64,000 bases of DNA, from assembly GCA_000972765.1 (NCBI GenBank), contig CP011265.1, positions 2,031,501-2,095,500 on the forward strand. Direction: 5' to 3'. The stretch's first letter is position 1. The number at the start of each line of letters is the position of its first letter. Both the position numbers and the translations under genes were made by a program. This document shows, piece after piece, positions 1-64,000 of the stretch. This stretch comes from Verrucomicrobia bacterium IMCC26134. Lineage in GTDB: Bacteria > Verrucomicrobiota > Verrucomicrobiia > Opitutales > Opitutaceae. The notes below the pieces were generated by a model. It was given only the letters and a program-made list of their open reading frames with translations. It did not search any database and had not been told where the DNA came from.

Positions 1-323
1 CCATCGAAGCGGTGGGCAATCCCGCCACCTTCACCGCCGCCGTAGACGAGGTCTGTTTCGCCGGCCGAGTGGTTTATATCGGCTACGCCAAGGCGCCCGT
101 GTCCTACGAGACGAAATACTTCGTCATGAAGGAACTCGACATCATGGGCTCGCGCAACTCCACGCCCGAGGACTTCCGCGACGTCGTCGCCATGCTGACT
201 TCCGGCCGCTATCCCGTCGCCGATACCGTCACGCGCACCGTCCCCTTCAGCGAGGCCGGCCAGGCACTCGCGGAATGGTCGGCCAACCCAGGCGCTATCA
301 CCAAAATCCACGTGGAGCTCTAA
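1..323 (+). CDS. Zinc-type (MDR family) alcohol/sugar dehydrogenase, C-terminal part
   Basis: This reading frame is open from the left edge (first full codon at base 3), so only about 106 C-terminal residues are present. The sequence [10 protein letters not shown] followed by [10 protein letters not shown] is the end of a Rossmann fold as in medium-chain dehydrogenases. The tail, with [15 protein letters not shown] and a final KIHVEL, is typical of the C-terminus of threonine dehydrogenase/sorbitol dehydrogenase-like enzymes. The catalytic zinc site would lie outside the window. The next gene, 36 bases downstream, is a lactonase-like amidohydrolase. A dehydrogenase that oxidises a sugar to its lactone followed by a lactonase is a common pairing in L-fucose or L-rhamnose type pathways, so that role is inferred from context. 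The substrate cannot be read from this fragment. Confidence 0.75.
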
Positions 324-359
324 ACGCCGATCCCTTCGCGAACCTAAGGTTTTAGCCCC

Positions 360-1199
360 ATGCCCGTCATCGATTCACATCATCACTTCTGGCATTATTC
401 CGAAGCCGATTACGGGTGGATTCCTCCCGCTTGGTCTGCGCTTCGCCGCGATTTTCTACCTGTTGATCTCGCCGCCGAGCTTGCCGCCGCTGGCGTTGAC
501 GGCGTCGTCTCCGTGCAGGCCCGCCAGTCGCTCGAAGAAACCAGTTGGTTGCTCGATCTCGCAGCACGCCACGCTTTCGTGCGAGGCGTTGTCGGCTGGA
601 TTCCCCTGGTCGATCCTGACGTGGAGGCCTGCCTCGACCGCCTCGCCATCCACCCTGCCGCCGCGAAGCTACGCGCCGTCCGCCACGTGCTCCAAGCCGA
701 GGCGGACGACGCCTATATGCTCTGTGAGGATTTCAATCGCGGCATCCGCGCCATCGGCCGCCGCGGTCTGGCCTACGATATTCTTATCCTCGAGCGCCAC
801 CTGCCCCACACGTTAGCCTTGGTGGATAATCACCCTGATCAGGTCTTCATCGTTGATCACATCGCCAAACCGCGCATCGCCGCCGGTGAGTTGGAGCCTT
901 GGGCCAAAAACATCCGCGAGCTCGCCCGGCGTCCCCACGTCGCCTGCAAGCTTTCCGGGCTCGTCACCGAAGCCGACGTCTCCAGTTGGACGCCCGCCAT
1001 GCTTCAACCCTATCTAGATGTCGTGCTGGATACCTTCGGTCCGCAACGCCTTCTCTTCGGCACCGACTGGCCGGTTTGCCTCGCCGGGGTTGCTTACTCG
1101 CGGTGGAAACAGCTCATCGAGTCCGCCCTTTCATCTTTTTCAACTTCCGAGCGTGCCGCCGTCATGGGTGGCAACGCCGTCCGTCTCTATCGCCTGTAA
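360..1199 (+). CDS. Amidohydrolase family 2 protein, L-fuconolactonase/rhamnonolactonase-like
   Basis: A 279-residue protein of the metal-dependent TIM-barrel amidohydrolase group that includes L-fuconolactone and L-rhamnono-lactone hydrolases. The N-terminus has the metal-binding HxH element in VIDSHHHFWHY (residues 3-13). A later histidine is in FIVDHIAKPR (about 163-172), and the conserved aspartate is in LLFGTDWPV (about 231-239). The length matches the family. It follows a sugar dehydrogenase fragment and precedes a tagaturonate-epimerase-like gene by 20 bases, so all three are probably co-transcribed for sugar-acid breakdown. The exact lactone is inference. Another carboxylic ester or decarboxylase substrate is possible in this superfamily. 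Confidence 0.75.
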   Translation: MPVIDSHHHFWHYSEADYGWIPPAWSALRRDFLPVDLAAELAAAGVDGVVSVQARQSLEETSWLLDLAARHAFVRGVVGWIPLVDPDVEACLDRLAIHPAAAKLRAVRHVLQAEADDAYMLCEDFNRGIRAIGRRGLAYDILILERHLPHTLALVDNHPDQVFIVDHIAKPRIAAGELEPWAKNIRELARRPHVACKLSGLVTEADVSSWTPAMLQPYLDVVLDTFGPQRLLFGTDWPVCLAGVAYSRWKQLIESALSSFSTSERAAVMGGNAVRLYRL

Positions 1200-1219
1200 C
1201 CTCTTCCCTTTTTCCCGTC

Positions 1220-3061
1220 ATGTCCTCCATTAATCGTTTCCTCCTCTCCTCCGATCTCCGTATCGCGACCAATCCGTGCGTCAGCCCGGATTTCTGTCTC
1301 GATTGGACCGCCCTGCGCGCTAAAATCTCCGGCAATGCCGCCCTTATCCATTGGGAAAAGAGCCGATTTGAGACCGCCGCCGGGGAGTGGACACTGATCG
1401 AAGATCGCACCACCGGCGACTGCGCCTGGCACTTGCTCGCCAACGCAGGCGTCGATGCCGCGGCTGTTTTGGAAGATGGCTTTCATGCCGCTGAGAAACA
1501 GGCCTATTTCCCCGCCACCTTCGCCAACCTACTCCGCCTCAAAAACCTCGTCCAGAGCCACGACGCGCAGAGCACCATTTTCCCGACCGGCGGTCAGAAC
1601 CTTGGTCGTGGCACCCTGGGTATCGGCGCGCGTTTCACCACGCTACACTGGCCCGCCGTCGACTGGTCCATGGGCGCGCTGGGCCTCGGTGTAACCGCCA
1701 ACCAGAACTCCATCCCGCGCGAGCTCGTTTACGACGTCGAGGCGATGCTGGCCAACCGGCTCGACACCGTGCCGTTTCCTTTCATCGGCGCCAACGTGCC
1801 CGAGGGCCACCAAGGCCAGAGCGTAGAAGGCATGAGCCATGGCTGCGTGCTCGCCAAACTTCGCCACGGCTTCCACCTCCGCCGCATCGCCTGGAGCTTC
1901 AACGCCGACCACCAGCCCATCGGCGGCAAATTCGATGTCCGCGAGGATGCCCTCGTCCGCGGCTGTCTGCTGGCCAGCTACATCACCTTCGATCTCTCAC
2001 CCGAATTGGCCGCCGGCACCCGGGCCAATTTATCCGACATCGATCCCGCCTTGGTCGACACCGTGCGCGCTCGCGTCGACGGGCTCGGCCTCCGCCTCGA
2101 CGAAGCCGCGTTCCGCGACCTGCTCGAAAAGGTCTGGCCTTCCCTCGCCAAGATGAAGCGCCGCGACGACCTCTACGCCACCGCCCGCGCCGCCGCTTTC
2201 ACAACCGAGGTCGGTCGCACTTATCTTCGAGAGTTGTCCATCGATGAGCTGCCCGGCCTGACCGCTCCCGAAACCACCGCCGCCATGCTGGCCCTCTGCG
2301 AGTCCCTCGGCATGAAGATCCACTTCGTCGCCCCCGCCTTTGGCTTCCAGAAGAACATGCCCTATCCTGACAACACCGGCCTGCGCGCGCTCATCGAGCT
2401 TCAGTGGAAAGTGTGCCGCGCCTTCGGAGCCAGCATTGGTTTTCACTCCGGTTCGGGCAAATCCGCCGAGAACTACCAGGTCATGGGCGAGGTCACCGGC
2501 TCCTGCCTCGAGATCAAAACCAGCGGCCGCTACACCTACGAAATGGGTCGTGCCCTCTTCGCCTCGCGCGACGCCGCCGACCAGGCTCTCTGGCGCGACT
2601 GGCACCGCTTCACCCTCGAGCTCGCGCTCACTGGCGCCTACAGCGCCGACGCCACCGAACAGCGCATGGCCCGCATCTTCATCGTGGACAGCCTCGAAAA
2701 ATTCGACCGCCCCGTGGATGTGTTCGCCAATCCCGCCGCCACCCGCGCGGCGCTTGAAGCGCTCACCCCCAGCCCGGAGCACATGTTCTGGTTCGAGTAT
2801 AACTTCCTCTACGTGCTAGCCTCGGAAGGCAGCGCCGCCAAATCCGCCCTCGGCGACCACACGCCCTCCGGCTACCGTCAGCGTTCGCGATTCTACTCGA
2901 TCAGCGCGGAAGCCCGCCTCGGCTACGCCAGGAACGTCGCCGACTACATCATTTTCCTCGCGGAAAACACCGGTCTGGTCACGCCCGCCAAAGCCCTAAG
3001 CGCCCGTCAAAAACTCCACGGCTACGCCAGCTTGGAAGCCATGCTCCAAGACATCGGGTAA
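1220..3061 (+). CDS. Tagaturonate epimerase (UxaE)-like protein
   Basis: A 613-residue protein. The ATG at 1220 is preferred because a longer frame starting upstream would overlap the amidohydrolase gene. The segments HLRRIAWSFNADHQPIGG (about residues 212-229), FGFQKNMPYPDN, IGFHSGSGKSAENYQ and CLEIKTSGRYTYE match what I recall of the UxaE family, which epimerises D-tagaturonate and D-fructuronate in hexuronate catabolism. The histidines and the GSGK-like loop would form the active site. The protein is longer than the roughly 480-residue Thermotoga enzyme. The call rests on remembered family motifs and on context: the pectin-degrading genes elsewhere in the window would supply galacturonate. 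It could be a related sugar-acid isomerase or epimerase with another substrate. Confidence 0.55.
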   Translation: MSSINRFLLSSDLRIATNPCVSPDFCLDWTALRAKISGNAALIHWEKSRFETAAGEWTLIEDRTTGDCAWHLLANAGVDAAAVLEDGFHAAEKQAYFPATFANLLRLKNLVQSHDAQSTIFPTGGQNLGRGTLGIGARFTTLHWPAVDWSMGALGLGVTANQNSIPRELVYDVEAMLANRLDTVPFPFIGANVPEGHQGQSVEGMSHGCVLAKLRHGFHLRRIAWSFNADHQPIGGKFDVREDALVRGCLLASYITFDLSPELAAGTRANLSDIDPALVDTVRARVDGLGLRLDEAAFRDLLEKVWPSLAKMKRRDDLYATARAAAFTTEVGRTYLRELSIDELPGLTAPETTAAMLALCESLGMKIHFVAPAFGFQKNMPYPDNTGLRALIELQWKVCRAFGASIGFHSGSGKSAENYQVMGEVTGSCLEIKTSGRYTYEMGRALFASRDAADQALWRDWHRFTLELALTGAYSADATEQRMARIFIVDSLEKFDRPVDVFANPAATRAALEALTPSPEHMFWFEYNFLYVLASEGSAAKSALGDHTPSGYRQRSRFYSISAEARLGYARNVADYIIFLAENTGLVTPAKALSARQKLHGYASLEAMLQDIG

Positions 3062-3082
3062 ATCGCGTCCACCTGGCTACGA

Positions 3083-3109
3083 TGCGGCGGGACCGTTGGA
3101 CCCGCCGCA
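3083..3109 (+). terminator. GC-rich hairpin after the uronate gene
   Basis: A 9-base perfect inverted repeat, TGCGGCGGG (3083-3091) and CCCGCCGCA (3101-3109), with a 9-base loop, lies 22 bases after the stop codon at 3061. It has no T-run. It may add to the terminator just downstream, or act as an RNA-stabilising end. Confidence 0.4.
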
Positions 3110-3123
3110 AAGTCATTAGAGTG

Positions 3124-3146
3124 AGCGCCGTGTCGACGGCGCTTTT
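3124..3146 (+). terminator. Intrinsic terminator between uronate genes and the GH2 gene
   Basis: An 8-base perfect stem, AGCGCCGT (3124-3131) and ACGGCGCT (3136-3143), has a GTCG tetraloop and runs into TTTT. It separates the catabolic genes at 1-3061 from the glycosidase gene starting at 3220. The glycosidase probably has its own promoter in 3147-3219. Confidence 0.55.
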
Positions 3147-3219
3147 CCCGCTTTGGAGTCATTTCGTCTGGCGTTGCTTAACCTGCAACGACACCTTCTA
3201 CTCCGCCCCAATCCGCTCT

Positions 3220-5820
3220 ATGTTCCTTCGACTCCTCTCCCTTAATTCGCTCTTTTTCATTGGTCTTATTAGCCTTCTCGTCACTCCGCTGCAGGCCGCT
3301 CCAAGGGAGACAGTTCCTCTCTATCGCTGGGATTTCGTCGAGGATAAAGCCCCTGCCAACGCGCCCCTCGTCCCGCCGGGTTTCGCCACTTGGCAAGCCG
3401 TCACGATACCGCACATTTTTCGCCAGTCCGGTCTGCCCGACAACACCGCCGCTTGGTATCGCAAATCTTATAAATTCTCCGACACGGAGCTAGCCGGACG
3501 CGTATTTCTGCGACTCGATGGCGCCGCCTCCGTGACAGATGTTTTCGTCAATGGCCGCGCCGTCGGCCAGCATAAGGGAGCTTTCACCGCCGCTGTCTTC
3601 GACCTCACCCCCGCCCTCGCATTCAAGGGCTCGAATGAACTGCTCGTGCGGATCAGTAACCGTGATGCCGACACCGACGGCATCCTCTCCCGCTCCAATC
3701 TCTATTACACCAACGGAGGCATGTTCCGCTGCGCCTGGCTGATCAAGACCGGTGCCGTTCACATCGCGCCCGACCTCGGCTCCAGCGGCGTTTATCTCAC
3801 TCCCGCCAAAGTCACCGCCGACCAGGCCGACTTGCACGTCCGCACCGTGGTGGCCAACCCGCTTGACCACGCCGTCTCCGTTCGCGTCCGTCACGTCATC
3901 ACCAGTTTCGACGGCGGCCTGGTCGCTGAATTTGGCGGAGATCGCACCCTCCAACCGCAGACCACCATCAATCTCGATCTCGATCACGTCATCCGTCAGC
4001 CACGTCTGTGGAACTTACTCAACCCCGAGCTCTACTCCGTCACGACCACCCTTACGGCGGATGGAATCTTCTCCGATGAGGTGACAAATCCTCTCGGCTT
4101 TCGCACCATCACCTACGCAGACGGCCAATTCCTGCTCAACGGCCGCGAGGTCCGTTTTCTCGGCGTCAATAAACACCAGCAAAGCGAGACCGATTGGAAC
4201 GCCGTGAGCGTTGAAGAATCCGTTCGCGATTTCAAACAACTCGCCGACCTCGGAGCCAACACCGTGCGCCTGGCCCACTACGCGCACAGCGACCTGGAAT
4301 ACACCCTCGCCGATCAGGCGGGTATCGCCGTCTGGGCGGAAAACGGCCTCGCCGGCCAGTCGTGGGACAAGATGGCGACCAAGGATAAACTCGTCACTTC
4401 CGACGGTGAACGCCTCACCCGCGAGCTGATCCGACAAAACTGGAATCACCCATCAATCCTCTTCTGGAGCTGCGGCAACGAGAGCACTATCGCCCCCGCT
4501 TCACGCTACGCCGAGATCATCCGCGAGGAGGCCCCGCCCGGCCTCGTCACCTACGCCGCCAACGGACCCGAGCCGGAACACTGCGACTTCATCGCGCGCA
4601 ACACCTACGCCGGTTGGTATGGCGGCCACCTCACCGATTTCGGCAGCCGCGACAAGCCCACCCTCACCTCCGAGACAGGTGCCGGTTCGTGGATCACTCA
4701 TCACGCCCCCTACGATGTCTTCGCTTGGACGGTGAACAAGTTTGAGTCCGAAGAATACGCCCAGCTCTTCACCGAGTATCGCCTGCAATCCGTCTTCCGC
4801 GATCAAACCGCCACAAACCCCATGTTCCTGTGGTGGACGTTCCGTGAGTTCTTTGACCGTAAATTCAAGGATCAGCGCAACACCAAGGGACTCCTCACCC
4901 TCGCCGGTTCTCGCAAGGACTTGTTCTACCTCTTCCAGGCTTTTCTTAAGCCCAATCAACCCGTCGTTCGCCTCCTCGGTCGCGAGCACTTCCTGCGCAC
5001 CTTCGCCGCCGACTCCGGCATCAAGGCCTACGCCAACTCGCCCGAGCTCACCCTCACCCTGAACGGCATCCGCATCGGCACCCGTCGCAACGGCGATTAT
5101 CGCATCCCTGACTCTTCTCAAAAAGCCAAGGACGGCTCGGTGAAACCCCGCCCCGGCATCGCCGTCGCCAACGTGTTCCTTTGGAAAACTTCGCTCGCTC
5201 CGGGACGCAATTTAGTCGAAGTGGACGACGGTCGTGGCCACCGGGATTCCATGATCGTTTACCAGTCGCCAACCGGCTCTGCACCGCCCGCCTCCAACAC
5301 CGACCTCGCGCTCGATCTGCGCAGCTCCAACCCCCAAAGCCCCGCCACTTTCATCGACCGCCCCGTCGAAGCCCAAGGCGCCTTCTATCGCGATGTGGAC
5401 GGCAGCTCCGACAACACCTTCGATGCTCTGCCCGACTCCGTCACCGGCGCGGCTTGGATCGCCACCCGCAGGCTCAGCGAGCCCGCGCTGAAAACCGACC
5501 TCGCCTTCCGGCTCAACCCCTCCGCCACCTCCGGCGCCACCGTGTTCGTGGTGGCCTCCACCGGCACCCACCCGACCGCCACCCTGTTGCCACCCAGCGC
5601 CGATGCCATCGCCGCCGCCGCTTCCCTCGCCCGTTCCCTCACCATCACCGGCTTCACCCGCGCCCCCGTGCCCATGGTCTGGCGCGACCACGGCCTGCAC
5701 CTCGCCGATGCCATGCTCTGGAGCCGCCATCTCGCCCCCGGCGAATCGCTCACCGTCACCGGCCACACGCTAGACTACGTCGTGCTCCTGCGCGCTCAAA
5801 ACCCTCAACCACAACGATGA
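3220..5820 (+). CDS. Exported glycoside hydrolase family 2 protein (beta-galactosidase/glucuronidase-like)
   Basis: An 866-residue protein. The ATG at 3220 is chosen because it gives a signal peptide (MFLRLLSLNSLFFIGLISLL, cleavage near LQAA). An earlier in-frame ATG at 3082 would place coding sequence through the terminator hairpins. A GH2 sugar-binding jelly roll comes first (DVFVNGRAVGQHKGAFTAAV), then an Ig-like domain and a TIM barrel. The acid/base glutamate is in SCGNEST (E421) and the nucleophile in TLTSETGAG (E485), the spacing expected for clan GH-A. The C-terminal ~200 residues are Ala/Pro-rich and unassigned. The enzyme probably trims galactosyl, glucuronyl or similar residues from plant glycans outside the cytoplasm. 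The next gene starts inside its stop codon. Confidence 0.88.
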   Translation: MFLRLLSLNSLFFIGLISLLVTPLQAAPRETVPLYRWDFVEDKAPANAPLVPPGFATWQAVTIPHIFRQSGLPDNTAAWYRKSYKFSDTELAGRVFLRLDGAASVTDVFVNGRAVGQHKGAFTAAVFDLTPALAFKGSNELLVRISNRDADTDGILSRSNLYYTNGGMFRCAWLIKTGAVHIAPDLGSSGVYLTPAKVTADQADLHVRTVVANPLDHAVSVRVRHVITSFDGGLVAEFGGDRTLQPQTTINLDLDHVIRQPRLWNLLNPELYSVTTTLTADGIFSDEVTNPLGFRTITYADGQFLLNGREVRFLGVNKHQQSETDWNAVSVEESVRDFKQLADLGANTVRLAHYAHSDLEYTLADQAGIAVWAENGLAGQSWDKMATKDKLVTSDGERLTRELIRQNWNHPSILFWSCGNESTIAPASRYAEIIREEAPPGLVTYAANGPEPEHCDFIARNTYAGWYGGHLTDFGSRDKPTLTSETGAGSWITHHAPYDVFAWTVNKFESEEYAQLFTEYRLQSVFRDQTATNPMFLWWTFREFFDRKFKDQRNTKGLLTLAGSRKDLFYLFQAFLKPNQPVVRLLGREHFLRTFAADSGIKAYANSPELTLTLNGIRIGTRRNGDYRIPDSSQKAKDGSVKPRPGIAVANVFLWKTSLAPGRNLVEVDDGRGHRDSMIVYQSPTGSAPPASNTDLALDLRSSNPQSPATFIDRPVEAQGAFYRDVDGSSDNTFDALPDSVTGAAWIATRRLSEPALKTDLAFRLNPSATSGATVFVVASTGTHPTATLLPPSADAIAAAASLARSLTITGFTRAPVPMVWRDHGLHLADAMLWSRHLAPGESLTVTGHTLDYVVLLRAQNPQPQR

Positions 5821-7355
5821 TACCCCTCCTGATTCCATCACGTTTTTTTCGCACCTCGCCACTCGTTCTTGCAGGTGCTTTTCTCGCCACCTTAACCACC
5901 CTCGCCCGCGCCGAGGTCGCCCTGCCCGGCATCTTCACCGACCACATGGTGCTCCAACGCGACCAGCCTGTCGCGGTCTGGGGCACCGCCACTCCGGGAG
6001 AGTCAGTGACGGTCCGCTTCGCCACCGAAAGCCAAAGCACCGTCGCCGACTCCTCCGGTAAATGGTCCCTTCGGCTGGGCGCCTTGCCAGCCAGTGCCGA
6101 GGGTCGTGAGTTCACTGTCATCGCGAGCAACACGATCACCCTCACCGATGTGCTCGTCGGCGAGGTCTGGCTCTGCTCCGGCCAGTCCAACATGGAAAAG
6201 CCGCTTGGGATCCGCGCCGGCCAAACCCCTTGCGACAACTCCATCGCCGAGATCGCCGCCGCCGCTCATCCCCTGCTCCGCCTCTACCAGTTTCCACGCA
6301 ACGGCAATGCCTCCGAGGGCGACTCGACCCTGCGCTGGCTCGCCTGTTCACCCGCGTCCGTGGACAAAAGCCATTTCTCCGCCTCCGGCTACTACTTTGG
6401 CCGCGAACTGCTCCGCGAGTTAAAGGTGCCCGTCGGCCTTATCCACTCGAGCGTCGGGGGCACTCGCATCGAACCCTGGACCCCGCCCGAAGCCTACTCG
6501 AATAGGCCGGCTCTCGCCGATATCGCATCCGCCGTCGCCGCCGACCAACCCTACAAAAAAGTCAAAGTCGGCAGCCTCTACGCCTCCATGATCCGCCCGC
6601 TCTCACCCTATACTTTGCGCGGCTTCATCTGGTATCAGGGCGAGTCCAACCTGATGCTGGATGACAGCTTGGTTTATACCGAAAAAATGCGCGCGCTCAT
6701 CGAGGGCTGGCGCGCCGCATGGGGCCTGCCCGAGGCTGCATTTTACCATGTGCAACTCGCGCCTTACGCCTACTCGAGGCGCAAGCTGCCCGACCATCTC
6801 TCCGTCTACGCGCTCCCCCGCTTTTGGGAGGCGCAGGACCGCTCGCTTGCCATTCCTCACACCGGACAGGCCGTGATCAACGATACCGTCACCCGCTCCA
6901 GCGACATCCACCCCACCAACAAACTCGATGTGGGCCTTCGCCTGGCCCGCGCCGCCCTGCGCCAGACCTACGGCCGGTCCGATATCGTCGCCTCCGGCCC
7001 TATCTTCGCCAGTCTGGAAAAGCGCGACTCCGCCATCGCGCTTCGTTTTGACGCCTCCGAGGGCCTGGCCGCCCGGGGCGGCGGCGCACTCGCCGGCTTC
7101 GCCATCGCGGGCGAAAACCACCAATTTGTGCCCGCCGTCGCCGAGTTAAGCGGCAGGGATGTGCTGGTCTCCTCTCCCTCGGTCGCCGCGCCCGTCGCGG
7201 TCCGATACGCTTGGCATGAGACGGCGGCGGGCAATCTGGCCAACGCCTCCGGCCTGCCGGCGCGGGCTTTCCGCACCGACGACTGGCCGGTCGAAACCAC
7301 CCGCGCCCTTGCCCCCGAAGAGTTGGCCGCGCCACCTGCGCCCAAGACGCCCTGA
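5817..7355 (+). CDS. Exported sialate O-acetylesterase-like SGNH hydrolase
   Basis: A 512-residue protein whose ATG (5817-5819) overlaps the stop codon of the GH2 gene as ATGA, so the two are translationally coupled. A signal peptide with a hydrophobic stretch (VLAGAFLATLTTLARA) is followed by the family start motif FTDHMVLQRDQPVAVWG. The nucleophile lies in LCSGQSNMEKP (S124). IWYQGESN and the Asp-His of DIHPTNKLDVG complete the SGNH-type site. In glycan-degrading bacteria these esterases remove acetyl groups from plant polysaccharides as often as from sialic acid. Beside a GH2 enzyme, acetylated pectin or hemicellulose is the likely target (inference). Confidence 0.85.
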   Translation: MIPLLIPSRFFRTSPLVLAGAFLATLTTLARAEVALPGIFTDHMVLQRDQPVAVWGTATPGESVTVRFATESQSTVADSSGKWSLRLGALPASAEGREFTVIASNTITLTDVLVGEVWLCSGQSNMEKPLGIRAGQTPCDNSIAEIAAAAHPLLRLYQFPRNGNASEGDSTLRWLACSPASVDKSHFSASGYYFGRELLRELKVPVGLIHSSVGGTRIEPWTPPEAYSNRPALADIASAVAADQPYKKVKVGSLYASMIRPLSPYTLRGFIWYQGESNLMLDDSLVYTEKMRALIEGWRAAWGLPEAAFYHVQLAPYAYSRRKLPDHLSVYALPRFWEAQDRSLAIPHTGQAVINDTVTRSSDIHPTNKLDVGLRLARAALRQTYGRSDIVASGPIFASLEKRDSAIALRFDASEGLAARGGGALAGFAIAGENHQFVPAVAELSGRDVLVSSPSVAAPVAVRYAWHETAAGNLANASGLPARAFRTDDWPVETTRALAPEELAAPPAPKTP

Positions 7356-7364
7356 ACCTGGCAG

Positions 7365-7760
7365 TTACTCCGCACCCACCCGTCCGCGGGTGGACTTGGT
7401 TTTGGCGCGATCTCGTTTCGCCTGCACCAGTCGGACCTTCTGATTACGACTGCGGGGACGGTTAAGACGAAGGGTTTTCGCTTTTTCTGCCTGCTTTTTC
7501 GCCGCGGCGGCCCGCTTACGCTCTTCGAGTTTATCACACAGCCCTGTCCAGGCCTGTTCACGGTTAACCGCCTGAAAGCGGCCATTTTGGCAACGCACTT
7601 CCACCCCCGTGGGACCATGTCGCAACCACACACAGGAGCTGGTTTTCTGGATTTTCTGCCCGCCACGGCCCGATCCGAGCACAAATTTCTCCTCCACATC
7701 CGCGGAGCGCACCCGCAGGACGACCAGTCTTTGCTGAATTTGCGTTGGTAAATGCTTCAT
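7365..7760 (-). CDS. Single-domain peptide chain release factor-like protein (GGQ domain)
   Basis: A 131-residue protein using the ATG at 7760 (MKHLPTQIQQ); a start seven codons earlier is possible. It carries the peptidyl-tRNA hydrolysis motif GSGRGGQKIQKT with GGQ at residues 33-35, and a Lys/Arg-rich C-terminal tail (KLEERKRAAAAKK, later RPRSRNQKVRLV). It has no stop-codon recognition domain. This architecture is that of ArfB/YaeJ and C12orf65-type proteins, which bind stalled ribosomes through a basic tail and release the nascent chain. It is convergent with the esterase gene, 9 bases away, and divergent from the MoxR operon. Exact subfamily (ArfB or prfH-like) is not determined. Confidence 0.82.
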   Translation of the reverse strand: MKHLPTQIQQRLVVLRVRSADVEEKFVLGSGRGGQKIQKTSSCVWLRHGPTGVEVRCQNGRFQAVNREQAWTGLCDKLEERKRAAAAKKQAEKAKTLRLNRPRSRNQKVRLVQAKRDRAKTKSTRGRVGAE

Positions 7761-7853
7761 CGTTCTTTTCCCTGAAACCAATCCTGCGCGCGCTTGTCTC
7801 GCGAGTAGGATTTAGCACATCCCTATCCTTCCTTTTTCATAATCCATCCCAAC

Positions 7854-8825
7854 ATGATCACCGGCCCCACTTGGTCCCAGAACCTTCGCGAAGAAATCGG
7901 CAAAGCCGTCCTCGGTCAGGAAGAGGTCATCGAGCGCCTGCTCGTCGCCCTCCTGGCCAATGGTCACGTGCTCCTTGAGGGCATGCCCGGATTGGCCAAA
8001 ACACTCCTGGTCAAATCCCTCGGCTCCGCCCTCGGCGTCCAGTGCGAGCGCATCCAGTTCACCCCCGACCTCCTGCCCAGCGATGTCGTCGGCACCATGA
8101 TCTATTCGCCGCAGGACGCCGCCTTTACGCCGCATCGCGGCCCCATTTTTGCCAACCTCGTCCTCGCCGACGAGATCAACCGCGCCCCCGCCAAGGTCCA
8201 ATCCGCCCTTCTCGAGGCGATGCAGGAACGTCAGGTCACCCTGGGTGGCACCACCCACCCGCTGCCGAAACCGTTCTTCGTCATGGCCACCCAGAACCCC
8301 GTCGAGCAGGAGGGCACCTACCCGCTTCCCGAGGCCCAGACCGACCGTTTCCTGTTTAAACTCCTGGTCGACTACCCGTCCCTCGCCGATGAGACCGCCA
8401 TGATGTCCCGCTGGGGACAGGTCACCAAATCCCCCGCCCTCAAGGCCGTCTCCAGCGGGGAGGAGCTCCTGCAAATCCGTGCCTTGGTCGATGCCGTCCA
8501 CGTCGCCCCCGCCGTGCAGGCCTACATACTATCCCTGGTCCGCGCGACCCGCACCCTCGCCAAACCGGCCGCCGCCGGCCGCGCCCGTCACGTCAGCTAC
8601 GGCGCCTCGCCTCGCGCCTCGCTCGCCCTTTACAGCTCCGCCCGCGCCCTCGCCTGGTTGCGCGGACAGGATTTTGTCGCACCCGCGCTCATTCAGGAAC
8701 TCGCCCCCGATGTCATGCGTCACCGCATCGGACTTACTTACGAGGCCGAGGCGGAAAACATCACCGCCGACACCATCATTGCCCAAGTCGTCGCACAGAC
8801 GCCCATGCCTACGTCCGCCAAGTAA
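7854..8825 (+). CDS. MoxR-family AAA+ ATPase
   Basis: A 323-residue AAA+ chaperone-like ATPase. Walker A is GMPGLAKT (residues 43-50), Walker B is LVLADEINRAPA (from residue 102), and the sensor-1 region is FVMATQNPVEQEGTYPLPEA. These are hallmark MoxR features. MoxR proteins act with von Willebrand factor A (VWA) proteins, as folding or metal-insertion chaperones or in envelope stress tolerance. Here the gene heads a tight run with a DUF58 protein, two VWA proteins and a BatD-like protein. Its start follows a 90-base divergent gap to the release-factor gene, which probably holds the operon promoter. Confidence 0.93.
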   Translation: MITGPTWSQNLREEIGKAVLGQEEVIERLLVALLANGHVLLEGMPGLAKTLLVKSLGSALGVQCERIQFTPDLLPSDVVGTMIYSPQDAAFTPHRGPIFANLVLADEINRAPAKVQSALLEAMQERQVTLGGTTHPLPKPFFVMATQNPVEQEGTYPLPEAQTDRFLFKLLVDYPSLADETAMMSRWGQVTKSPALKAVSSGEELLQIRALVDAVHVAPAVQAYILSLVRATRTLAKPAAAGRARHVSYGASPRASLALYSSARALAWLRGQDFVAPALIQELAPDVMRHRIGLTYEAEAENITADTIIAQVVAQTPMPTSAK

Positions 8826-8849
8826 TCCTTTTAATTGCGTTTACCGCCC

Positions 8850-9761
8850 TTGGCCTCCCCCGCTTCCAATCCCGCCGCCCCCGTCGCCCCGCTCGCGGCT
8901 TTGCGCCGCCTGGAATGGCGCGTCCGCCACGCCGTGGAGACTTCCCTGGGAGGAGGCTACCGCTCCGCGTTCCGTGGTCGCGGCATGGAGTTCGATCAAG
9001 TCGTCCGCTACGCCTACGGCGACGATGTCCGCGATATTGACTGGAACGTCACCGCCCGTCTCGGCGAGCCCTACCGGAAAAAATACGTCGAAGAGCGCGA
9101 GGTCACCGTGCTCCTCGTCTTCGAGGATACTCCCTCCCTCCAGTTTGGCTCCGGCACCGTCACCCGCCGCGAGGCCCTGCTCGAACTCGCCGGTCTGCTC
9201 TGTCTGCTCGGTGCCGTAAACCGCGACCGCGTCGGCCTCGCCCACCTCCGCCCCGACGGACCTCCGCGTTTTTTCCCGCCCGTCCACGGTCGTGGTCCCA
9301 TCAACCACCTCGCCGCCCAACTCTTCGCCGCCGAGCCCCCGCCGCTTTCCGCTGATTCGTCGCCGGCATCCCACTTAAACCTGAGCGCGCTCAGCACGCT
9401 CACCCCTCGCCACAGCATCGTTGTCTGGCTCTCCGACCATCCCGCCCGAGTCGTGCCCGAAGGTTGGGCCGCCCTTGCCCGGCGTTTCACCCTGCTCGGC
9501 CTGCGCGTCGATGATCCGTGGGATCGCGACTACCCGGAGGACGCCGGCGATATCGCCGCATTTGACCCCCTTGCCGGTCAACTCGTCACTCTGCGCGGCG
9601 GCCATGCCGAGCGCCGGGCCCACGCCCGCTGGCGGGAAAAACGCGAAGCCTCTTTCGCCGCCCACTTCCCCGACGTCTACTCCCGCCACGTCGTCGGCAC
9701 CGACGAAAACCGTCTCGACTCCCTGGTGCGCTTCTTCCGCCGCCGCGAAGCCGCCCGCTGA
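8850..9761 (+). CDS. DUF58 domain-containing protein
   Basis: About 303 residues. No ATG is available near the front. TTG at 8850 (MASPASNPAAP) or TTG at 8835 are the candidate starts, and I take 8850. The family motif is clear in LEWRVRHAVETSLGGGYRS, RGRGMEFDQVVRYAYGDDVRDIDWNVTARLG and REVTVLLVFEDTPSLQFG, the last being a degenerate VWA-like strand. DUF58 proteins are routinely encoded directly after MoxR and before BatA. It is probably a cytoplasmic or membrane-associated partner of the ATPase. The gap to the MoxR stop is about 24 bases. Confidence 0.9.
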   Translation: MASPASNPAAPVAPLAALRRLEWRVRHAVETSLGGGYRSAFRGRGMEFDQVVRYAYGDDVRDIDWNVTARLGEPYRKKYVEEREVTVLLVFEDTPSLQFGSGTVTRREALLELAGLLCLLGAVNRDRVGLAHLRPDGPPRFFPPVHGRGPINHLAAQLFAAEPPPLSADSSPASHLNLSALSTLTPRHSIVVWLSDHPARVVPEGWAALARRFTLLGLRVDDPWDRDYPEDAGDIAAFDPLAGQLVTLRGGHAERRAHARWREKREASFAAHFPDVYSRHVVGTDENRLDSLVRFFRRREAAR

Positions 9762-9777
9762 ACCGCCGCCACTCCCC

Positions 9778-10824
9778 GTGCCTTTGATCGCGTCATTCCT
9801 TTCCCCTCTCTCCCTCGGCCAATACCAGCTCGCAGCACCACTCTGGCTGCTCGGGCCGCTGCTCCTCCTGCCCGTCTGGCTCCTGCGCCGCAGACTGCCC
9901 GTATCCGTGCTCGTCATACCCGCCGCCGCAGCCTGGTCCTCCGGCCGAAGCCTCTCCGCCCGCCGCTGGCCCTGGCTGCTCGCCGCCTTTGCCCTGGTGC
10001 TGGTCGCGATCTCACTCGCACGCCCCCAACGCATCGATGACCGCCGCGTCATCCGGGGCGAGGGCTACGATCTGGTCCTCGCACTCGACCTTTCCACCTC
10101 CATGCTCGCCGAGGACGGGATCCGCGACGGCCGACAGGTGAACCGTCTCGAAGCCCTCACCCCTGTCATTGAGGCCTTCATCCGCCAGCGTCCGGCCGAC
10201 CGTATTGGTCTCATCGTTTTTTCCGGCCGCGCCTACACCCTCGCACCGCTCACCCACGACCATGCCTGGCTCGGCCGCCAGCTCGCCCGTCTCCGCATCG
10301 GTCTCATCGAGGACGGCACTGCCATCGGCGACGGTCTCGGCCTTGCCCTTACCCGACTGACTCAGGCCATCCGCGACACTCCTTCCGACGCCCCTCGCGC
10401 AGGAGCCTTCGCGATCCTCCTGACCGATGGCGCCAACAACCGGGGTCAGCTCACCCCCGTTCAGGCCACCTCGATCGCCAAAGCCAAAAAAATTCCTGTC
10501 TACACCATCGGCGTCGGTCGTGACGGCATCGTCCCCTACCCCACCTTCAACGAGACAGGCCAGCGCATCGGCACCGGGCGCATGATGTCCGACCTCGACG
10601 AATCCGAACTCCGCCGCATTGCCTCCGACACCGGCGGTCTCTACTTCCGAGCCGACGATCCCGACGCCACCGAGAACGCCTTCCGCGCGATCGACCGCAC
10701 CCAGAAGGTCACCTACGACGCCCGATCCCAGTTGCTCACCACCGAGCTCTACTTCTGGCCCGCCTCCCTGGCCTGTGTCTGCCTCTTCCTCGCCACCCTG
10801 CCCCGGTTGCGCCGCACCTCGTAA
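9778..10824 (+). CDS. batA: BatA-like VWA domain membrane protein
   Basis: A 348-residue protein starting at GTG 9778, directly after DUF58; a longer frame to 9421 would overlap that gene. Two N-terminal hydrophobic segments (APLWLLGPLLLLPVWLL and WPWLLAAFALVLVAISLA) precede a VWA domain with the MIDAS metal motif DLSTSMLAED (around residue 106) and later LLTDGANNRG. A last membrane segment lies in FWPASLACVCLFLATL. This is the BatA order: membrane anchor, periplasmic VWA domain, C-terminal anchor. Bat proteins were named for aerotolerance in Bacteroides. Their biochemical job is not settled, and a MoxR-driven envelope function is the usual inference. Confidence 0.88.
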   Translation: MPLIASFLSPLSLGQYQLAAPLWLLGPLLLLPVWLLRRRLPVSVLVIPAAAAWSSGRSLSARRWPWLLAAFALVLVAISLARPQRIDDRRVIRGEGYDLVLALDLSTSMLAEDGIRDGRQVNRLEALTPVIEAFIRQRPADRIGLIVFSGRAYTLAPLTHDHAWLGRQLARLRIGLIEDGTAIGDGLGLALTRLTQAIRDTPSDAPRAGAFAILLTDGANNRGQLTPVQATSIAKAKKIPVYTIGVGRDGIVPYPTFNETGQRIGTGRMMSDLDESELRRIASDTGGLYFRADDPDATENAFRAIDRTQKVTYDARSQLLTTELYFWPASLACVCLFLATLPRLRRTS

Positions 10825-10863
10825 TCTTCCTCCTTAAACCAGCGCCTATTCCCGCGCCCTTCC

Positions 10864-12870
10864 GTGACCTTCGCCCAACCTCAACTTTTCTGGCTCCTCC
10901 TCCTGCCCGCCGCGCTGCTCTTCGCCGCGCTCCGCAAAGCGCGCACCACCACCAGCTCGGCCCGGCCCAACATCCCGCGCGTCCTCCTCCATGGCTCGAC
11001 CGGTCCACGTCCCCGTGCCTCGTCCCTCCGCACCGCGCGTCCCGTTGCCCTCTGCCTCGGGTTGGCCGCCGCCATCTTGGGATTGGCCCGTCCCCAAGGC
11101 GCCACCCTGCCCTCTCTGGCCAAAACCAACGCCCGAGAGGTCCTCGTCGCCGTGGACGTATCCCGCTCAATGCTGGCCGACGACCTCAAGCCCGACCGCC
11201 TTTCCCGTGCCCGCCTGCTCATCCGCGCCTTGCTGGACGAACTCAAGGGCGAACGCATCGGCCTCCTGCCCTTCGCCGGCACCGCCTTCCTGCAAAGCCC
11301 GCTCAGCGCCGATTACGAGATTTTCCGCACCTTTCTCGACGAACTCGGTCCTGACATGATTCCCGCCGGCGGCTCCGATTTCGCGGCCCTGCTGACCACC
11401 GCCTCCGATGCGTTTTCCTCCGGTGATGCCGATCGCTTCCTCATCGTCCTCAGTGACGGTGAAGCGCAAAACGACTCCTGGCGCGCCCCCGCTGAGACCC
11501 TGTCTAAACGCGGAGTGCGCGTCATTGCCCTCGGCCTTGGCACCACCGCAGGCGCCATGGTGCCCGACGGCAAGGGCGGCCTCGTCAAAGACGATCGCGG
11601 CGCCGCCGTGCTCTCCCGTCTCGACGCCACCACCCTCCGCGAACTCGCCCGCGTCACCGGAGGGGAATACCGCGACGCCACCGCCTTTGTCGATCTGCCC
11701 GCCCTCCTCCGGGCCACCATCGCCCAGGGGCGCGCCGGCCATTTCGAAGAGACCGACGCCACCCGTCGAGTCGAGTTGTTCGCCTGGTTCCTCGCCCCCG
11801 CCCTGCTCCTCCTCGCCTACGCTCTCTGGCTCGAGTTCCCCCCCGTCCCCTCCCCGCGAAAAACCCACCTCATCCCTTCCGCCTCCACGCCGCCTTTGCG
11901 CGCCACCGTTTCCTCCGCCGCCCGCGCCGCCATCTGGTTACTCATCCTTCAATCGACATTCGTCATTAGTCATTCGTCATTCGCGGCGACCACATCGGCT
12001 CCACCCGCCACGCCCGCGCCCGATCCTCTCGTCGCCCTCGTCGGCAAACTATCCTCGTCTTCGTCACTCGCCGCCTCCGACCTCGCCACCCTCGCCGAGC
12101 TCACCGCCTCGCGTGGCGAAGAAGCGCGCTCCTCAGGAAAACCCCTCCCCGACGGCGCCCTCCACGACGCCTTGGCCGCCGTCGAAAAAGGCCAGGTAGC
12201 CACCCCTTCCGCCGCCGACTGGCCCGCACTCCGCAAGCGTCTGGAAACACTCCTTGCCCCACCTCCCCAACCGCCCAAGCAGGACGACTCCAAATCCAAG
12301 GACTCACCCGACAAAAAGGACCAGTCCAAGGACCAATCAAAGGACGACTCGAAATCCGATCAGTCCGATAAATCCGACTCAGCGAAAGACTCTTCCACTT
12401 CCGACAACAATAAGTCCGGCAAGCCGTCCGACTCCTCTTCCTCAGATTCAAAACCATCTTCCTCGCCGGACGACTCCGGCAAAGCCGCACCCGACGCCAA
12501 AGATCCCCCTTCATCCTCCAAACCCTCCGAGGAAAAACCGCTCTCCGATCTCTCTTCACCGTCCAAAGACGACACCAAAAAACAACCCGAGAAAGACAGT
12601 AAGGCCGCCTCCGCAGCCGATTCCACCCCTCCCCCTGAACCTCCAACACCTGACGCCTCCTCGATGCAGCAAGCTGGCGGTGTCGCGACCGACGGAGCTT
12701 CACCGGACGCTGACCCCACCTCCGCCGACCCCGCCCTCGCCCTCCCGCGTCAACGTCTCGAAGGCGTCCGAGCCTCCGATTCCCCCGCCCGTCTTTACCA
12801 GCTTCTCAACAACGCCGAGACCCCGCCCGACGCCTCCCGTAAAAACGCCGTCCGCAAACACGATTGGTGA
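10864..12870 (+). CDS. BatB-like VWA protein fused to a low-complexity BatC-like tail
   Basis: A 668-residue protein starting with GTG at 10864. Residues about 1-325 form a BatB unit: a membrane segment (LFWLLLLPAALLFAAL), a VWA domain with the MIDAS motif VDVSRSMLADD (about 98-108) and a closing membrane helix (FLAPALLLLAYALWL). From about residue 360 a second hydrophobic stretch ending in FVISHSSFAA looks like a buried signal peptide. It is followed by about 280 residues dominated by Ser, Asp, Lys and Pro (for example PDKKDQSKDQSKDDSKS), a style seen in BatC proteins. The gene looks like a fusion of batB with a second exported protein gene. The tail is probably disordered and periplasmic. 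Confidence 0.8.
   Translation: MTFAQPQLFWLLLLPAALLFAALRKARTTTSSARPNIPRVLLHGSTGPRPRASSLRTARPVALCLGLAAAILGLARPQGATLPSLAKTNAREVLVAVDVSRSMLADDLKPDRLSRARLLIRALLDELKGERIGLLPFAGTAFLQSPLSADYEIFRTFLDELGPDMIPAGGSDFAALLTTASDAFSSGDADRFLIVLSDGEAQNDSWRAPAETLSKRGVRVIALGLGTTAGAMVPDGKGGLVKDDRGAAVLSRLDATTLRELARVTGGEYRDATAFVDLPALLRATIAQGRAGHFEETDATRRVELFAWFLAPALLLLAYALWLEFPPVPSPRKTHLIPSASTPPLRATVSSAARAAIWLLILQSTFVISHSSFAATTSAPPATPAPDPLVALVGKLSSSSSLAASDLATLAELTASRGEEARSSGKPLPDGALHDALAAVEKGQVATPSAADWPALRKRLETLLAPPPQPPKQDDSKSKDSPDKKDQSKDQSKDDSKSDQSDKSDSAKDSSTSDNNKSGKPSDSSSSDSKPSSSPDDSGKAAPDAKDPPSSSKPSEEKPLSDLSSPSKDDTKKQPEKDSKAASAADSTPPPEPPTPDASSMQQAGGVATDGASPDADPTSADPALALPRQRLEGVRASDSPARLYQLLNNAETPPDASRKNAVRKHDW
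11957..11983 (+). repeat. Short TCATT-rich repeat inside the batB/C fusion
   Basis: Copies of the unit (A/C)NTCATT occur head to tail here and encode FVISHSSF. The same unit recurs at 14766-14792 and 18085-18132. In this gene it sits at the junction between the VWA half and the acidic/basic tail. Confidence 0.45.
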
Positions 12871-12973
12871 TCCACACCGCCACTTTTCCAACGCAACTAA
12901 GTCATCCGTCCGCTCTCTTTTTTTAATCCCAAACTCTCGCCTCAACTGACGCCGCTCCCAAGTCGTCCACGCC

Positions 12974-15565
12974 ATGCTTCGCCTTCCGTTCCCTCCGCTC
13001 CGTCTCCTCGGCCTGCTCCTCTGCTTCGCCCTTCCCTCTTTTGCGCAGTCCGCCCGTTGGGAACCCTCCGGCGGCAGCCTCCCGCGCGATCAAGTCAGCC
13101 AGCTCGCCCTCGTCTTCGAAAACTGCGAGCCCTCCGCCCCCCCCTCCCTTCCCTCCACTCCCATGCTCGAGTTCGGCAACCCCGGCCGCTCCGAAAACAG
13201 TTCATTCAGTTTGAACCTCGGCTCCAAGGCCGTCAGCAACCGCACCATCACCTACACCTACCCCGTCCGCCCCCGCCAGCCCGACGGTGAGGTCCGCATT
13301 CCCGCCTTCACCATAAAGACCGACGCAGGCAACCTCACTGTGCCCGCCGCCGGCTATCGAATCGTTCCCGCCACCGTCGGCCAGACCGGACTGGGCCTCG
13401 ATCAAATCGTCAAAGCCCGATTCGTCCCGCCCAGCGACGCCGTCTGGGCGGGTGAGATTTTCCCTCTCCGCCACACTCTGGAAATCGACAGCTCGCGCGC
13501 CTACCAAGCCACCCCGAACCTGGAATGGAACTCCCCGCCTCTTACCCTTGAAGAGTGGTCTCAACCTAAAAAAGCGTCCACTCCGTCGCTAAATTACGAA
13601 ACCCGCACCACCCGCGCCCTCGCCGCACAAACAGGCAAAATCACCCTGCCTCCGGCATCCCTGCTCGTTGGCATAGCCACCGGCACCGACATCTTCGGCC
13701 GCCCCGTCGGAGATCGCTACAACATCTCGACTGCGCCCGTGACCTTGGACGTGCGCCCGCTCCCCTCGCCTGCGCCCGCCAACTTCTCCGGTGCTGTCGG
13801 CAAGTTCACCCTTGAGAGCAAAGCCGTCCCTGTCTCCGCCGCCGTCGGCGAGCCGATAACGTGGACGCTCACCCTTGCCGGCACCGGCAACTGGCCCGCC
13901 GTGACCCGCCTCCCGGCGCGCAGTCTCTCGCGCGATTTCCGCGTCATCACCCCTCGCGCACAAAAAACGCCCAAAGATAACTCCCTCTTCGACGCCGCCC
14001 TGGCCGAGGACCTTGTGCTCATCCCCACCAAGTCTGGCCCCGCCACGCTACCGGCCCTCACCCTGAGCATCTTCAACCCCGCCACCGGTGCATACGAAAA
14101 CCTGCGCACCGAACCCATCACCCTCACGATCACGCCTGCCGCCCCCGCCAACCCCGGAACCGCTCCTGCATTCTCCTCCAACGCATCCGCCTCTGCCGCC
14201 GCCGATCCGGCGGCAATCACCCCTCCCTCCCCGCCGCCCTTCACTCCGCTGCCCGGCGACCCGATCACATCCAAAACTTCGACCAACCCGCCCGCCCCTC
14301 TCACCCCGCGCGCCGTCCTGTTGGGAACTTTGTCGATGATACTCCTGCCGCTTGGCTGGTGGCTCACGCTCGCCGCCCGCCGCGCCCGCCGCCTCGACCC
14401 GCTCCTCCCGCGCCGCCAGGCCCACACCCGTCTCGCCGCGCTTACGACCGAGATCGAGTTATGCATCACCTCGCCTGAAACGCTCCCAAGCCTTCTCCTC
14501 GCCTGGCAAAACGAACTCCGCACCCTTTTGGCTCTGCCCGCCACACCCTGCTCACGCGATCTGCCGGACGCCATCTGGTCCGCCCTATGGATAGAGACCG
14601 AGCGCGTGCTCTACCGACCCGCCACCGCCCTCTCCACCGAATGGCCAGCCCAAGTCCGCGACGCCCTCTCCCGCGCCACGCCAAAACCCTTCAGTGCGCT
14701 CGCCCTCTTCCGCCCCGCCCACCTCTTCGTGCGCACCGCCCTTTGGTTCATCGTGCTCCACTCGGTCTTCGTTGTGAGTCATTCTTCATTCGCAGCGCCC
14801 GTCGCCTCGACGCCTGCGGCATCCTACGCCGCCGGTGACTTCGCCACCTCCACCAAACTCTGGCGCGATCAACTCTCCGCCGCGCCAGGCGATTGGACGC
14901 TGCACTACAACCTCGCCCTTTGCCTCTCCCAGCAAAACGCCTGGGACGAGGCTGCCGCGCACGCCTCTCTAGCCGCCCTCTACGCCCCGCAGTCCGATGC
15001 CCCGCGCCGCCTGCTCGCCCTCGCCCTCCCGCACGCCACCTACCGCGCCCCCTTCACCGCCCTCTTCCCCGCGCCGCGCCCCTCCGCAGGCGCTGTTCTT
15101 AAAAATCCCTCGGCGATCGTCGGTCTGCTCGCCCCCCGCACCTGGCAGCTTCTCTTGGTTTTTTCCTCACTAATCGCCGCCCTTGCCCTTTGCGCCCGAC
15201 TCGCCGCCGCCTATGGCAACGCCCCGCGTCTGCTCCGCCCGCTCGGCAACGGCAGCCTCCTGCTCGCAGTCGTCACCCTCGCCATCGCCCTGCTCGCCCT
15301 TCGCGTTTACGCGCCGGTATTGCCGCGCGACACCGTGCTGGTCTGGCAAACAACCACGCTTCGCTCCGTGCCCACCGACGCGGGCGAACCGCAGAAAACC
15401 ACCACCCTCACCGCTGGAACCTTGGCCCGCACTGACAAGACCTTCCTTGGCTGGCGCCGCCTAATACTTGACGAGGGCACCACTGGCTGGACCCGCTCCA
15501 CCACGCTCCTCCCTCTCTGGCCCGCCGCCCCCGCCGCCAGTCCCAAACCAGCCGCTTCCGGTTAA
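12974..15565 (+). CDS. BatD-like protein fused to a TPR/SH3 BatE-like half
   Basis: An 863-residue protein with an N-terminal signal peptide (LLGLLLCFALPSFAQSA). The first ~430 residues are BatD-like Ig-type beta domains (RWEPSGGSLPRDQVSQLALV, FTLESKAVPVSAAVGEPITW), followed by a membrane helix (AVLLGTLSMILLPLGWWLTL). Around residue 590 comes a second signal-like stretch (LWFIVLHSVFVVSHSSFAA), then a TPR-like pair (YAAGDFATSTKLWRDQL, WTLHYNLALCLSQQNAWDEA), two membrane helices and a C-terminal SH3-like domain ending in GTTGWTRSTTLLPLW. This is the BatD plus BatE arrangement in one chain. It closes the MoxR/Bat operon, about 100 bases after the batB/C gene. Confidence 0.8.
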   Translation: MLRLPFPPLRLLGLLLCFALPSFAQSARWEPSGGSLPRDQVSQLALVFENCEPSAPPSLPSTPMLEFGNPGRSENSSFSLNLGSKAVSNRTITYTYPVRPRQPDGEVRIPAFTIKTDAGNLTVPAAGYRIVPATVGQTGLGLDQIVKARFVPPSDAVWAGEIFPLRHTLEIDSSRAYQATPNLEWNSPPLTLEEWSQPKKASTPSLNYETRTTRALAAQTGKITLPPASLLVGIATGTDIFGRPVGDRYNISTAPVTLDVRPLPSPAPANFSGAVGKFTLESKAVPVSAAVGEPITWTLTLAGTGNWPAVTRLPARSLSRDFRVITPRAQKTPKDNSLFDAALAEDLVLIPTKSGPATLPALTLSIFNPATGAYENLRTEPITLTITPAAPANPGTAPAFSSNASASAAADPAAITPPSPPPFTPLPGDPITSKTSTNPPAPLTPRAVLLGTLSMILLPLGWWLTLAARRARRLDPLLPRRQAHTRLAALTTEIELCITSPETLPSLLLAWQNELRTLLALPATPCSRDLPDAIWSALWIETERVLYRPATALSTEWPAQVRDALSRATPKPFSALALFRPAHLFVRTALWFIVLHSVFVVSHSSFAAPVASTPAASYAAGDFATSTKLWRDQLSAAPGDWTLHYNLALCLSQQNAWDEAAAHASLAALYAPQSDAPRRLLALALPHATYRAPFTALFPAPRPSAGAVLKNPSAIVGLLAPRTWQLLLVFSSLIAALALCARLAAAYGNAPRLLRPLGNGSLLLAVVTLAIALLALRVYAPVLPRDTVLVWQTTTLRSVPTDAGEPQKTTTLTAGTLARTDKTFLGWRRLILDEGTTGWTRSTTLLPLWPAAPAASPKPAASG
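14766..14792 (+). repeat. Short TCATT-rich repeat inside the batD/E fusion
   Basis: This copy encodes FVVSHSSF, nearly the same peptide as at 11957-11983, and again lies exactly where two Bat-type halves join. Confidence 0.4.
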
Positions 15566-15799
15566 TTCTTCGCCTTACCCGCTATCGATCGTTGTTCCGT
15601 GATCGGACAGGTCCACGATGCGTGCCTTTACGTAGCGTCTGCGAATGTCGTCCAGATTGAGCTGCCCGCCCCGCGTGCCAAACCGCAGCGGACAATAGGT
15701 TGGCAGTGGGGTTTTACACGTGTGCAAGACCGTAGAGGGAGCCCCGCAGCTTGTTGTTTTTCAGCGACGACCGGGCATTTACTAGATAGGCTCACAACC
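15566..15799. other. Intergenic region between batD/E and the lipocalin gene
   Basis: No convincing gene, RNA or terminator was seen in these 234 bases. An in-frame upstream extension of the lipocalin reading frame crosses it but lacks any signal sequence logic. Confidence 0.5.
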
Positions 15800-16336
15800 A
15801 TGAATTCCTTGCAGCGCTTTCTCCCCCTTGTTTTGCCGTTCCTGTTTTTCGGCTGTGCGTCCGCACCCAAGGCCACGTTGTTGCGCACCGTCGATTATGT
15901 GGATATGGATCGCTACCTCGGACGCTGGTATGTCATCGCGAACATCCCCTACTTTCTGGAGAAGGGAAAAGTCGCAAGCTACGATACCTACGCGCGAAGG
16001 CCCGACGGCACGCTCGTCAATAACTTCACCTTTCGCAAAGGCAGCCTCGAAGCGCCCGAGAACACCTGGCACGGTTCGGCACGGGTGGTGAATACCGAAA
16101 CCAATGCCGAGTGGAAAGTCAGCTTCCTCTGGCCATTCACCTCGACCTACCTCGTGCTCGAACTAGACCCAGACTACCGCTGGGTCGTCGTAGGCACGCC
16201 GGGTCGCGGACTGCTTTGGATACTCTCCCGTGAACGTCAGCTACCCGTTACGACCTACGCCGCCATTCTGGAGCGCATTCGAGTCCAAGGCTACGACCCG
16301 GCTCGTCTCGCCAAAGTCCCGCAGCCCATCGATTAG
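15800..16336 (+). CDS. Lipocalin-family outer-membrane lipoprotein (Blc-like)
   Basis: A 178-residue protein starting at ATG 15800. The N-terminus is a lipoprotein signal (LPLVLPFLFFGCASAP) with the lipobox cysteine at about residue 18. The lipocalin signature is MDRYLGRWYVIANIPYFLEK, and the family pattern continues through FLWPFTSTYLVLELD and VVVGTPGRGLLWILSR. Bacterial lipocalins of this type bind fatty acids or lysophospholipids and are lipid-anchored. A frame start 67 codons upstream exists but would bury the lipoprotein signal, so it is rejected. The gene stands alone between the Bat operon and a phospholipase D-family gene, and a joint role in membrane lipid upkeep is only a suggestion. 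Confidence 0.88.
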   Translation: MNSLQRFLPLVLPFLFFGCASAPKATLLRTVDYVDMDRYLGRWYVIANIPYFLEKGKVASYDTYARRPDGTLVNNFTFRKGSLEAPENTWHGSARVVNTETNAEWKVSFLWPFTSTYLVLELDPDYRWVVVGTPGRGLLWILSRERQLPVTTYAAILERIRVQGYDPARLAKVPQPID

Positions 16337-16495
16337 GTATTCCGGTAAAAAGCTACTTCCAACCGGGATCATACGGATTTCTGCCTGATACCGAAATCTT
16401 CCCCGTGAACTTCAAGTTCGGCTCGACGCTAGTCACGTTATCAGAAGACAGGCGCCACAACGCAGATAGTATTCGCTTCTCCGTGACAAAAGTCC

Positions 16496-17683
16496 TTGTT
16501 TCCGTTCTTCCGCTCCGTGTCCCCTTCGTCCGCCAAGCATCAGGATAAATCGGTCGCCGCCGGCGCCGTCAGCTGGCTTGCCAATGGCACCGTCGCCTAC
16601 CGGCGCATGCTCGCGTTGATCGACGCGGCGAGCACCTCGATTCGCTGCGAAACCTACATCTGGGGCGATGACGCGGTCGGCACCCGGTTTCGTGCGGCGC
16701 TGACGCGTGCGGCGCTCCGAGGGGTGCGCGTGCACGTCCTTGTCGATGGCGCCGGATCCTCGGCCCTGCCCGCCGGCTACTGGCACCCGCTCCACGCCGC
16801 CGGCGGAATCGTGAACGTTTTCAATCCGCTTACGTTTCGGCATTTCTCACTCCGCAACCATCGCAAGCTCCTGCTTGTGGACGACGCATTCGCCATCACC
16901 GGCGGCTTCAACATTGCCTCCGATTACGACGGCGACGGCATCGTGGAGGGCTGGCGCGATTTCGGATTGGAGCTGAGCGATCCAGTCGCGCTAAGCCAGT
17001 TCGCCGCCTCGTTCGACAGTCTCTTTGCCGATCACCAGATCCGCTACTGGCTATTGCGCCACCTCCACCGCCGGTCGCTCCGCCGCCCTTTTTTCTATCA
17101 GCAACCCGGCCCCGTTCTTTTCAGTGGTCCACGCTTGGTTCGCAACCAGTTCAGCCGGCAACTGCTGGCCACACTGCGTCATGCCCGGCACGTGCGAATC
17201 ACCTCCGCTTACTTTGTGCCCGGCTTCCGCCTGCGGCGGGCCCTGCGCGGTGTCGCCCTTCGCGGAGGCACCGTCGAGTTACTCCTCGCCGGAAAGTCGG
17301 ATGTTCCCCTCGCCCAACATGCCGCCCGCTCGCTCTATGGCTCATTGCTCGATGTCGGCGTGCGCATCTGGGAATACCAGCCGCAGATCCTTCACGCTAA
17401 ACTCGCGCTCATCGATGACTCCGTGTTCATCGGCTCCGCCAACCTCGACGCTCGCTCGCGCTCCATCAACTACGAGCTCACCGTCCACATCCACGACACA
17501 GGCCTCGCCGCGATAGCCGGCACCGCCTTCACGGCCGACCTCCAACATTCCAAGGCAATCACGTATGACGATTGGAAAAAATCCAGCACTTGGTTCGCAC
17601 GCCTCCGCGGCGCCTGGGCTCGATTCCTGATCACCCAGGTCGATCCCTGGGTCGCCCGCCGGCAAATGCGCGACATTTCCTGA
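16496..17683 (+). CDS. Phospholipase D-family protein, cardiolipin synthase B-like
   Basis: A 395-residue protein with two HKD motifs: HRKLLLVDD starting at H122 and HAKLALIDD starting at H300, each followed by the expected GGFN and GSANLDARS. Paired HKD motifs form one active site that transfers phosphatidyl groups. There are no long N-terminal membrane helices, which favours the ClsB/YbhO type over ClsA. The frame begins with TTG at 16496; GTG seven codons later is an alternative, and no ATG is available nearby. It probably makes cardiolipin or a related phospholipid at the inner membrane. Confidence 0.83.
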   Translation: MFPFFRSVSPSSAKHQDKSVAAGAVSWLANGTVAYRRMLALIDAASTSIRCETYIWGDDAVGTRFRAALTRAALRGVRVHVLVDGAGSSALPAGYWHPLHAAGGIVNVFNPLTFRHFSLRNHRKLLLVDDAFAITGGFNIASDYDGDGIVEGWRDFGLELSDPVALSQFAASFDSLFADHQIRYWLLRHLHRRSLRRPFFYQQPGPVLFSGPRLVRNQFSRQLLATLRHARHVRITSAYFVPGFRLRRALRGVALRGGTVELLLAGKSDVPLAQHAARSLYGSLLDVGVRIWEYQPQILHAKLALIDDSVFIGSANLDARSRSINYELTVHIHDTGLAAIAGTAFTADLQHSKAITYDDWKKSSTWFARLRGAWARFLITQVDPWVARRQMRDIS

Positions 17684-17755
17684 CTCCGCTGAGAGTCTTA
17701 TCCGCCTGTGAATCTCAGCACCAACTAAAGGTCGCCAACCCCGCGTGCTTCGCGT

Positions 17756-18049
17756 CTGCTGCGGTCTATCATCACTCCTCTCGACATCCCTCTTTGCGCC
17801 GGCTGTGGCCTTTGTTGTCATCTGGTAGTTGAACTCCGCCCCGGCGATTCCGTGCCCGAGGAACTCACGGTTGAACGCGAAGGTCACCTCTGCATGGACC
17901 AGCGTGGCGACGGCGCCTGCGTCGGACTCGACCCCGACTCAAGGCTCTGCACCCTCTACGAAACCCGTCCTCAGACCTGCCGCGATTTCAACCGTGGCGA
18001 AGCCCTATGCCTTAAAATCCTGGGCTTCCCCGCAACAACAAGCGCCTAG
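17756..18049 (+). CDS. YkgJ-family Cys-cluster (zinc/iron-chelating) protein
   Basis: A small protein of up to about 97 residues with the motif PLCAGCGLCCHLVVEL and the later cysteines of LCMDQ, ACVGLD, LCTLYETRPQTCRDF and LCLKI. This is the CxxCGxCC...C pattern of the YkgJ family, thought to bind zinc or an Fe-S cluster. The first canonical start in this frame is GTG 17852, which lies after the key CxxCGxCC cluster. Between the upstream stop (17726) and 17852 there is no ATG, GTG or TTG. CTG at 17756 or 17759, or ATC at 17768, are the only near-cognate options, and I place the start at 17756 provisionally. A sequencing or assembly slip upstream could also explain this. Confidence 0.65.
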   Translation: MLRSIITPLDIPLCAGCGLCCHLVVELRPGDSVPEELTVEREGHLCMDQRGDGACVGLDPDSRLCTLYETRPQTCRDFNRGEALCLKILGFPATTSA

Positions 18050-18084
18050 CCTCCGGCCCGCCACCACACCCGCTTCCCTCTGCG

Positions 18085-18132
18085 TTCATTGGTTCATCCG
18101 TCATTGGTCATTGGACATTCCTCTTTGGTCAT
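18085..18132 (+). repeat. TCATTGG-type short tandem repeat upstream of the helicase gene
   Basis: Degenerate copies of (G)TCATTGG and CATTC are strung together just before the helicase start. They resemble the copies inside the two Bat fusion genes at 11957-11983 and 14766-14792. Confidence 0.45.
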
Positions 18133-18145
18133 CAACGCTCCCCGC

Positions 18146-19564
18146 ATGTCCTTTTCCGCCCTCGGTCTCTCCGAACCGCTCCTCCGCGCCGTCGCCGCCT
18201 GGCACTACGAGGCGCCGACTCCCATCCAAACCTCCGCCATCCCCGCCATCCTGAGCGGCGTAGACGTTTGGGCTTCCGCGCAGACCGGCTCAGGTAAAAC
18301 CGCCGCCTTTGCGCTTCCCATTCTCCAACGCCTCAGCGCCGAACAACGTCCCGGCGGCCGCTTTGTGCGCGCCCTCATCCTGGCCCCCACCCGAGAGCTC
18401 GCCGCCCAGATCGGCGAGTCCATCCGCAAATACGCCCGTTACCTGCCCTCCCCGCTCAAGACTCTAGTCGTATACGGCGGTGTTTCCATCAATCCGCAAA
18501 TGATGGCGCTCGGCGGCGGCGCCGACATCCTTGTCGCCACACCAGGTCGCCTGCTCGATCTGATCGATCACAACGCTCTCTCCCTCTCGAATATCTCCAC
18601 CCTCGTGCTAGACGAGGCCGATCGCCTGCTCGATCTCGGCTTCAACGACGAACTCGCCCGCATCATCGCCCTTCTGCCCGCGCGTCGCCAGAGCCTTCTC
18701 TTCTCCGCAACCTTCCCGCCCGAGGTGCAGGCGCTAGCAACCGCCTTGCTACAAAATCCCGTGCGACTGGATGTTCCAACCGAGCCTGCCACCAAGCCCG
18801 AGATCCTCCAACGTGCCATCGAGGTTGATCCGCCGCGCCGCACCCAGCTTCTTCTACACCTCATCGCGGAAAACGCCTGGCTGAGCGTGCTCGTATTCGT
18901 CGCTACCAAATACTCCACCGAGCATGTCGCGGAAAAACTTCGTCGCGCCGGTATCGAGGCGGCCGCCCTGCACGGAGAACTAAGTCAGGGCGCACGCACC
19001 CAGGCGCTGTCCGACTTCAAGTCCGGCGCCGTCCGCGTGCTCGTTGCGACCGATCTCGCCGCGCGTGGTATCGACATCGTGCGCCTGCCCGTGGTGGTAA
19101 ACTACGACCTGCCACGCTCCGCCGTGGACTACACCCACCGCATAGGCCGCACCGGTCGCGCCGGCGTGTCAGGCGTTGCGATCAACTTCATCAGCGTCGG
19201 CACCCACGCCCATTTTTCTCAGATCGAAAACCTTCATTCCCTCGACCTGCCCCGCGAGCAGATTGAGGGCTTCGAGCCGGTCGAAACCGAGGCCCCCGTG
19301 TCACTTGTCGCACCTGATGGCGGCGGCATCAAAGGACACCGCAAGAGCAAGAAAGACAAACTTCGCGAAGCCGCCGCCCGCGCCGTTGGCACCACCGGCA
19401 TACCGTCCGACATCACTCAGCCGGCGGCCGCCCGCTCGACTTCCCGCCCGCCTGCGCCACTTTCACCTCCAGCACCACCGCCACGCAACGGTGCCACGCC
19501 GTCCAGACAATCAATGAACGATAAGGCGTCGCCCCCCCGTTCCGCCTGGCCACGGCTACGCTGA
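18146..19564 (+). CDS. DEAD-box ATP-dependent RNA helicase, RhlE-like
   Basis: A 472-residue helicase starting at ATG 18146 (MSFSALGLSEPLLRA); the frame is open to 18089 but that stretch is the short repeat. Motifs in order: the Q motif region (YEAPTPIQTSAIPAIL), Walker A in AQTGSGKT (K51), PTRELAAQI, TPGRLLDL, DEADRLLDLGF, SATFP, then domain 2 with VFVATK, ATDLAARGIDI and HRIGRTGRAG. A basic, Pro-rich tail of about 90 residues follows (HRKSKKDKLREAAAR) and may bind RNA. RhlE proteins act in ribosome assembly and mRNA turnover. The gene is convergent with rlmF. Confidence 0.93.
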   Translation: MSFSALGLSEPLLRAVAAWHYEAPTPIQTSAIPAILSGVDVWASAQTGSGKTAAFALPILQRLSAEQRPGGRFVRALILAPTRELAAQIGESIRKYARYLPSPLKTLVVYGGVSINPQMMALGGGADILVATPGRLLDLIDHNALSLSNISTLVLDEADRLLDLGFNDELARIIALLPARRQSLLFSATFPPEVQALATALLQNPVRLDVPTEPATKPEILQRAIEVDPPRRTQLLLHLIAENAWLSVLVFVATKYSTEHVAEKLRRAGIEAAALHGELSQGARTQALSDFKSGAVRVLVATDLAARGIDIVRLPVVVNYDLPRSAVDYTHRIGRTGRAGVSGVAINFISVGTHAHFSQIENLHSLDLPREQIEGFEPVETEAPVSLVAPDGGGIKGHRKSKKDKLREAAARAVGTTGIPSDITQPAAARSTSRPPAPLSPPAPPPRNGATPSRQSMNDKASPPRSAWPRLR

Positions 19565-19580
19565 TGTTTTTCGGTTGCGT

Positions 19581-19627
19581 GAATCTACTCCAAGCAGGGC
19601 ATTCGTGTGCGAATGCCGGGTAGATTC
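19581..19627. terminator. Two-tier hairpin between convergent helicase and rlmF genes
   Basis: An inner 8-base perfect stem, GGCATTCG (19598-19605) and CGAATGCC (19610-19617) around TGTG, sits inside an outer pair, GAATCTAC (19581-19588) and GTAGATTC (19620-19627). It lies between two genes that face each other, so it can serve both strands. No long T-run is present on either side. Confidence 0.5.
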
Positions 19628-19700
19628 TTGAGGCCAGTCTTGGTGTCGCGGACTTGGAGAATCGGCGAACTTAATTCGGAAGCGGCAGGAGCAACTGTGT

Positions 19701-20636
19701 CTAGATCGCAAAACGCCAGGCCACAATACGGCTGTGCTTTTGGCCATGCTTCATCGGGATTATACGCACCTCCATCGCTTGCGCACTGTGCAGCGCCCGC
19801 TCGATCGCGGGCAGACTGGCACGCTTCGACACCAGCGTCGTAAACCAGCGGCACTGCTCCGGCCGTTCTGCGCTCTGCGTAATCATGCGGCGCACAAAGG
19901 CCGCTTCGCCGCCTGGACACCAGAGTTCGTTGCTCTGTCCGCCAAAGTTAAGCACCGGATGTATGGTCGACCGCCCCTCTCCGAGGTTGCGCAGTTTACG
20001 CACCGTGCCGACTGCGGCTTCCGCCGCCGAGGCGTGAAAGGGCGGATTGCACACTGACACCGTGAACCGCTCCGTTTCGCGCACCACTCCCGCAAAAACA
20101 TACTCCGCCGACGGCTGGTGCCTGCACTCGATACGGTCTTTGAGCGACGGGTTGGCCGCCACGAGCTTCTTCGCCCACCCCACCGAATCAGCGTCAATAT
20201 CCGTGCCGACAAAGCGCCAGCCGTATTCGCCTACGCCTAGAATCGGATAGATGCAGTTGGCCCCCATGCCGATATCAAGCACCCGCACTTTCGCGTCCAC
20301 CTTGCGACCCGCCCTGCGATCCGTCTCCAGCATATCGGCAACGTGGTGCAGATAATCCACCCGGCCCGGAATCGGAGGGCACAAGGCTCCTGTCGGCAGG
20401 TCCCAAAAAACGAGGCCATAGTCGGCCATTAATAGCGCACGGTTCAGAGCGATTACAGCCGCCGGATCAAAAAAATCCACCGTTTCGCCCCCTTCAGGGT
20501 GCGCGATCACGAAGCGACTCAAGCCCGGATAAATCCCGGTCAAACGATGGAAATCGTAGCGCCCGTGATGACGATTGCGAAGATGCAGACCGACGTTGGT
20601 GGACGATGACGTTAAAGGCATCGCAGACAGATGCAC
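19701..20636 (-). CDS. rlmF: 23S rRNA (adenine(1618)-N(6))-methyltransferase RlmF
   Basis: A 311-residue methyltransferase. The SAM-binding motif I is LDIGMGANCIYPILG (from residue 120) and the catalytic NPPF is in VCNPPFHAS (197-200), as expected for N6-adenine methylation. The N-terminal LHLRNRHHGRYDFHRL and the closing MKHGQKHSRIVAWRF agree with RlmF. The enzyme modifies A1618 (E. coli numbering) of 23S rRNA. ATG at 20636 or 20621 could be used. The gene is monocistronic-looking, 64 bases downstream of an unknown gene on the same strand. Confidence 0.9.
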   Translation of the reverse strand: MHLSAMPLTSSSTNVGLHLRNRHHGRYDFHRLTGIYPGLSRFVIAHPEGGETVDFFDPAAVIALNRALLMADYGLVFWDLPTGALCPPIPGRVDYLHHVADMLETDRRAGRKVDAKVRVLDIGMGANCIYPILGVGEYGWRFVGTDIDADSVGWAKKLVAANPSLKDRIECRHQPSAEYVFAGVVRETERFTVSVCNPPFHASAAEAAVGTVRKLRNLGEGRSTIHPVLNFGGQSNELWCPGGEAAFVRRMITQSAERPEQCRWFTTLVSKRASLPAIERALHSAQAMEVRIIPMKHGQKHSRIVAWRFAI

Positions 20637-20700
20637 GACGCCCCGCGCCGCAGCAATCCCAAGCGCCGCGACAGGATCCCGCCACCATGAAAAGCCGTCT

Positions 20701-20985
20701 TCAGGCGGCGAAACCGAAGCGTAATTTCACCAACTCGGCATCGAGCGATAGCGATTCGCGCAGGAGCGTGGACGCGATACGTTCGGCGGCGTTCTTTAAC
20801 AACTTATCGAATTGGTGTCCGGTGAGCGCTACACTGTCGTGCCGTATCGCGACTATGCGTGTGCGGGAGACGAGCAGATGCATCAGGAAGTCCTCCACCT
20901 CCACCGGATCGTCGGTGTAATGAGTGAAGACGCGGACATTGTGCTGCGGTTGCACAATGTAATCGATTGAGAATTTAGAGAGCAT
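20701..20985 (-). CDS. Unknown 94-residue protein
   Basis: The start is taken at ATG 20985 (MLSKFSIDYIVQPQHN); a longer frame to 21117 would overlap the next gene. No family was recognised. The sequence is mixed alpha/beta in character (VRVFTHYTDDPVEVEDFLMHLL, then LLKNAAERIASTLLRE) with no signal peptide or membrane segment, so it is likely cytoplasmic. It lies 43 bases downstream of the 251-residue gene on the same strand and the two are probably co-transcribed, so a functional link is likely but unproven. Confidence 0.7.
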   Translation of the reverse strand: MLSKFSIDYIVQPQHNVRVFTHYTDDPVEVEDFLMHLLVSRTRIVAIRHDSVALTGHQFDKLLKNAAERIASTLLRESLSLDAELVKLRFGFAA

Positions 20986-21028
20986 GGGAGTTACAGGTTG
21001 AGGGTTGCGGTTACTGGGTTCGTTACAT

Positions 21029-21784
21029 TCACCGGCTCGCGGTTGATAACGCCGGAGGCGCCACGAAACAGGCCCTAGCCAGCGCAAAAAGCTGCGAGTC
21101 GGTAAGGTGATGTTCATCGACCACTCGTGTGGCCACGATGCGTCCGGCGATGGCCGCGGAGTGCCGTTTTAACCAGGACACAAACTGCTCCATTTCGTTG
21201 CTCATGCCTTTGCCGTTACCAAAAACAACGATACGTCCCGCTCCTTGTAACGCGTCCGCTATCGGCTTGAAAAACGTATTGGGATCGGGCCGCTCCTTCC
21301 CGCGGGAAAAATCCTTGGAATTGTGCTCGTGTCGGAAGTAGTCGTCCGGATCAGGAGGGGCGATCAACTGTGTTACGACGGTGGTGCCCACCGAATGAAA
21401 CACGCGCGCCTCACGGTGGTCGATCACTACCAGCCAGTCACCATCCCCCGCACCGGCCGCAGGCAAGGGCTTAGCCGAACGCGCCAAAAAATCCCTGATC
21501 TGGCGCAGCTGATCTAGTTCAACCAATTCATCGGCCAGCGCCAGATGCAGCAGCAGGGTCTGTCCGTTGCGCAACACCATGAGGTCGCCATTAGCACGCT
21601 CGGCGACAGGGGCGAACTGGCGAAAGAAGACGCGAACCTCATTCCAAGTGAGGGAAGATGCAGGCGAATCTCCATTGATCGCCTCGTAGGTTTTAAGTGC
21701 GGATCCGGTGAGGGCGGCGGGAGCATTCATGGCCGAGGGGGGGATTAGTTGTGCGAGGTCGGACGGGTTGCCCAACTTGAACAC
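21029..21784 (-). CDS. Unknown protein, possibly release-factor-like (baeRF/host-attachment type)
   Basis: A 251-residue protein; ATG at 21730 (MNAPAALTG) is an alternative start. The stretch DWLVVIDHREARVFHSVG followed by YFRHEHNSKDFSRGKERPD, then RIVVFGNGKGMSNEMEQF and the closing QLFALARACFVAP, recalls the bacterial relatives of eRF1/Dom34 and host-attachment proteins, where a strand with DHREARVF begins the central domain. The N-terminal 90 residues (LTWNEVRVFFRQFAPVAER) are helical. I cannot see a GGQ loop. The assignment is by resemblance only and needs structure comparison. It forms a pair with the 94-residue gene downstream. Confidence 0.6.
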   Translation of the reverse strand: MFKLGNPSDLAQLIPPSAMNAPAALTGSALKTYEAINGDSPASSLTWNEVRVFFRQFAPVAERANGDLMVLRNGQTLLLHLALADELVELDQLRQIRDFLARSAKPLPAAGAGDGDWLVVIDHREARVFHSVGTTVVTQLIAPPDPDDYFRHEHNSKDFSRGKERPDPNTFFKPIADALQGAGRIVVFGNGKGMSNEMEQFVSWLKRHSAAIAGRIVATRVVDEHHLTDSQLFALARACFVAPPALSTASR

Positions 21785-22260
21785 GGTCGGAGCATACCAG
21801 AAACCCCCAAGCTGGTCTGCGCGTCTTTTGCTCTAATACACCGCATCCGCTACGATACGCCGTGGATTACATCGTGCCCCCGGCGGGTTGTTTACCGGCG
21901 AAGGGAAACGCGCGGCGCATACGCGCTCAGCAAAATAAGCTGATCCAGCTTACTACGAAGCTTTCGATGCCGGCTTCCCAGAAGAGGGATCTGCAACCGC
22001 CTCGGAAGTCCCTTTCGCCTTGGGCAACGTGGTGGAGGATTTACGCGTGTGGGGCAGCGGGTGCTTGTTGTTAAAATAACGCTCGCTGGCCTTCAGATCT
22101 CTCTTGGTTGGTAAATACTTTGCGCCCATATCGGTAAAAGCGGCGCGAATACGGCGCGCGGGCAATCAGATTCGCGTTAGGCCCGCTCTCGTCATTTACG
22201 TGAATTACGGCTCGCTCGCTTCGTTCCAGTCTTCGACGCTGTAAAAATCCTACCAATACC
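21785..22260. other. 476-base region without a confident gene
   Basis: This stretch lies upstream of the minus-strand unknown pair and of the plus-strand 84-residue gene, so it should carry at least two divergent promoters. It holds a small inverted repeat, AAGCTG...CAGCTT, near 21938-21952, and one weak small reading frame on the minus strand, listed separately. No tRNA, small RNA or mobile element was recognised. Confidence 0.5.
21953..22129 (-). CDS. Possible small basic protein (58 residues)
   Basis: A minus-strand frame starting at ATG 22129 (MGAKYLPTKRDLKASERYF) and ending at 21953, rich in Lys, Ser, Thr and Pro. The frame extends to 22165 with an earlier start. It has no recognised family and could be chance. 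It is listed because its composition resembles short nucleic-acid-binding or disordered proteins and because it occupies an otherwise empty stretch. Confidence 0.3.
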   Translation of the reverse strand: MGAKYLPTKRDLKASERYFNNKHPLPHTRKSSTTLPKAKGTSEAVADPSSGKPASKAS

Positions 22261-22515
22261 ATGTCCACCACACCCAATCTGCGCACCCTAGCTGAATTCT
22301 ACATTCGCGGCCTCACCGAGGGCGCGATCAACGCCTCCGACGTCATCAAATGGGCTGACGAAGTCATCATCGCGGCCCCGAAAACCGAAGACTGGATGAT
22401 CGAAATCTCCACATGCGGCGAAGACGACCGCATGGCCGTCCTGCATCACCTCCATGCCGTGCAAGGCACCTTAGACGAGGCCGCCCTCGCCACCTTGCTG
22501 GAATCGAGGAAATGA
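22261..22515 (+). CDS. Unknown 84-residue cytoplasmic protein
   Basis: Starts at ATG 22261 and encodes a mostly helical acidic protein (TLAEFYIRGLTEGAINASDV, WADEVIIAAPKTEDWMIEIS, AALATLLESRK). There is no signal peptide. I do not recognise the family. Its pattern of a helix, a short strand with WMIEIS and a closing helix resembles small bacterial accessory proteins of unknown role. It stands alone, 122 bases before the first glycosyltransferase of the polysaccharide cluster. Confidence 0.65.
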   Translation: MSTTPNLRTLAEFYIRGLTEGAINASDVIKWADEVIIAAPKTEDWMIEISTCGEDDRMAVLHHLHAVQGTLDEAALATLLESRK

Positions 22516-22637
22516 TATCAGGCGGGTTGCGTAAACCCCGCAGCAGTCCTGCACCACTTCCGCAAAAATTCAAGTATCTCATTCGCCCGGGAACATAGCG
22601 GATGGATACGCACTAGTGCATTAATCACCCTAGGGCC

Positions 22638-24137
22638 ATGCTTCCGCGTCTGCCAGGTTACATAAAAACCAACGGCGTAATTTCAGTAAACGGCCGATTA
22701 CCGAAAAAGCACCATGATGCTGTGTCGGTTGTTCTCAGCATAGGGCGACGGCGTCTCGTAACGGAGCCGTCTCCCAAGGGTGCTTACGATTTTTTATTTA
22801 CCAGTCGAAGACGAATCCTCTGGGCACGGATATCGAGCGTCAACGCTACGGGAAAAACTCGTAGCTTGCGCCAGATTCTGATCGTGCATCGTCCCGGCCC
22901 GCCCTCCTATTTAGCCAAGGCTGATTCGACGCCGAATGCGCTCAATGCCCTGTCGGCAGTGTTCGACTTATCGCACTATCTGGCGCAACTCCCCGCCGCC
23001 AGTCGTCGTTCCGCCAAGGCAGCTCCGATTCAACACTACCTCGATACCGGACGCACACTCGGTTGCTCGCCGCACCCTTGGTTCGACGCCGCTTGGTATG
23101 CGAGCCGATATCCCGAAGTGATCGCAGGAGGCCGGGATCCCTTGATCCATTATGCCACCCACGGGTGGACCTTGGATTACCACCCCCACCCCGGCTTTGA
23201 TAACAACCACTACCTTGCAAACCACCCCGAGCTCATGCTCTCCGGTCCTTGCCCGCTTACGCACTGGAGCATGAGCACAGTCAAGTTTGCCCATCGCTCG
23301 GTGAGATCGGTCGCTGAGGATGCGCCGGGATATTATAGGGGAAACCGGCCCTACACCCACACCTCGCCTGCACTGATGCGTGCGCGTCGTGATGATTACC
23401 TACGGCTGCGAAAAGTGAAAAACCGAATCGCATTCTGCACCTCCATCATCGGGGACTACGACACGCTTCGCCTACCCGAGCATCTTTCGCCTGAAGTGGA
23501 TTACCACCTCTTCACGGACCAACCACTGCACGGCTACGGTGTCTTTAATGTGCATCAGATTCAACCACACCACGCCTACGATAAGACTCGAAGCGCCCGC
23601 TACCTAAAACTACACCTCTACACCCTTTTACCCGACTACGATGTGATCATTTACGCCGATGCCAATGTCATGGTCAAAGGCAACCTCGCCGTCATCGCAT
23701 GTAACTTCGCTGGGACCGAAGCGCCGGTTGCGTTCGTGCCCCACCCCGCACGTAAGTGCCTATACGAGGAGGCTGTGGCTTGTTTCGCGGCCCAAAGGGA
23801 TACAGCGGAGCGAATCGTCCCGCAAATGTCAGCATACCGCCGTGACGCCTTTCCTTCAGACCAAGGCCTAATTGAGGGCAACTTGTTTGCGCTGCGCCCA
23901 AACCAGCCCGCAGCGACGCGTTTTTTTTCCGCTTGGTGGGAAGAACTCGAGAAGGGCAGCCGTCGCGACCAACTGAGCGCAAACTACGTGATATGGAAAC
24001 AGTGCCTGCAGCACGTCGCCTTGCTCGGACCGGGCTTAAATACGAGAAACCATCCCTCCTTTGCCCTGCTACCCCATGGCACCCACGATGCGCCGGCCTT
24101 TGCCGGACTCACGCAGCAAACCTCAATCGCCACGTAG
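22638..24137 (+). CDS. Glycosyltransferase with DUF616 (TOD1/MUCI70-like) domain
   Basis: A 499-residue protein. Three parts are visible. Residues about 25-90 are a beta-rich unit with FTSRRRILWARISS, also found in the gene that faces it. Residues about 110-215 carry repeats of the pattern FDxxxY...P...PLxHYxxxG...PHPxFD (HPWFDAAWYASRYPEV, HPGFDNNHYLANHPEL), common in bacterial polysaccharide transferases. Residues about 255-495 form the DUF616 domain: IAFCTSIIGDYDTLRLPEH, DYHLFTDQP, DVIIYADANVMVKGN and FPSDQGLIEGNLFALR, with the acidic DAN in the position of a DxD motif. It probably adds a sugar to a cell-surface glycan. The 3' end overlaps the convergent gene by 15 bases. Confidence 0.75.
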   Translation: MLPRLPGYIKTNGVISVNGRLPKKHHDAVSVVLSIGRRRLVTEPSPKGAYDFLFTSRRRILWARISSVNATGKTRSLRQILIVHRPGPPSYLAKADSTPNALNALSAVFDLSHYLAQLPAASRRSAKAAPIQHYLDTGRTLGCSPHPWFDAAWYASRYPEVIAGGRDPLIHYATHGWTLDYHPHPGFDNNHYLANHPELMLSGPCPLTHWSMSTVKFAHRSVRSVAEDAPGYYRGNRPYTHTSPALMRARRDDYLRLRKVKNRIAFCTSIIGDYDTLRLPEHLSPEVDYHLFTDQPLHGYGVFNVHQIQPHHAYDKTRSARYLKLHLYTLLPDYDVIIYADANVMVKGNLAVIACNFAGTEAPVAFVPHPARKCLYEEAVACFAAQRDTAERIVPQMSAYRRDAFPSDQGLIEGNLFALRPNQPAATRFFSAWWEELEKGSRRDQLSANYVIWKQCLQHVALLGPGLNTRNHPSFALLPHGTHDAPAFAGLTQQTSIAT

Positions 24138-25523
24138 AGCCTCCCCCAATGCGGCCTCCACCGCCGCCGCGCTCCGCGCCGAGCTCCGCCCCTTGATTTG
24201 CGCGTAGCCGGCCAGCCTCACCGCTTCGGCATGCGAGGTTTCATCGAGTAATTTCTCCACCGCCTCCGCGATCGCCGCCGGATCAGGTTCCGCCAGAACG
24301 ATACAACCGGGGGAGTAGACCGCTTGGTTTTGCGCTCCTGCGAGTTCCACCACCGGCAAACCACAAGCCATCATCTCGTGCGGCACCAGTGAATGGTTGG
24401 TCGCTGAAAAGACCACGCCCACGTCACAGCGTCGGTATAGTTCACCCAACTCGGCCGGAGACAAAACGCCGTGCTCTTCAAAGGGGAAAGGAAGCCGCGG
24501 AGAGCAGTGCGTTTGACCGAAGAGATGAACGGTAAAATCGGAGCGGCGAAGGGCCAGAATCTTAAAAGCACATAATCCAAGTGAAACCGCGCGCCGACAA
24601 GTGGTGGCGCGGGCGTAAAAGGAGATATGCCTGCGCGGTCGGATGACTTTCGCCGTATACTTCGACGACGTCATCGGTGCAAAATAAGCCGCTGGATCAT
24701 GCGGCAGGTCATAGGAGCGAACCGGACGCGGCGACGCTCCGGCCAACCGCCCATGCAACCAGGCTCCGGCAGTGATCAGCTTGAACCCGAACCCGTAGGT
24801 TTTTTCGCTCGTCAGCGCATACGCTCCCGCCGGATAAAAAAGGGGCTCATAGTCCTGAACCAAATACGCCTTTGCGGATACCCCTCCGACGCCGCGGACA
24901 TAGTAGGCCGAGGTATCGTTGCTCGCGATCACAAGATCACCTTCAATCCGGGCAACGTCAGCCGTTGCAAGCACTCGGAAATCCGCATCCAGAGGCGTGA
25001 AGTGTTTTCCCACATACTCGCGCAGGTTTTCATGTCGCGTCCTGCCCATGATCCAAAAGACGTGCCGGTGCCCGTGCGCCTCCATTTCATGCGCAATTCG
25101 GAATATCGCGGACAACCCGCCCGCTCCCGCATCGATATCGGGGATTATCCAATTGATATGCCAGGGGCGGTCACCGGCGGGCGGAGACCGCTGCGCAGTG
25201 ACCTCGGGTATCTGGAGGTGCTCGAGCGCCACCATCTGTTCCTCGAGATTAGTCGTCCGAGCAGGCCCTTTTCTACCCAAATTAACACATAGAAAACCAC
25301 ATAAAAGAGTCCTCCCTGCATTCGGACTAAGGGCATATACAGTCGCCCACAGAACTCGCCTGCTGCTCGTGAATTCAAACTTATAACCCCCATCGAAACG
25401 AAACACTCCGGCCACCGTGCGGCGTCCCGCCACAAGCTCCAAAGCCGTCGTATCAGCAAGGAGCCCGAGAGGGATTTTGCCGGTGATCTTTATACCCCCG
25501 CTGAACAGTTTGATCAGTTTCAT
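24123..25523 (-). CDS. Glycosyltransferase family 4-type (WsaF-like)
   Basis: The start is placed at ATG 25523 (MKLIKLFSGGIKITGKIP); the frame extends 16 codons further to 25571. Residues about 1-90 carry the same beta-rich unit as the convergent gene (FTSSRRVLWATVYAL). The rest is a GT-B transferase: INWIIPDIDAGAGGLSAIFR at the start of the N-terminal Rossmann domain, then AYLVQDYEPLFYPAG, and a C-terminal domain with LFGQTH and VVFSATNHSLVPHEMMACGLPVVEL. This resembles WsaF-type rhamnosyltransferases. The sugar is not determined. It is divergent from the exporter genes, with which it shares a 284-base upstream region. Confidence 0.78.
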   Translation of the reverse strand: MKLIKLFSGGIKITGKIPLGLLADTTALELVAGRRTVAGVFRFDGGYKFEFTSSRRVLWATVYALSPNAGRTLLCGFLCVNLGRKGPARTTNLEEQMVALEHLQIPEVTAQRSPPAGDRPWHINWIIPDIDAGAGGLSAIFRIAHEMEAHGHRHVFWIMGRTRHENLREYVGKHFTPLDADFRVLATADVARIEGDLVIASNDTSAYYVRGVGGVSAKAYLVQDYEPLFYPAGAYALTSEKTYGFGFKLITAGAWLHGRLAGASPRPVRSYDLPHDPAAYFAPMTSSKYTAKVIRPRRHISFYARATTCRRAVSLGLCAFKILALRRSDFTVHLFGQTHCSPRLPFPFEEHGVLSPAELGELYRRCDVGVVFSATNHSLVPHEMMACGLPVVELAGAQNQAVYSPGCIVLAEPDPAAIAEAVEKLLDETSHAEAVRLAGYAQIKGRSSARSAAAVEAALGEALRGD

Positions 25524-25734
25524 ACCCTTGTTTTTAAGCGGGTAAAAGGCCGCGCGAGAAAAACCAGCCATACACTCGCCGGTGCCGTCCCATCGTTACA
25601 CAGGCTATTCCCATCAAGGGAAGGAAGTCTATACGACTGCATGCGCAAGGGTTTTGAACAGCGAGCCAACGCGAAAGAGGACCGAAGTAATTTTAGGACT
25701 AAGGTATTCGACCCGCTTACCGTTTGCGTCCGGG

Positions 25735-25762
25735 TTTACACTGCTATGCTGTTGGATATGGT
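25735..25762 (+). promoter_or_regulatory. Possible sigma-70 promoter for the exporter operon
   Basis: TTTACA (25735-25740) and TATGGT (25757-25762) with a 16-base spacer lie 46 bases before the Wzm start. The -10 box is weak. This is the best match in the divergent gap 25572-25807, which otherwise shows no gene. Confidence 0.25.
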
Positions 25763-25807
25763 AATTCCACCCACACTATCATCTCATCATCGGCCCAACC
25801 GACTTCC

Positions 25808-26581
25808 ATGAGAGATCTCCTGCGTTACAAGGACATCATTTTCTACCGCACCCTTGCAGGCTTGAAGTCTGAGGCGCGTAAAAACTACCTCGGTTATATC
25901 TGGTTCATCCTTGAGCCGTTACTGAGCACAGGCGTGCTCTACTTTGCCATGTCGCATTTGACCGGCCACCGCGGGGCTGCGCCTATTTTCGAAATCCTGA
26001 TAGGCATGCTATCTTGGCAGTGGTTTGAAGGCGCTGTCATGCTAAGCTCTTCGTCCATCGGTTCTAAATTCCATGTCCACCAACAGGTGCCGCTCCCAAA
26101 GTATCTTTTTCCCTTGGTCGATATCGGCACCCACACGATCCGATTCGCCTTTGCTTTTGGTTTGGTCCTCTTGATCTGTGAGCTTTTTGGCTACGGGGTT
26201 TTCGGCACTGCAATGCTGTGGCTGCCACTCGTGCTGCTACTTCAGCTCGCCTTCATCATCGGCCTTTCGCTCGTCGTTTCCATCGCCGTCACGCTGATGT
26301 CCGATTTGCGCATGTTGCTGCAATCGCTCTTCCGCCTGCTGTTCTTTGTATCGGGTATATTTTTCGGGGCCGAGCGCGTGCCCGCCAGTTTACTGCCTTG
26401 GTTTCACGCCAACCCGCTCTCGGTGTTCATCGAGTCCTACCGCGCCATCATCATTGAAGGCCACTCGCCCGATCTTGGCCTGATCACCGGAACACTTCCG
26501 CTCATCGGCCTGCTGCTTTTCGCAGGTTGCCTGGTCCAGAGCCATTTCGACAAACGACTGCTCAAACTCACCAATGTCTGA
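25808..26581 (+). CDS. wzm: Polysaccharide ABC exporter permease (Wzm-like)
   Basis: A 257-residue membrane protein starting at ATG 25808 (MRDLLRYKDIIFYRTL); a frame extension to 25724 lacks family character. About six membrane helices are visible (YIWFILEPLLSTGVLYFAM, FAFAFGLVLLICELF, LWLPLVLLLQLAFIIGLSLV, LLFFVSGIFFGAE, ITGTLPLIGLLLFAGCLV). The N-terminal amphipathic DLLRYKD and the YLGYIWFILEPLL element are typical of ABC-2 exporters for O-antigen-type or teichoic-acid-type glycans. It overlaps the ATPase gene by 8 bases, so subunits are made together. Confidence 0.88.
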   Translation: MRDLLRYKDIIFYRTLAGLKSEARKNYLGYIWFILEPLLSTGVLYFAMSHLTGHRGAAPIFEILIGMLSWQWFEGAVMLSSSSIGSKFHVHQQVPLPKYLFPLVDIGTHTIRFAFAFGLVLLICELFGYGVFGTAMLWLPLVLLLQLAFIIGLSLVVSIAVTLMSDLRMLLQSLFRLLFFVSGIFFGAERVPASLLPWFHANPLSVFIESYRAIIIEGHSPDLGLITGTLPLIGLLLFAGCLVQSHFDKRLLKLTNV

Positions 26582-27290
26582 ACCGGTTATCACGCTCGAA
26601 AACACCGGGGTTTACTACCGGGGTGGTTGGAAACCGGGCGCACGGCCTCGTAACGCACCGTGGGCTCTGAGAGGCCTCAACTTGACAATCTCCCGAGGGG
26701 AAAAGCTCGGTATCGTCGGCCGCAACGGTTGCGGGAAAAGCACCCTTCTCCGCCTGCTCGCTGGCATCATCTCGCCTGATGAGGGGTTCGTGAAAGTCAC
26801 CCGCTCCGGCTTGCACGTGCAAATGCTCTCCCTAGGCGTGGGCTTCGAAGGCAATCTTACCGGAGCTGAAAACGCCGTGTTGAGCGGCTTGTTCATGGGC
26901 AAGACTCGCAACCACATGCTCGAGCGATTGGATGCCATCAAGGCTTTCTCCGAACTCGGAGACGCCTTCCACCAACCGGTCAACACCTACTCTTCGGGCA
27001 TGAACGCACGACTCGGCTTTTCCATCGCGCTCCAAACTGATCCCGATGTCTTCCTGATCGACGAAGTGCTGGGCGTGGGCGACCACTCCTTTCTGCTGAA
27101 ATCACAGGCCGCGATCCGCGAAAAATTCCAGGCTGACACCACGGTAGTTCTCATCTCTCACGATGCCCGCGTCATCTGTGAAGTTTGTGACCGAGCAGTC
27201 TGGATGGAACGCGGACAGGTCCTGGCCGAGGGAATGCCGTCCGATGTGTGCGAGATCTACGAATCACAAAGCCAGTCCCGGGGCGCGTAA
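26574..27290 (+). CDS. wzt: Polysaccharide ABC exporter ATPase (Wzt-like)
   Basis: A 238-residue ATPase with Walker A GRNGCGKST (residues 49-57), the signature YSSGMNARLGFSIAL characteristic of Wzt/TagH-type exporters in place of LSGGQ, Walker B VFLIDEVLGVGD and the switch histidine in VVLISHD. The chain ends soon after the nucleotide-binding domain (EIYESQSQSRGA), so it lacks the C-terminal carbohydrate-binding domain that some Wzt proteins use to read a terminal cap. It would therefore export without such cap recognition, or rely on a separate protein. The next gene starts 15 bases later. Confidence 0.9.
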   Translation: MSEPVITLENTGVYYRGGWKPGARPRNAPWALRGLNLTISRGEKLGIVGRNGCGKSTLLRLLAGIISPDEGFVKVTRSGLHVQMLSLGVGFEGNLTGAENAVLSGLFMGKTRNHMLERLDAIKAFSELGDAFHQPVNTYSSGMNARLGFSIALQTDPDVFLIDEVLGVGDHSFLLKSQAAIREKFQADTTVVLISHDARVICEVCDRAVWMERGQVLAEGMPSDVCEIYESQSQSRGA

Positions 27291-27305
27291 CCGTCAGTTC
27301 CGCCG

Positions 27306-30137
27306 ATGAATCTTCCGAATTATACTTCACTGCTCGCAACAAACGCGATCCCCATGAAGGACAACGCGGCTTGGAACCAAGACTTTCGAAGTCGGCTGCT
27401 AAGACCTTCGAGCGAACTAAGAAAGTTCACCTCCCGACGCTTTCCGCCGCTGGATAGGCTGCTTCCACCAGCCCGACTCCCGATTGATCATATCGAGCGG
27501 ATACGCCTCAACCCGCGACGGGTGGAACACTTTCGCCGCGCACTGGAACTCGGCATTTTCAACTGCACCGCATACTTGGATGAGTCGGCGGAGGCCCGTG
27601 CAAGCGGCCTTAATCCGCTTCATCATTTCCTGATTCACGACTGGCCGCGCCGCCTCGTCTCGCAAGCCAACCCGCATTTCATCGACTGGCTGGATGCCGC
27701 GTTCCCGGAACAGGCGGATCACATCACGCGCCCCGACGCGAGCAAGAGTCCCACCCCGGTCCGCCCCGCCGGTCCACGCGACGCGCGCGAAGCGAATCCT
27801 CTGGTCAGCGTCGTCATCGTTAATCTGAACGGCCGCCGTCATCTCGCGGATCTCTTCGCCTCGCTCGCCGAGCAGACCTACCGAAACCACGAGCTCATTC
27901 TGATCGACAACGACTCGTCCGACGACTCGGTCGCTCACGCTCTCACTCTTTGCCCCCGCCTCAGGGTGTGCCGGGTTAAACGCAACGTCGGCTTCGCCGA
28001 GGCTAACAACATTGCCCACGATATAGCCAAAGGCCGTCTACTCTGCTTGCTCAACAACGACACACGCGTCGATGCCCAGTGGCTTAACTCGCTTGTGACG
28101 ACTTGGCAGAGCTCGGCCGACATAGCCGCCGTTTGCTCAAAACTACTTTTCTGGCATCCCTTCATCGAGATTCGAATCCGTGGTTTGAATCCCGAGCTGC
28201 GCCTCCGCGTATCGCGCACCTGCCTCGATAAATTTCATCCCGATTACGTCAAGACCATCTTGCGCACGCCGACTGATGTTTACCGCGACGAGAATAATAC
28301 CGAGTGGCTGGAGTTTTCCGGTGAGTTCCGCGTTCTCCTCCCTCTCACCGGCGCATGTATCTGGTTGGCCGACTTACATTCCATCGCGACCTGTGACGTT
28401 GAAATCAAGATCGGCGCGCAGACCTCCACCCGCCATCTGCTTTCCGCAGGCGCAAACCAGCTAACCTTTGAAATCGATCCGATCCGCGCGCGTCCGCGCC
28501 CGCTACTCAACAACGCCGGTTCCGCGGTAGACGACTCACTCTCCGAGGTCCGGGACATCGGCATCAACGAATTCGACGAAGGACAATATGACGTTCCCGC
28601 CACGCTCACGGCCGTATGCGGCTGTTCGTTGCTCGTGGACACCGCGTGCCTGGACGGGCATCCGCTCTTCTGCGCCGCCTTTTTCGCCTACTACGAAGAC
28701 ACGGAGCTTTCCATTAGGCTGCGCCGCGCGGGCTGGCGCCTTGTCTACGCGCCCGGCAGCGTGGTTCACCATCGTCACGCCTCCAGCTCCGGCGAAGGAT
28801 CGAAATTATTCCGGCACCTCCTGCAGCGCAACCGGCTGTATTTTTTTCTCCTTCACGCGGAGGCCGAGATAAAAAACGCGGCGCTAGCCACCGCGCGGAT
28901 TGAGTTCGCTCATCTCGCCACGCTACGCCCGACCGCAAACGCTTCGCCGGCCGGCCGCGACGACATGCCCGACGCCGCTCGCTTGCTCATGGAGGTTAAC
29001 GATTTCCAGACCCGCGTCGCCTCCGGTCGTGCCTATGAGCGCGAAATCCTTGTGCCGAGAATCGCTGTCTACGACGCATATTGGCGAACCGCCGGAGGAG
29101 GCGAACACCACGCATTGATGTTCGCGCTCTACTTCTCCCGTCTCGGCCCGGTCGACTTGATCGGCGAGGTCGATTTTGACCTCCAGGCGCTGGCCGCCGC
29201 CTTCGACCTGAACCTAAAGAACTGCCGAAAATTGATTTACCCTTTCGTGGACCGGGAACTGACCGCGAACTACGACATCTTCGTCAACTCCACATATCAC
29301 TCCTCTGCCCCGTCAGACGCAAAACACTCCTACTACGTCGTAAGCTTTCCCCATCAACTCAACCTGCCGAAACGAGACCTGAACGAATTCCTAGGTTCCT
29401 ACCGATTTCTAGCAAACTCACACTACACTCGAAAATGGATAGAGGCATACTGGAAAAGCGATTCGCATGTAGTCTACCCGTCGGTAGAAATCTCGCAGTC
29501 TGGAGACGTAAGTTTGAAGCGGGAGAAAATCATCCTGCACGTGGGCCGTTTTTTCCGGGGTGGGCACAACAAGAAACAGGCCGAACTCGCGGTCGTGTTC
29601 GCGGAGCTGAAGCACTCCGGCCGGATTTCTGGTGAATGGCGTCTGGTTCTCGCTGGCCGTGTTGATCCGCAGCACCTCGACTACCCGGCAGGAATACGCA
29701 CGAGACACGCCAACGATGGTGTCGAGGTCTTGAACGATCTTGAACATGGCAAACTGACCGACCTTTACACCCGCGCGTCAGTCTATTGGCACGCCACCGG
29801 GCTAAATGAAGACCCCGATTCCAATCCCGAAAAGTTTGAGCATTTTGGCATCACCAACTGCGAAGCGATGGCCGCCGGTTGCATTCCCATATCCTACCGC
29901 GTCGGCGGACCGGGCGAGGTTATCACGCACGGAGCCGACGGTTATGTTTTCTCCAACAGCGCAGAACTCGCCGGGCTGACCGTCGAGTTATTGAAGGCCT
30001 GCGAACAAAGTGACCCGAAGGTCGAGACCATGCGCAAAGCTGCGATCAATACAGCGGGGCGCTTCAGCCGTGATAGATTTCTAGCCGAGCTGGCATCGAT
30101 TCACCCGGCCGAAGGAAACGCGGTCGAGTTACTATAA
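27306..30137 (+). CDS. Bifunctional glycosyltransferase, GT2 plus GT4 domains
   Basis: A 943-residue protein with two transferase units. A GT2 domain begins at about residue 163 (VSVVIVNLNGRRHLADLF, LIDNDSSDDS, LLNNDTRVDAQW as the DxD-like motif) and ends near residue 490 (FFAYYEDTELSIRLRRAGW, VVHHRHASS). About 150 residues of beta-rich sequence (IRIRGLNPELRLRVSRT to LLSAGANQLTFEIDP) are inserted inside it. The C-terminal GT4 domain (about 590-935) has LHVGRFFRGGHNKKQ and FEHFGITNCEAMAAGCIPI, the EX7E-type donor site. A region before the GT2 domain (LNPLHHFLIHDWPRRL) resembles the repeat in the 22638 gene. It likely adds two successive sugars to the exported chain. Confidence 0.82.
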   Translation: MNLPNYTSLLATNAIPMKDNAAWNQDFRSRLLRPSSELRKFTSRRFPPLDRLLPPARLPIDHIERIRLNPRRVEHFRRALELGIFNCTAYLDESAEARASGLNPLHHFLIHDWPRRLVSQANPHFIDWLDAAFPEQADHITRPDASKSPTPVRPAGPRDAREANPLVSVVIVNLNGRRHLADLFASLAEQTYRNHELILIDNDSSDDSVAHALTLCPRLRVCRVKRNVGFAEANNIAHDIAKGRLLCLLNNDTRVDAQWLNSLVTTWQSSADIAAVCSKLLFWHPFIEIRIRGLNPELRLRVSRTCLDKFHPDYVKTILRTPTDVYRDENNTEWLEFSGEFRVLLPLTGACIWLADLHSIATCDVEIKIGAQTSTRHLLSAGANQLTFEIDPIRARPRPLLNNAGSAVDDSLSEVRDIGINEFDEGQYDVPATLTAVCGCSLLVDTACLDGHPLFCAAFFAYYEDTELSIRLRRAGWRLVYAPGSVVHHRHASSSGEGSKLFRHLLQRNRLYFFLLHAEAEIKNAALATARIEFAHLATLRPTANASPAGRDDMPDAARLLMEVNDFQTRVASGRAYEREILVPRIAVYDAYWRTAGGGEHHALMFALYFSRLGPVDLIGEVDFDLQALAAAFDLNLKNCRKLIYPFVDRELTANYDIFVNSTYHSSAPSDAKHSYYVVSFPHQLNLPKRDLNEFLGSYRFLANSHYTRKWIEAYWKSDSHVVYPSVEISQSGDVSLKREKIILHVGRFFRGGHNKKQAELAVVFAELKHSGRISGEWRLVLAGRVDPQHLDYPAGIRTRHANDGVEVLNDLEHGKLTDLYTRASVYWHATGLNEDPDSNPEKFEHFGITNCEAMAAGCIPISYRVGGPGEVITHGADGYVFSNSAELAGLTVELLKACEQSDPKVETMRKAAINTAGRFSRDRFLAELASIHPAEGNAVELL

Positions 30138-30153
30138 CGGGCTGCCCAAAGCC

Positions 30154-31905
30154 ATGCGAACAAATCATAAAAGCCTGCATCTCCTGCCTTCCGCGGGAAT
30201 GCTCGGTTTCGCACTAGGAGCTCTGGCGCTTTTCTGGCCGCTACTCGGCGCACATGGTCGGGTTCACTGGGGAGGAGATTTCGACAGCGACCTCATGTAT
30301 TGGATTTTTGAATGGGGCTACAGTTCCATCTGGGGAGCCGGACATTGGGCTGATTTTTGGCAGGCCAACTCGTTTTATCCCCACACCCAAAGCCTCGCCT
30401 ACTCGGACTCGTTACTCACCGGACAACTTTTCTACGGTCCTTTGCGATTACTCGGAGCCGATCCACTTCGCGCGATGCAGGGGACCCTGATTGCATTTTG
30501 CCTTTTGGGATGTCTTTGCTCGGACCTGGCCTTGCGCCGGGCAGGCCTGACTTGGCTGGAACGGCTAACCGTAATCATCATCGCCCACTTTGGACTCGCA
30601 ACGACCGCCTTTCTGCCCGGCCACTACCAACTCTTCGCCTTTCAGCTGGGTCCGGCCTGCCTGACCTTCATGTATCTTTTCTGGCGGGACCTGAAAGTCG
30701 GCGACGCACTCGCGGCCGTAAGTCTTTTCGCGTTTGCGACCGGCTTCGCAACCTACTTCGGCCCCATGACTGTGGCGCTGGTTTTCCCCTACAGCCTCTG
30801 GCGCCTTACCAGATTGTATCGGGAAGTGGGATGGCGAAGACTTTGCGTAAGACTCATACACCCCGGCCTGCTGCTGCCGACCCTGGGGATTTTGATCGTG
30901 TTGTATGTGGTCCAAATACACCCTTACCTGGCGCTGCACCACGGGGGAATACGTCCCTCCACGCGCGAGATAGAAAGCTACGCAGCGTGGGCGGATTCCT
31001 TGTTTCAACTCGGAAACGTGTATTCGTATTGGCACGCCGACGCGGTCCCGCGTTACGGAGCATGGGAATACGCATACTTCCCTGGATATCTTCCTCTCTG
31101 CGCCGCTCTGTTTGGATTGTCAGCCGTATTGCTGCACGGTCGTGGAAAACATGCGGTCGAGAAATCAACCCTGCCACCGGGCTGGCTGGTTTTCGTCGCT
31201 TACATTTTTACCGCATCGTGGGTATTGTCTCTTGGTCCCCGTATCGAATTAGGGAGCCTACGGCTGCCCACTCCCTACGCGGCACTTCGAGATTTTATGC
31301 CAGGCTTTTCCGGAATTCGTGCGCCAGGACGGTTCGGGCTCTATTTCGGACTGATGCTCGGCACCTCTCTTGTGCTCTTGGCCCGCCAGCTCTCGGTTTT
31401 CACCTCCGGCAAAGCCCGGGCCTGGATTCTACCTCTCATCGCCCTGGCGGCGGCGGTGGAATCCCTTCCGCTAACCTCCGTCTACCCGTTCCAGATACGG
31501 CACGAAGAATTTTACCGCTCCATCTCCGCCGACCTTCACGGAAATAAACCTCTTTTGATTCTGCCGATCGTTGGCAAGGACCACCTTGCCACGCTGCGGA
31601 ATATAATGGAGCAACTCAAGGGAAGCACGCTGCACGGGAGTCTGCTTCCTGTTGGCTACGGCTACCGCTGCACCGCCGAGCTTGACCGGCTCATAGATCT
31701 TGATCGGCGCTGGATGCAAACCGACGGCGGCGGCGTGCAACTGTTTCATTACGCAGCAGGTCTGGGTATCGCCAAAGTCTTGGTTTTCGTCGACGATTAC
31801 CCACAGGAAACTCGCAGCCATATTGTCGCCGAACTCAAAGCAGCAGGAAGCATCACGCGCCAATACCCGAACTCATGCTCCTTGGTCGAAATCACCCCCA
31901 AGTAA
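30154..31905 (+). CDS. Polytopic membrane protein, possible GT-C-type transferase
   Basis: A 583-residue protein with about ten predicted membrane helices (MLGFALGALALFWPLLGAH, LIAFCLLGCLCSDLAL, LTVIIIAHFGLATTAFL, LLPTLGILIVLYVVQI and others). A periplasmic-looking loop near the N-terminus carries GGDFDSDLMYWIFEWGY. Early acidic residues in the first loop and a soluble C-terminal domain (about 440-583) are typical of GT-C lipid-linked-sugar transferases and of YfhO-like proteins. I cannot assign a specific family. It starts 17 bases after the bifunctional transferase and ends 22 bases before the next one, so it is part of the same transcription unit. Confidence 0.72.
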   Translation: MRTNHKSLHLLPSAGMLGFALGALALFWPLLGAHGRVHWGGDFDSDLMYWIFEWGYSSIWGAGHWADFWQANSFYPHTQSLAYSDSLLTGQLFYGPLRLLGADPLRAMQGTLIAFCLLGCLCSDLALRRAGLTWLERLTVIIIAHFGLATTAFLPGHYQLFAFQLGPACLTFMYLFWRDLKVGDALAAVSLFAFATGFATYFGPMTVALVFPYSLWRLTRLYREVGWRRLCVRLIHPGLLLPTLGILIVLYVVQIHPYLALHHGGIRPSTREIESYAAWADSLFQLGNVYSYWHADAVPRYGAWEYAYFPGYLPLCAALFGLSAVLLHGRGKHAVEKSTLPPGWLVFVAYIFTASWVLSLGPRIELGSLRLPTPYAALRDFMPGFSGIRAPGRFGLYFGLMLGTSLVLLARQLSVFTSGKARAWILPLIALAAAVESLPLTSVYPFQIRHEEFYRSISADLHGNKPLLILPIVGKDHLATLRNIMEQLKGSTLHGSLLPVGYGYRCTAELDRLIDLDRRWMQTDGGGVQLFHYAAGLGIAKVLVFVDDYPQETRSHIVAELKAAGSITRQYPNSCSLVEITPK

Positions 31906-31927
31906 CCAAGCTCTTCAAGCTGCCGAC

Positions 31928-34348
31928 ATGAGCCAACTTTCACAGCCACCTTTTTTGCTCGCGCTAATCGACCGGTGGCTTGCCCACTCAGGTAATAGAA
32001 ACGGACACGGGATCGAAATAAGCCAGACAGGCGGCACCGGCATCACACTTAGCGGCTTCGTGCACGGACTTAGCGCGGGTGACCAATCCTGGCTCGCCAT
32101 CGGTGATCGTATCGTGGCGCTCGCACCGGAGGCGGCCGGTTCATTCACCTTCAACACCAAGCCAGGCCTCAAGCTCGTCACGGCCTGGGTCCGTTCTCCC
32201 AACGGCGCCGCGCGAGCCGTCGCCCGTCGGCTCATTCAGGTGCACGCGTCCGCCGCGCAAAATAAGTCAGTCACAGATGGGACGCCGTCGGCGGGCAACC
32301 CGCCAAGTCCGCGAATCAGCGTAATCGTCCCCAACTACAATCACGCCGACTTCCTTCGCCAACGCCTCGATTCGATCTACGCCCAAACCTTGCCGCCGTG
32401 GGAGGTGATTCTGCTGGACGACGCTTCCACCGACGAAAGCGCCGCCATCCTCGCCGAGTATCAGGCCCGCGACCCGGGACGCACCCGGTTATTGCGAAAC
32501 ACCCATAACTCCGGTGGCCCGTTCACTCAGTGGGCGCTCGGTTTCCGCGAAGCCCGTGGAGATCTGGTCTGGATCGCCGAGTCGGACGACTGGTGCGAAC
32601 CCGATTTTCTCGCCCGTCTCGTTCCCTCTTTCAACGACCCGGCGGTAATGCTCGCCCACGGCCTGGTGCGTTTCGTCGATGCGGAGGGTCAACCCATCGC
32701 GCAGACCCACGACGCCGTGTTCAAACCCTTGCCGTCGCGCAAATGGCGGCGTAGCCACCTCGCCATCGCCCACCGGGAAATCCAGCTCGGCCTCGGCATA
32801 CGCAATACACTGCCGAACGCGAGCGCAGTGGTGTTCCGGCGCGAGCATGATTTACCCCTGCTCGACGATCCCGAGTGGCGCGCGCTCCGGGTGTGCGGCG
32901 ACTGGATTTTCTACCTGCATCGGCTGCGCGGAGGAAAAATCTCCTTCGTGCGTGAAGCCATTGCGCACTACCGGAACCACCCCGGCAGCACCTCCCTGCA
33001 AAGTCGGCGCGGTGATCGCTCTGCGGCGGAACACCTCGTGGTAGCCCGCCATCTCGCCGCGACTTACCGCCTCGAGCCCGGAGTCCTCACGTCCCAATTA
33101 CAGTTGCTAACCAAGCAGCATGCCAAACACGCCGGCGCCGACCCCGCATTACCCGGAAGGCTCTACAAGACGACGGATTTTAAAGGCATCGCCTCCGGAC
33201 GTCTGCCCAATGTCCTCATCGCCGTCCACGCCTTCGCGCCGGGCGGGGCTGAAGGCTTCGCGCTCAACCTCGCTGTCGCACTTCACCGGTTGGGCTGCGC
33301 CGTCACAGTCGCTGATTTCGACGGCCATCCAGTCGATCCCGTCGTCAGGGCCCAATTGCCCGCCGACATACCCGTCATAGTCGTAAACGAAAACCATCCG
33401 CGCGTCCTAGCGCGCCTGCTCCGCGACTTCGGCATCGAGTGGGTCAGCACCCATCACCCGCGCTGCGATCTCGCCTTCGCCCGGGCCGGTGCACTCCAGC
33501 CGGATAAATCACGCCCCAGCCTATTTTGCACCCATCACGGCTATTACCATCTCGACGCTTCCCGCCTCTTCCGCCACCGCGCGCTATTCGAACGGCAGGT
33601 CGATCTATGGATTAACGTCGCCGCGCGCGGTCTTTTGCCATTCGAGATCGCGGGTCTCGCGGCCAACGGCACATCCGGCAACTTCGTCCAACTCCCCGCG
33701 GCCATTTTTAGGCGCTCCGTGCTTCCCGTGCCTCGCTCAAAATTGGCGATTCCTGCCGAAGCCTTCGTGGTCTGCGTTGCCAGCCGCGCCTTGCCGGAAA
33801 AAGGCTGGCGCAAATCCATCGACGCCATCGCCCTTGCACGCGCACGCACTGGGCGCGACATCCGGTTGCTACTGGCAGGCTCCGGCCCCGTCCACGACGA
33901 ACTCTATGCCGAGGGCGTGCCGGAATTTGTGTGCTTGCTTGGTTTCCGCGCTGACGTGGCCGCGCTCTACGCCACTTCCGACCTGGGACTGCTTGCCTCA
34001 ACCTATGCAGGAGAAAGCTGCCCCTTGGGTGTCATCGAATGCCTATCCGCCGGAAAACCCGTGGTCGTAACTGCAATCGGCGAAACCCCCGCCATGCTCA
34101 CCGCGTCCGACGGCGGTGAGGCCGGCACACTCGTTCCAGCCACCCCAACCGAAAATATCGTCGAGCACATTGCCTCCGCAATTACCGCGTTCGCCAGCAA
34201 TTCGACGCACTACTCGGCCGCCGTTTCGCGAGCGCATGCATGCGCACCTCGCTACGATATCATGCAGGTCGCCGGCGACTACCTCGCTCATTACCATGCG
34301 CGACGTCGCACGGATGGCTTGCCATCCACGGATAAATTTCGCGCATAA
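31928..34348 (+). CDS. Bifunctional glycosyltransferase, GT2 plus GT4 domains
   Basis: An 806-residue protein starting at ATG 31928 (MSQLSQPPFLLALIDRWL); a frame extension overlaps the previous gene and is rejected. Residues about 1-105 form a small beta domain (GITLSGFVHGLSAGDQSWLA). A GT2 domain follows (ISVIVPNYNHADFLRQRLD, LLDDASTDES, WIAESDDWCEPDF with the acidic metal site), to about residue 340. The C-terminal GT4 domain (about 420-790) has VLIAVHAFAPGGAEGFALNL, VASRALPEKGWRKS and STYAGESCPLGVIECLSAGKP, the donor-binding glutamates. This pairs a family 2 and a family 4 transferase like the 27306 gene but with different detail, so it probably makes different linkages in the same repeat unit. 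Confidence 0.83.
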   Translation: MSQLSQPPFLLALIDRWLAHSGNRNGHGIEISQTGGTGITLSGFVHGLSAGDQSWLAIGDRIVALAPEAAGSFTFNTKPGLKLVTAWVRSPNGAARAVARRLIQVHASAAQNKSVTDGTPSAGNPPSPRISVIVPNYNHADFLRQRLDSIYAQTLPPWEVILLDDASTDESAAILAEYQARDPGRTRLLRNTHNSGGPFTQWALGFREARGDLVWIAESDDWCEPDFLARLVPSFNDPAVMLAHGLVRFVDAEGQPIAQTHDAVFKPLPSRKWRRSHLAIAHREIQLGLGIRNTLPNASAVVFRREHDLPLLDDPEWRALRVCGDWIFYLHRLRGGKISFVREAIAHYRNHPGSTSLQSRRGDRSAAEHLVVARHLAATYRLEPGVLTSQLQLLTKQHAKHAGADPALPGRLYKTTDFKGIASGRLPNVLIAVHAFAPGGAEGFALNLAVALHRLGCAVTVADFDGHPVDPVVRAQLPADIPVIVVNENHPRVLARLLRDFGIEWVSTHHPRCDLAFARAGALQPDKSRPSLFCTHHGYYHLDASRLFRHRALFERQVDLWINVAARGLLPFEIAGLAANGTSGNFVQLPAAIFRRSVLPVPRSKLAIPAEAFVVCVASRALPEKGWRKSIDAIALARARTGRDIRLLLAGSGPVHDELYAEGVPEFVCLLGFRADVAALYATSDLGLLASTYAGESCPLGVIECLSAGKPVVVTAIGETPAMLTASDGGEAGTLVPATPTENIVEHIASAITAFASNSTHYSAAVSRAHACAPRYDIMQVAGDYLAHYHARRRTDGLPSTDKFRA

Positions 34349-34360
34349 CCCTCTCTTCGC

Positions 34361-35560
34361 ATGGCCCTCCCGTTCTTCTCCCCCAAGCCGACCTCCATCC
34401 GCGAACGCTGCCGCGATGACGCGGCCACCAAGCTGCGCCTGCGCTACGCCCCCTACTACCATGCGATGGAGGCCCAGTCCGGCACCACCATCCGCCTGCA
34501 GGGCCGCGACATGGTAATGCTCGCCAGCAACGACTACCTGGGACTCTCGTTCCACCCCAAGGTCATCGAGGCCGGTCGCACCGCCCTGCACCAATGGGGC
34601 ACCAGCCCCACCGGCGCGCGAGTGTCCAACGGCTCCCGCGCCTACCACCACGAGCTCGAGGAAAAACTCGCGGCCTTCCTCGGCAAGGAGGCCTGCCACG
34701 TCCACGCCGCCGGCTATCTCTCCTGCCTCTCCTCCGTCGCAGCCTTCGCGCAGAGGGGTGACACCCTCTTCGTCGACAAAAACATCCACTCCTGCCTCTG
34801 GGAGGGCATCCGGCTCTCCACCGCCGAGGTCGAACGCTTTGCCCACAACGACCCCGCCGATCTGCGCGCCGTCGCCGCCGCCAGCCCTGGCGCCAACCCC
34901 AAGCTCCTCGTTGTCGAAGGCATTTATTCAATGGAGGGCCACATCGCCCCCCTCCCCGATTTCCTCGCCGCCGTCGAGGGCCTGGATTGTTTCAATGTCG
35001 TCGACGACGCCCACGGCTTGGGCGTGCTCGGTCGCGATGGTCGCGGCACCGCCGACCACTTCGGCGTCACCGACCGCATCGACATCATTTGCGGCAGTCT
35101 CTCCAAATCGCTCGCCAGCACGGGCGGTTTTGTCGCCGGTTCCCGCGCCTCGATCGAGTTCATGCGCACCCACGGCAAACAGACACTCTTCAGCGCCGCC
35201 ATCAGCCCGAGCCAGGCCGCCGTCGCCACCACCGCCCTCGAAGTCATGCAGTCCGAGCCCGAGCACCGCGACCGTCTCTGGGAAAACACCCGCCGCTACA
35301 AAGCCATCCTGACCAGCCTCGGTCTCGACACCTGGGGCAGCGAGACTCCGGCCATTCCCGTCGTGATCGGCGACAAACAACGCGCCTACGCTTTTTGGCA
35401 GGCCTTGCTCGAGAAAGGCGTTTTCACCGTGCTCTCCATCGCCCCCGCCGTCCCGCCGGGAAAAGACCTGATCCGCACCGCCATCTCCGCCGGCCACACC
35501 GACACCCAACTCGACCAAATCGCCGACGCCATGGCCTACGCCAAGAAAAAGGCCTTATGA
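34361..35560 (+). CDS. PLP-dependent alpha-oxoamine synthase, serine palmitoyltransferase-like
   Basis: A 399-residue fold-type I PLP enzyme. YYHAMEAQSGTTIRLQGRD and MLASNDYLGLSFHPKV open the chain, VVDDAHGLGVLG carries the aspartate for the cofactor, and CGSLSKSLASTGGF carries the Schiff-base lysine. This class condenses an amino acid with an acyl-CoA: 8-amino-7-oxononanoate synthase, 2-amino-3-ketobutyrate ligase or serine palmitoyltransferase. The N-terminal region resembles bacterial serine palmitoyltransferases more than BioF, and no other biotin gene is near. It begins 12 bases after a glycosyltransferase gene, so co-transcription with the polysaccharide cluster suggests it makes a lipid part (inference). 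Confidence 0.8.
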   Translation: MALPFFSPKPTSIRERCRDDAATKLRLRYAPYYHAMEAQSGTTIRLQGRDMVMLASNDYLGLSFHPKVIEAGRTALHQWGTSPTGARVSNGSRAYHHELEEKLAAFLGKEACHVHAAGYLSCLSSVAAFAQRGDTLFVDKNIHSCLWEGIRLSTAEVERFAHNDPADLRAVAAASPGANPKLLVVEGIYSMEGHIAPLPDFLAAVEGLDCFNVVDDAHGLGVLGRDGRGTADHFGVTDRIDIICGSLSKSLASTGGFVAGSRASIEFMRTHGKQTLFSAAISPSQAAVATTALEVMQSEPEHRDRLWENTRRYKAILTSLGLDTWGSETPAIPVVIGDKQRAYAFWQALLEKGVFTVLSIAPAVPPGKDLIRTAISAGHTDTQLDQIADAMAYAKKKAL

Positions 35561-35681
35561 GCGTGAGGCTGCGCTGATCGCCCGCGCCAATCGCCACCTA
35601 CCCGGGTAATCCGCCGGACTCTCACCCAGGTGAGTTGAGAACCTTGGCGCCCAAACCCGTCGTAACGGTCGTCTGCTCGCC

Positions 35682-36341
35682 CTAGCCCCGCCAGGTAAAC
35701 GCATGGCACAACGCAACGCCAGCCGCGTCGGCCTCATCGCTCGCAAGCTGGCGACCGTGGCCAAGCAGCGCCATCACCGTGCGCGCCATCTGCTCCTTGC
35801 TTGCCCGTCCCGCGCCAACCACCGCCTGCTTCACCCGCAGCGGCGCATATTCCCACACCTCATCGTGACCATGGATAGCCGCCGCCGCGATCGCCGCTCC
35901 GCGCGCCGCTCCCAGAATCTGCGCCGTCTGGAAATTTTGCACGTAAATGGTCTGCTCGAGCGCCACGTGACGCACCTCGGAACCCTCTAAAAACTCCGTC
36001 ACCGCCCGCGATATTTCCCCAAGTGCGAACGCCATGCTCTTTTTCGGATGAACCTTCACCGTGCGGCACCGCAACAAAACCGGCTCCCGCCCTAAACGAA
36101 ACTCGATCAGAGCCAGCCCAGTGCCGCGCAGCGACGGGTCGATGCCCAGCACCTGGCCAGAAAATGACACCCGCATCGTGCCCTCCAGCGGATGCGCAGC
36201 CGGTCCCGCCGCCTTGCGCACCGCGCTCACCGGCACCAACGAGCCCACCGGCAGCCCCGCCTGCCCGCCTGCCTTGCCCATGGCAAGGCCGCCACCGGCA
36301 AGTTTCGCCGCCCACATCTGCCTGACGTTTTTAGAGGCCAT
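35682..36341 (-). CDS. ruvC: Crossover junction endodeoxyribonuclease RuvC
   Basis: The RuvC nuclease fold is clear: [18 protein letters not shown] holds the first catalytic aspartate, [19 protein letters not shown] the catalytic glutamate, and [17 protein letters not shown] the last aspartates. RuvC resolves Holliday junctions with RuvAB. The frame gives 219 residues, about 55 more than usual, because it starts with a basic N-terminal extension ([20 protein letters not shown]). ATG 36176 ([13 protein letters not shown]) would give the normal length. I keep the long frame since the extension opens with a plausible basic helix, but either start is possible. It is convergent with the synthase gene and 21 bases downstream of the TauE gene. 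Confidence 0.88.
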
Positions 36342-36362
36342 TTTTAAAGGAGTTCGATAACA

Positions 36363-37130
36363 TCACCCAAGCAGTAGTTTCAGTCCAGCCACCGCGCTCA
36401 GAATCAGCGCGAGTCTCTCGAACCAAACCTGCGATACCCTGGGCAACACCCAGCGGCCCAACAAGGCCCCCGCCAGCACCGCCGGCGCGAGGATGAGGTT
36501 GAATTTAAAACTATCCATCGTGATCAGCCCGAGCCCCACCATGAACGGCACTTTGAAAAGATTGAGCAGCAGAAAAAACACCGCGCTGGTGCCCACGAAC
36601 GCCATCTTGGGCAGTCGCATCGCGAGCAAGTAAATCGCCATGAGCGAACCGGCTGCGTTAGCCACCAGTGTCGTAAAACCAGTCAAGACCCCGATGCATG
36701 GGGCGAACCAGACCGGGTGAGTTGCTCCCGCCTCCGCCGCTGCTCGTTCCCCGCTGACTTTTCCTGAAGCCTGCCATTTGCGGGCGACATGCAGTGTCAC
36801 CAAGGTCACGATTATGCTCCCGACCAGCACCTGCGCCTGCCGATTGTCGATAGGCCCCATCGCCAGCGCGCCGATGCCCACTCCCGCCGCCGTCCAAGGG
36901 AAGAGCCGCCACAGGTGTTTCCACTCGGTGTGCCGCCGGTAGGAAAGCACCGCCACGATATCGCCAAAAATGAGCAGCGGCAGCACGAAGCCGCTCGCCT
37001 GTTTGGTCGGCATAAGGTTCGCAAAGATCGCCACAAACAACATCCCGATGCCCGGCACCCCGGTCTTGGCCAACCCCACGATCATCGCCGCGATGACGGC
37101 GAGTATCCAGCTGTGCGTGTCAAAGGTCAT
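36363..37130 (-). CDS. TauE/SafE-family membrane permease
   Basis: A 255-residue membrane protein starting at ATG 37130, whose first bases overlap the recF stop as ATGA. The family marks are in [23 protein letters not shown], with the second half of the repeat in [22 protein letters not shown], and about seven to eight helices in total. TauE/SafE proteins export sulfite or organosulfonates, or carry other anions. The substrate cannot be told from sequence. A longer frame reaching 37328 would overlap recF and is rejected. Its coupling to a DNA repair gene looks positional rather than functional. Confidence 0.85.
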
Positions 37131-38215
37131 GGGCCAGCCTCCGCGGCAAACCCGCCACCTGCGACACGGAAAACGTCCCACGCACCGAGCTCCGCATCCG
37201 GCAGCTCCGTGCCGGTGGCGAGAACCTGACGGGCCTCGCCCAGCGCCGCCCAAAACCGGCGGCGACGCGTCGGGTCGAGTTCGCCCAATACGTCGTCGGC
37301 CAGCAGCACGGGCTCTATGCCAGTGCACTCGCGAACGTGGCTGACCTGCGCGAGGCGCAGCGCCAACACCAGGCTGCGTTGCTGCCCTTCGGAGCCGAAA
37401 TCGCGCGCCGCCCGAGCGCCGACCCGCAGATCGATATCGTCGCGATGCGGCCCGCTCATCGTGCCGCGAAATTGCAAGTCACGCGCGCGGGTCCGCGCAA
37501 AATGCGCATGCCACGCCGCCGCGTCCCCGTCGCCCGGCGCGGAGTCCTCGGCGTAGGTGATATCGGCCGTCTCGGCACCGGCGCTGATCTGCGCGTAACC
37601 CGCCGCGACATGCGGAGCGAGGGCGGCCACGCCCCGCCTCCTCGCCGCCACCAGCGCGGCCGCCGCCGCGCCAAGAGGTTGCTCGAAAGCTGCCAGCTCA
37701 GCGGTGGCGGCCTGGCGTTTGAGGAGCTGGTTTCTCCCCGCCAAGGCGCGGTGGTAGTTTTGCAGCCCGTGCAGGTAAACCGGATCGGTGCCCGCCAGCG
37801 TGAGATCGAGCCAGCGCCGCCGAAGGGCAGGCGCACCACGAATGAGCTGCTGGTCTTGCGAAGAGAAAACCACGGTCGGAAAACGCCCGAGATGGTCGGC
37901 GAGGCGAGTCACTCGCTCTCCGTCACAAGCCACCTCCTTGCCTTCGCCGTGCAGGCGAATGACGAGCTTGGTCGCGCCTTGGACCTCGTGCTCGAAGTCG
38001 CAGGCAATCGCCGCCTCGCGCTGCCCCTGGGCCAGGAGCAAGCGGGTGTCGGCGGTGCGAAAAGAACGCAGCGCGGTCACGAAACCAACCGCCTCCAGCA
38101 GATTGGTTTTCCCCTGCCCGTTGGGCCCGACGAAAAACTGCTGTCTGCCTGCGAACGAAAGCTCCGCCATCGCAATGTTGCGGAAGTTTTGCAGGGTGAG
38201 ACGACGAAGACGCAT
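37127..38215 (-). CDS. recF: DNA replication and repair protein RecF
   Basis: A 362-residue SMC-like ATPase. It opens with [15 protein letters not shown], has Walker [10 protein letters not shown] (residues 30-38), the family pattern [17 protein letters not shown] and [10 protein letters not shown], and a C-terminal signature region [18 protein letters not shown] followed by Walker [13 protein letters not shown]. RecF loads RecA at gaps with RecO and RecR. In many bacteria recF sits next to dnaN and gyrB. Here it is with a permease and ruvC. It is divergent from the ppk2 remnant with a 168-base gap that should hold both promoters. Confidence 0.93.
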
Positions 38216-38413
38216 GAAGGCGGATGAATGGGCTGGCGCTCACGAAAGGCCAACCCGGCTCAGGAGCGAACCAAAGTTTTCCCGACTCCACGCAACTCGC
38301 AGCATTATCTGGTTTTTTCCCTCAAGATGCACAACTCGCGGCCGGATCGTCTCGGCCCGGCACTTCTTAAGCCCATACGCCCCATGAAAACAGAACACAA
38401 TCCCTTCCGCGTA

Positions 38414-38416
38414 AAG
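38414..38416. repeat. Left copy of the 3-base target duplication (AAG)
   Basis: AAG immediately precedes the left end of the insertion element and is repeated at 39697-39699, as expected for IS3-family insertion. Confidence 0.75.
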
Positions 38417-38453
38417 TGGGCTTCCCCCGATAAAACGGACACTAGTTGGGCTA
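38417..38453 (+). repeat. Left terminal inverted repeat of the IS3 element
   Basis: Aligned against the reverse complement of 39660-39696, most of the 37 positions match, including the blocks CCCCGA (38425-38430) and ACGGACAC (38435-38442). Most mismatches are in the middle. Confidence 0.8.
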
Positions 38454-38466
38454 GATTTTACTTTTG

Positions 38467-39303
38467 TTAGTTGAGGTTGGATTCGTAGTCGAGGGGGCTT
38501 TTAAAGCCGAGGGACGAGTGAAGGCGTATTCGGTTATAGAAGCTCTCGATGTAGTCGAAGATGGCGGTGGTGGCTTCGCTGCGGGTGGCGAAGCGGCGGC
38601 GGTAGATCAGCTCATGTTTGAGCGTGCTCCAGAACGACTCCATTGTAGCGTTGTCGTAACAGTTACCCCGGCGGCTCATGGAGGCGATGCAACCGTGGCC
38701 GGACAAGGTGGAGCGATAGGCTGCGCTGGCATACTGACAGCCACGATCCGAGTGATGAAGCAGGCCTGCGCCCGGCCGGCGTTTTCGCAAGGCCATGTGC
38801 AGGGCGGCCAGCGGGAGCGCTGTCTCCAGGCTCGATCCCATGGCCCAGCCGATCAATCGGCGGCTATAAAGGTCGAGCACTCCGGCCAAGTATAACCAGC
38901 CTTCGCCGGTTTCGACATAGGTGATATCGGTGACCCACACTTCGTCGGGCTTGGTGGGGACGCTTGCCTTTGGCAGCAGGTTTGGGGCGATAGGCTCGTT
39001 GTGCGCGCTGTCGGTGGTTCGAACCCGATACCGGCGGGCCTGTCGACCGTGCAGTCCGGCTTCTTTCATCAAGCGGGCCACGCGGTTGCGGCCTACCGCT
39101 TCGCCTTGCTTGTGCAGGGCCACCGTCACCCGCGGACTCCCATATGTGCCACGCGAGTCCTTGTGCACCCTGGCGATCTTTGCCCTGATCGCTTTGGTTT
39201 TAAGTGCACGAGCCGAGGCCCGCGCGCTTTGCCATTGGTAGTAACCACTGCGCGAGACTTCCAGCACCTCGCACATCGTTTTGGTCGGATGTTCGTGGCT
39301 CAT
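38467..39303 (-). CDS. IS3-family transposase OrfB (DDE integrase domain)
   Basis: A 278-residue catalytic subunit. The HTH-like N-terminal part carries VLEVSRSGYYQWQ and RGTYGSPRVTVALHKQG. The DDE triad is in VWVTDITYVETG, LLHHSDRGCQYAS and YDNATMESFWSTLKHE. Its ATG overlaps the orfA stop as ATGA. The real transposase is probably the OrfAB fusion made by -1 frameshifting at 39357-39363; in that frame the sequence runs without a stop into this gene. Confidence 0.95.
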   Translation of the reverse strand: MSHEHPTKTMCEVLEVSRSGYYQWQSARASARALKTKAIRAKIARVHKDSRGTYGSPRVTVALHKQGEAVGRNRVARLMKEAGLHGRQARRYRVRTTDSAHNEPIAPNLLPKASVPTKPDEVWVTDITYVETGEGWLYLAGVLDLYSRRLIGWAMGSSLETALPLAALHMALRKRRPGAGLLHHSDRGCQYASAAYRSTLSGHGCIASMSRRGNCYDNATMESFWSTLKHELIYRRRFATRSEATTAIFDYIESFYNRIRLHSSLGFKSPLDYESNLN

Positions 39304-39641
39304 CGCTTTAATCCGGGCATACCGCTGTGCGATGGTTCGGAGAGGATGCCCGCAGCTTTTTTTAGGATGTCCCTCTGCTCGGTGATCCTCGCCAGCTCTT
39401 GCCGCAGTCGTTCGTTCTCGGCCTGCAACACCTCCTTGCTATCGGACGGGGCAGCCAGCCCGGCGGCCCGGGCTGGCTGCCCCGTCCGATTCCAGTCGTA
39501 GAGCTGAAACACACTGATTCCCAGCTCCCGGGCAGTCAGCTCCGCTGACCTCCCGCTTTGCTTCCACATGCGCACTGCTTGCTGACGAAACGCTTCGTCG
39601 TGCCTTGGTGGCTTCATTCCTGTCTGCTTTTGTTCTTTCAT
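39300..39641 (-). CDS. IS3-family transposase OrfA (HTH and leucine-zipper-like)
   Basis: A 113-residue protein from ATG 39641 (MKEQKQTGMKPPRHDEAF); a frame extension to 39716 would cross the right inverted repeat. An HTH of the IS3 type is in FRQQAVRMWKQSGRSAELTA with ELGISVFQLYDWNR. It is followed by a heptad-like coiled coil (EVLQAENERLRQELARITEQ) used for multimerisation, then KKAAG. OrfA binds the inverted repeats and regulates transposition. Confidence 0.92.
   Translation of the reverse strand: MKEQKQTGMKPPRHDEAFRQQAVRMWKQSGRSAELTARELGISVFQLYDWNRTGQPARAAGLAAPSDSKEVLQAENERLRQELARITEQRDILKKAAGILSEPSHSGMPGLKR
39357..39363 (-). other. Programmed -1 frameshift slippery site of the IS3 element
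   Basis: Seven adenines on the minus strand lie in the OrfA frame as CTA AAA AAA GCT, so a -1 slip on A_AAA_AAA is possible. In the -1 frame the reading continues with SCGHPLRTIAQRYARIKA directly into OrfB with no stop. This is the standard IS3-family arrangement for making OrfAB. Confidence 0.8.
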
Positions 39642-39659
39642 CGTTGAGTCTTTCTTTAG

Positions 39660-39696
39660 TGGCTCAACTCGTGTCCGTCGATTCGGGGCAACCTCA
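39660..39696 (-). repeat. Right terminal inverted repeat of the IS3 element
   Basis: Reverse complement begins TGAGGTTGCCCCGA and matches the left end over most of 37 bases. It is followed by the AAG target copy at 39697-39699. Confidence 0.8.
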
Positions 39697-40602
39697 AAGA
39701 CTAGCGCCACCGTCAAACTTAAGCGCTGGCCGACCCGGGTAAAGCCGTTCTACAAATCGAAGTCCGACTGCAAAGAAAAGCTCGCTGAGCACAATAGGGA
39801 TTTGAGCGGGCAAAAAAACCTGCTCTAGGCAGGCAACCGCTACGCCTTGCTGGTGATTTTCCAAGCGATGGATGCACCGGGAAAGGACGGTGCCATCAAA
39901 CACGTCATATCCGGGGTGAACCCGCAGGATTGCCTGGTGTTTAACTTCAAGCGCCCAAGCGCACAGGAGCTCGACCACGATTTTCTGTGGCGCACCACCC
40001 GCTGCCTGCCCGAGCGCGGACAAATCGGCATCTTTAACCGCTACTACTGCGAGGAGGTGCTCATCGCGCGGGTGCATCCCGAGTTACTCGCCGGCCTAAG
40101 CCTGCCGGCCGAGACCGCCAAGGATGCCACCTTCTGGACCCACCGCTGCCACTCTATCAACAAGCTGGAAAAACACCTGCACCGCAACGGCGCCCGAATA
40201 GTGAAGATTTTTGTCCACATTTCCGAGTAGGAGCAGCGCCAGCGTTTCGTCGCCCGCATCGAGGATCCGGATAAAAACTGAAAATTCAGCAGCTCCGACA
40301 TCGAGGAGCGAAAATACTGGAAGGACTACGTGCACGTCTACGGCGCCTGCCTTGGCGCCACCAGCCAAAAACACACGCCATGGCATGTCGTTGCCGCCGA
40401 CGAAAAGGACAACGCCCACCTCATCATCTCCCGCATCATCCTCGACGAACTCGCGGACTTGAAGCTGTGCCACCCCAAGACCGACGAAGCGCACCGCAAG
40501 GAATTGCTCGCGATCAAAAAGCTGCTCCTGAGGAAAACCTGACCGCTTGCGCCTGATTTCCAGTCGGTTTCGAAAAACATCACATTGGACCTCACCCTTC
40601 AC

Positions 40603-42042
40603 TCAATGGAGTGCGGGAGAGGGCGCGAACTGGACGGCGCTGTCGCTGATCAAAGCCGCCGCGCCCTTGCCTTTGCGCAGCGTGATCAGCTCTGCGCCGG
40701 CCAAAAGCACCGGGCCGTAGCTGTGCGCGGCATAGACGCTCACCGGACGGAAAAAATAAAACATGGGGTCGAAGCCCATACCCGTGCCGACACAGGTGTT
40801 CTCCACCTGCCCCTTGGCGTTGACCTGCTGCGCCACCGCATTCCAGCCGAGCGAGACCACCGGGCCGTAAGCCAGCGGATCGAGCCAGCCGCGGTTGATG
40901 CCACGAGCCATCGCATACACGAACATGGCCGAAGCGGAGGTCTCCAAATAAGAATTCGGCCGGTCAAGCAACTGGTGCCAGAGACCGGTGTGCCCTTGAA
41001 CGCGCGCGAGTCCGGCAGCGTGGGCGCGGAACTGGGCAAGCACGGCGGCCCGCGCGGGGTGGTTTTCCGGGAGCTCGGAGAGGAGTTCAGCCATGGCAAC
41101 GATCGCCCAGCCGTTGGCCCTGCCCCAATGGAAGGTGGGGTGAGGATCCATTTCCTGCACCCAACCATGACGATAGAGGCCGTTCTCAGGCATAAACATG
41201 CGGCTGGAGAACTGGATTATCTGTCGGGTCGCGTCGTCAAAGTAACGTGCCTCTCCGGTCAGCGCGCCCATCTGCGCGAGTGCGGGCACGCTCATGTAGA
41301 GATCATCCAGCCAGAGGGTATCGCGCAACGGTCGGTCACGGGCCAGAGTGCCGTCGGCCAGACGTTTTTGCCCGGTCGTGATCCACTTTAGATAGTTGTC
41401 GATCCAAGGACGCAGGGCTTCAGGATCGATGCCGGTGCGACTCGCCTTAATAAAAGCGGCAGCCATCGAGCCCGAGTCATCGAGACTGCGCGGCGCGATC
41501 ATGCCCCGCAATGCGCTGGCGCGTTTGGGACCCGTCTCTTCGACAGGTGGCGATGGACGCGTCTTAAGATAAGACGCGACTCTGGTAATAGCCCGAATCC
41601 GAAGGGTCGTATAATCCAGGAAACGCAGGTCACCCGTGCTCTCCGCCGCGAGCAACATACCCGCGTAGGTGACACCCCACTCGTAGCTCGCTAGAAAGAA
41701 ATCCGTGCGGTCAAACCCCACATTGCCCGCCAAGGGTTCAAAATCGGCGATAGGTGCCATCGTATCGCGGTCGATGACCTTGATCGGACTGGCGATTTCC
41801 AGGTAGTCGACGATCCGCGTCAGCACGGACTGGATATCCGCTGGAGAGGCGGGTGTGTAAGGAGTCGGGTAAGCGGGAGGGATGCGACCGCTGTTGACCA
41901 CGTAGGGCGCAGGTGGCTCGGCAGGAGCAGGCCCCGCGATTTGACCAAAGAGCGTCGAGGCTAACGCCGAGAGCACGGCGACGGCTGATAAACGGAAATC
42001 CTTCGCGCCCCCGCCGCCAACCTTGGAGCCGAAAAGGGGCAT
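40603..42042 (-). CDS. Glycoside hydrolase family 105/88 unsaturated rhamnogalacturonyl hydrolase
   Basis: About 479 residues from ATG 42042, chosen because it gives a signal-like N-terminus (DFRLSAVAVLSALASTLFG). The frame extends to 42183 with no signal logic. The alpha/alpha-barrel family marks are present: DTLWLDDLYMSVPALAQMG, THFHWGRANGW-like PTFHWGRANGWAIVAMAE, and GLWHQLLDRPNSYLETSASA. GH105 enzymes such as YteR/YesR remove the unsaturated galacturonyl residue left on the non-reducing end of rhamnogalacturonan oligomers by PL-type lyases. The PL11 and PL9 genes at 51-59 kb would make its substrate. Catalytic aspartates are probably in LDDLYM and the WGRANGW region. Confidence 0.87.
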   Translation of the reverse strand: MPLFGSKVGGGGAKDFRLSAVAVLSALASTLFGQIAGPAPAEPPAPYVVNSGRIPPAYPTPYTPASPADIQSVLTRIVDYLEIASPIKVIDRDTMAPIADFEPLAGNVGFDRTDFFLASYEWGVTYAGMLLAAESTGDLRFLDYTTLRIRAITRVASYLKTRPSPPVEETGPKRASALRGMIAPRSLDDSGSMAAAFIKASRTGIDPEALRPWIDNYLKWITTGQKRLADGTLARDRPLRDTLWLDDLYMSVPALAQMGALTGEARYFDDATRQIIQFSSRMFMPENGLYRHGWVQEMDPHPTFHWGRANGWAIVAMAELLSELPENHPARAAVLAQFRAHAAGLARVQGHTGLWHQLLDRPNSYLETSASAMFVYAMARGINRGWLDPLAYGPVVSLGWNAVAQQVNAKGQVENTCVGTGMGFDPMFYFFRPVSVYAAHSYGPVLLAGAELITLRKGKGAAALISDSAVQFAPSPALH

Positions 42043-42391
42043 CGTGCCGCTGAATCCGAACGGCGGTAACCGGCGGCACACCGCGGCGATGAATGCGCGA
42101 TTCGCTTTCTCAGGAGCCGTGCGGATCGTGCGGTGCAGACGGATGGTGTGGGTGGACATGGTGGGTAGAAGGGCTGTCTCCAACTGGCTCAGGGCCTGTC
42201 GGGCCTTAAATAGTGTCAGCCCATCATCCGAACTCGAAGTGTGAAGCGAAAAGCCGGCCCAACCGCATTATTCGCAGGCAAACACACCACCGTATCGTCA
42301 TCATCGGGCATCAGCCGACCTGATTCGGGTTACTTTCGTCGCCTTTGACATCCCGCCGCCATCCCGTTTGGGTGACAACCTTTTCAACCAC

Positions 42392-42895
42392 ATGTCGCAG
42401 TTGCATCCTTATTGGCGCATGGAATATATCGAAGCGCCCCGCCCGCCCGATCTGCCGCGCCCCTTCACCGCGTTGCCCGCCCTCGGCGACGATCGCGCCG
42501 CCCTCATCGTGCATCGCACGCCCCTGAGCTACCTCATGCTCAACCGTTTCCCCTACAACCCCGGGCATCTGCTCGCCATCCCCTTCCGCGAGGTCGCGGA
42601 TCTCATCGATCTCACCCCCGCCGAATCCGCGGACCTCATGGCGACGCTTACCTTCGCCGAGCGCCTGCTGCGTAACACCATGAAGCCCGACGCCTTTAAC
42701 ATCGGCTTTAATCTCGGCCGCACCGCCGGCGGCAGCATCGACCACCTCCACGGGCACATCGTCCCGCGTTGGAGCGGCGACAATAACTTCATGCCCGTTC
42801 TCGGCCAGACCCGCCTCCTCCCTCAAGCCCTCGAGCAAACCTGGGAAAAGCTCTCCGCCGAGGCGGCGAAAATGGCGTCTGTTGCCTCGATATGA
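42392..42895 (+). CDS. HIT-family nucleotide hydrolase
   Basis: A 167-residue protein from ATG 42392; TTG 42368 is an alternative. The histidine triad is in DHLHGHIVPRWSG, and the N-terminal substrate region is LSYLMLNRFPYNPGHLLAIPFREV. HIT proteins hydrolyse dinucleoside polyphosphates or AMP conjugates. The length suits the FHIT/GalT-like Ap4A hydrolase group. Its TGA stop overlaps the next ATG as ATGA, so it is coupled to phoH. Confidence 0.9.
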   Translation: MSQLHPYWRMEYIEAPRPPDLPRPFTALPALGDDRAALIVHRTPLSYLMLNRFPYNPGHLLAIPFREVADLIDLTPAESADLMATLTFAERLLRNTMKPDAFNIGFNLGRTAGGSIDHLHGHIVPRWSGDNNFMPVLGQTRLLPQALEQTWEKLSAEAAKMASVASI

Positions 42896-43863
42896 GCACA
42901 CAAACCCTTCACTATCCCTCCGCCCGCCACCTCTCCCAGCTCTATGCCGGCAGGGAGGATAATATCGCCGCCGCCGAGCGCCTGCTCTCAGTCAAAGTCA
43001 TCACCCGCGAAGACTGGATCACCTTCGAGGGGGAACCCTCTGCTGTCGGCGCCGCCGAGGCCCTCTTCAGCCTGCTCAACGAGGCTCGCACCCAGGGACT
43101 CGCCATCCGCACGCCCGATTTCCTGCGCTTCGCCGAGACCGTCGCGCGCGGAGAATCCGCCCAGCTGCGCGAGCTGTTTACCCAGCCCATCATCGTTCCG
43201 ACCCAACGTAAAAGCATCGTCCCGAAAACCCTCGGGCAAAAGCTCTACCTCCAGGCCATCCTGCGCCACCCGCTTGTCTTCGGCATCGGGCCGGCCGGCA
43301 CTGGAAAAACCTACCTCGCCATGGCCGCGGCCGTGCACGCGCTGCTCAAAAATCAGGTCGAACGCATCATCCTTACCCGTCCGGCAGTCGAAGCCGGCGA
43401 GGCCCTCGGTTTCCTGCCCGGCGATCTCAACGAGAAAATCCTCCCCTACCTGCGTCCGCTCTACGACGCCATGGGCGACATGCTCGATCCATCCGTAGTC
43501 GCTGATCTGACCGAGAAAGGCATCATCGAGGTCGCCCCGCTCGCCTACATGCGCGGCCGAACCCTGAGCCGCAGTTTTGTCATTCTGGACGAGGCGCAAA
43601 ACACCACGCCTGAACAGATGATGATGTTCCTCACCCGTCTTGGCGAAGACAGTCGCATGGTCGTCACGGGCGACATCACGCAAATCGATCTGCCGCGTGC
43701 CAAACAATCCGGCCTGCTCGAGGTATCCCGAATCCTGCAAGGCATCCCCGGCATCGAATTTCACCACTTCAGCGCCAGCGACGTCGTGCGCCACCCGCTC
43801 GTGCTCAAAATCATCGAAGCCTACGAGCGCTACAAAGACCCGATCCACGCCAACTCCGCCTGA
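42892..43863 (+). CDS. phoH: PhoH-family ATPase
   Basis: A 323-residue protein. Walker A is GPAGTGKT (residues 133-140), with ILTRPAVEAGEALGFLPGDL, AYMRGRTLSRSFVILDEAQNTTPEQ (Walker B) and MVVTGDITQIDLP following. The N-terminal part has a KH-like domain (LSVKVITREDWITFEG). PhoH proteins are RNA-linked ATPases of uncertain function and sit next to ybeY in many bacteria, as here. Confidence 0.93.
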   Translation: MSTQTLHYPSARHLSQLYAGREDNIAAAERLLSVKVITREDWITFEGEPSAVGAAEALFSLLNEARTQGLAIRTPDFLRFAETVARGESAQLRELFTQPIIVPTQRKSIVPKTLGQKLYLQAILRHPLVFGIGPAGTGKTYLAMAAAVHALLKNQVERIILTRPAVEAGEALGFLPGDLNEKILPYLRPLYDAMGDMLDPSVVADLTEKGIIEVAPLAYMRGRTLSRSFVILDEAQNTTPEQMMMFLTRLGEDSRMVVTGDITQIDLPRAKQSGLLEVSRILQGIPGIEFHHFSASDVVRHPLVLKIIEAYERYKDPIHANSA

Positions 43864-43916
43864 TGGATTCCACCACGGGATCACTGACTTAACCGCTTCA
43901 CACCACTCGCACCGAC

Positions 43917-46367
43917 ATGGGCAAAATCACTGAATTTATTGACCGCCTCCGCGCGCCTTACGCGCCCCGGCGACGTCTCACCCTCGACACCGCTCAGCTC
44001 GCGCCCGCCCTGGAGTCGAGCCGCCTCATCGCCTCGCTGCTCTTCATCGCAACCGTGGCCGCCATTGTGCTCGTAAGCTTCGTGGGGGTCACCAACCGCA
44101 CCCTGCCCGTCCTCCCCAACCAAATCGCGCCCGTCCGCATTGTCGCCGCCATTCCGTTCAACTACGAGAGCGAGCAGAAAACCCGCGCGTTGCGCGAGCA
44201 GATGAACGACCGCGTGCCGCCCGTTTACCGACTCAATCCCGACCCTCTACGTCTCTTCGAACTGCATTTCACCGAGCTCCTCGGCACCTTGGAGAGGCTC
44301 CCTTCGCTGGCACCGGCCGATCGCGATGCCTTCCTCGTCGCCCAGATCGAGGCCTTTAACTCCCGCAGCCCGGGCGAGCCCTACCGCATGACGCCCGACG
44401 ACCTGGCCGTCCTGCTTACCACGGGAGACGCCGCCGCCCGCGCCGCCACCGTGGAGACCGCATTCACCACCCTCCGGCTCATCCACGCACAAGGCATCGC
44501 AGATTCCAGCTACCTCGGCGGCGAACGTCCTTCCAGCGGCCGTCTGCGCCTCTTCCAAGTCCTCCGCCCCGATGGCTCACTCGCCACCCGGCCGATCGAC
44601 AGCTTTGACGACGCCCTCACCTTTCTGCGCGTCAATCTCGCCGCCGACGAGCCCGACCGCGACCGCGCCCTCGCCCTCTTCCGCCTCTTCCGCAACGGAG
44701 TCATCCCCAACCTCTCCTTCGACCGCGCCACCACCGAGGCCAGCCAGCGCGAGGCCTTGCGTAACCTGCGCCCCGTGACCATCTCGGTCGAACGCGGCCA
44801 GACCATAATCGAGCCCGACACCCGGGTCACCCCCGAACAATTTGAAATGCTCGAGGCCCATCGTCGCGCCCTCGCCTCCGATAGCGCAAACGCCCGGGAC
44901 GAGAGCCTCCGCCTCGGCGGCCGCATCCTGCTCGTGCTCGCCATGGTCGTCGCCAGTCTGCTCTACATCCGTCTCGAAGACCCGGAGACGCTGCATAGCA
45001 ACTCCCGCCTGGCCCTGCTCGCCCTCGTCGTCCTCGCAAATCTCGCGCTTGTTCGCGGCACCTACGCCCTCGGCAGCCTGCCCTATTTTCTGGGCAACAC
45101 CGGCGCCGCATCGCTCCTGCCCTACGTGGCCCCCGCCGCCATCGCACCGCTCATCGTCGCCCTGCTTATCAATGCCGGCTCGGCCATCTTCATGGCTCTG
45201 CTCATCGCCATTTTCACCAGTGTCATCTGGGGGGGCCGACTCGATCTGCTCGTGCTCACGTTCCTCGCCTCGATGGTCGCCATCTATGGCGTGCGCGCCA
45301 CCCGCAAACGCGGCCGCATCGTCCGTGCCGCCCTGTTCGGCGGCCTCACCATGGCCACTTGTATTCTTCTGCTCGGTCTCGCCGACCGCCTGCCGTCCCT
45401 CACCGTTTTAAAGCAGATGCTCGCCGGTATTCTCACCGCCATCGCCTCCGGCATCCTCGTCGTGGGCCTGCTGCCCGTCCTCGAACATCTCTTCAAACGC
45501 ACCACCGACATCACCCTGCTCGAACTCACCGATTTCAACCACCCCCTCCTCCGCCTCATGCAGCTGGAGGCCCCCGGCACTTACCACCACTCCCTTGTCG
45601 TCGCACAACTCGCCGAAAACGCCGCCGCCGCCATCGGAGCCAACCCCCTACTCGCCCGCGTCTGCGCCCTTTTCCACGACATAGGCAAGACGACCAAGCC
45701 CGACTACTTCATCGAAAACCAGCGCGACGGCATCAACCCCCACGATTTCAACAACCCCTCCCTTTCCGCCCTCGTTCTCAAGGCCCACGTGAAGGACGGC
45801 ATCGACCTCGCGCTCAAACATAAGCTCCCCCGCCCCGTGCTCGACGTCATCCAGCAGCACCACGGCACCACCTTGATTCGCTACTTTTACCACCGGGCCG
45901 TCTCCGCCACGCGTTCCCCCGCGGCTAAATCCCCCCCCACCCTCGCCGTCCTCGCAACACCAAGCTCCAGCTCGGATCCGTCCTTCATGAGTCTGCCCGC
46001 GATAAACTCACCGACTTCCCCCCTCCCCGATCAGACCCCTTCGCTCCCCGGTCTGGAGCCCGCCCCCGTCTCGCAGCAAACCTACCGCTACGACGGCCCC
46101 CGCCCCCGCTTCAAGGAGAGCGCCATCATACACCTTGCCGACGCCGTCGAAGCCGCCGCGCGCGCCCTCCCCAAGGTGAGCCCGCAGCACCTCGCCGAGC
46201 TCATCGAGCAAATCTCCCGCGATCGCCTCAACGACCACCAGCTCGACGAGGCCCCGCTCACTCTCGCCGAGCTCGCCGGCATCAAAAAAAGCTTCGGTCA
46301 CACACTCTTGAACATGCTCCACGGCCGCATCTCCTACCCCACCAGCGACACCCCCTCCAAGGCGTAA
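43917..46367 (+). CDS. 7TM-HD phosphohydrolase (PgpH/YqfF-like), putative c-di-AMP hydrolase
   Basis: An 816-residue protein with an N-terminal membrane helix (LIASLLFIATVAAIVLVSFV), a long extracytoplasmic 7TMR-HDED domain, about six to seven helices (ILLVLAMVVASLLYIRL to MLAGILTAIASGILVVGLLP) and a C-terminal HD domain with TYHHSLVVAQLAENAAAAIG and ALFHDIGKTTKPDYF (H587, D588). Homologues hydrolyse c-di-AMP. Between the HD core and the last conserved block (YRYDGPRPRFKESAIIHLAD) there is an extra Ser/Pro-rich stretch of about 55 residues (about 45905-46080). The gene lies between phoH and ybeY, the usual order. Confidence 0.9.
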   Translation: MGKITEFIDRLRAPYAPRRRLTLDTAQLAPALESSRLIASLLFIATVAAIVLVSFVGVTNRTLPVLPNQIAPVRIVAAIPFNYESEQKTRALREQMNDRVPPVYRLNPDPLRLFELHFTELLGTLERLPSLAPADRDAFLVAQIEAFNSRSPGEPYRMTPDDLAVLLTTGDAAARAATVETAFTTLRLIHAQGIADSSYLGGERPSSGRLRLFQVLRPDGSLATRPIDSFDDALTFLRVNLAADEPDRDRALALFRLFRNGVIPNLSFDRATTEASQREALRNLRPVTISVERGQTIIEPDTRVTPEQFEMLEAHRRALASDSANARDESLRLGGRILLVLAMVVASLLYIRLEDPETLHSNSRLALLALVVLANLALVRGTYALGSLPYFLGNTGAASLLPYVAPAAIAPLIVALLINAGSAIFMALLIAIFTSVIWGGRLDLLVLTFLASMVAIYGVRATRKRGRIVRAALFGGLTMATCILLLGLADRLPSLTVLKQMLAGILTAIASGILVVGLLPVLEHLFKRTTDITLLELTDFNHPLLRLMQLEAPGTYHHSLVVAQLAENAAAAIGANPLLARVCALFHDIGKTTKPDYFIENQRDGINPHDFNNPSLSALVLKAHVKDGIDLALKHKLPRPVLDVIQQHHGTTLIRYFYHRAVSATRSPAAKSPPTLAVLATPSSSSDPSFMSLPAINSPTSPLPDQTPSLPGLEPAPVSQQTYRYDGPRPRFKESAIIHLADAVEAAARALPKVSPQHLAELIEQISRDRLNDHQLDEAPLTLAELAGIKKSFGHTLLNMLHGRISYPTSDTPSKA

Positions 46368-46390
46368 ACCCAGGCCCGGACCGCTTCCCG

Positions 46391-46912
46391 ATGCGCGAAC
46401 TCTCCATCACCAACCGCCATCCGCGTCTCCGCATCGACCGCCGTGCGCTGACCCGCGCCTTGGCGCATCTCGACGCCGAGTTCCGCTTCACCCCCGCCGA
46501 TCTGCCCACCCTCAGCCCCGCCGGCCGACGCCGGGCCAAACTCCAGAGTTGCAGCGTCCCCGCTGGCGAACTCTCAGTCACCTTTCTCACCGACCCCGCG
46601 CTCGCCAAACTCCACGCCGACTACCTCGACGACCCGACCACCACCGACGTCATCACCTTCGAGGGCGACGAGTCCCTCGGCCACGCCGGCGACATCTGCA
46701 TCTCGGCGGACACCGCCCTCGCCTACTCGAAAAGACACGGGGTCGCCTTCGCCGAGGAACTGCTCCGCTACGTCATCCATGGCTGGCTCCACCTCGCCGG
46801 ATACGACGATTTGCAACCCAAGAAAAAGCGCCGGCTCCGCGCCGCCGAGGAGCGCGCGCTCAAACTTCTCCGCGCCTGCGGTCCTCTGCCCGAATTCAGC
46901 CTGCGTGACTAG
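46391..46912 (+). CDS. ybeY: Endoribonuclease YbeY (rRNA maturation factor)
   Basis: A 173-residue protein 23 bases after the HD gene. LSVTFLTDPALAKLHADYLD, TDVITFEGDE and GDICISADTAL are the usual YbeY blocks. The zinc site normally reads HxxxHxxxxxH. Here it is HGWLHLAGYDD, with H130 and H134 present but Asp at position 140 in place of the third histidine. YbeY works in 16S rRNA 3' end maturation and ribosome quality control. Its 3' end overlaps the convergent reductase gene by 4 bases. Confidence 0.88.
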   Translation: MRELSITNRHPRLRIDRRALTRALAHLDAEFRFTPADLPTLSPAGRRRAKLQSCSVPAGELSVTFLTDPALAKLHADYLDDPTTTDVITFEGDESLGHAGDICISADTALAYSKRHGVAFAEELLRYVIHGWLHLAGYDDLQPKKKRRLRAAEERALKLLRACGPLPEFSLRD

Positions 46913-47847
46913 ACCTTGACCCCGGCCAGGCACAGCTCCTCGTGCAGTTTATACAGCTCCGGCGCAGCGACGCCAAGGGCCTGCGCCCGGCGCAAGGGCT
47001 CCCCCCAGATCGGCGTGATTTCGAGCGGACGCCCCGCCACATAATCCACCATCGTCGAGGGTTTATAGGGCCCCATGGGTCGCGTCTGCTCGACCTGTTT
47101 CACCACAAACTCGTCCGCGATCGCCACGCCCTCGGCGCGGGCGATTGACTGCACTTCTCGCATCAAGGCCCACACCCGCGCCTCCAGAACCGGGTCTTGC
47201 AAGATTCGATCCGTCGTCATGCCCGCGCGCACCACGCCAGACACCACCGCAAGGCCGTTGAAGGGAATGTTCCAAACCAGCTTGTGCCAGCGCGCCGCCA
47301 GCAAACTGCCGGCCAGCTGTGTTTTCAACCCCGCCTGCGTGAAGAGCTCCGCGACCGCGCTCGTCCGGTCCGTCAGGCCGCCCGCCAGCTCACCCAGTGC
47401 GATGTAGCCGGGCAAGGTGCACTCCGCGACTCCCGGCGCGGTGCGATTAACGCACACAAAACACAACGCACCGACCACGTGTGCGGCTCCTGACACCGCC
47501 GCCACCTGCTCGTCCACCCCCAGCCCGTTTTGCAGGTTAACCACCACCGTCTCCGGCCCGAGCAGAGGAGGCAACAGCAAGGGAAGCGCTTCATTCGCCG
47601 TCGCCTTGAGCCCGATTATCACCAGGTCCACCGGTCCGATCTCCGCCGGCTTGGCCGCCACCCGCACCGGGTGGAGTGTGTAACGCTCGCCGGGATACGA
47701 AACGGTCACCCCGTTCGCCCTTATCACGTCGAGGTCAGCTCGCGCCAGAAACACCACGTCATGGCCGGAGCGCGCCAGACGGCCTCCGTAATAGAGGCCG
47801 AGCGCGCCGGAACCGACGACTGCGATGCGTGGGTGAACGGGAAACAT
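46909..47847 (-). CDS. 2-dehydropantoate 2-reductase (ketopantoate reductase family)
   Basis: A 312-residue NADPH-dependent reductase. The dinucleotide-binding motif is VVGSGALGLYYGGRLARSGH (about residues 11-30), the pantoate family segment is VVNLQNGLGVDEQ, and the catalytic lysine region is ARWHKLVWNIPFNGLAVVSG, followed by MVDYVAGRPLEI. It catalyses ketopantoate to pantoate in coenzyme A synthesis (PanE), though paralogues with other substrates are common. It is transcribed toward ybeY; the next gene on the same strand lies upstream. Confidence 0.87.
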   Translation of the reverse strand: MFPVHPRIAVVGSGALGLYYGGRLARSGHDVVFLARADLDVIRANGVTVSYPGERYTLHPVRVAAKPAEIGPVDLVIIGLKATANEALPLLLPPLLGPETVVVNLQNGLGVDEQVAAVSGAAHVVGALCFVCVNRTAPGVAECTLPGYIALGELAGGLTDRTSAVAELFTQAGLKTQLAGSLLAARWHKLVWNIPFNGLAVVSGVVRAGMTTDRILQDPVLEARVWALMREVQSIARAEGVAIADEFVVKQVEQTRPMGPYKPSTMVDYVAGRPLEITPIWGEPLRRAQALGVAAPELYKLHEELCLAGVKV

Positions 47848-47878
47848 GCCACAGCCAAACCCCTCGCCGCCCTCCGCC

Positions 47879-48445
47879 TCAAGGTTTCAACGCGGAAACT
47901 TTTTTCGCCTCCCGCCGCGCCCGCCAAACCTTCCACGGCAAAACGACGCCCAAGTGGTAGACACCGAGCGCGAGCAACATGCCCGCCACGGCGTAAACCA
48001 AACCCTCGGTGGTCACAGGCACCGCCGGCCTAAAAGCCGCCCACGTTCCGCGTGCGATCTCCGCATCCACCTGCCGCAGGAAAACCCACGGCCGTGACCA
48101 CACGCCCGCCTCGCGCAGCGCCGCCTCCGCAACCGTCAACGACTCGACCCTTTGCTGCGCCTCCGCGATCACGTCGCCCAGCTTCACCACTGGAGCCGCC
48201 GGTTGGGCGCGGGTGGTCTCGATGAGCTGCGCGAGCGTGAGCCCGCTTTCCTTCGCCACTAATTCGAAGCGTGCGAGCGCCCGCCGCGCCTCATCGAGGT
48301 GCCCGCCCAGGCGTTGCAGGTATTGTTGAAAAAACTCCGGCCCCTGGGCCAGGCCTGCCGCGCCGAGCACGCACAGGGCACGATCCAGCACTCGTTCGCC
48401 GAAGCGTCCGACGGGTTGGAGCGGAGACAGCCAGCGCGATGCCAT
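47879..48445 (-). CDS. DUF2937 family membrane protein
   Basis: A 188-residue protein from ATG 48445 (MASRWLSPLQPVGR); a frame extension to 48496 exists. The family pattern is in DRALCVLGAAGLAQGPEFF followed by QQYLQRLGGHLDEARRALAR, with a central coiled coil-like part (GLTLAQLIETTRAQ) and one C-terminal membrane helix (GLVYAVAGMLLALGVYHLGV). The first hydrophobic stretch may be a second membrane anchor. Function is unknown. It is tandem with the reductase gene and divergent from ilvB. Confidence 0.75.
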   Translation of the reverse strand: MASRWLSPLQPVGRFGERVLDRALCVLGAAGLAQGPEFFQQYLQRLGGHLDEARRALARFELVAKESGLTLAQLIETTRAQPAAPVVKLGDVIAEAQQRVESLTVAEAALREAGVWSRPWVFLRQVDAEIARGTWAAFRPAVPVTTEGLVYAVAGMLLALGVYHLGVVLPWKVWRARREAKKVSALKP

Positions 48446-48606
48446 AAGCTGGAGATAGACAACGACGCCCTTCGCGCAAGTCCCGTAACGCGCCAATCAC
48501 CGCCCCGCCGGCCTGCCTCCAGGCGCTTGCACCCCTGTTTACCACCCTGCGGCCACCGGCAGAGAAGCGTTTTGAAATCATCGACGCCTCAGCCATAAGT
48601 CTTGCC

Positions 48607-48626
48607 AGCGCCCCAAGCGGGGCGCT
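48607..48626 (+). promoter_or_regulatory. Perfect hairpin in the leader of the acetolactate synthase gene
   Basis: AGCGCCCC (48607-48614) and GGGGCGCT (48619-48626) form an 8-base stem with an AAGC loop, 34 bases before the ATG at 48661. A T-rich stretch (GTTTTT) follows 10 bases later. It may be an attenuator, a terminator of an upstream transcript or an RNA structure near the ribosome site. No leader peptide was recognised. Confidence 0.4.
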
Positions 48627-48660
48627 TTGCTCTCCGTTTTTCGCCAACCTTTTCCCCTCC

Positions 48661-50436
48661 ATGAAATCGTCCGCCTCGACCACCACGTTCCCCCAGCCCG
48701 AAATCGGCCGCCAAATGAATGGCGCAGATGTAGTCGTCGAGTCGCTCCATCGCGAGGGCGTTGATGTCATCTTCGCCTATCCGGGAGGCGCTTCCCAGGA
48801 GCTCCACCAGGCCTTTGCCCGCAGCGACAAGGTCCGCGTCATCCTCCCCCGTCACGAGCAGGGCGGCGTCTTCGCCGCCGAGGCTTGGTCCCGCGCCAAC
48901 GGCAAGGTCGGCGTGTGTATGGCCACCTCCGGCCCTGGAGCCACCAATCTGGTCTCTGGCATCGCCGATGCCTTCATGGATTCCATCCCGCTGATCTGCA
49001 TCACCGGCCAGGTTTTCTCCAAATACATCGGCAAGTCCGCCTTTCAGGAGACCGACTTCTTCGGCATGACCCTGCCGATCGTCAAACACAGCTACCTCGT
49101 CCTCAACGCCGCCGATCTCCCGCGTATTTTCAAGGAGGCCTTCGTCCTCGCCCGTTCCGGCCGTCCGGGCCCCGTGATCATCGACATTCCGAAGGACGTT
49201 CAGCAGGCCAAACTCACCCCGGTTTTCCCAGCCACAGTCGAGTTCGCCAACAAGTCCCTCACCGAGTTCCCCCACGCCAGCGACGACCAGCTCAAGGGCA
49301 TCCTCGACCTCATCTCAAAGGCCCAGCGCCCCATCCTCTATACCGGCGGCGGCATCATCTCCGCCGAAGCGTCGGCCGATCTTCGCGCCTTCGCCGAGAA
49401 GGCCAACATCCCCGTAGCCACCACCCTTATGGGCGTAGGCGCGTTCCCCGAGGATCACCCGCTCTCGCTCCGCTGGTTCGGCATGCACGGTTCCGCCTAC
49501 GGCAACTGGGCCGTCGACCAGTGCGACCTGCTCCTCTGCTTCGGCGCCCGCTTCGACGACCGTATCACCGGCGACGTCAACAAATTCGCCACCTCCGCCA
49601 AGATCGTCCACATCGACATCGACACCTCGGAGCACAACAAGAACAAGCGCGTCCAGTTCGCCATCGCCAGCGAGATCAAATACGCACTCAAGCGCCTCAA
49701 CGAGCTCGCCGACGCCGCCAAGTTCGCCCCGCCCGACACCAAGCCCTGGCACACCCAGTGCGCCGCGTGGAAGCGCGACTACCCGTTCAGCTATGAGGAG
49801 AGCCGCCACATCGTTCCGCAGGAAGCCGTCAAAGTCCTCTACGAGCTCACCAAGGGCGACGCCATCATCACCACCGGTGTCGGCCAGCACCAGATGTGGG
49901 CCGCCCAGTTCTATCCCTTCAAAGAACCCCGCCGTTACCTGAGTTCGCTCGGTCTCGGCGCGATGGGCTTCGGTTACCCCGCCGCCATGGGCGCGAAGGT
50001 CGCCTGCCCGGATAAACAGGTCATCGACATCGATGGCGACGGCTCCTTCCTCATGAACGTGCAGGAGCTCGCGACCTGTCATATCGAGAAGATCGCCGCC
50101 AAGGCCATGATCCTCAACAACCAGCATCTCGGCATGGTCGTGCAGTGGGAAGACCGTTTCTACAACAGCATCCGCGGCAACACCATCCTCGGTGACCAGA
50201 AAAACATCGGCTCCCCTGACAACCTCGAAGGCATCTACCCCGACTACGTCACCATCGCAAAGGGTTTTGGCGTAAAAGCCCGCCGAGTGCACAAACGCGA
50301 AGAGTTGCGCGAAGCCATCCAGGAGATGCTCGACCATGACGGTCCCTACCTGCTCGATGTCATCGTGCCCTACACCGAGCACGTGCTCCCCATGATCCCC
50401 GCCGGCAAGTCGGTGAAGGAAATGATCCTCAAGTAA
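48661..50436 (+). CDS. ilvB: Acetolactate synthase, large (catalytic) subunit
   Basis: A 591-residue thiamine-diphosphate enzyme. The N-terminal PYR domain has [17 protein letters not shown] and [15 protein letters not shown] with the catalytic glutamate. The central domain includes [14 protein letters not shown], and the C-terminal PP domain has [17 protein letters not shown] and [17 protein letters not shown], the GDG...NN diphosphate motif. It condenses two pyruvates, or pyruvate and 2-oxobutyrate, for valine, leucine and isoleucine synthesis. The regulatory subunit gene (ilvN) is not in this window; the next gene is DUF1802. A hairpin lies in its leader. Confidence 0.95.
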
Positions 50437-50451
50437 GGCGGCGCTCGCTTG

Positions 50452-50489
50452 GCCCGTGGAGTCGCGCCCGTGCCTGCGACACCACGGGC
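50452..50489 (+). terminator. Long stem-loop after ilvB
   Basis: GCCCGTGG (50452-50459) pairs with CCACGGGC (50482-50489), and inside it GTCGC (50461-50465) pairs with GCGAC (50476-50480) around a 10-base loop. It starts 15 bases after the ilvB stop. There is no T-run, so it may be a terminator of unusual type, an RNA-protecting hairpin or a dispersed palindromic repeat. Confidence 0.5.
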
Positions 50490-50569
50490 GACATTCCCTA
50501 GCTTCAGAACACGGCCGCCACAGCCCTTGCTGCCTTCGCTCCGGACCGAACCCTGCACGGCACAAATCG

Positions 50570-51175
50570 ATGAACGCCCACGCTGCCCACGCCTTCAAAG
50601 AATGGTCCGCGATCGTGAACGCACTCGGTTCGGGTGCCCAAACCATCATCTTGCGCAAGGGCGGGATCTCCGAGGGGCGCGGCGGTTTTGACCCGACGCG
50701 GGCAGGACGTTTCTGGCTTTTCCCGACACTGTTTCATGCCCAGCGAGAGAAACTCAAAGCCGCCGCCGCACCCTGTCTGGACCTCGACGAACGCCATTCC
50801 GCCGCAGTCGACCCGAGCGCACCTCCAAGCCTGCGCTTTTACGCCGATCTTGTTGCTCATCGCTTCCTGAGCGACTGGACGGACGTCGCCGCGCTGGATA
50901 CCTTCCACCTATGGACTGAAGCCACGATTCGGGAGCGTTTCGATTGGGCCAAACCCGCCGGCCTGCACCTGCTCCTCGTCCGCGTGTATCGACTGGACTC
51001 CTCCCTCGCCCTGCCCGCCGGCCTCGACCTCGGCGGCTGTAAATCCTGGATCGAGGTGCCCCTGCCCTGCCCGCCCACCGGAAGCACATCCACACCGGCG
51101 TTAAACGACTCCGCCTTCGCAGCGGCCCGTGCCGCGTTGCCCCTGGCACTTCAGGGTGACACGACCACCCGGTAA
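50570..51175 (+). CDS. DUF1802 family protein
   Basis: A 201-residue protein from ATG 50570 (MNAHAAHAFKEWSAIVNALG); the frame extends to 50456 through the stem-loop, so the later start is used. The family pattern is visible in KEWSAIVNALGSG, QTIILRKGGISEG, RFWLFPTLFHAQREKLK and LHLLLVRVYRL with CKSWIEVPLP near the end. Function is unknown, and no signal peptide or membrane segment is seen. Its 3' end overlaps the convergent pectate lyase gene by 25 bases. Confidence 0.82.
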   Translation: MNAHAAHAFKEWSAIVNALGSGAQTIILRKGGISEGRGGFDPTRAGRFWLFPTLFHAQREKLKAAAAPCLDLDERHSAAVDPSAPPSLRFYADLVAHRFLSDWTDVAALDTFHLWTEATIRERFDWAKPAGLHLLLVRVYRLDSSLALPAGLDLGGCKSWIEVPLPCPPTGSTSTPALNDSAFAAARAALPLALQGDTTTR

Positions 51176-53433
51176 AAGACGCTCGTCTCTGTCGGGGCTG
51201 GCGTATCGGTAAAAACCACCGTGGAACCGGTTCCCGGCACCGCGGCGCCGACATCGACCCAACTGCCGGCTGCGAGCGTGGTGGAACGCTGGAGTTGATA
51301 GGTGTGGCCTAGCAGCGAAGCCTGATTGATCTGCATGCTCGCCCCGGAAAGAGCGATGACGGGCGTAAGAATGCTGGCGGCAGTCAACACCAAGCCTGTG
51401 CCGGAAAGAACGGAGGGCGACGAAGCGCCGGCGGTGACAAGGTCGAGTGTGCCGTGATTGGTAAAACCGCCGGTCGCGAGGAGCCTTGCGCCGCGCGTGA
51501 AACGAAAGGTCCCCGCGTTGGTCACCGCTCCGTTGATCGTCAGCGTGGAGCCGGTGCCGTCGGCAAGCACATCGCCTTCGTTGATCACAGTGCCATTGAT
51601 GGTGCCCGAGCCCGTCAGCACTCCCCCGAGGCGAATCGTCACGGAGGCAACCGTCAGGGTGCCGGTGAGGTTGAGGGTCGCGCCCGACAAAACTTCGACC
51701 GTGGAGGTATTCGTGATCGAACCGGTGACGAGCAAGGTGCCCGAGCGCGCCGTGGTCGCTCCTTCGTAAGTATGCGCACCCGACAACGTGACGAGACCGC
51801 TGCCCGCCATCGAAAATATCATCGGACCGGCGAGCGAACCCGTGCCCGCGAAGGTATAGTTTTTGGACCCGCGAACTTCCACCGCACTTGGCCAAAGCCC
51901 TTCCACGAGCGAAACACCCGGACTGACCGAACCGGTGTTATCAAAAACGATCGCGTCGCCGGGCGCGAACTTGGCCGGGATCGATCCGTGCGACCAGTTG
52001 GCGGTGATGTTGTTATTCCATGCATTCGTAAGGCCATCGCCAGTCCAGATCAGCACGCGCGTATTGGAGGTTCCCGAACCGAACTCAAATGCGCCCAGAT
52101 CAGGAGCCGCTCCGGAAAACGGATAGCCGATGGCGGCACCTGCATCGATGAGATCGCTGCCGGCCGCGAGCTGGAGCAGGCTGATGTCCGGCAGTTGACC
52201 ATTGGGCTTTCTGGGAGTGGCGACAAGAGTCTCCAACTGCGTGGTGGTGGTCGTGGTCGAGACGAAGTCTCCTGCCGCAACCGTGACGGGAAGCGTAAAA
52301 AAGTTCGACGCAACATCACTCTGTGTCTGATCGAGATTACTCAGGGACGCGGAACGCGGCGAAAACCCTAAATTGTTGCGCATGGTGTGTCCGTAGCCGG
52401 CCACGTCGGTGTCGTTGTCGGCCAAGACGGAGAGCAGGTTGAAGTTGGTGGCGTTCTGGTAGGCGGTGTTGCTGATCCAGTCGCTGCCGCCGATATGATG
52501 GTTCGAGTAAAACCCGTTAGCTTTGTTACGCACCGCGAGGCAAAACTTGGTCATGTGGCGCGGCACAGGCGCGGGAAAAGCACCGCCGGCCGCTCCGTAG
52601 CCGCCCGATTTAAACCCGTTGCCGTCGCCGCGGCTGACGAGATTTCCGGAATAGCCGTTGAAAAACGCCCAGCAGTTCTCGAACGCGATGCTCTCGAAGG
52701 CATTGATGCAATCGAAGCCGTCGTCGCTGTTATACCACGCACGGCAGCCGCGAAACACGTTGCCCGTGCCGCCGGCGCGCGGATGGCCGCCGAAGCCGTC
52801 CACGTTGCCTCCGACGCCACTTTCCGAAACGCTATCCCAATTCCGGTAGGCGTCGCAATTGAGGATGAGGTTGTTCGAACCCCTGTTGAGATAGATTCCG
52901 ATAGCCATGCCATCGTGCATGGAGATCTGCTCGTAGATGTTATTGCTCCCCTGGTTCTCAAAACACTCGGACTGGGTATGGATGAGGATAGTCACCTGCA
53001 TGCCGACGATTTCGAGCCCCTTGATATGCAACCACGAACCGGATACAAAAAACGCGAAGATGCGATAGTTGGCGGGCTTGATCGCCGAATAATCAAAAAC
53101 CGGCCGCTCTCCGGGGTAGGCCCAGTAACGGATGCGTGCGCCAGACGTGCCGCTCTTGTTGAGGTTGGTCACGTAGGCCCAGATGCTCGTGTAGAGCGCA
53201 ATCTGGGACTCGGTCATCAGGTAGGTGCCGCCGCGGATGTAAACCGTATCTCCCGCGCTGGCCGCCAGCTGCCCGCGCTGCACGGTGGCAAAGGGACCGG
53301 CCAGCGTCCCTGGGTTCGAATCGCTGCCGTTGGTCGCGACGTAATAGGTCGCGGCGTGCAGAGAGCAAACACCCGAGAAAAGAACCAGCGCCAAGAGGCG
53401 GCGGATAAAAACCATGGTGGGGTGCTTGCTCAT
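51151..53433 (-). CDS. Exported pectate lyase, PL9-type, with beta-strand repeat and C-terminal module
   Basis: A 760-residue protein from ATG 53433, which overlaps the stop of the PL11 gene as ATGA. A signal peptide (RLLALVLFSGVCSLHA) precedes a right-handed parallel beta-helix starting TYYVATNGSDSNPGTL, with GDTVYIRGGTYLMTESQ, IYEQISMHDGMAIGIYLNRG, GNVFRGCRAWYNSDDGFDCI and ENCWAFFNGYSGNLVSRGDG. The NSDDGFD and AFFNGY elements are typical of PL9 lyases, which cut homogalacturonan or rhamnogalacturonan by beta-elimination with a lysine base and calcium. Residues from about 510 hold an autotransporter-type repeat (WTGDGLTNAWNNNITANWSH) and a C-terminal module nearly identical to that of the PL11 protein. 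Confidence 0.85.
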   Translation of the reverse strand: MSKHPTMVFIRRLLALVLFSGVCSLHAATYYVATNGSDSNPGTLAGPFATVQRGQLAASAGDTVYIRGGTYLMTESQIALYTSIWAYVTNLNKSGTSGARIRYWAYPGERPVFDYSAIKPANYRIFAFFVSGSWLHIKGLEIVGMQVTILIHTQSECFENQGSNNIYEQISMHDGMAIGIYLNRGSNNLILNCDAYRNWDSVSESGVGGNVDGFGGHPRAGGTGNVFRGCRAWYNSDDGFDCINAFESIAFENCWAFFNGYSGNLVSRGDGNGFKSGGYGAAGGAFPAPVPRHMTKFCLAVRNKANGFYSNHHIGGSDWISNTAYQNATNFNLLSVLADNDTDVAGYGHTMRNNLGFSPRSASLSNLDQTQSDVASNFFTLPVTVAAGDFVSTTTTTTQLETLVATPRKPNGQLPDISLLQLAAGSDLIDAGAAIGYPFSGAAPDLGAFEFGSGTSNTRVLIWTGDGLTNAWNNNITANWSHGSIPAKFAPGDAIVFDNTGSVSPGVSLVEGLWPSAVEVRGSKNYTFAGTGSLAGPMIFSMAGSGLVTLSGAHTYEGATTARSGTLLVTGSITNTSTVEVLSGATLNLTGTLTVASVTIRLGGVLTGSGTINGTVINEGDVLADGTGSTLTINGAVTNAGTFRFTRGARLLATGGFTNHGTLDLVTAGASSPSVLSGTGLVLTAASILTPVIALSGASMQINQASLLGHTYQLQRSTTLAAGSWVDVGAAVPGTGSTVVFTDTPAPTETSVFYRVVVSP

Positions 53434-56400
53434 GGAGAGACGACAACGCGGTAAAACACACGAGCATCGGTCGGTGCAGGGGTGTCGGTAAACACCAGCG
53501 TGGCATCGGTGCCGCTGCGGGCAACGCCAACATTCACCCAAACCGGTGCCGAGAGATCGGTGCAGCGCTGCAACTGGTAGAGATGTCCCGAATGCGTAGG
53601 AAGTGAGACTTGCAGATCCGAACCGGAACCCGGGGCGATTTCCGGCACGGCCACCGCGGCCGCCGTCAAAATCGTGCCGGTGCCGGACAGCCCTGGGGGA
53701 AGTGAAGAACCAGCGGTAATGAAATCGATTTTCCCCGAATTAGTCACGGCTCCCGACACGGCGAATATCGCACCGCGTGTGAAGCGGATCACGCCGGTAG
53801 CGCTATTGGTCACGGCACCGTTTACGGTCCAACCGGAAGCCCCGTCGGCCAGAAAGGAGCCCTCGTTGATCAGCGTTCCATTGATCACTCCTGAGCCCGT
53901 GAGAGTGCCGCCGGAACGAATCGTCACGGAGGCAACCGTAAGGGTGCCGGTGAGATGAAGCGACGCACCCGACAAAACCTCGACGGTGGAGCTGTTGGTG
54001 AGCGTGCCGGCAAAAAGCAAGGTGCCGGCGGAGACCACGGTGGGGCCGGTGTAGGTGCAGTTGCCGCCAACGGTCCAGGTCCCGGCGCCGACCTTGGTGA
54101 CGGCGGTGCGGCTGGGACTGGTGCCGTTGGTGATCGCACCGGAATACGTGGTGCTCGTGCCGAGTCCTCCAACTTGCCAAGTCACGACATACGAACCCGG
54201 GGTGTTGTTGTCAGGAACTATACCACCGATCACGGCATCGGATGCACCGGATATCGCACCAAGCGGCAGGGTCTGATTTTGGTTAAGATAAGTCAGGAGT
54301 GTGACCTTGGAGCCCAGATCGGTCTGCGACTGGGAAAGGCCGGATGTGTTGGAGAGACGGAAAAAGCCGCCGTCGGCGTCGGTGCTCACGTTGATGCGTC
54401 CGGTAAAAGCAGACCAGTCGCCGAGCACTTTGAAGCGAACCCAGGGCACATAGAGATTAAGCGTGCCGGAACCGGTGAGCGGACCGGAAAGATCCATCCG
54501 CGAATCGACCCGGAAGGTCGGATTCGACCCGGCGGGCACCCGCAAGTCGCAAGTCGTCGCGCTATAGGAACCAGCCGTGTCATACTGCTGCAGCGTTCCA
54601 CCCGACAGGGTAAGCGGACCGGTGCCCAGGCCGGACACGTTGGCGGTTTCGTCGGCGAGCACGAGGGTGCCTGATTGCAGCGTGAAGCCGCCGGTGTGGG
54701 TATTTCCTCCCGCGAGATTAAGTGCGCCTGAACCGGTTTTCACCACGGTGGTGCCGCCTGCGAGACCGCCGCCAGTGGCGGTGAAAGTGTAGTTAGCCGC
54801 CGCATCGACGGTAACGGATGCCGGAGTCAGGGGACCGGTCACGGTGACACTGGAGTTTCCAGAAAAGGTGTCATCAAAACGCACCCGATCCTGCGCGAGG
54901 TAAGCGGTGACGGCGCCGCCTGCTGCAAAAGTCCAGTTAAGCGCCGCGGTATTCCAGAGGCCGGAAGCCGCCCCGCTCCACACGATATCGGCAGGAACCC
55001 GCGTGCTGCTTGAGGTGAGCGTCATGGTCACGACTCCGGGGGTAGAGGTATTGAACGTGGCGGTGTAGCCGGGGTCGCTCCAGACGAAGGAAGGCGTGCC
55101 GGCTAACGTGCCTGTATAAGTAAACAACTGATACGTCGCGGCGCCCAGCGTGCCCGACGGCACGATGGTGACAGGGCCGTTGAAAGTGAGCGTGCCGGCG
55201 AAAACGGGGCCGGCGGCCGCGCCGATCGTGCGGAGTTTACTCCCGGATTGAAAGGTCACCGCCCCCGCAATAACACCCGACCCGCCGAGCGCGGCGCCGG
55301 AGGAGACCGTAACCGAAGATGATCCGATCACGCCGTCCACCACGAGGCCGCCGGCCGAGACTGTGGTCGCGCCGCTGTAACTGTTAATGGAGGTGTAAGC
55401 CAGAGTCTGGCTGCCGGTGGCGGTGGCGGCCTTGGTGAGCGTGAGGCTGGTCGCTCCGACCACAGTAGCAATGCGCGTGCCTGCAGGGATTCCGGCCCCA
55501 CTCACCGGCATTTGCGGAATGAGCCCCGTGGTGCTCGCGAGTGTGACCGTCGTATTACCGGATGTGGTCGTGGTGGCGAGGCTGGTGGCGGCGGATGACG
55601 CGAGCGTGAGCGTGCCGGTGCCGACCTTGGTCAGGCTGTTACCAGTGATGATGCCGGCGAAAGTGGAGTCCGTGTTTTTCGCGCCCACAGTCCAGGCCGT
55701 GGCGGACAAGACAGCCCTCGTGGAGCCCGAGAGCGCTCCGAGACTGGTCGATCCGGTCAACGAGTAGCCGTAGGTGAGGTTGGCGAAATCAACGGACGCG
55801 CTGGCGTAGCCGTAGCCGTTGTTGATTCTAAAATCGCCGCCGCCGGAGTCGGAGATGACATTGATCTGCCCGGTGAAAGCCGCCCAGTTTCCATTCAGTG
55901 CGGTGCGGCTGAATGCGGTGTAAAACGTAAACGTCCCGGCGCCGGTGAGCGAACCGGACAGAGTGCAACGTCCGTCGGCGTTGAGCCGGCCTGATGAGCC
56001 GGAGGGCACAGACAGATTCCAGGTGCAGGAGTTGTTCGACTGAAGATCGGTCATCGAGAGCGTGCCGCCATCAAGGGTAACGAGTCCGGAGCCGAGACCG
56101 TCTTCATTGGCTTCGAAAGAACCGAGCAACACGGCTCCGGCTTTAATCACTGTGCCGCCAGAATAGGTGTTGATGCCCGCGAGATTGAGGGTGCCGGAGC
56201 CGGTCTTTGTCAGCGTGCCATTACCCATCAGCCCGCCCGACCACACCAGGCTGGCAGTGCTGGTGCTGATCTCAATACCCCCTCCTCCGGTAGTGAAGGT
56301 CGCAGCGCGGTTGGTGGAAAAATTAAGCGCGCCGGTGTAGCGGAGAGTGCCGCCGTTGAACACGAGATTGGTGGCATCGGAAGAAGCCGCGCCAAGCGGA

Positions 56401-59400
56401 CCGGCGACCCCGGCAGGCGTGACCGTGGCGATCGACACCACGCCGCCGTTGAGCGTGGTGGGGCCGGTGTAGGTATTGTTGGTCTGGATGGTCAGCGTGC
56501 CCGAGCTGTTCTTCGTCAGCCCACCGGTTCCGCCGATGGAGCCGTTGCCCGAGAACGTATAATTCGCGGTGGCGTCGACCGCGACCGACGCAGGAAAAAC
56601 CTCGGTTGAAAGGCTGACGGCAGATGCTGCTGATCCGGTGGCGTCGAAACGCACGCCGTCTCCCGTCACGAAGGCTGTGGCGTTGCCCCCGATGAGCCAG
56701 TTTGGACTCGTGGCGAGATCCCACGTGGACGTGTTCCCGCGCCAGACCAGGGAATCAGGTGCGCGGGTGGAGGCGACCGTGAGCACCAGAGCACCGCCGG
56801 AAAAAGAGAGTGTCCCGGCTGCGCCCGCCAGGCCGGTAATGGAGATATTCGCCACGGAGCCGGTCAGCGTGCCGGTGTAGGTGATAAGCGTGTAGACGCC
56901 GGGGGCGAGAACCACGCCCAAGAGCTGAAGCTCGATGCGGGTGGTGCCGGCTAGGGTCAGATTCCCGGTGACAACGATGCGATCGCCAGCGGCGACGGGA
57001 GTGGCGCCCAGATCGAACTCGAGGACGGAGGCATTGAGCGAGAGTTGATTGCCGATCGAAAGCGTGCCGGCGGTGCCGAGCGTGGCGGGCGCAACTCGCC
57101 CGCGCGCCGCGACGACGAGCCCGTTACCCAAACTGCCGGTTCCGGCGACGCGTCCGAGTCCCTCGAGCGCCACCATGCTGGAAGCAAGCGTGCCGTTCAC
57201 CGTGAGTGTGCCCTGCTCGACGTGCGTTCCGCCTGTGTAGGAGTGCGCGGCTTGCAGGGTGAGCGAGCCGAGACCGGCTTTGGTGAGGCTCATGGGCCCG
57301 GTGAGCGTGCCGGTGCCGGCGAAGGTGTAGTCTTTGCCGACCGCGTTGTGGACAACGACCTCAGCGGGCGCGAGCGAGCCGACAAGCGTAAGGGCAGAGC
57401 TGGTGTCGCCAGTGTAATCAAGCAGGACGGAGTCCGTGCCAGTGAACGTGCTCGGCGCTGTGCCGCGCAGCCAGCGGGCGCTCCCGCCGGCATCCCAGGT
57501 GTTGGCATCGGTTGCGCCTTTCCACACGAGGTTGCCGTGCCAGATCGGAGCGCGGGGCGGAGCTGACATATCCTGCCCAAGAAAAAACCCGGGATGAGGC
57601 GGCTGATTATAGCCGGTATTCTGCCAAGCGATGGCCTCGCGATACTGCGGGTCATGCATCAAAGTATAAAGCCGGTTGGTCGCGGGAATCGTGGTCGTGT
57701 AAACGCGCAACGCGGTGCTGTCGGTGGTGCGCATCACGACTTCTTCGCGCCAGTCGCCGAGGATGTCGCCGCTGAGGTTGGGCGTGGCCTTGGTGCCATT
57801 ATTGGACGACACACCGCTCATGCTGAGCAGGGCCGAGGTGTTGCCGCTCGCGGGCACCCATTTGGTGATCGTCGTCCCGTCGAGCAATTCGCGCAGAGGA
57901 TCGGCATCCCACCAGGCGCCGAAGTTCACCGCCGGGCGCGACGCCGTGGTGATGGGCACGCCTTTGACGGTGTAAACCATGGAGCTGTTGGTCGCCCAGG
58001 CCTCGTAGCCGGGGTAACGCGGGTCGATATCGAAGGCCACGCCGCGTCCGACGTCGCCGCCACCGGGCGCGCCCCAGAGAGGCGTGCCGTCGCGTTGCTC
58101 GGTGAGGCTGGTGCCGTAGATGCCGTAGGAGGAAGGACTCTCGTGCGGCATGAAAAACTTCAGGCCCGGACTGTCAGGATCCATTTCCGAAAGGTGTGTC
58201 GCGTCACCGTGGCCGAGGCCGGTGCTCCAGAGTCCGGTGCCGTTGTCGTCAATGGCGCAGGCGCCGTAGGCGATCTCGTCTTTGCCGTCCCCGTCCAGAT
58301 CGCCGACGCTGATGCTGTGGGCGCCCTGGCCGGCGTAGGCGAGATTGGAGGCCGGACCGCTGCCGCTGTCGAAGGCCCAGCGCTTGGTCAGTTGCCCGCC
58401 ACGCCAGTCCCACGCAGTCAGAAAGGCGCGGGTGTAATAGCCACGGGCAAACACGCCGGTGGGGCGCTGGCCGTCCAGGTAGGCGACGGCGGCGAGAAAC
58501 CGGTCGAAGCGGTTGCCGTAGCCGTCGCCCCAAAGGGTGGTGAGGCGCGCACTCGAGGGGTTGTCATCGAGGTTGTCGGGGTCGCGCTGGGGAAAGAAAC
58601 GGGTGGTGGCGAGTTCGGTGCCGGTGAGTCCGTCAAAGACCGACAGGAACTCGGGACCGGTGAGGATGTAGCCGCTGGTATTGCGGTAATCGTCGGTATC
58701 GTTGAAGGCCGGACGCACCCCGCCCTGCCACTTGGCCGAGCCGCCGACGTAGGTTCCGGCGGCGTCGAGCGAACCGGGCGCGCTCCGGCACATGATCTCG
58801 GCGCGGCCATCCCCGTCGAAATCGTAAACCATGAAATCCATGTAATGCGCGCCCGAGCGGATATTCACCCCGAGATCGATGCGCCAGATAGGTCCCGCCG
58901 CAGCGGGATCGAGTTTGTAGGCGTCCAGGTAGGTGTTTCCGGTGTAGCCGCTCTGGGAGTTGTCCTTGGAGTTGGTCGGATCCCACTTGAGAATGAGCTC
59001 GTATTCGCCGTCACCATCGAGATCGCCCACACTGCAATCGTTGGCGGTGTAGGTGTAGGCACCGCTGGCATTGGTGCCGCCGGGCGGGATTTGCAGGGGG
59101 ATGGTGAGGTATTGGCCGACCGCACTGTTTGCCGGGAGGGTAAAGGTGGCGCCCGCGGCTTGCTCGACGCCGCCAAGCACGGGGCGGACGGAGTAGGCGT
59201 TACTGATCGTAAAGGTGGCGGTGCCATCGGTGTAATCGGTCGTCGCGGTCAACGGCGTCGCGTTGAGTTTCACGGCGGCGGCACCGTTGGCCGAGCGGTA
59301 GAGATTAAATGCGATGCCAGCGGGATCATCTCCGAGCAAACGCCAGCCAATGTAGACCTGGGTGCTCGAGGAGCGGACCGCAATCATGCCGCGACCGAGC

Positions 59401-59549
59401 GCCTCCATCTGCCGCTGGGCAAAGACCGGCGATGAGCCCAAGCCAGCCATGAACCCCGCAGCGACTACCCAGACCAAGCCCGAGAGCGCGGCCCAGCGAC
59501 GAAGGGAGCGAACGAGATAAGAGATAAGACGGTTGCAGCGTTCGCTCAT
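53430..59549 (-). CDS. Giant exported rhamnogalacturonan lyase (PL11-type) with autotransporter-associated repeats
   Basis: A 2039-residue protein. After a long basic signal peptide (WAALSGLVWVVAAGFMAGLG) the first ~630 residues are a PL11-type beta-propeller: QMEALGRGMIAVRSSSTQVY, CSVGDLDGDGEYELILKWDP, MVYDFDGDGRAEIMCRSAPG, VGDLDGDGKDEIAYGA and LSGDILGDWREEVVMRTTD, including calcium-binding DxDGD loops. About 1200 residues of autotransporter-associated beta-strand repeats follow (units such as TYTGPTTLNGG and TKVGTGTLTLA), then a ~200-residue C-terminal module ending in VFYRVVVSP. There is no beta-barrel translocator. It probably cuts the rhamnogalacturonan I backbone at the cell surface. 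It heads a two-gene unit with the PL9 lyase. Confidence 0.85.
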   Translation of the reverse strand: MSERCNRLISYLVRSLRRWAALSGLVWVVAAGFMAGLGSSPVFAQRQMEALGRGMIAVRSSSTQVYIGWRLLGDDPAGIAFNLYRSANGAAAVKLNATPLTATTDYTDGTATFTISNAYSVRPVLGGVEQAAGATFTLPANSAVGQYLTIPLQIPPGGTNASGAYTYTANDCSVGDLDGDGEYELILKWDPTNSKDNSQSGYTGNTYLDAYKLDPAAAGPIWRIDLGVNIRSGAHYMDFMVYDFDGDGRAEIMCRSAPGSLDAAGTYVGGSAKWQGGVRPAFNDTDDYRNTSGYILTGPEFLSVFDGLTGTELATTRFFPQRDPDNLDDNPSSARLTTLWGDGYGNRFDRFLAAVAYLDGQRPTGVFARGYYTRAFLTAWDWRGGQLTKRWAFDSGSGPASNLAYAGQGAHSISVGDLDGDGKDEIAYGACAIDDNGTGLWSTGLGHGDATHLSEMDPDSPGLKFFMPHESPSSYGIYGTSLTEQRDGTPLWGAPGGGDVGRGVAFDIDPRYPGYEAWATNSSMVYTVKGVPITTASRPAVNFGAWWDADPLRELLDGTTITKWVPASGNTSALLSMSGVSSNNGTKATPNLSGDILGDWREEVVMRTTDSTALRVYTTTIPATNRLYTLMHDPQYREAIAWQNTGYNQPPHPGFFLGQDMSAPPRAPIWHGNLVWKGATDANTWDAGGSARWLRGTAPSTFTGTDSVLLDYTGDTSSALTLVGSLAPAEVVVHNAVGKDYTFAGTGTLTGPMSLTKAGLGSLTLQAAHSYTGGTHVEQGTLTVNGTLASSMVALEGLGRVAGTGSLGNGLVVAARGRVAPATLGTAGTLSIGNQLSLNASVLEFDLGATPVAAGDRIVVTGNLTLAGTTRIELQLLGVVLAPGVYTLITYTGTLTGSVANISITGLAGAAGTLSFSGGALVLTVASTRAPDSLVWRGNTSTWDLATSPNWLIGGNATAFVTGDGVRFDATGSAASAVSLSTEVFPASVAVDATANYTFSGNGSIGGTGGLTKNSSGTLTIQTNNTYTGPTTLNGGVVSIATVTPAGVAGPLGAASSDATNLVFNGGTLRYTGALNFSTNRAATFTTGGGGIEISTSTASLVWSGGLMGNGTLTKTGSGTLNLAGINTYSGGTVIKAGAVLLGSFEANEDGLGSGLVTLDGGTLSMTDLQSNNSCTWNLSVPSGSSGRLNADGRCTLSGSLTGAGTFTFYTAFSRTALNGNWAAFTGQINVISDSGGGDFRINNGYGYASASVDFANLTYGYSLTGSTSLGALSGSTRAVLSATAWTVGAKNTDSTFAGIITGNSLTKVGTGTLTLASSAATSLATTTTSGNTTVTLASTTGLIPQMPVSGAGIPAGTRIATVVGATSLTLTKAATATGSQTLAYTSINSYSGATTVSAGGLVVDGVIGSSSVTVSSGAALGGSGVIAGAVTFQSGSKLRTIGAAAGPVFAGTLTFNGPVTIVPSGTLGAATYQLFTYTGTLAGTPSFVWSDPGYTATFNTSTPGVVTMTLTSSSTRVPADIVWSGAASGLWNTAALNWTFAAGGAVTAYLAQDRVRFDDTFSGNSSVTVTGPLTPASVTVDAAANYTFTATGGGLAGGTTVVKTGSGALNLAGGNTHTGGFTLQSGTLVLADETANVSGLGTGPLTLSGGTLQQYDTAGSYSATTCDLRVPAGSNPTFRVDSRMDLSGPLTGSGTLNLYVPWVRFKVLGDWSAFTGRINVSTDADGGFFRLSNTSGLSQSQTDLGSKVTLLTYLNQNQTLPLGAISGASDAVIGGIVPDNNTPGSYVVTWQVGGLGTSTTYSGAITNGTSPSRTAVTKVGAGTWTVGGNCTYTGPTVVSAGTLLFAGTLTNSSTVEVLSGASLHLTGTLTVASVTIRSGGTLTGSGVINGTLINEGSFLADGASGWTVNGAVTNSATGVIRFTRGAIFAVSGAVTNSGKIDFITAGSSLPPGLSGTGTILTAAAVAVPEIAPGSGSDLQVSLPTHSGHLYQLQRCTDLSAPVWVNVGVARSGTDATLVFTDTPAPTDARVFYRVVVSP

Positions 59550-59575
59550 AGGGGGTAGCGGTCACGCCTGCACCC

Positions 59576-60139
59576 ATGACAACAAAGTCGGTGAGTTCTC
59601 AGGTCGTTTACTTTCTGGGCTGGATTCTTGTCCAGCTGACCGCGCCGGTTGCGGCCTGCGCTCACGACATTAAAGAGATGTCGATCAACGCCCGCGTGCA
59701 TGCGGACCGGATCGAACTCAGAATTGTGACTTCGAACCACATGGCGGCGGCGTTGCTCGCCTCCGGGAAGGACGACACAACCACGACGCTCGACGCGGAG
59801 AGCTTCGCCGCGCTCCGACCAAGCCTGGAAACACGCGGGAGAACGCTGCTGGCGCTTTGGAGCGGCGAAAAAGCCGCGCGCGCGCTCCCCGTCACCGCCA
59901 TCGACGTGCTCCTGGGCCAGCAAAATGAGATCGAGTTTTTCCTCACTTATGCGCCCGCGACAGAAGGAGCGCTGCGCTTCGATGCCAAGGTCCTCGAGCA
60001 GGTCGAGGACGGCTACGTCGTCACCTTGCTCGTTTTTGACGCCAAGCGGACACAGATCAGCGCGAAGGCCATGAAGCGCGGCGACTCCAGCCTCACCCTT
60101 CCCCTCGCGGGAAACACGGGCTGGCAGGCGACGAAGTGA
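59576..60139 (+). CDS. Exported protein of unknown function (187 residues)
   Basis: The N-terminus is a signal peptide (VVYFLGWILVQLTAPVAACA), and the mature part starts HDIKEMSINARVHADRIEL. Two beta-rich stretches follow (IELRIVTSNHMAAALLAS, VVTLLVFDAKRTQISAKAM). No family was recognised; the mature start recalls the N-terminal part of HupE/UreJ-like proteins but too weakly to call. It is divergent from the PL11 gene with starts only 26 bases apart, which leaves almost no room for a shared promoter region. Confidence 0.65.
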   Translation: MTTKSVSSQVVYFLGWILVQLTAPVAACAHDIKEMSINARVHADRIELRIVTSNHMAAALLASGKDDTTTTLDAESFAALRPSLETRGRTLLALWSGEKAARALPVTAIDVLLGQQNEIEFFLTYAPATEGALRFDAKVLEQVEDGYVVTLLVFDAKRTQISAKAMKRGDSSLTLPLAGNTGWQATK

Positions 60140-60345
60140 ACGTAATGGGTGGGGCACGTTGAAGATGGCGCGGCAAATCGGGACTTAGCGGGGAATGCTA
60201 CGGGGCAAAAGACCCGGCGGGACTGGAAACAGAAAGGGTGAACCGAGGATCCCGCAAAGCGGACCGATAAACACGGATGGAATCGGACTGATCGGGTGCA
60301 TCCGGGTTAAAAGGCTGAGTGCTTGGGGCGCTTGCGGAGTGAGAT
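60140..60345. other. Intergenic stretch between the exported unknown and the repeat gene
   Basis: No gene or RNA seen. It is the shared downstream region of two converging genes; the terminator for the repeat gene lies at its right end. Confidence 0.5.
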
Positions 60346-60379
60346 AAAAAAAGCTCCCCGGAGTTAACCAGGGAGCTTT
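60346..60379 (-). terminator. Intrinsic terminator of the giant repeat gene
   Basis: On the minus strand, AAAGCTCCC (60379-60371) pairs with GGGAGCTTT (60358-60350) and is followed by a T-run (60349-60346). It lies 30 bases after the stop codon of the repeat gene. Confidence 0.8.
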
Positions 60380-60408
60380 GTGAAACTTCGGACTGTTTCC
60401 CTGTCAGC

Positions 60409-63400
60409 TTACGGGGTGTAAGTAACGTTGAGACGCAGGAAGCGGCGCGGGTTGGCGGAGATCAGCTGGGTATCGGTCACCGTCTTGGAACCGGCTACGT
60501 TGCCAGCGCCAGAGGTTTGATTGACCGTGGCCCAAGCCGGGGTGCCGGAGATGTCATTCACACCTTGGACGGTGTAAGTGAGCTTCGTGTCGGCGATCGC
60601 GGTGTAGGTCAGCGTGAGCGAACCGCTGGCACTCCCGATCGAGCAGGCGGGACCATCAGCGACCAGCGGGTTATGGCTGGTGGCATACTCCAGGAAGTTA
60701 GCCATACCGTCGCCATCCGGATCGGCGTTGTCGCCGGCGATCGCAGGATTGGTAGCGTTCACACCGAACTGAGCCTGACGCCATGTCTCGAGACCGCTAA
60801 GCACCACCAAGGTAGGCGTGGCGGAGACTTCAGCGGAGTTACCGCTTAATCCGAGCGCATTCTTAGCCTCGACGACGTAGTAATAAGTGGTGTCGTTGGT
60901 CAGACCGGTGTCGGTATAGCTGAGCGCGGCGTTGTTGTTGATCGTGGTGTAGGGCCCGCCAGCGACGGTGGAGCGTTTCACCAAGTAGGAATCGGTGTTG
61001 GTGCTGGCATTCCACGAGAGGGCAACCTGTGCGTTGCTACCGGTCGCGGCCAGTCCTGTAACGGCAGAAGGCAATACCACGGCGGATCCGCCGGACACGG
61101 CCAACTCGCCGGTGGCGGCGGTGAAGGTGTAGGTCACGCTGCCGACCGTTCCGCTCCAGATGCCATTGGCGCCGGCGTCGGTCAGAGCGACATCCGTGTC
61201 AGTAGGGGTCGTCACGGTGACTGCGGCGAAGTTGCCCTGCGGCGCGCCACCGGTCGACTGCAACAAGGTATAGGATCCATTATACACCGTATTCAGGAAG
61301 TTGAGCTTGAGCGTGCCACCATAAGTGATGCCGCTCGCGATATCGCAACTGATGCCGGTGAAGACATTATTCGAGAAGTCGATCTGGGTCGTGGCAGTGG
61401 CGCCCAAGGTGAGCGTGGCGGCGTTGGTGAAGGCCAAGCGACCACCCAGCAGCCCCGTGGAGTCGGGACGAAGATTGCCGTTAATGGTGGTCAGGCCACC
61501 GAAGCGACCGTTACCGGCCAGCGTCGCGACCACAGCGACCACACAGGCGCCGGGTTCTTGGTTCTGGTAAGCGGTGGCAGGCGGCGTGATCGAGATCGTG
61601 TCGTCACACAACAGCGAAACGGGATCGCGTCCATAGGAGCCGTCTACACCGCTGCCGAGGTAGAAACGCTCGATCGAGCCCATCAGCTTGAGTGTGCCAG
61701 CATTCACGTTCAGCGAATTTACGGCGCCCAGTGTGGTGATCATATTCGTCGCGCCGTTGATCGTCAGAGTGCCGGTGCCGACCTTGGTGATGACCGGGTA
61801 ACCGTAACCAAAGATGTTCAGGGTTCCTTTGATCTGACCGTTAATCACGGAGTCCGTGTTCAATGCTCCGATTTGGTAAACGTTGTAGCGACCGCCGACT
61901 GGATTGCCGGCGAGGGTTGCGGCTGCGTCCACATTCAGTGCGCCAAATTGGTGGATGGAGCTCAATGTGCCACTGGAAGGCGGGTTGTTCACCTGATAAA
62001 CTTGGACGCCTGCGCCCAGGTTCACGGTGGCGCCGCTCATGTTATGATCCGCGTTTAAGCGATAATCATCGGTTCCAGCTCCGGTCGCTGAGATGTTCAG
62101 CACACCCGTGAAACCGGGCCAGTTGCCGTTGATGTCCGAGCGGGTTGCGTCAACACTCAGATTAAGGGTGCCCGCACCACTCACCGCCCCGGTGACGCCG
62201 CCGCGTTGAGGCAAATAGATATTGGCCGTGACCCCCGTGGCTACCACCAGCGCATTCCGTAGGTTATCATAGGAGGTGCCGTTATCGGTCAAGCCCTGGC
62301 CATTCATATAAAGTTTAACGCCATCGCCAAAGGTGATCGTCCCCGTTCCCAGGCCAGACTGACCATTGGCTGCCGTAGCGCCCAGACGGACGATTCCGGA
62401 GCCAAGCGTAACCGGCCCGCTAAAGCCGCTATTCAGGCCGGAGAGAGTCAAGTTACCGGAGCCACTCTTGAGCAGAGCGCCCGTGCCCGACATCGCACCT
62501 GAGACCGTAAATCCAAGATCAGTGCCGACATTGATTTCACCGCCATTGGCACCGATCACCAAGGCGCGGGAATTTGCCCCCGCGTTGTTAAGCGCCAGGG
62601 TCGCCGTTGGCACAAGCACACCTCCATCCAGCGACAGCTTCGCACCCGATGCCTCGGCACCGAGATTGGCGTTGCTGGAGATAATCAGACTGCCGCCCGT
62701 GACAGCGGTGGAGCCGGTGTAGGTATTGGAACCAGACAAGGTAAGCGATCCCGCACCGGACTTGGTGAAGGAACCGGTTCCGCCATTACCGATCGTATTG
62801 GCGAGGACGACATTGTTGCCGTTAGTATCGATCGTGGCGCCGTTGATCGCGAAGGTGATCACCTTCGACGAAATATCGGCCGTGTTACCCGTATCGTAAC
62901 GGAGTGCGCCACCGTTCAGGGTCAATGAACCCGAGCCGAGGCTGCTTGCATTCGCAAAGCCCAACACGCCAGCAGCCACTGCCACATTGCCGCTGAAGCT
63001 ATTGGTGCCGGTCAGGTCGAGGGTGCCTACAGCGGACTTATTGATGCCACCCACGCCGGATACCCCGCCTGAAATAGTGAGGCTGGAGTTTGCAGCTACG
63101 GCGATACCTGCCGTGGAGTTGAGGATAACGGGCGCGGTAATGGTATTATTACCGGCGTCAATCGTCACGCCGGAAGCAGACACACCATTATCCAAGGTGA
63201 GATTGCCACCCGTGCCTTGGGCGATGGTGTAACCACCGCTGCCACCGAAGGCCAATCCCTTGGTCGTGCGATCGCCATCCAAGGTGACTGTGGCAACCGA
63301 GCCGAGCGAGGCCTGGAACTTGGCGGTGTAATTGCTGCCACCACCGGCTGCCGTGGAATCGGTCCAGTTCGCGGCGCTGCCCCAGCTGCCGGAGCCGCCG

Positions 63401-64000
63401 GCTGACCACTCAGGTATGACGCCGTTGTTGACGACGTTGAGCGTCACAACGCCACCGCTTGCATCAAAGGTATACGCATAACCGGATGCAGGATTGAAGA
63501 CGGACAAGTTGTTCACCGCCGGGACTGCGCTCCCGGAATATTGCATGATCGTGTAGTTGCCCGTAGCTGCTAATCCATTGGCCGTGCCGGTCGGATTGAG
63601 CGTCAACGAGACGGCCCCATTCAGGCTCAAGCCATCGGTATCGGTCACAACCAACTTATCGTTGGAAGAGGTGGAAGTGAACTCGAGATCCATGAGGGAT
63701 CCCGCAGCGAGATTGAGTTTACCCACGGTCAAGGTGCCCACGCCACCCACGCCAGGTTTAATTTTTCCGCCCGTAGCAACGGAGACACTGCCGGAAACCG
63801 TTCCGGTGCCGCTCAAGACGGTGGTATTCGCTAAGGTAAGATTACCCGAGCCCGTCGCGGAACCAGTGCTGTTGGTGACAACCAAGCCGCCGGCATTAAT
63901 CGCGGTGTTACCCGCATAAAGATTGGCTCCTCCGAGGGTAAGATTGCCTGTGCCGAGTTTGGTGATGCCACCTGTGCCGTTATTGCCGATCGAGTTGGCA
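60409..64000 (-). CDS. Giant exported protein of autotransporter-associated beta-strand repeats (N-terminus outside window)
   Basis: The frame is open to the right edge, so only the C-terminal ~1195 residues are seen; an apparent start at 63885 is an internal TTG in a repeat. About 800 residues are tandem beta-strand repeats with units such as SGSNTYTGSTAVTGGSLIIS and KVGTGTLTING. Near residues 900-990 of this part is a fibronectin type III domain (ALSWNASTNTDSYLVKRS, YTDTGLTNDTTYYYVVEAKN), then a short calcium-type repeat (GDNADPDGDGMANFLEYATS) and a closing beta domain. No beta-barrel is present. It is likely a surface or secreted adhesin-like or glycan-binding protein; its enzyme domain, if any, lies beyond the window. 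Confidence 0.85.
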   Translation of the reverse strand, partial: ANSIGNNGTGGITKLGTGNLTLGGANLYAGNTAINAGGLVVTNSTGSATGSGNLTLANTTVLSGTGTVSGSVSVATGGKIKPGVGGVGTLTVGKLNLAAGSLMDLEFTSTSSNDKLVVTDTDGLSLNGAVSLTLNPTGTANGLAATGNYTIMQYSGSAVPAVNNLSVFNPASGYAYTFDASGGVVTLNVVNNGVIPEWSAGGSGSWGSAANWTDSTAAGGGSNYTAKFQASLGSVATVTLDGDRTTKGLAFGGSGGYTIAQGTGGNLTLDNGVSASGVTIDAGNNTITAPVILNSTAGIAVAANSSLTISGGVSGVGGINKSAVGTLDLTGTNSFSGNVAVAAGVLGFANASSLGSGSLTLNGGALRYDTGNTADISSKVITFAINGATIDTNGNNVVLANTIGNGGTGSFTKSGAGSLTLSGSNTYTGSTAVTGGSLIISSNANLGAEASGAKLSLDGGVLVPTATLALNNAGANSRALVIGANGGEINVGTDLGFTVSGAMSGTGALLKSGSGNLTLSGLNSGFSGPVTLGSGIVRLGATAANGQSGLGTGTITFGDGVKLYMNGQGLTDNGTSYDNLRNALVVATGVTANIYLPQRGGVTGAVSGAGTLNLSVDATRSDINGNWPGFTGVLNISATGAGTDDYRLNADHNMSGATVNLGAGVQVYQVNNPPSSGTLSSIHQFGALNVDAAATLAGNPVGGRYNVYQIGALNTDSVINGQIKGTLNIFGYGYPVITKVGTGTLTINGATNMITTLGAVNSLNVNAGTLKLMGSIERFYLGSGVDGSYGRDPVSLLCDDTISITPPATAYQNQEPGACVVAVVATLAGNGRFGGLTTINGNLRPDSTGLLGGRLAFTNAATLTLGATATTQIDFSNNVFTGISCDIASGITYGGTLKLNFLNTVYNGSYTLLQSTGGAPQGNFAAVTVTTPTDTDVALTDAGANGIWSGTVGSVTYTFTAATGELAVSGGSAVVLPSAVTGLAATGSNAQVALSWNASTNTDSYLVKRSTVAGGPYTTINNNAALSYTDTGLTNDTTYYYVVEAKNALGLSGNSAEVSATPTLVVLSGLETWRQAQFGVNATNPAIAGDNADPDGDGMANFLEYATSHNPLVADGPACSIGSASGSLTLTYTAIADTKLTYTVQGVNDISGTPAWATVNQTSGAGNVAGSKTVTDTQLISANPRRFLRLNVTYTP

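Follow-up and report, generated by a model that had tools for sequence, protein, structure and literature searches.

Many exported enzymes end in a folded beta-sandwich, the T9SS C-terminal domain or Por secretion tail. In two other systems, PEP-CTERM/exosortase and GlyGly-CTERM/rhombosortase, the tag is likewise a homology region at the extreme C-terminus of unrelated exported proteins, and the region is a suffix found in some orthologues only; PMC3237569 takes such a "sequence suffix" as characteristic of sorting tags. Both of these tags are short, with a motif, a transmembrane helix and a basic end. The autotransporter-associated beta-strand repeat (PATR; PF12951, TIGR02601) forms a predicted parallel beta-helix, which in autotransporters has a beta-barrel downstream.

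Verrucomicrobiota rank among the major degraders of polysaccharides from plants and algae, but little is known of how their very large enzymes reach the cell exterior. Here we consider two adjacent lyase genes in a 64-kb stretch of DNA from Verrucomicrobia bacterium IMCC26134, the whole of which is called the window below. The two lyases share a C-terminal tail, the first part of which is PATR-like. There is no beta-barrel downstream; the proteins are closed instead by a domain of ~65 residues, which we call the terminal domain (TD). Like the PEP-CTERM and GlyGly-CTERM tags the TD lies at the very end of unrelated exported proteins, but it is predicted to be a folded beta domain without a transmembrane helix. 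Like the T9SS domain it would be a beta-sandwich, but with a different end motif. Our search of the open-access literature found no paper that describes it.

Results

The features of the locus are collected in Table 1. The upstream gene encodes a polysaccharide lyase of family 11, as its RGL11 catalytic domain indicates (PF21348 RGL11_C, 8.6e-212; PF18370, 5e-19), and the downstream gene a lyase of family 9 with a Pel9A-like beta helix (PF22842, 4.3e-104 in Pfam; the NCBIfam PelN model NF041899 matches at 9e-107, below its cut-off). PL11 is a PATR protein by both family models (PF12951/TIGR02601, 92.6 and 96.2 bits), and PL9 taken alone falls just under the cut-offs (PF12951 21.9, cut-off 27; TIGR02601 19.8, cut-off 19.85). 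No barrel family matches PL9, PL11 or the third PATR protein of the window, so that none of the three is a type V autotransporter by this measure.

Table 1. Features of the PL11-PL9 locus and its neighbourhood (window positions, except for the last row, which gives positions in G000, the genome of the window)
Feature	Position	Strand	Basis or remark
PL11 rhamnogalacturonan lyase gene	53430..59549	-	ORF, 2039 aa, N-terminal signal peptide
PL11 catalytic part, residues 46-666	57552..59414	-	Pfam PF18370 46-135, PF21348 147-666
PL11 PATR beta-strand repeats upstream of shared tail	54063..57551	-	PF12951 + TIGR02601, 6 stretches
PL11 shared C-terminal tail, ~210 aa	53433..54062	-	63% identity with PL9 tail
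PL11 TD, residues 1975-2039 of 2039	53433..53627	-	TD profile match 1e-26
ATGA overlap, PL11 stop and PL9 start	53430..53433	-	sequence
PL9 pectate lyase gene	51151..53433	-	ORF, 760 aa, signal peptide
PL9 catalytic part	52078..53355	-	endpoint of most PL9 homologues in family
PL9 tail, beta-helix (PATR) part	51370..51891	-	AlphaFold model residues 60-233
PL9 TD, predicted FN3-like strands A-F, up to stop codon	51154..51369	-	AlphaFold model residues 234-305; TD profile 9e-26
23-nt tract in PL9, identical to PL11 53917-53939	51632..51654	-	marginal P 0.04-0.06; PL9 51654..51632 against PL11 53939..53917
23-nt tract in PL11, identical to PL9 51632-51654	53917..53939	-	sequence comparison
Third exported PATR protein of window	60409..63999	-	1714 aa in full, extends past window end; divergent TD class
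Divergent TD ("FLRL" class), after DPDGDG/TSP3-like stretch of third PATR protein	60412..60648	-	six strands, AlphaFold model 2
G000 pseudopilins	3176092, 347504, 3551286, 2097804, 331387, 1872189, 3009276		

How alike are the two tails? The original prediction held that ~220 C-terminal residues of the two lyases are nearly identical and form one module. The common stretch is real: every quoted string is found, ~206-210 residues align over 211 columns, and the likeness goes well beyond what chance would give (E=7.8e-66 for a search of the same genome). "Nearly identical" was an overstatement for tails that share 62-63% of their residues and ~64% of their DNA. The idea of a single module is rejected, as the halves occur apart across the phylum. 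When a whole-tail profile (A3) was run against 194 phylum genomes, the matches fell mostly on positions ~1-215, the beta-helix, or on ~227-300, the terminal part, and matches to both were uncommon. The shared tail thus consists of two joined parts, a PATR-repeat beta-helix, which is known to Pfam and NCBIfam, and the TD. We read the first ~140 residues of the tail as the closing turns of this helix.

Two further proteins of the same genome carry the whole tail at 38-42% identity to PL9, and a reading of their N-termini indicates that they are PL1-like pectate lyases. A narrow search of public contigs with the tail alignment returned five records only. A PL11-type tail was seen in public MAG records titled Akkermansia muciniphila (L151, L153), whose organism labels look wrong; the match position in L153 agrees with that in the same-genus genome G075.

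Among 19 PL9 loci, 12 end at the catalytic domain and three are large fusions; the PL9 of the window has the full tail, and other tails are found in the two sister species and in G019. By comparison of these sequences the tail on PL9 behaves as a suffix, present or absent among orthologues.

Neither Pfam nor NCBIfam has a family that matches the TD better than chance. At least one match at E<=1e-4 is found in 154 of 387 phylum genomes, where no more than 15 candidates were scored in each, and often there are many copies. In the genome of the window, 28 of 30 matches end 0-7 residues before the stop. For a broader view we surveyed 75 carriers, taken from this genome, from its close relatives and from about 40 genomes sampled from the phylum. 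Although the profile search is blind to stop codons, 73 of 78 copies lie within 12 residues of one. The exceptions are a weak match, a second copy in one protein, two internal copies in another, and a copy that stops 16 residues short of the end. There is conservation at the end itself: 72 of 73 cases have an aromatic-x-R motif close to it, and proline is the final residue of 41 of the 75 TD proteins, as against 17 of 95 control ORFs (P=7e-7). The FLRL-class domain is related to the TD by profile-profile comparison (97.7%, E=1.8e-12). It also closes a second PL11-like protein of the same genome (2518 aa; L027 3568-11124; G000 2563567-2571123), and the two PL11 paralogues accordingly differ in tail class.

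Even at E<=5, neither Pfam nor NCBIfam gave a T9SS sorting-domain match to the TD, and a search for the SprA/Sov translocon found nothing in the genome, with control genomes equally silent. PEP-CTERM (PF07589) matches neither PL9, nor PL11, nor the TD rows, and the same library does detect PEP-CTERM elsewhere in the genome, where one PATR protein (L031 4888-8601) ends in this tag alongside PATR proteins that end in a TD. Exosortase genes lie at genome positions 2455664 and 2822256.

An AlphaFold model of the PL9 tail (26 rows) has a mean pLDDT of 85.5, with ~89-96 for the TD, and consists of a beta-helix followed by an FN3-like sandwich. Structure matches to the beta-helix (VIA-align) include 4kh3, a bacterial self-associating protein and the closest match (Z 13.1), HxuA (Z 12.9) and fusolisin (Z 12.0 at 1.7 A). 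The second model, built for the FLRL class, has a mean pLDDT of 88.4 and the same six strands as the PL9 TD. FN3 domains of ~93 residues match both models only to residue ~76-79, that is, strands A-F of the seven (Z 5-8); the predicted strands superpose, but the chain ends after F, without strand G. The FN3 sequence model (PF00041) does not match the TD in Pfam, and Foldseek gave no match below E=0.001. That the TD is an FN3-like sandwich which stops after strand F is, on these models, a reasonable conclusion but not a strong one.

What proteins carry the TD? All complete carriers examined have a signal peptide, judged by a heuristic and by eye; the heuristic is a loose one, since it accepts 49 of 102 control ORFs as well, and complete N-termini that failed it were read by eye. 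The carriers include lyases, sulfatases, a multicopper oxidase, a DNA/RNA nuclease, M36 and S8 peptidases, a cytochrome-like protein and laminin-G proteins, and some have the NCBIfam choice-of-anchor D or X domains. The domains that precede the TD are very different: beta-helix, TSP3-like, Ig, or enzymes. The claim that the unit belongs to exported glycan enzymes therefore holds as to export, and its restriction to glycan enzymes is refuted by the nuclease, oxidase and peptidase carriers, to which the cytochrome-like protein may be added. A genome belonging to the same order (G202:C2) has an open frame 17,232 residues long that contains PATR-like repeats and is a candidate for a giant surface protein.

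The genome of the window has 31 prepilin-type matches, 21 of which lie outside pilus and secretion clusters. Seven of these 21 orphan pseudopilins adjoin TD genes, versus 0.4 expected, with the list of TD genes fixed beforehand. The orphans have almost the same N-terminus (FTLIELLTVIAIIGILAA) and lie beside genes of large exported proteins, and they may be substrate-linked pseudopilins. Others adjoin genes of PEP-CTERM proteins or of untagged exported enzymes, so that the link is to exported proteins generally and is not TD-specific. In a related isolate, for which a type II route for alginases has been proposed, there are 67 pulG-like pseudopilins (PMC13274419). Another orphan prepilin-like gene was seen in G042 (L081 5962-6702).

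Discussion

What does the TD do? The closing part of the tail had been predicted to be a common surface-attachment or sorting unit. For the last ~65 residues this fares well, though short of proof: they have the general marks of a sorting tag, namely an extreme C-terminal position, exported carriers and suffix-like behaviour. The link to choice-of-anchor domains and the fact that only some orthologues have the tail are marks of sorting tags in the sense of PMC3237569, which supports the TD as such a tag. The TD probably serves as an address or as an anchor. To the fuller reading, that it is a phylum-wide C-terminal targeting, export or anchoring tag of Sec-exported proteins with the PATR beta-helix as a stalk, we give about an even chance. 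It must be said that the end position can also come from plain domain shuffling at gene ends, and that the internal copies in one protein and the second copy in another count against a tag.

One might think that the TD is an ordinary FN3- or Ig-like end-cap or spacer, which would stabilize the C-terminus of exported multidomain proteins and take no part in sorting. FN3-like domains commonly serve as simple spacers, and the FN3-like fold of both models, the very different preceding neighbours and the few internal copies would all fit. FN3 spacers are, however, usually internal and repeated; the TD is at the very end in nearly all of the surveyed copies, is predicted to lack strand G, and has a conserved end with its aromatic-x-R motif and enriched terminal proline. 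We consider the spacer possible, if somewhat unlikely.

A carbohydrate-binding module that holds the enzymes on the plant cell wall or on cell-surface glycans is improbable. Its presence on pectinases would suit this role, and there are weak similarities to binding modules: a sequence search of solved structures found weak matches only, the best (E=0.036) to the chitosan-binding module 2rv9, and F5/8 type C is matched at E 0.02-0.04. Binding modules are not confined to the extreme C-terminus, however, the listed fold matches are FN3, and the nuclease, multicopper oxidase, peptidase and cytochrome-like proteins carry the TD as well.

If the TD is a tag, how might it work? The proteins would be exported through Sec by their signal peptides and would then fold in the periplasm. 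There the TD, FN3-like, without strand G and with an open edge strand at the C-terminus, would be recognized by an outer-membrane export or retention machinery, and the enzyme would be released or held on the surface, with the beta-helix stalks projecting the lyases. We infer from the models that the open edge strand at the chain end would make an attractive recognition site, and the orphan pseudopilin genes beside TD genes suggest a type II-like route for TD proteins. The most specific version of this scheme, in which the TD is a new class of signal, a G-less FN3 fold whose edge strand is recognized or donor-strand completed by outer-membrane machinery that is perhaps type II-like with private pseudopilins, strikes us as rather unlikely as it stands. 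Whatever its mechanism, the TD is a phylum-wide C-terminal marker of exported proteins that standard family libraries do not name, and it offers a handle for secretome prediction, possibly as a fusion tag, and for a search for partner machinery by phylogenetic profiling.

What evolutionary steps gave PL9 its tail? The sister species G044 and G075 have a PL11 with the tail and no PL9 behind it; their PL9 lies elsewhere and has a different end. Tail identities are 62% between PL9 and PL11 of the window, 64% between this PL9 and the PL11 of G075, and 63% between the two PL11s; the rest of PL11 is conserved between the species at 83-85% in the catalytic part and 72% in the repeats. Recent homogenization should have left the tails of one genome closer to each other than to the sister orthologue, and since the tails are equidistant, the PL9 tail looks like an old copy. 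At sites where the PL9 and PL11 tails have the same residue, the codons are identical in only 46% of cases, which equals the background seen with orthologues of other species. In a maximum-likelihood tree the tails of PL9, of PL11 and of the sisters' PL11 form an unresolved fork, well apart from the PL1-type tails.

The original prediction had pointed to a patch of DNA similarity as a sign of duplication or gene conversion. The patch is real, a 23-nt identical run, and is only marginally unusual by a permutation test (P 0.04-0.06). That the tails are alike through recent duplication or ongoing gene conversion is very improbable, for the neighbouring position of the genes, their common tail type and the identical run are outweighed by the equidistant tails, the background codon identity and the unresolved fork, and as a recent event it is largely refuted. 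An old copying of a PL11-type tail onto PL9 is likely from these comparisons, and the gene content of the sister species fits it. PL9 would have gained the tail long ago, as a suffix, and now lies behind PL11 with a four-base overlap.

Elsewhere in the same genome, two exported proteins encoded ~18 kb apart (L050 and L051; G000 347688 and 365931) have identical C-terminal ends, of which the last ~115 residues are shown; this is a sign of recent duplication or conversion at that site.
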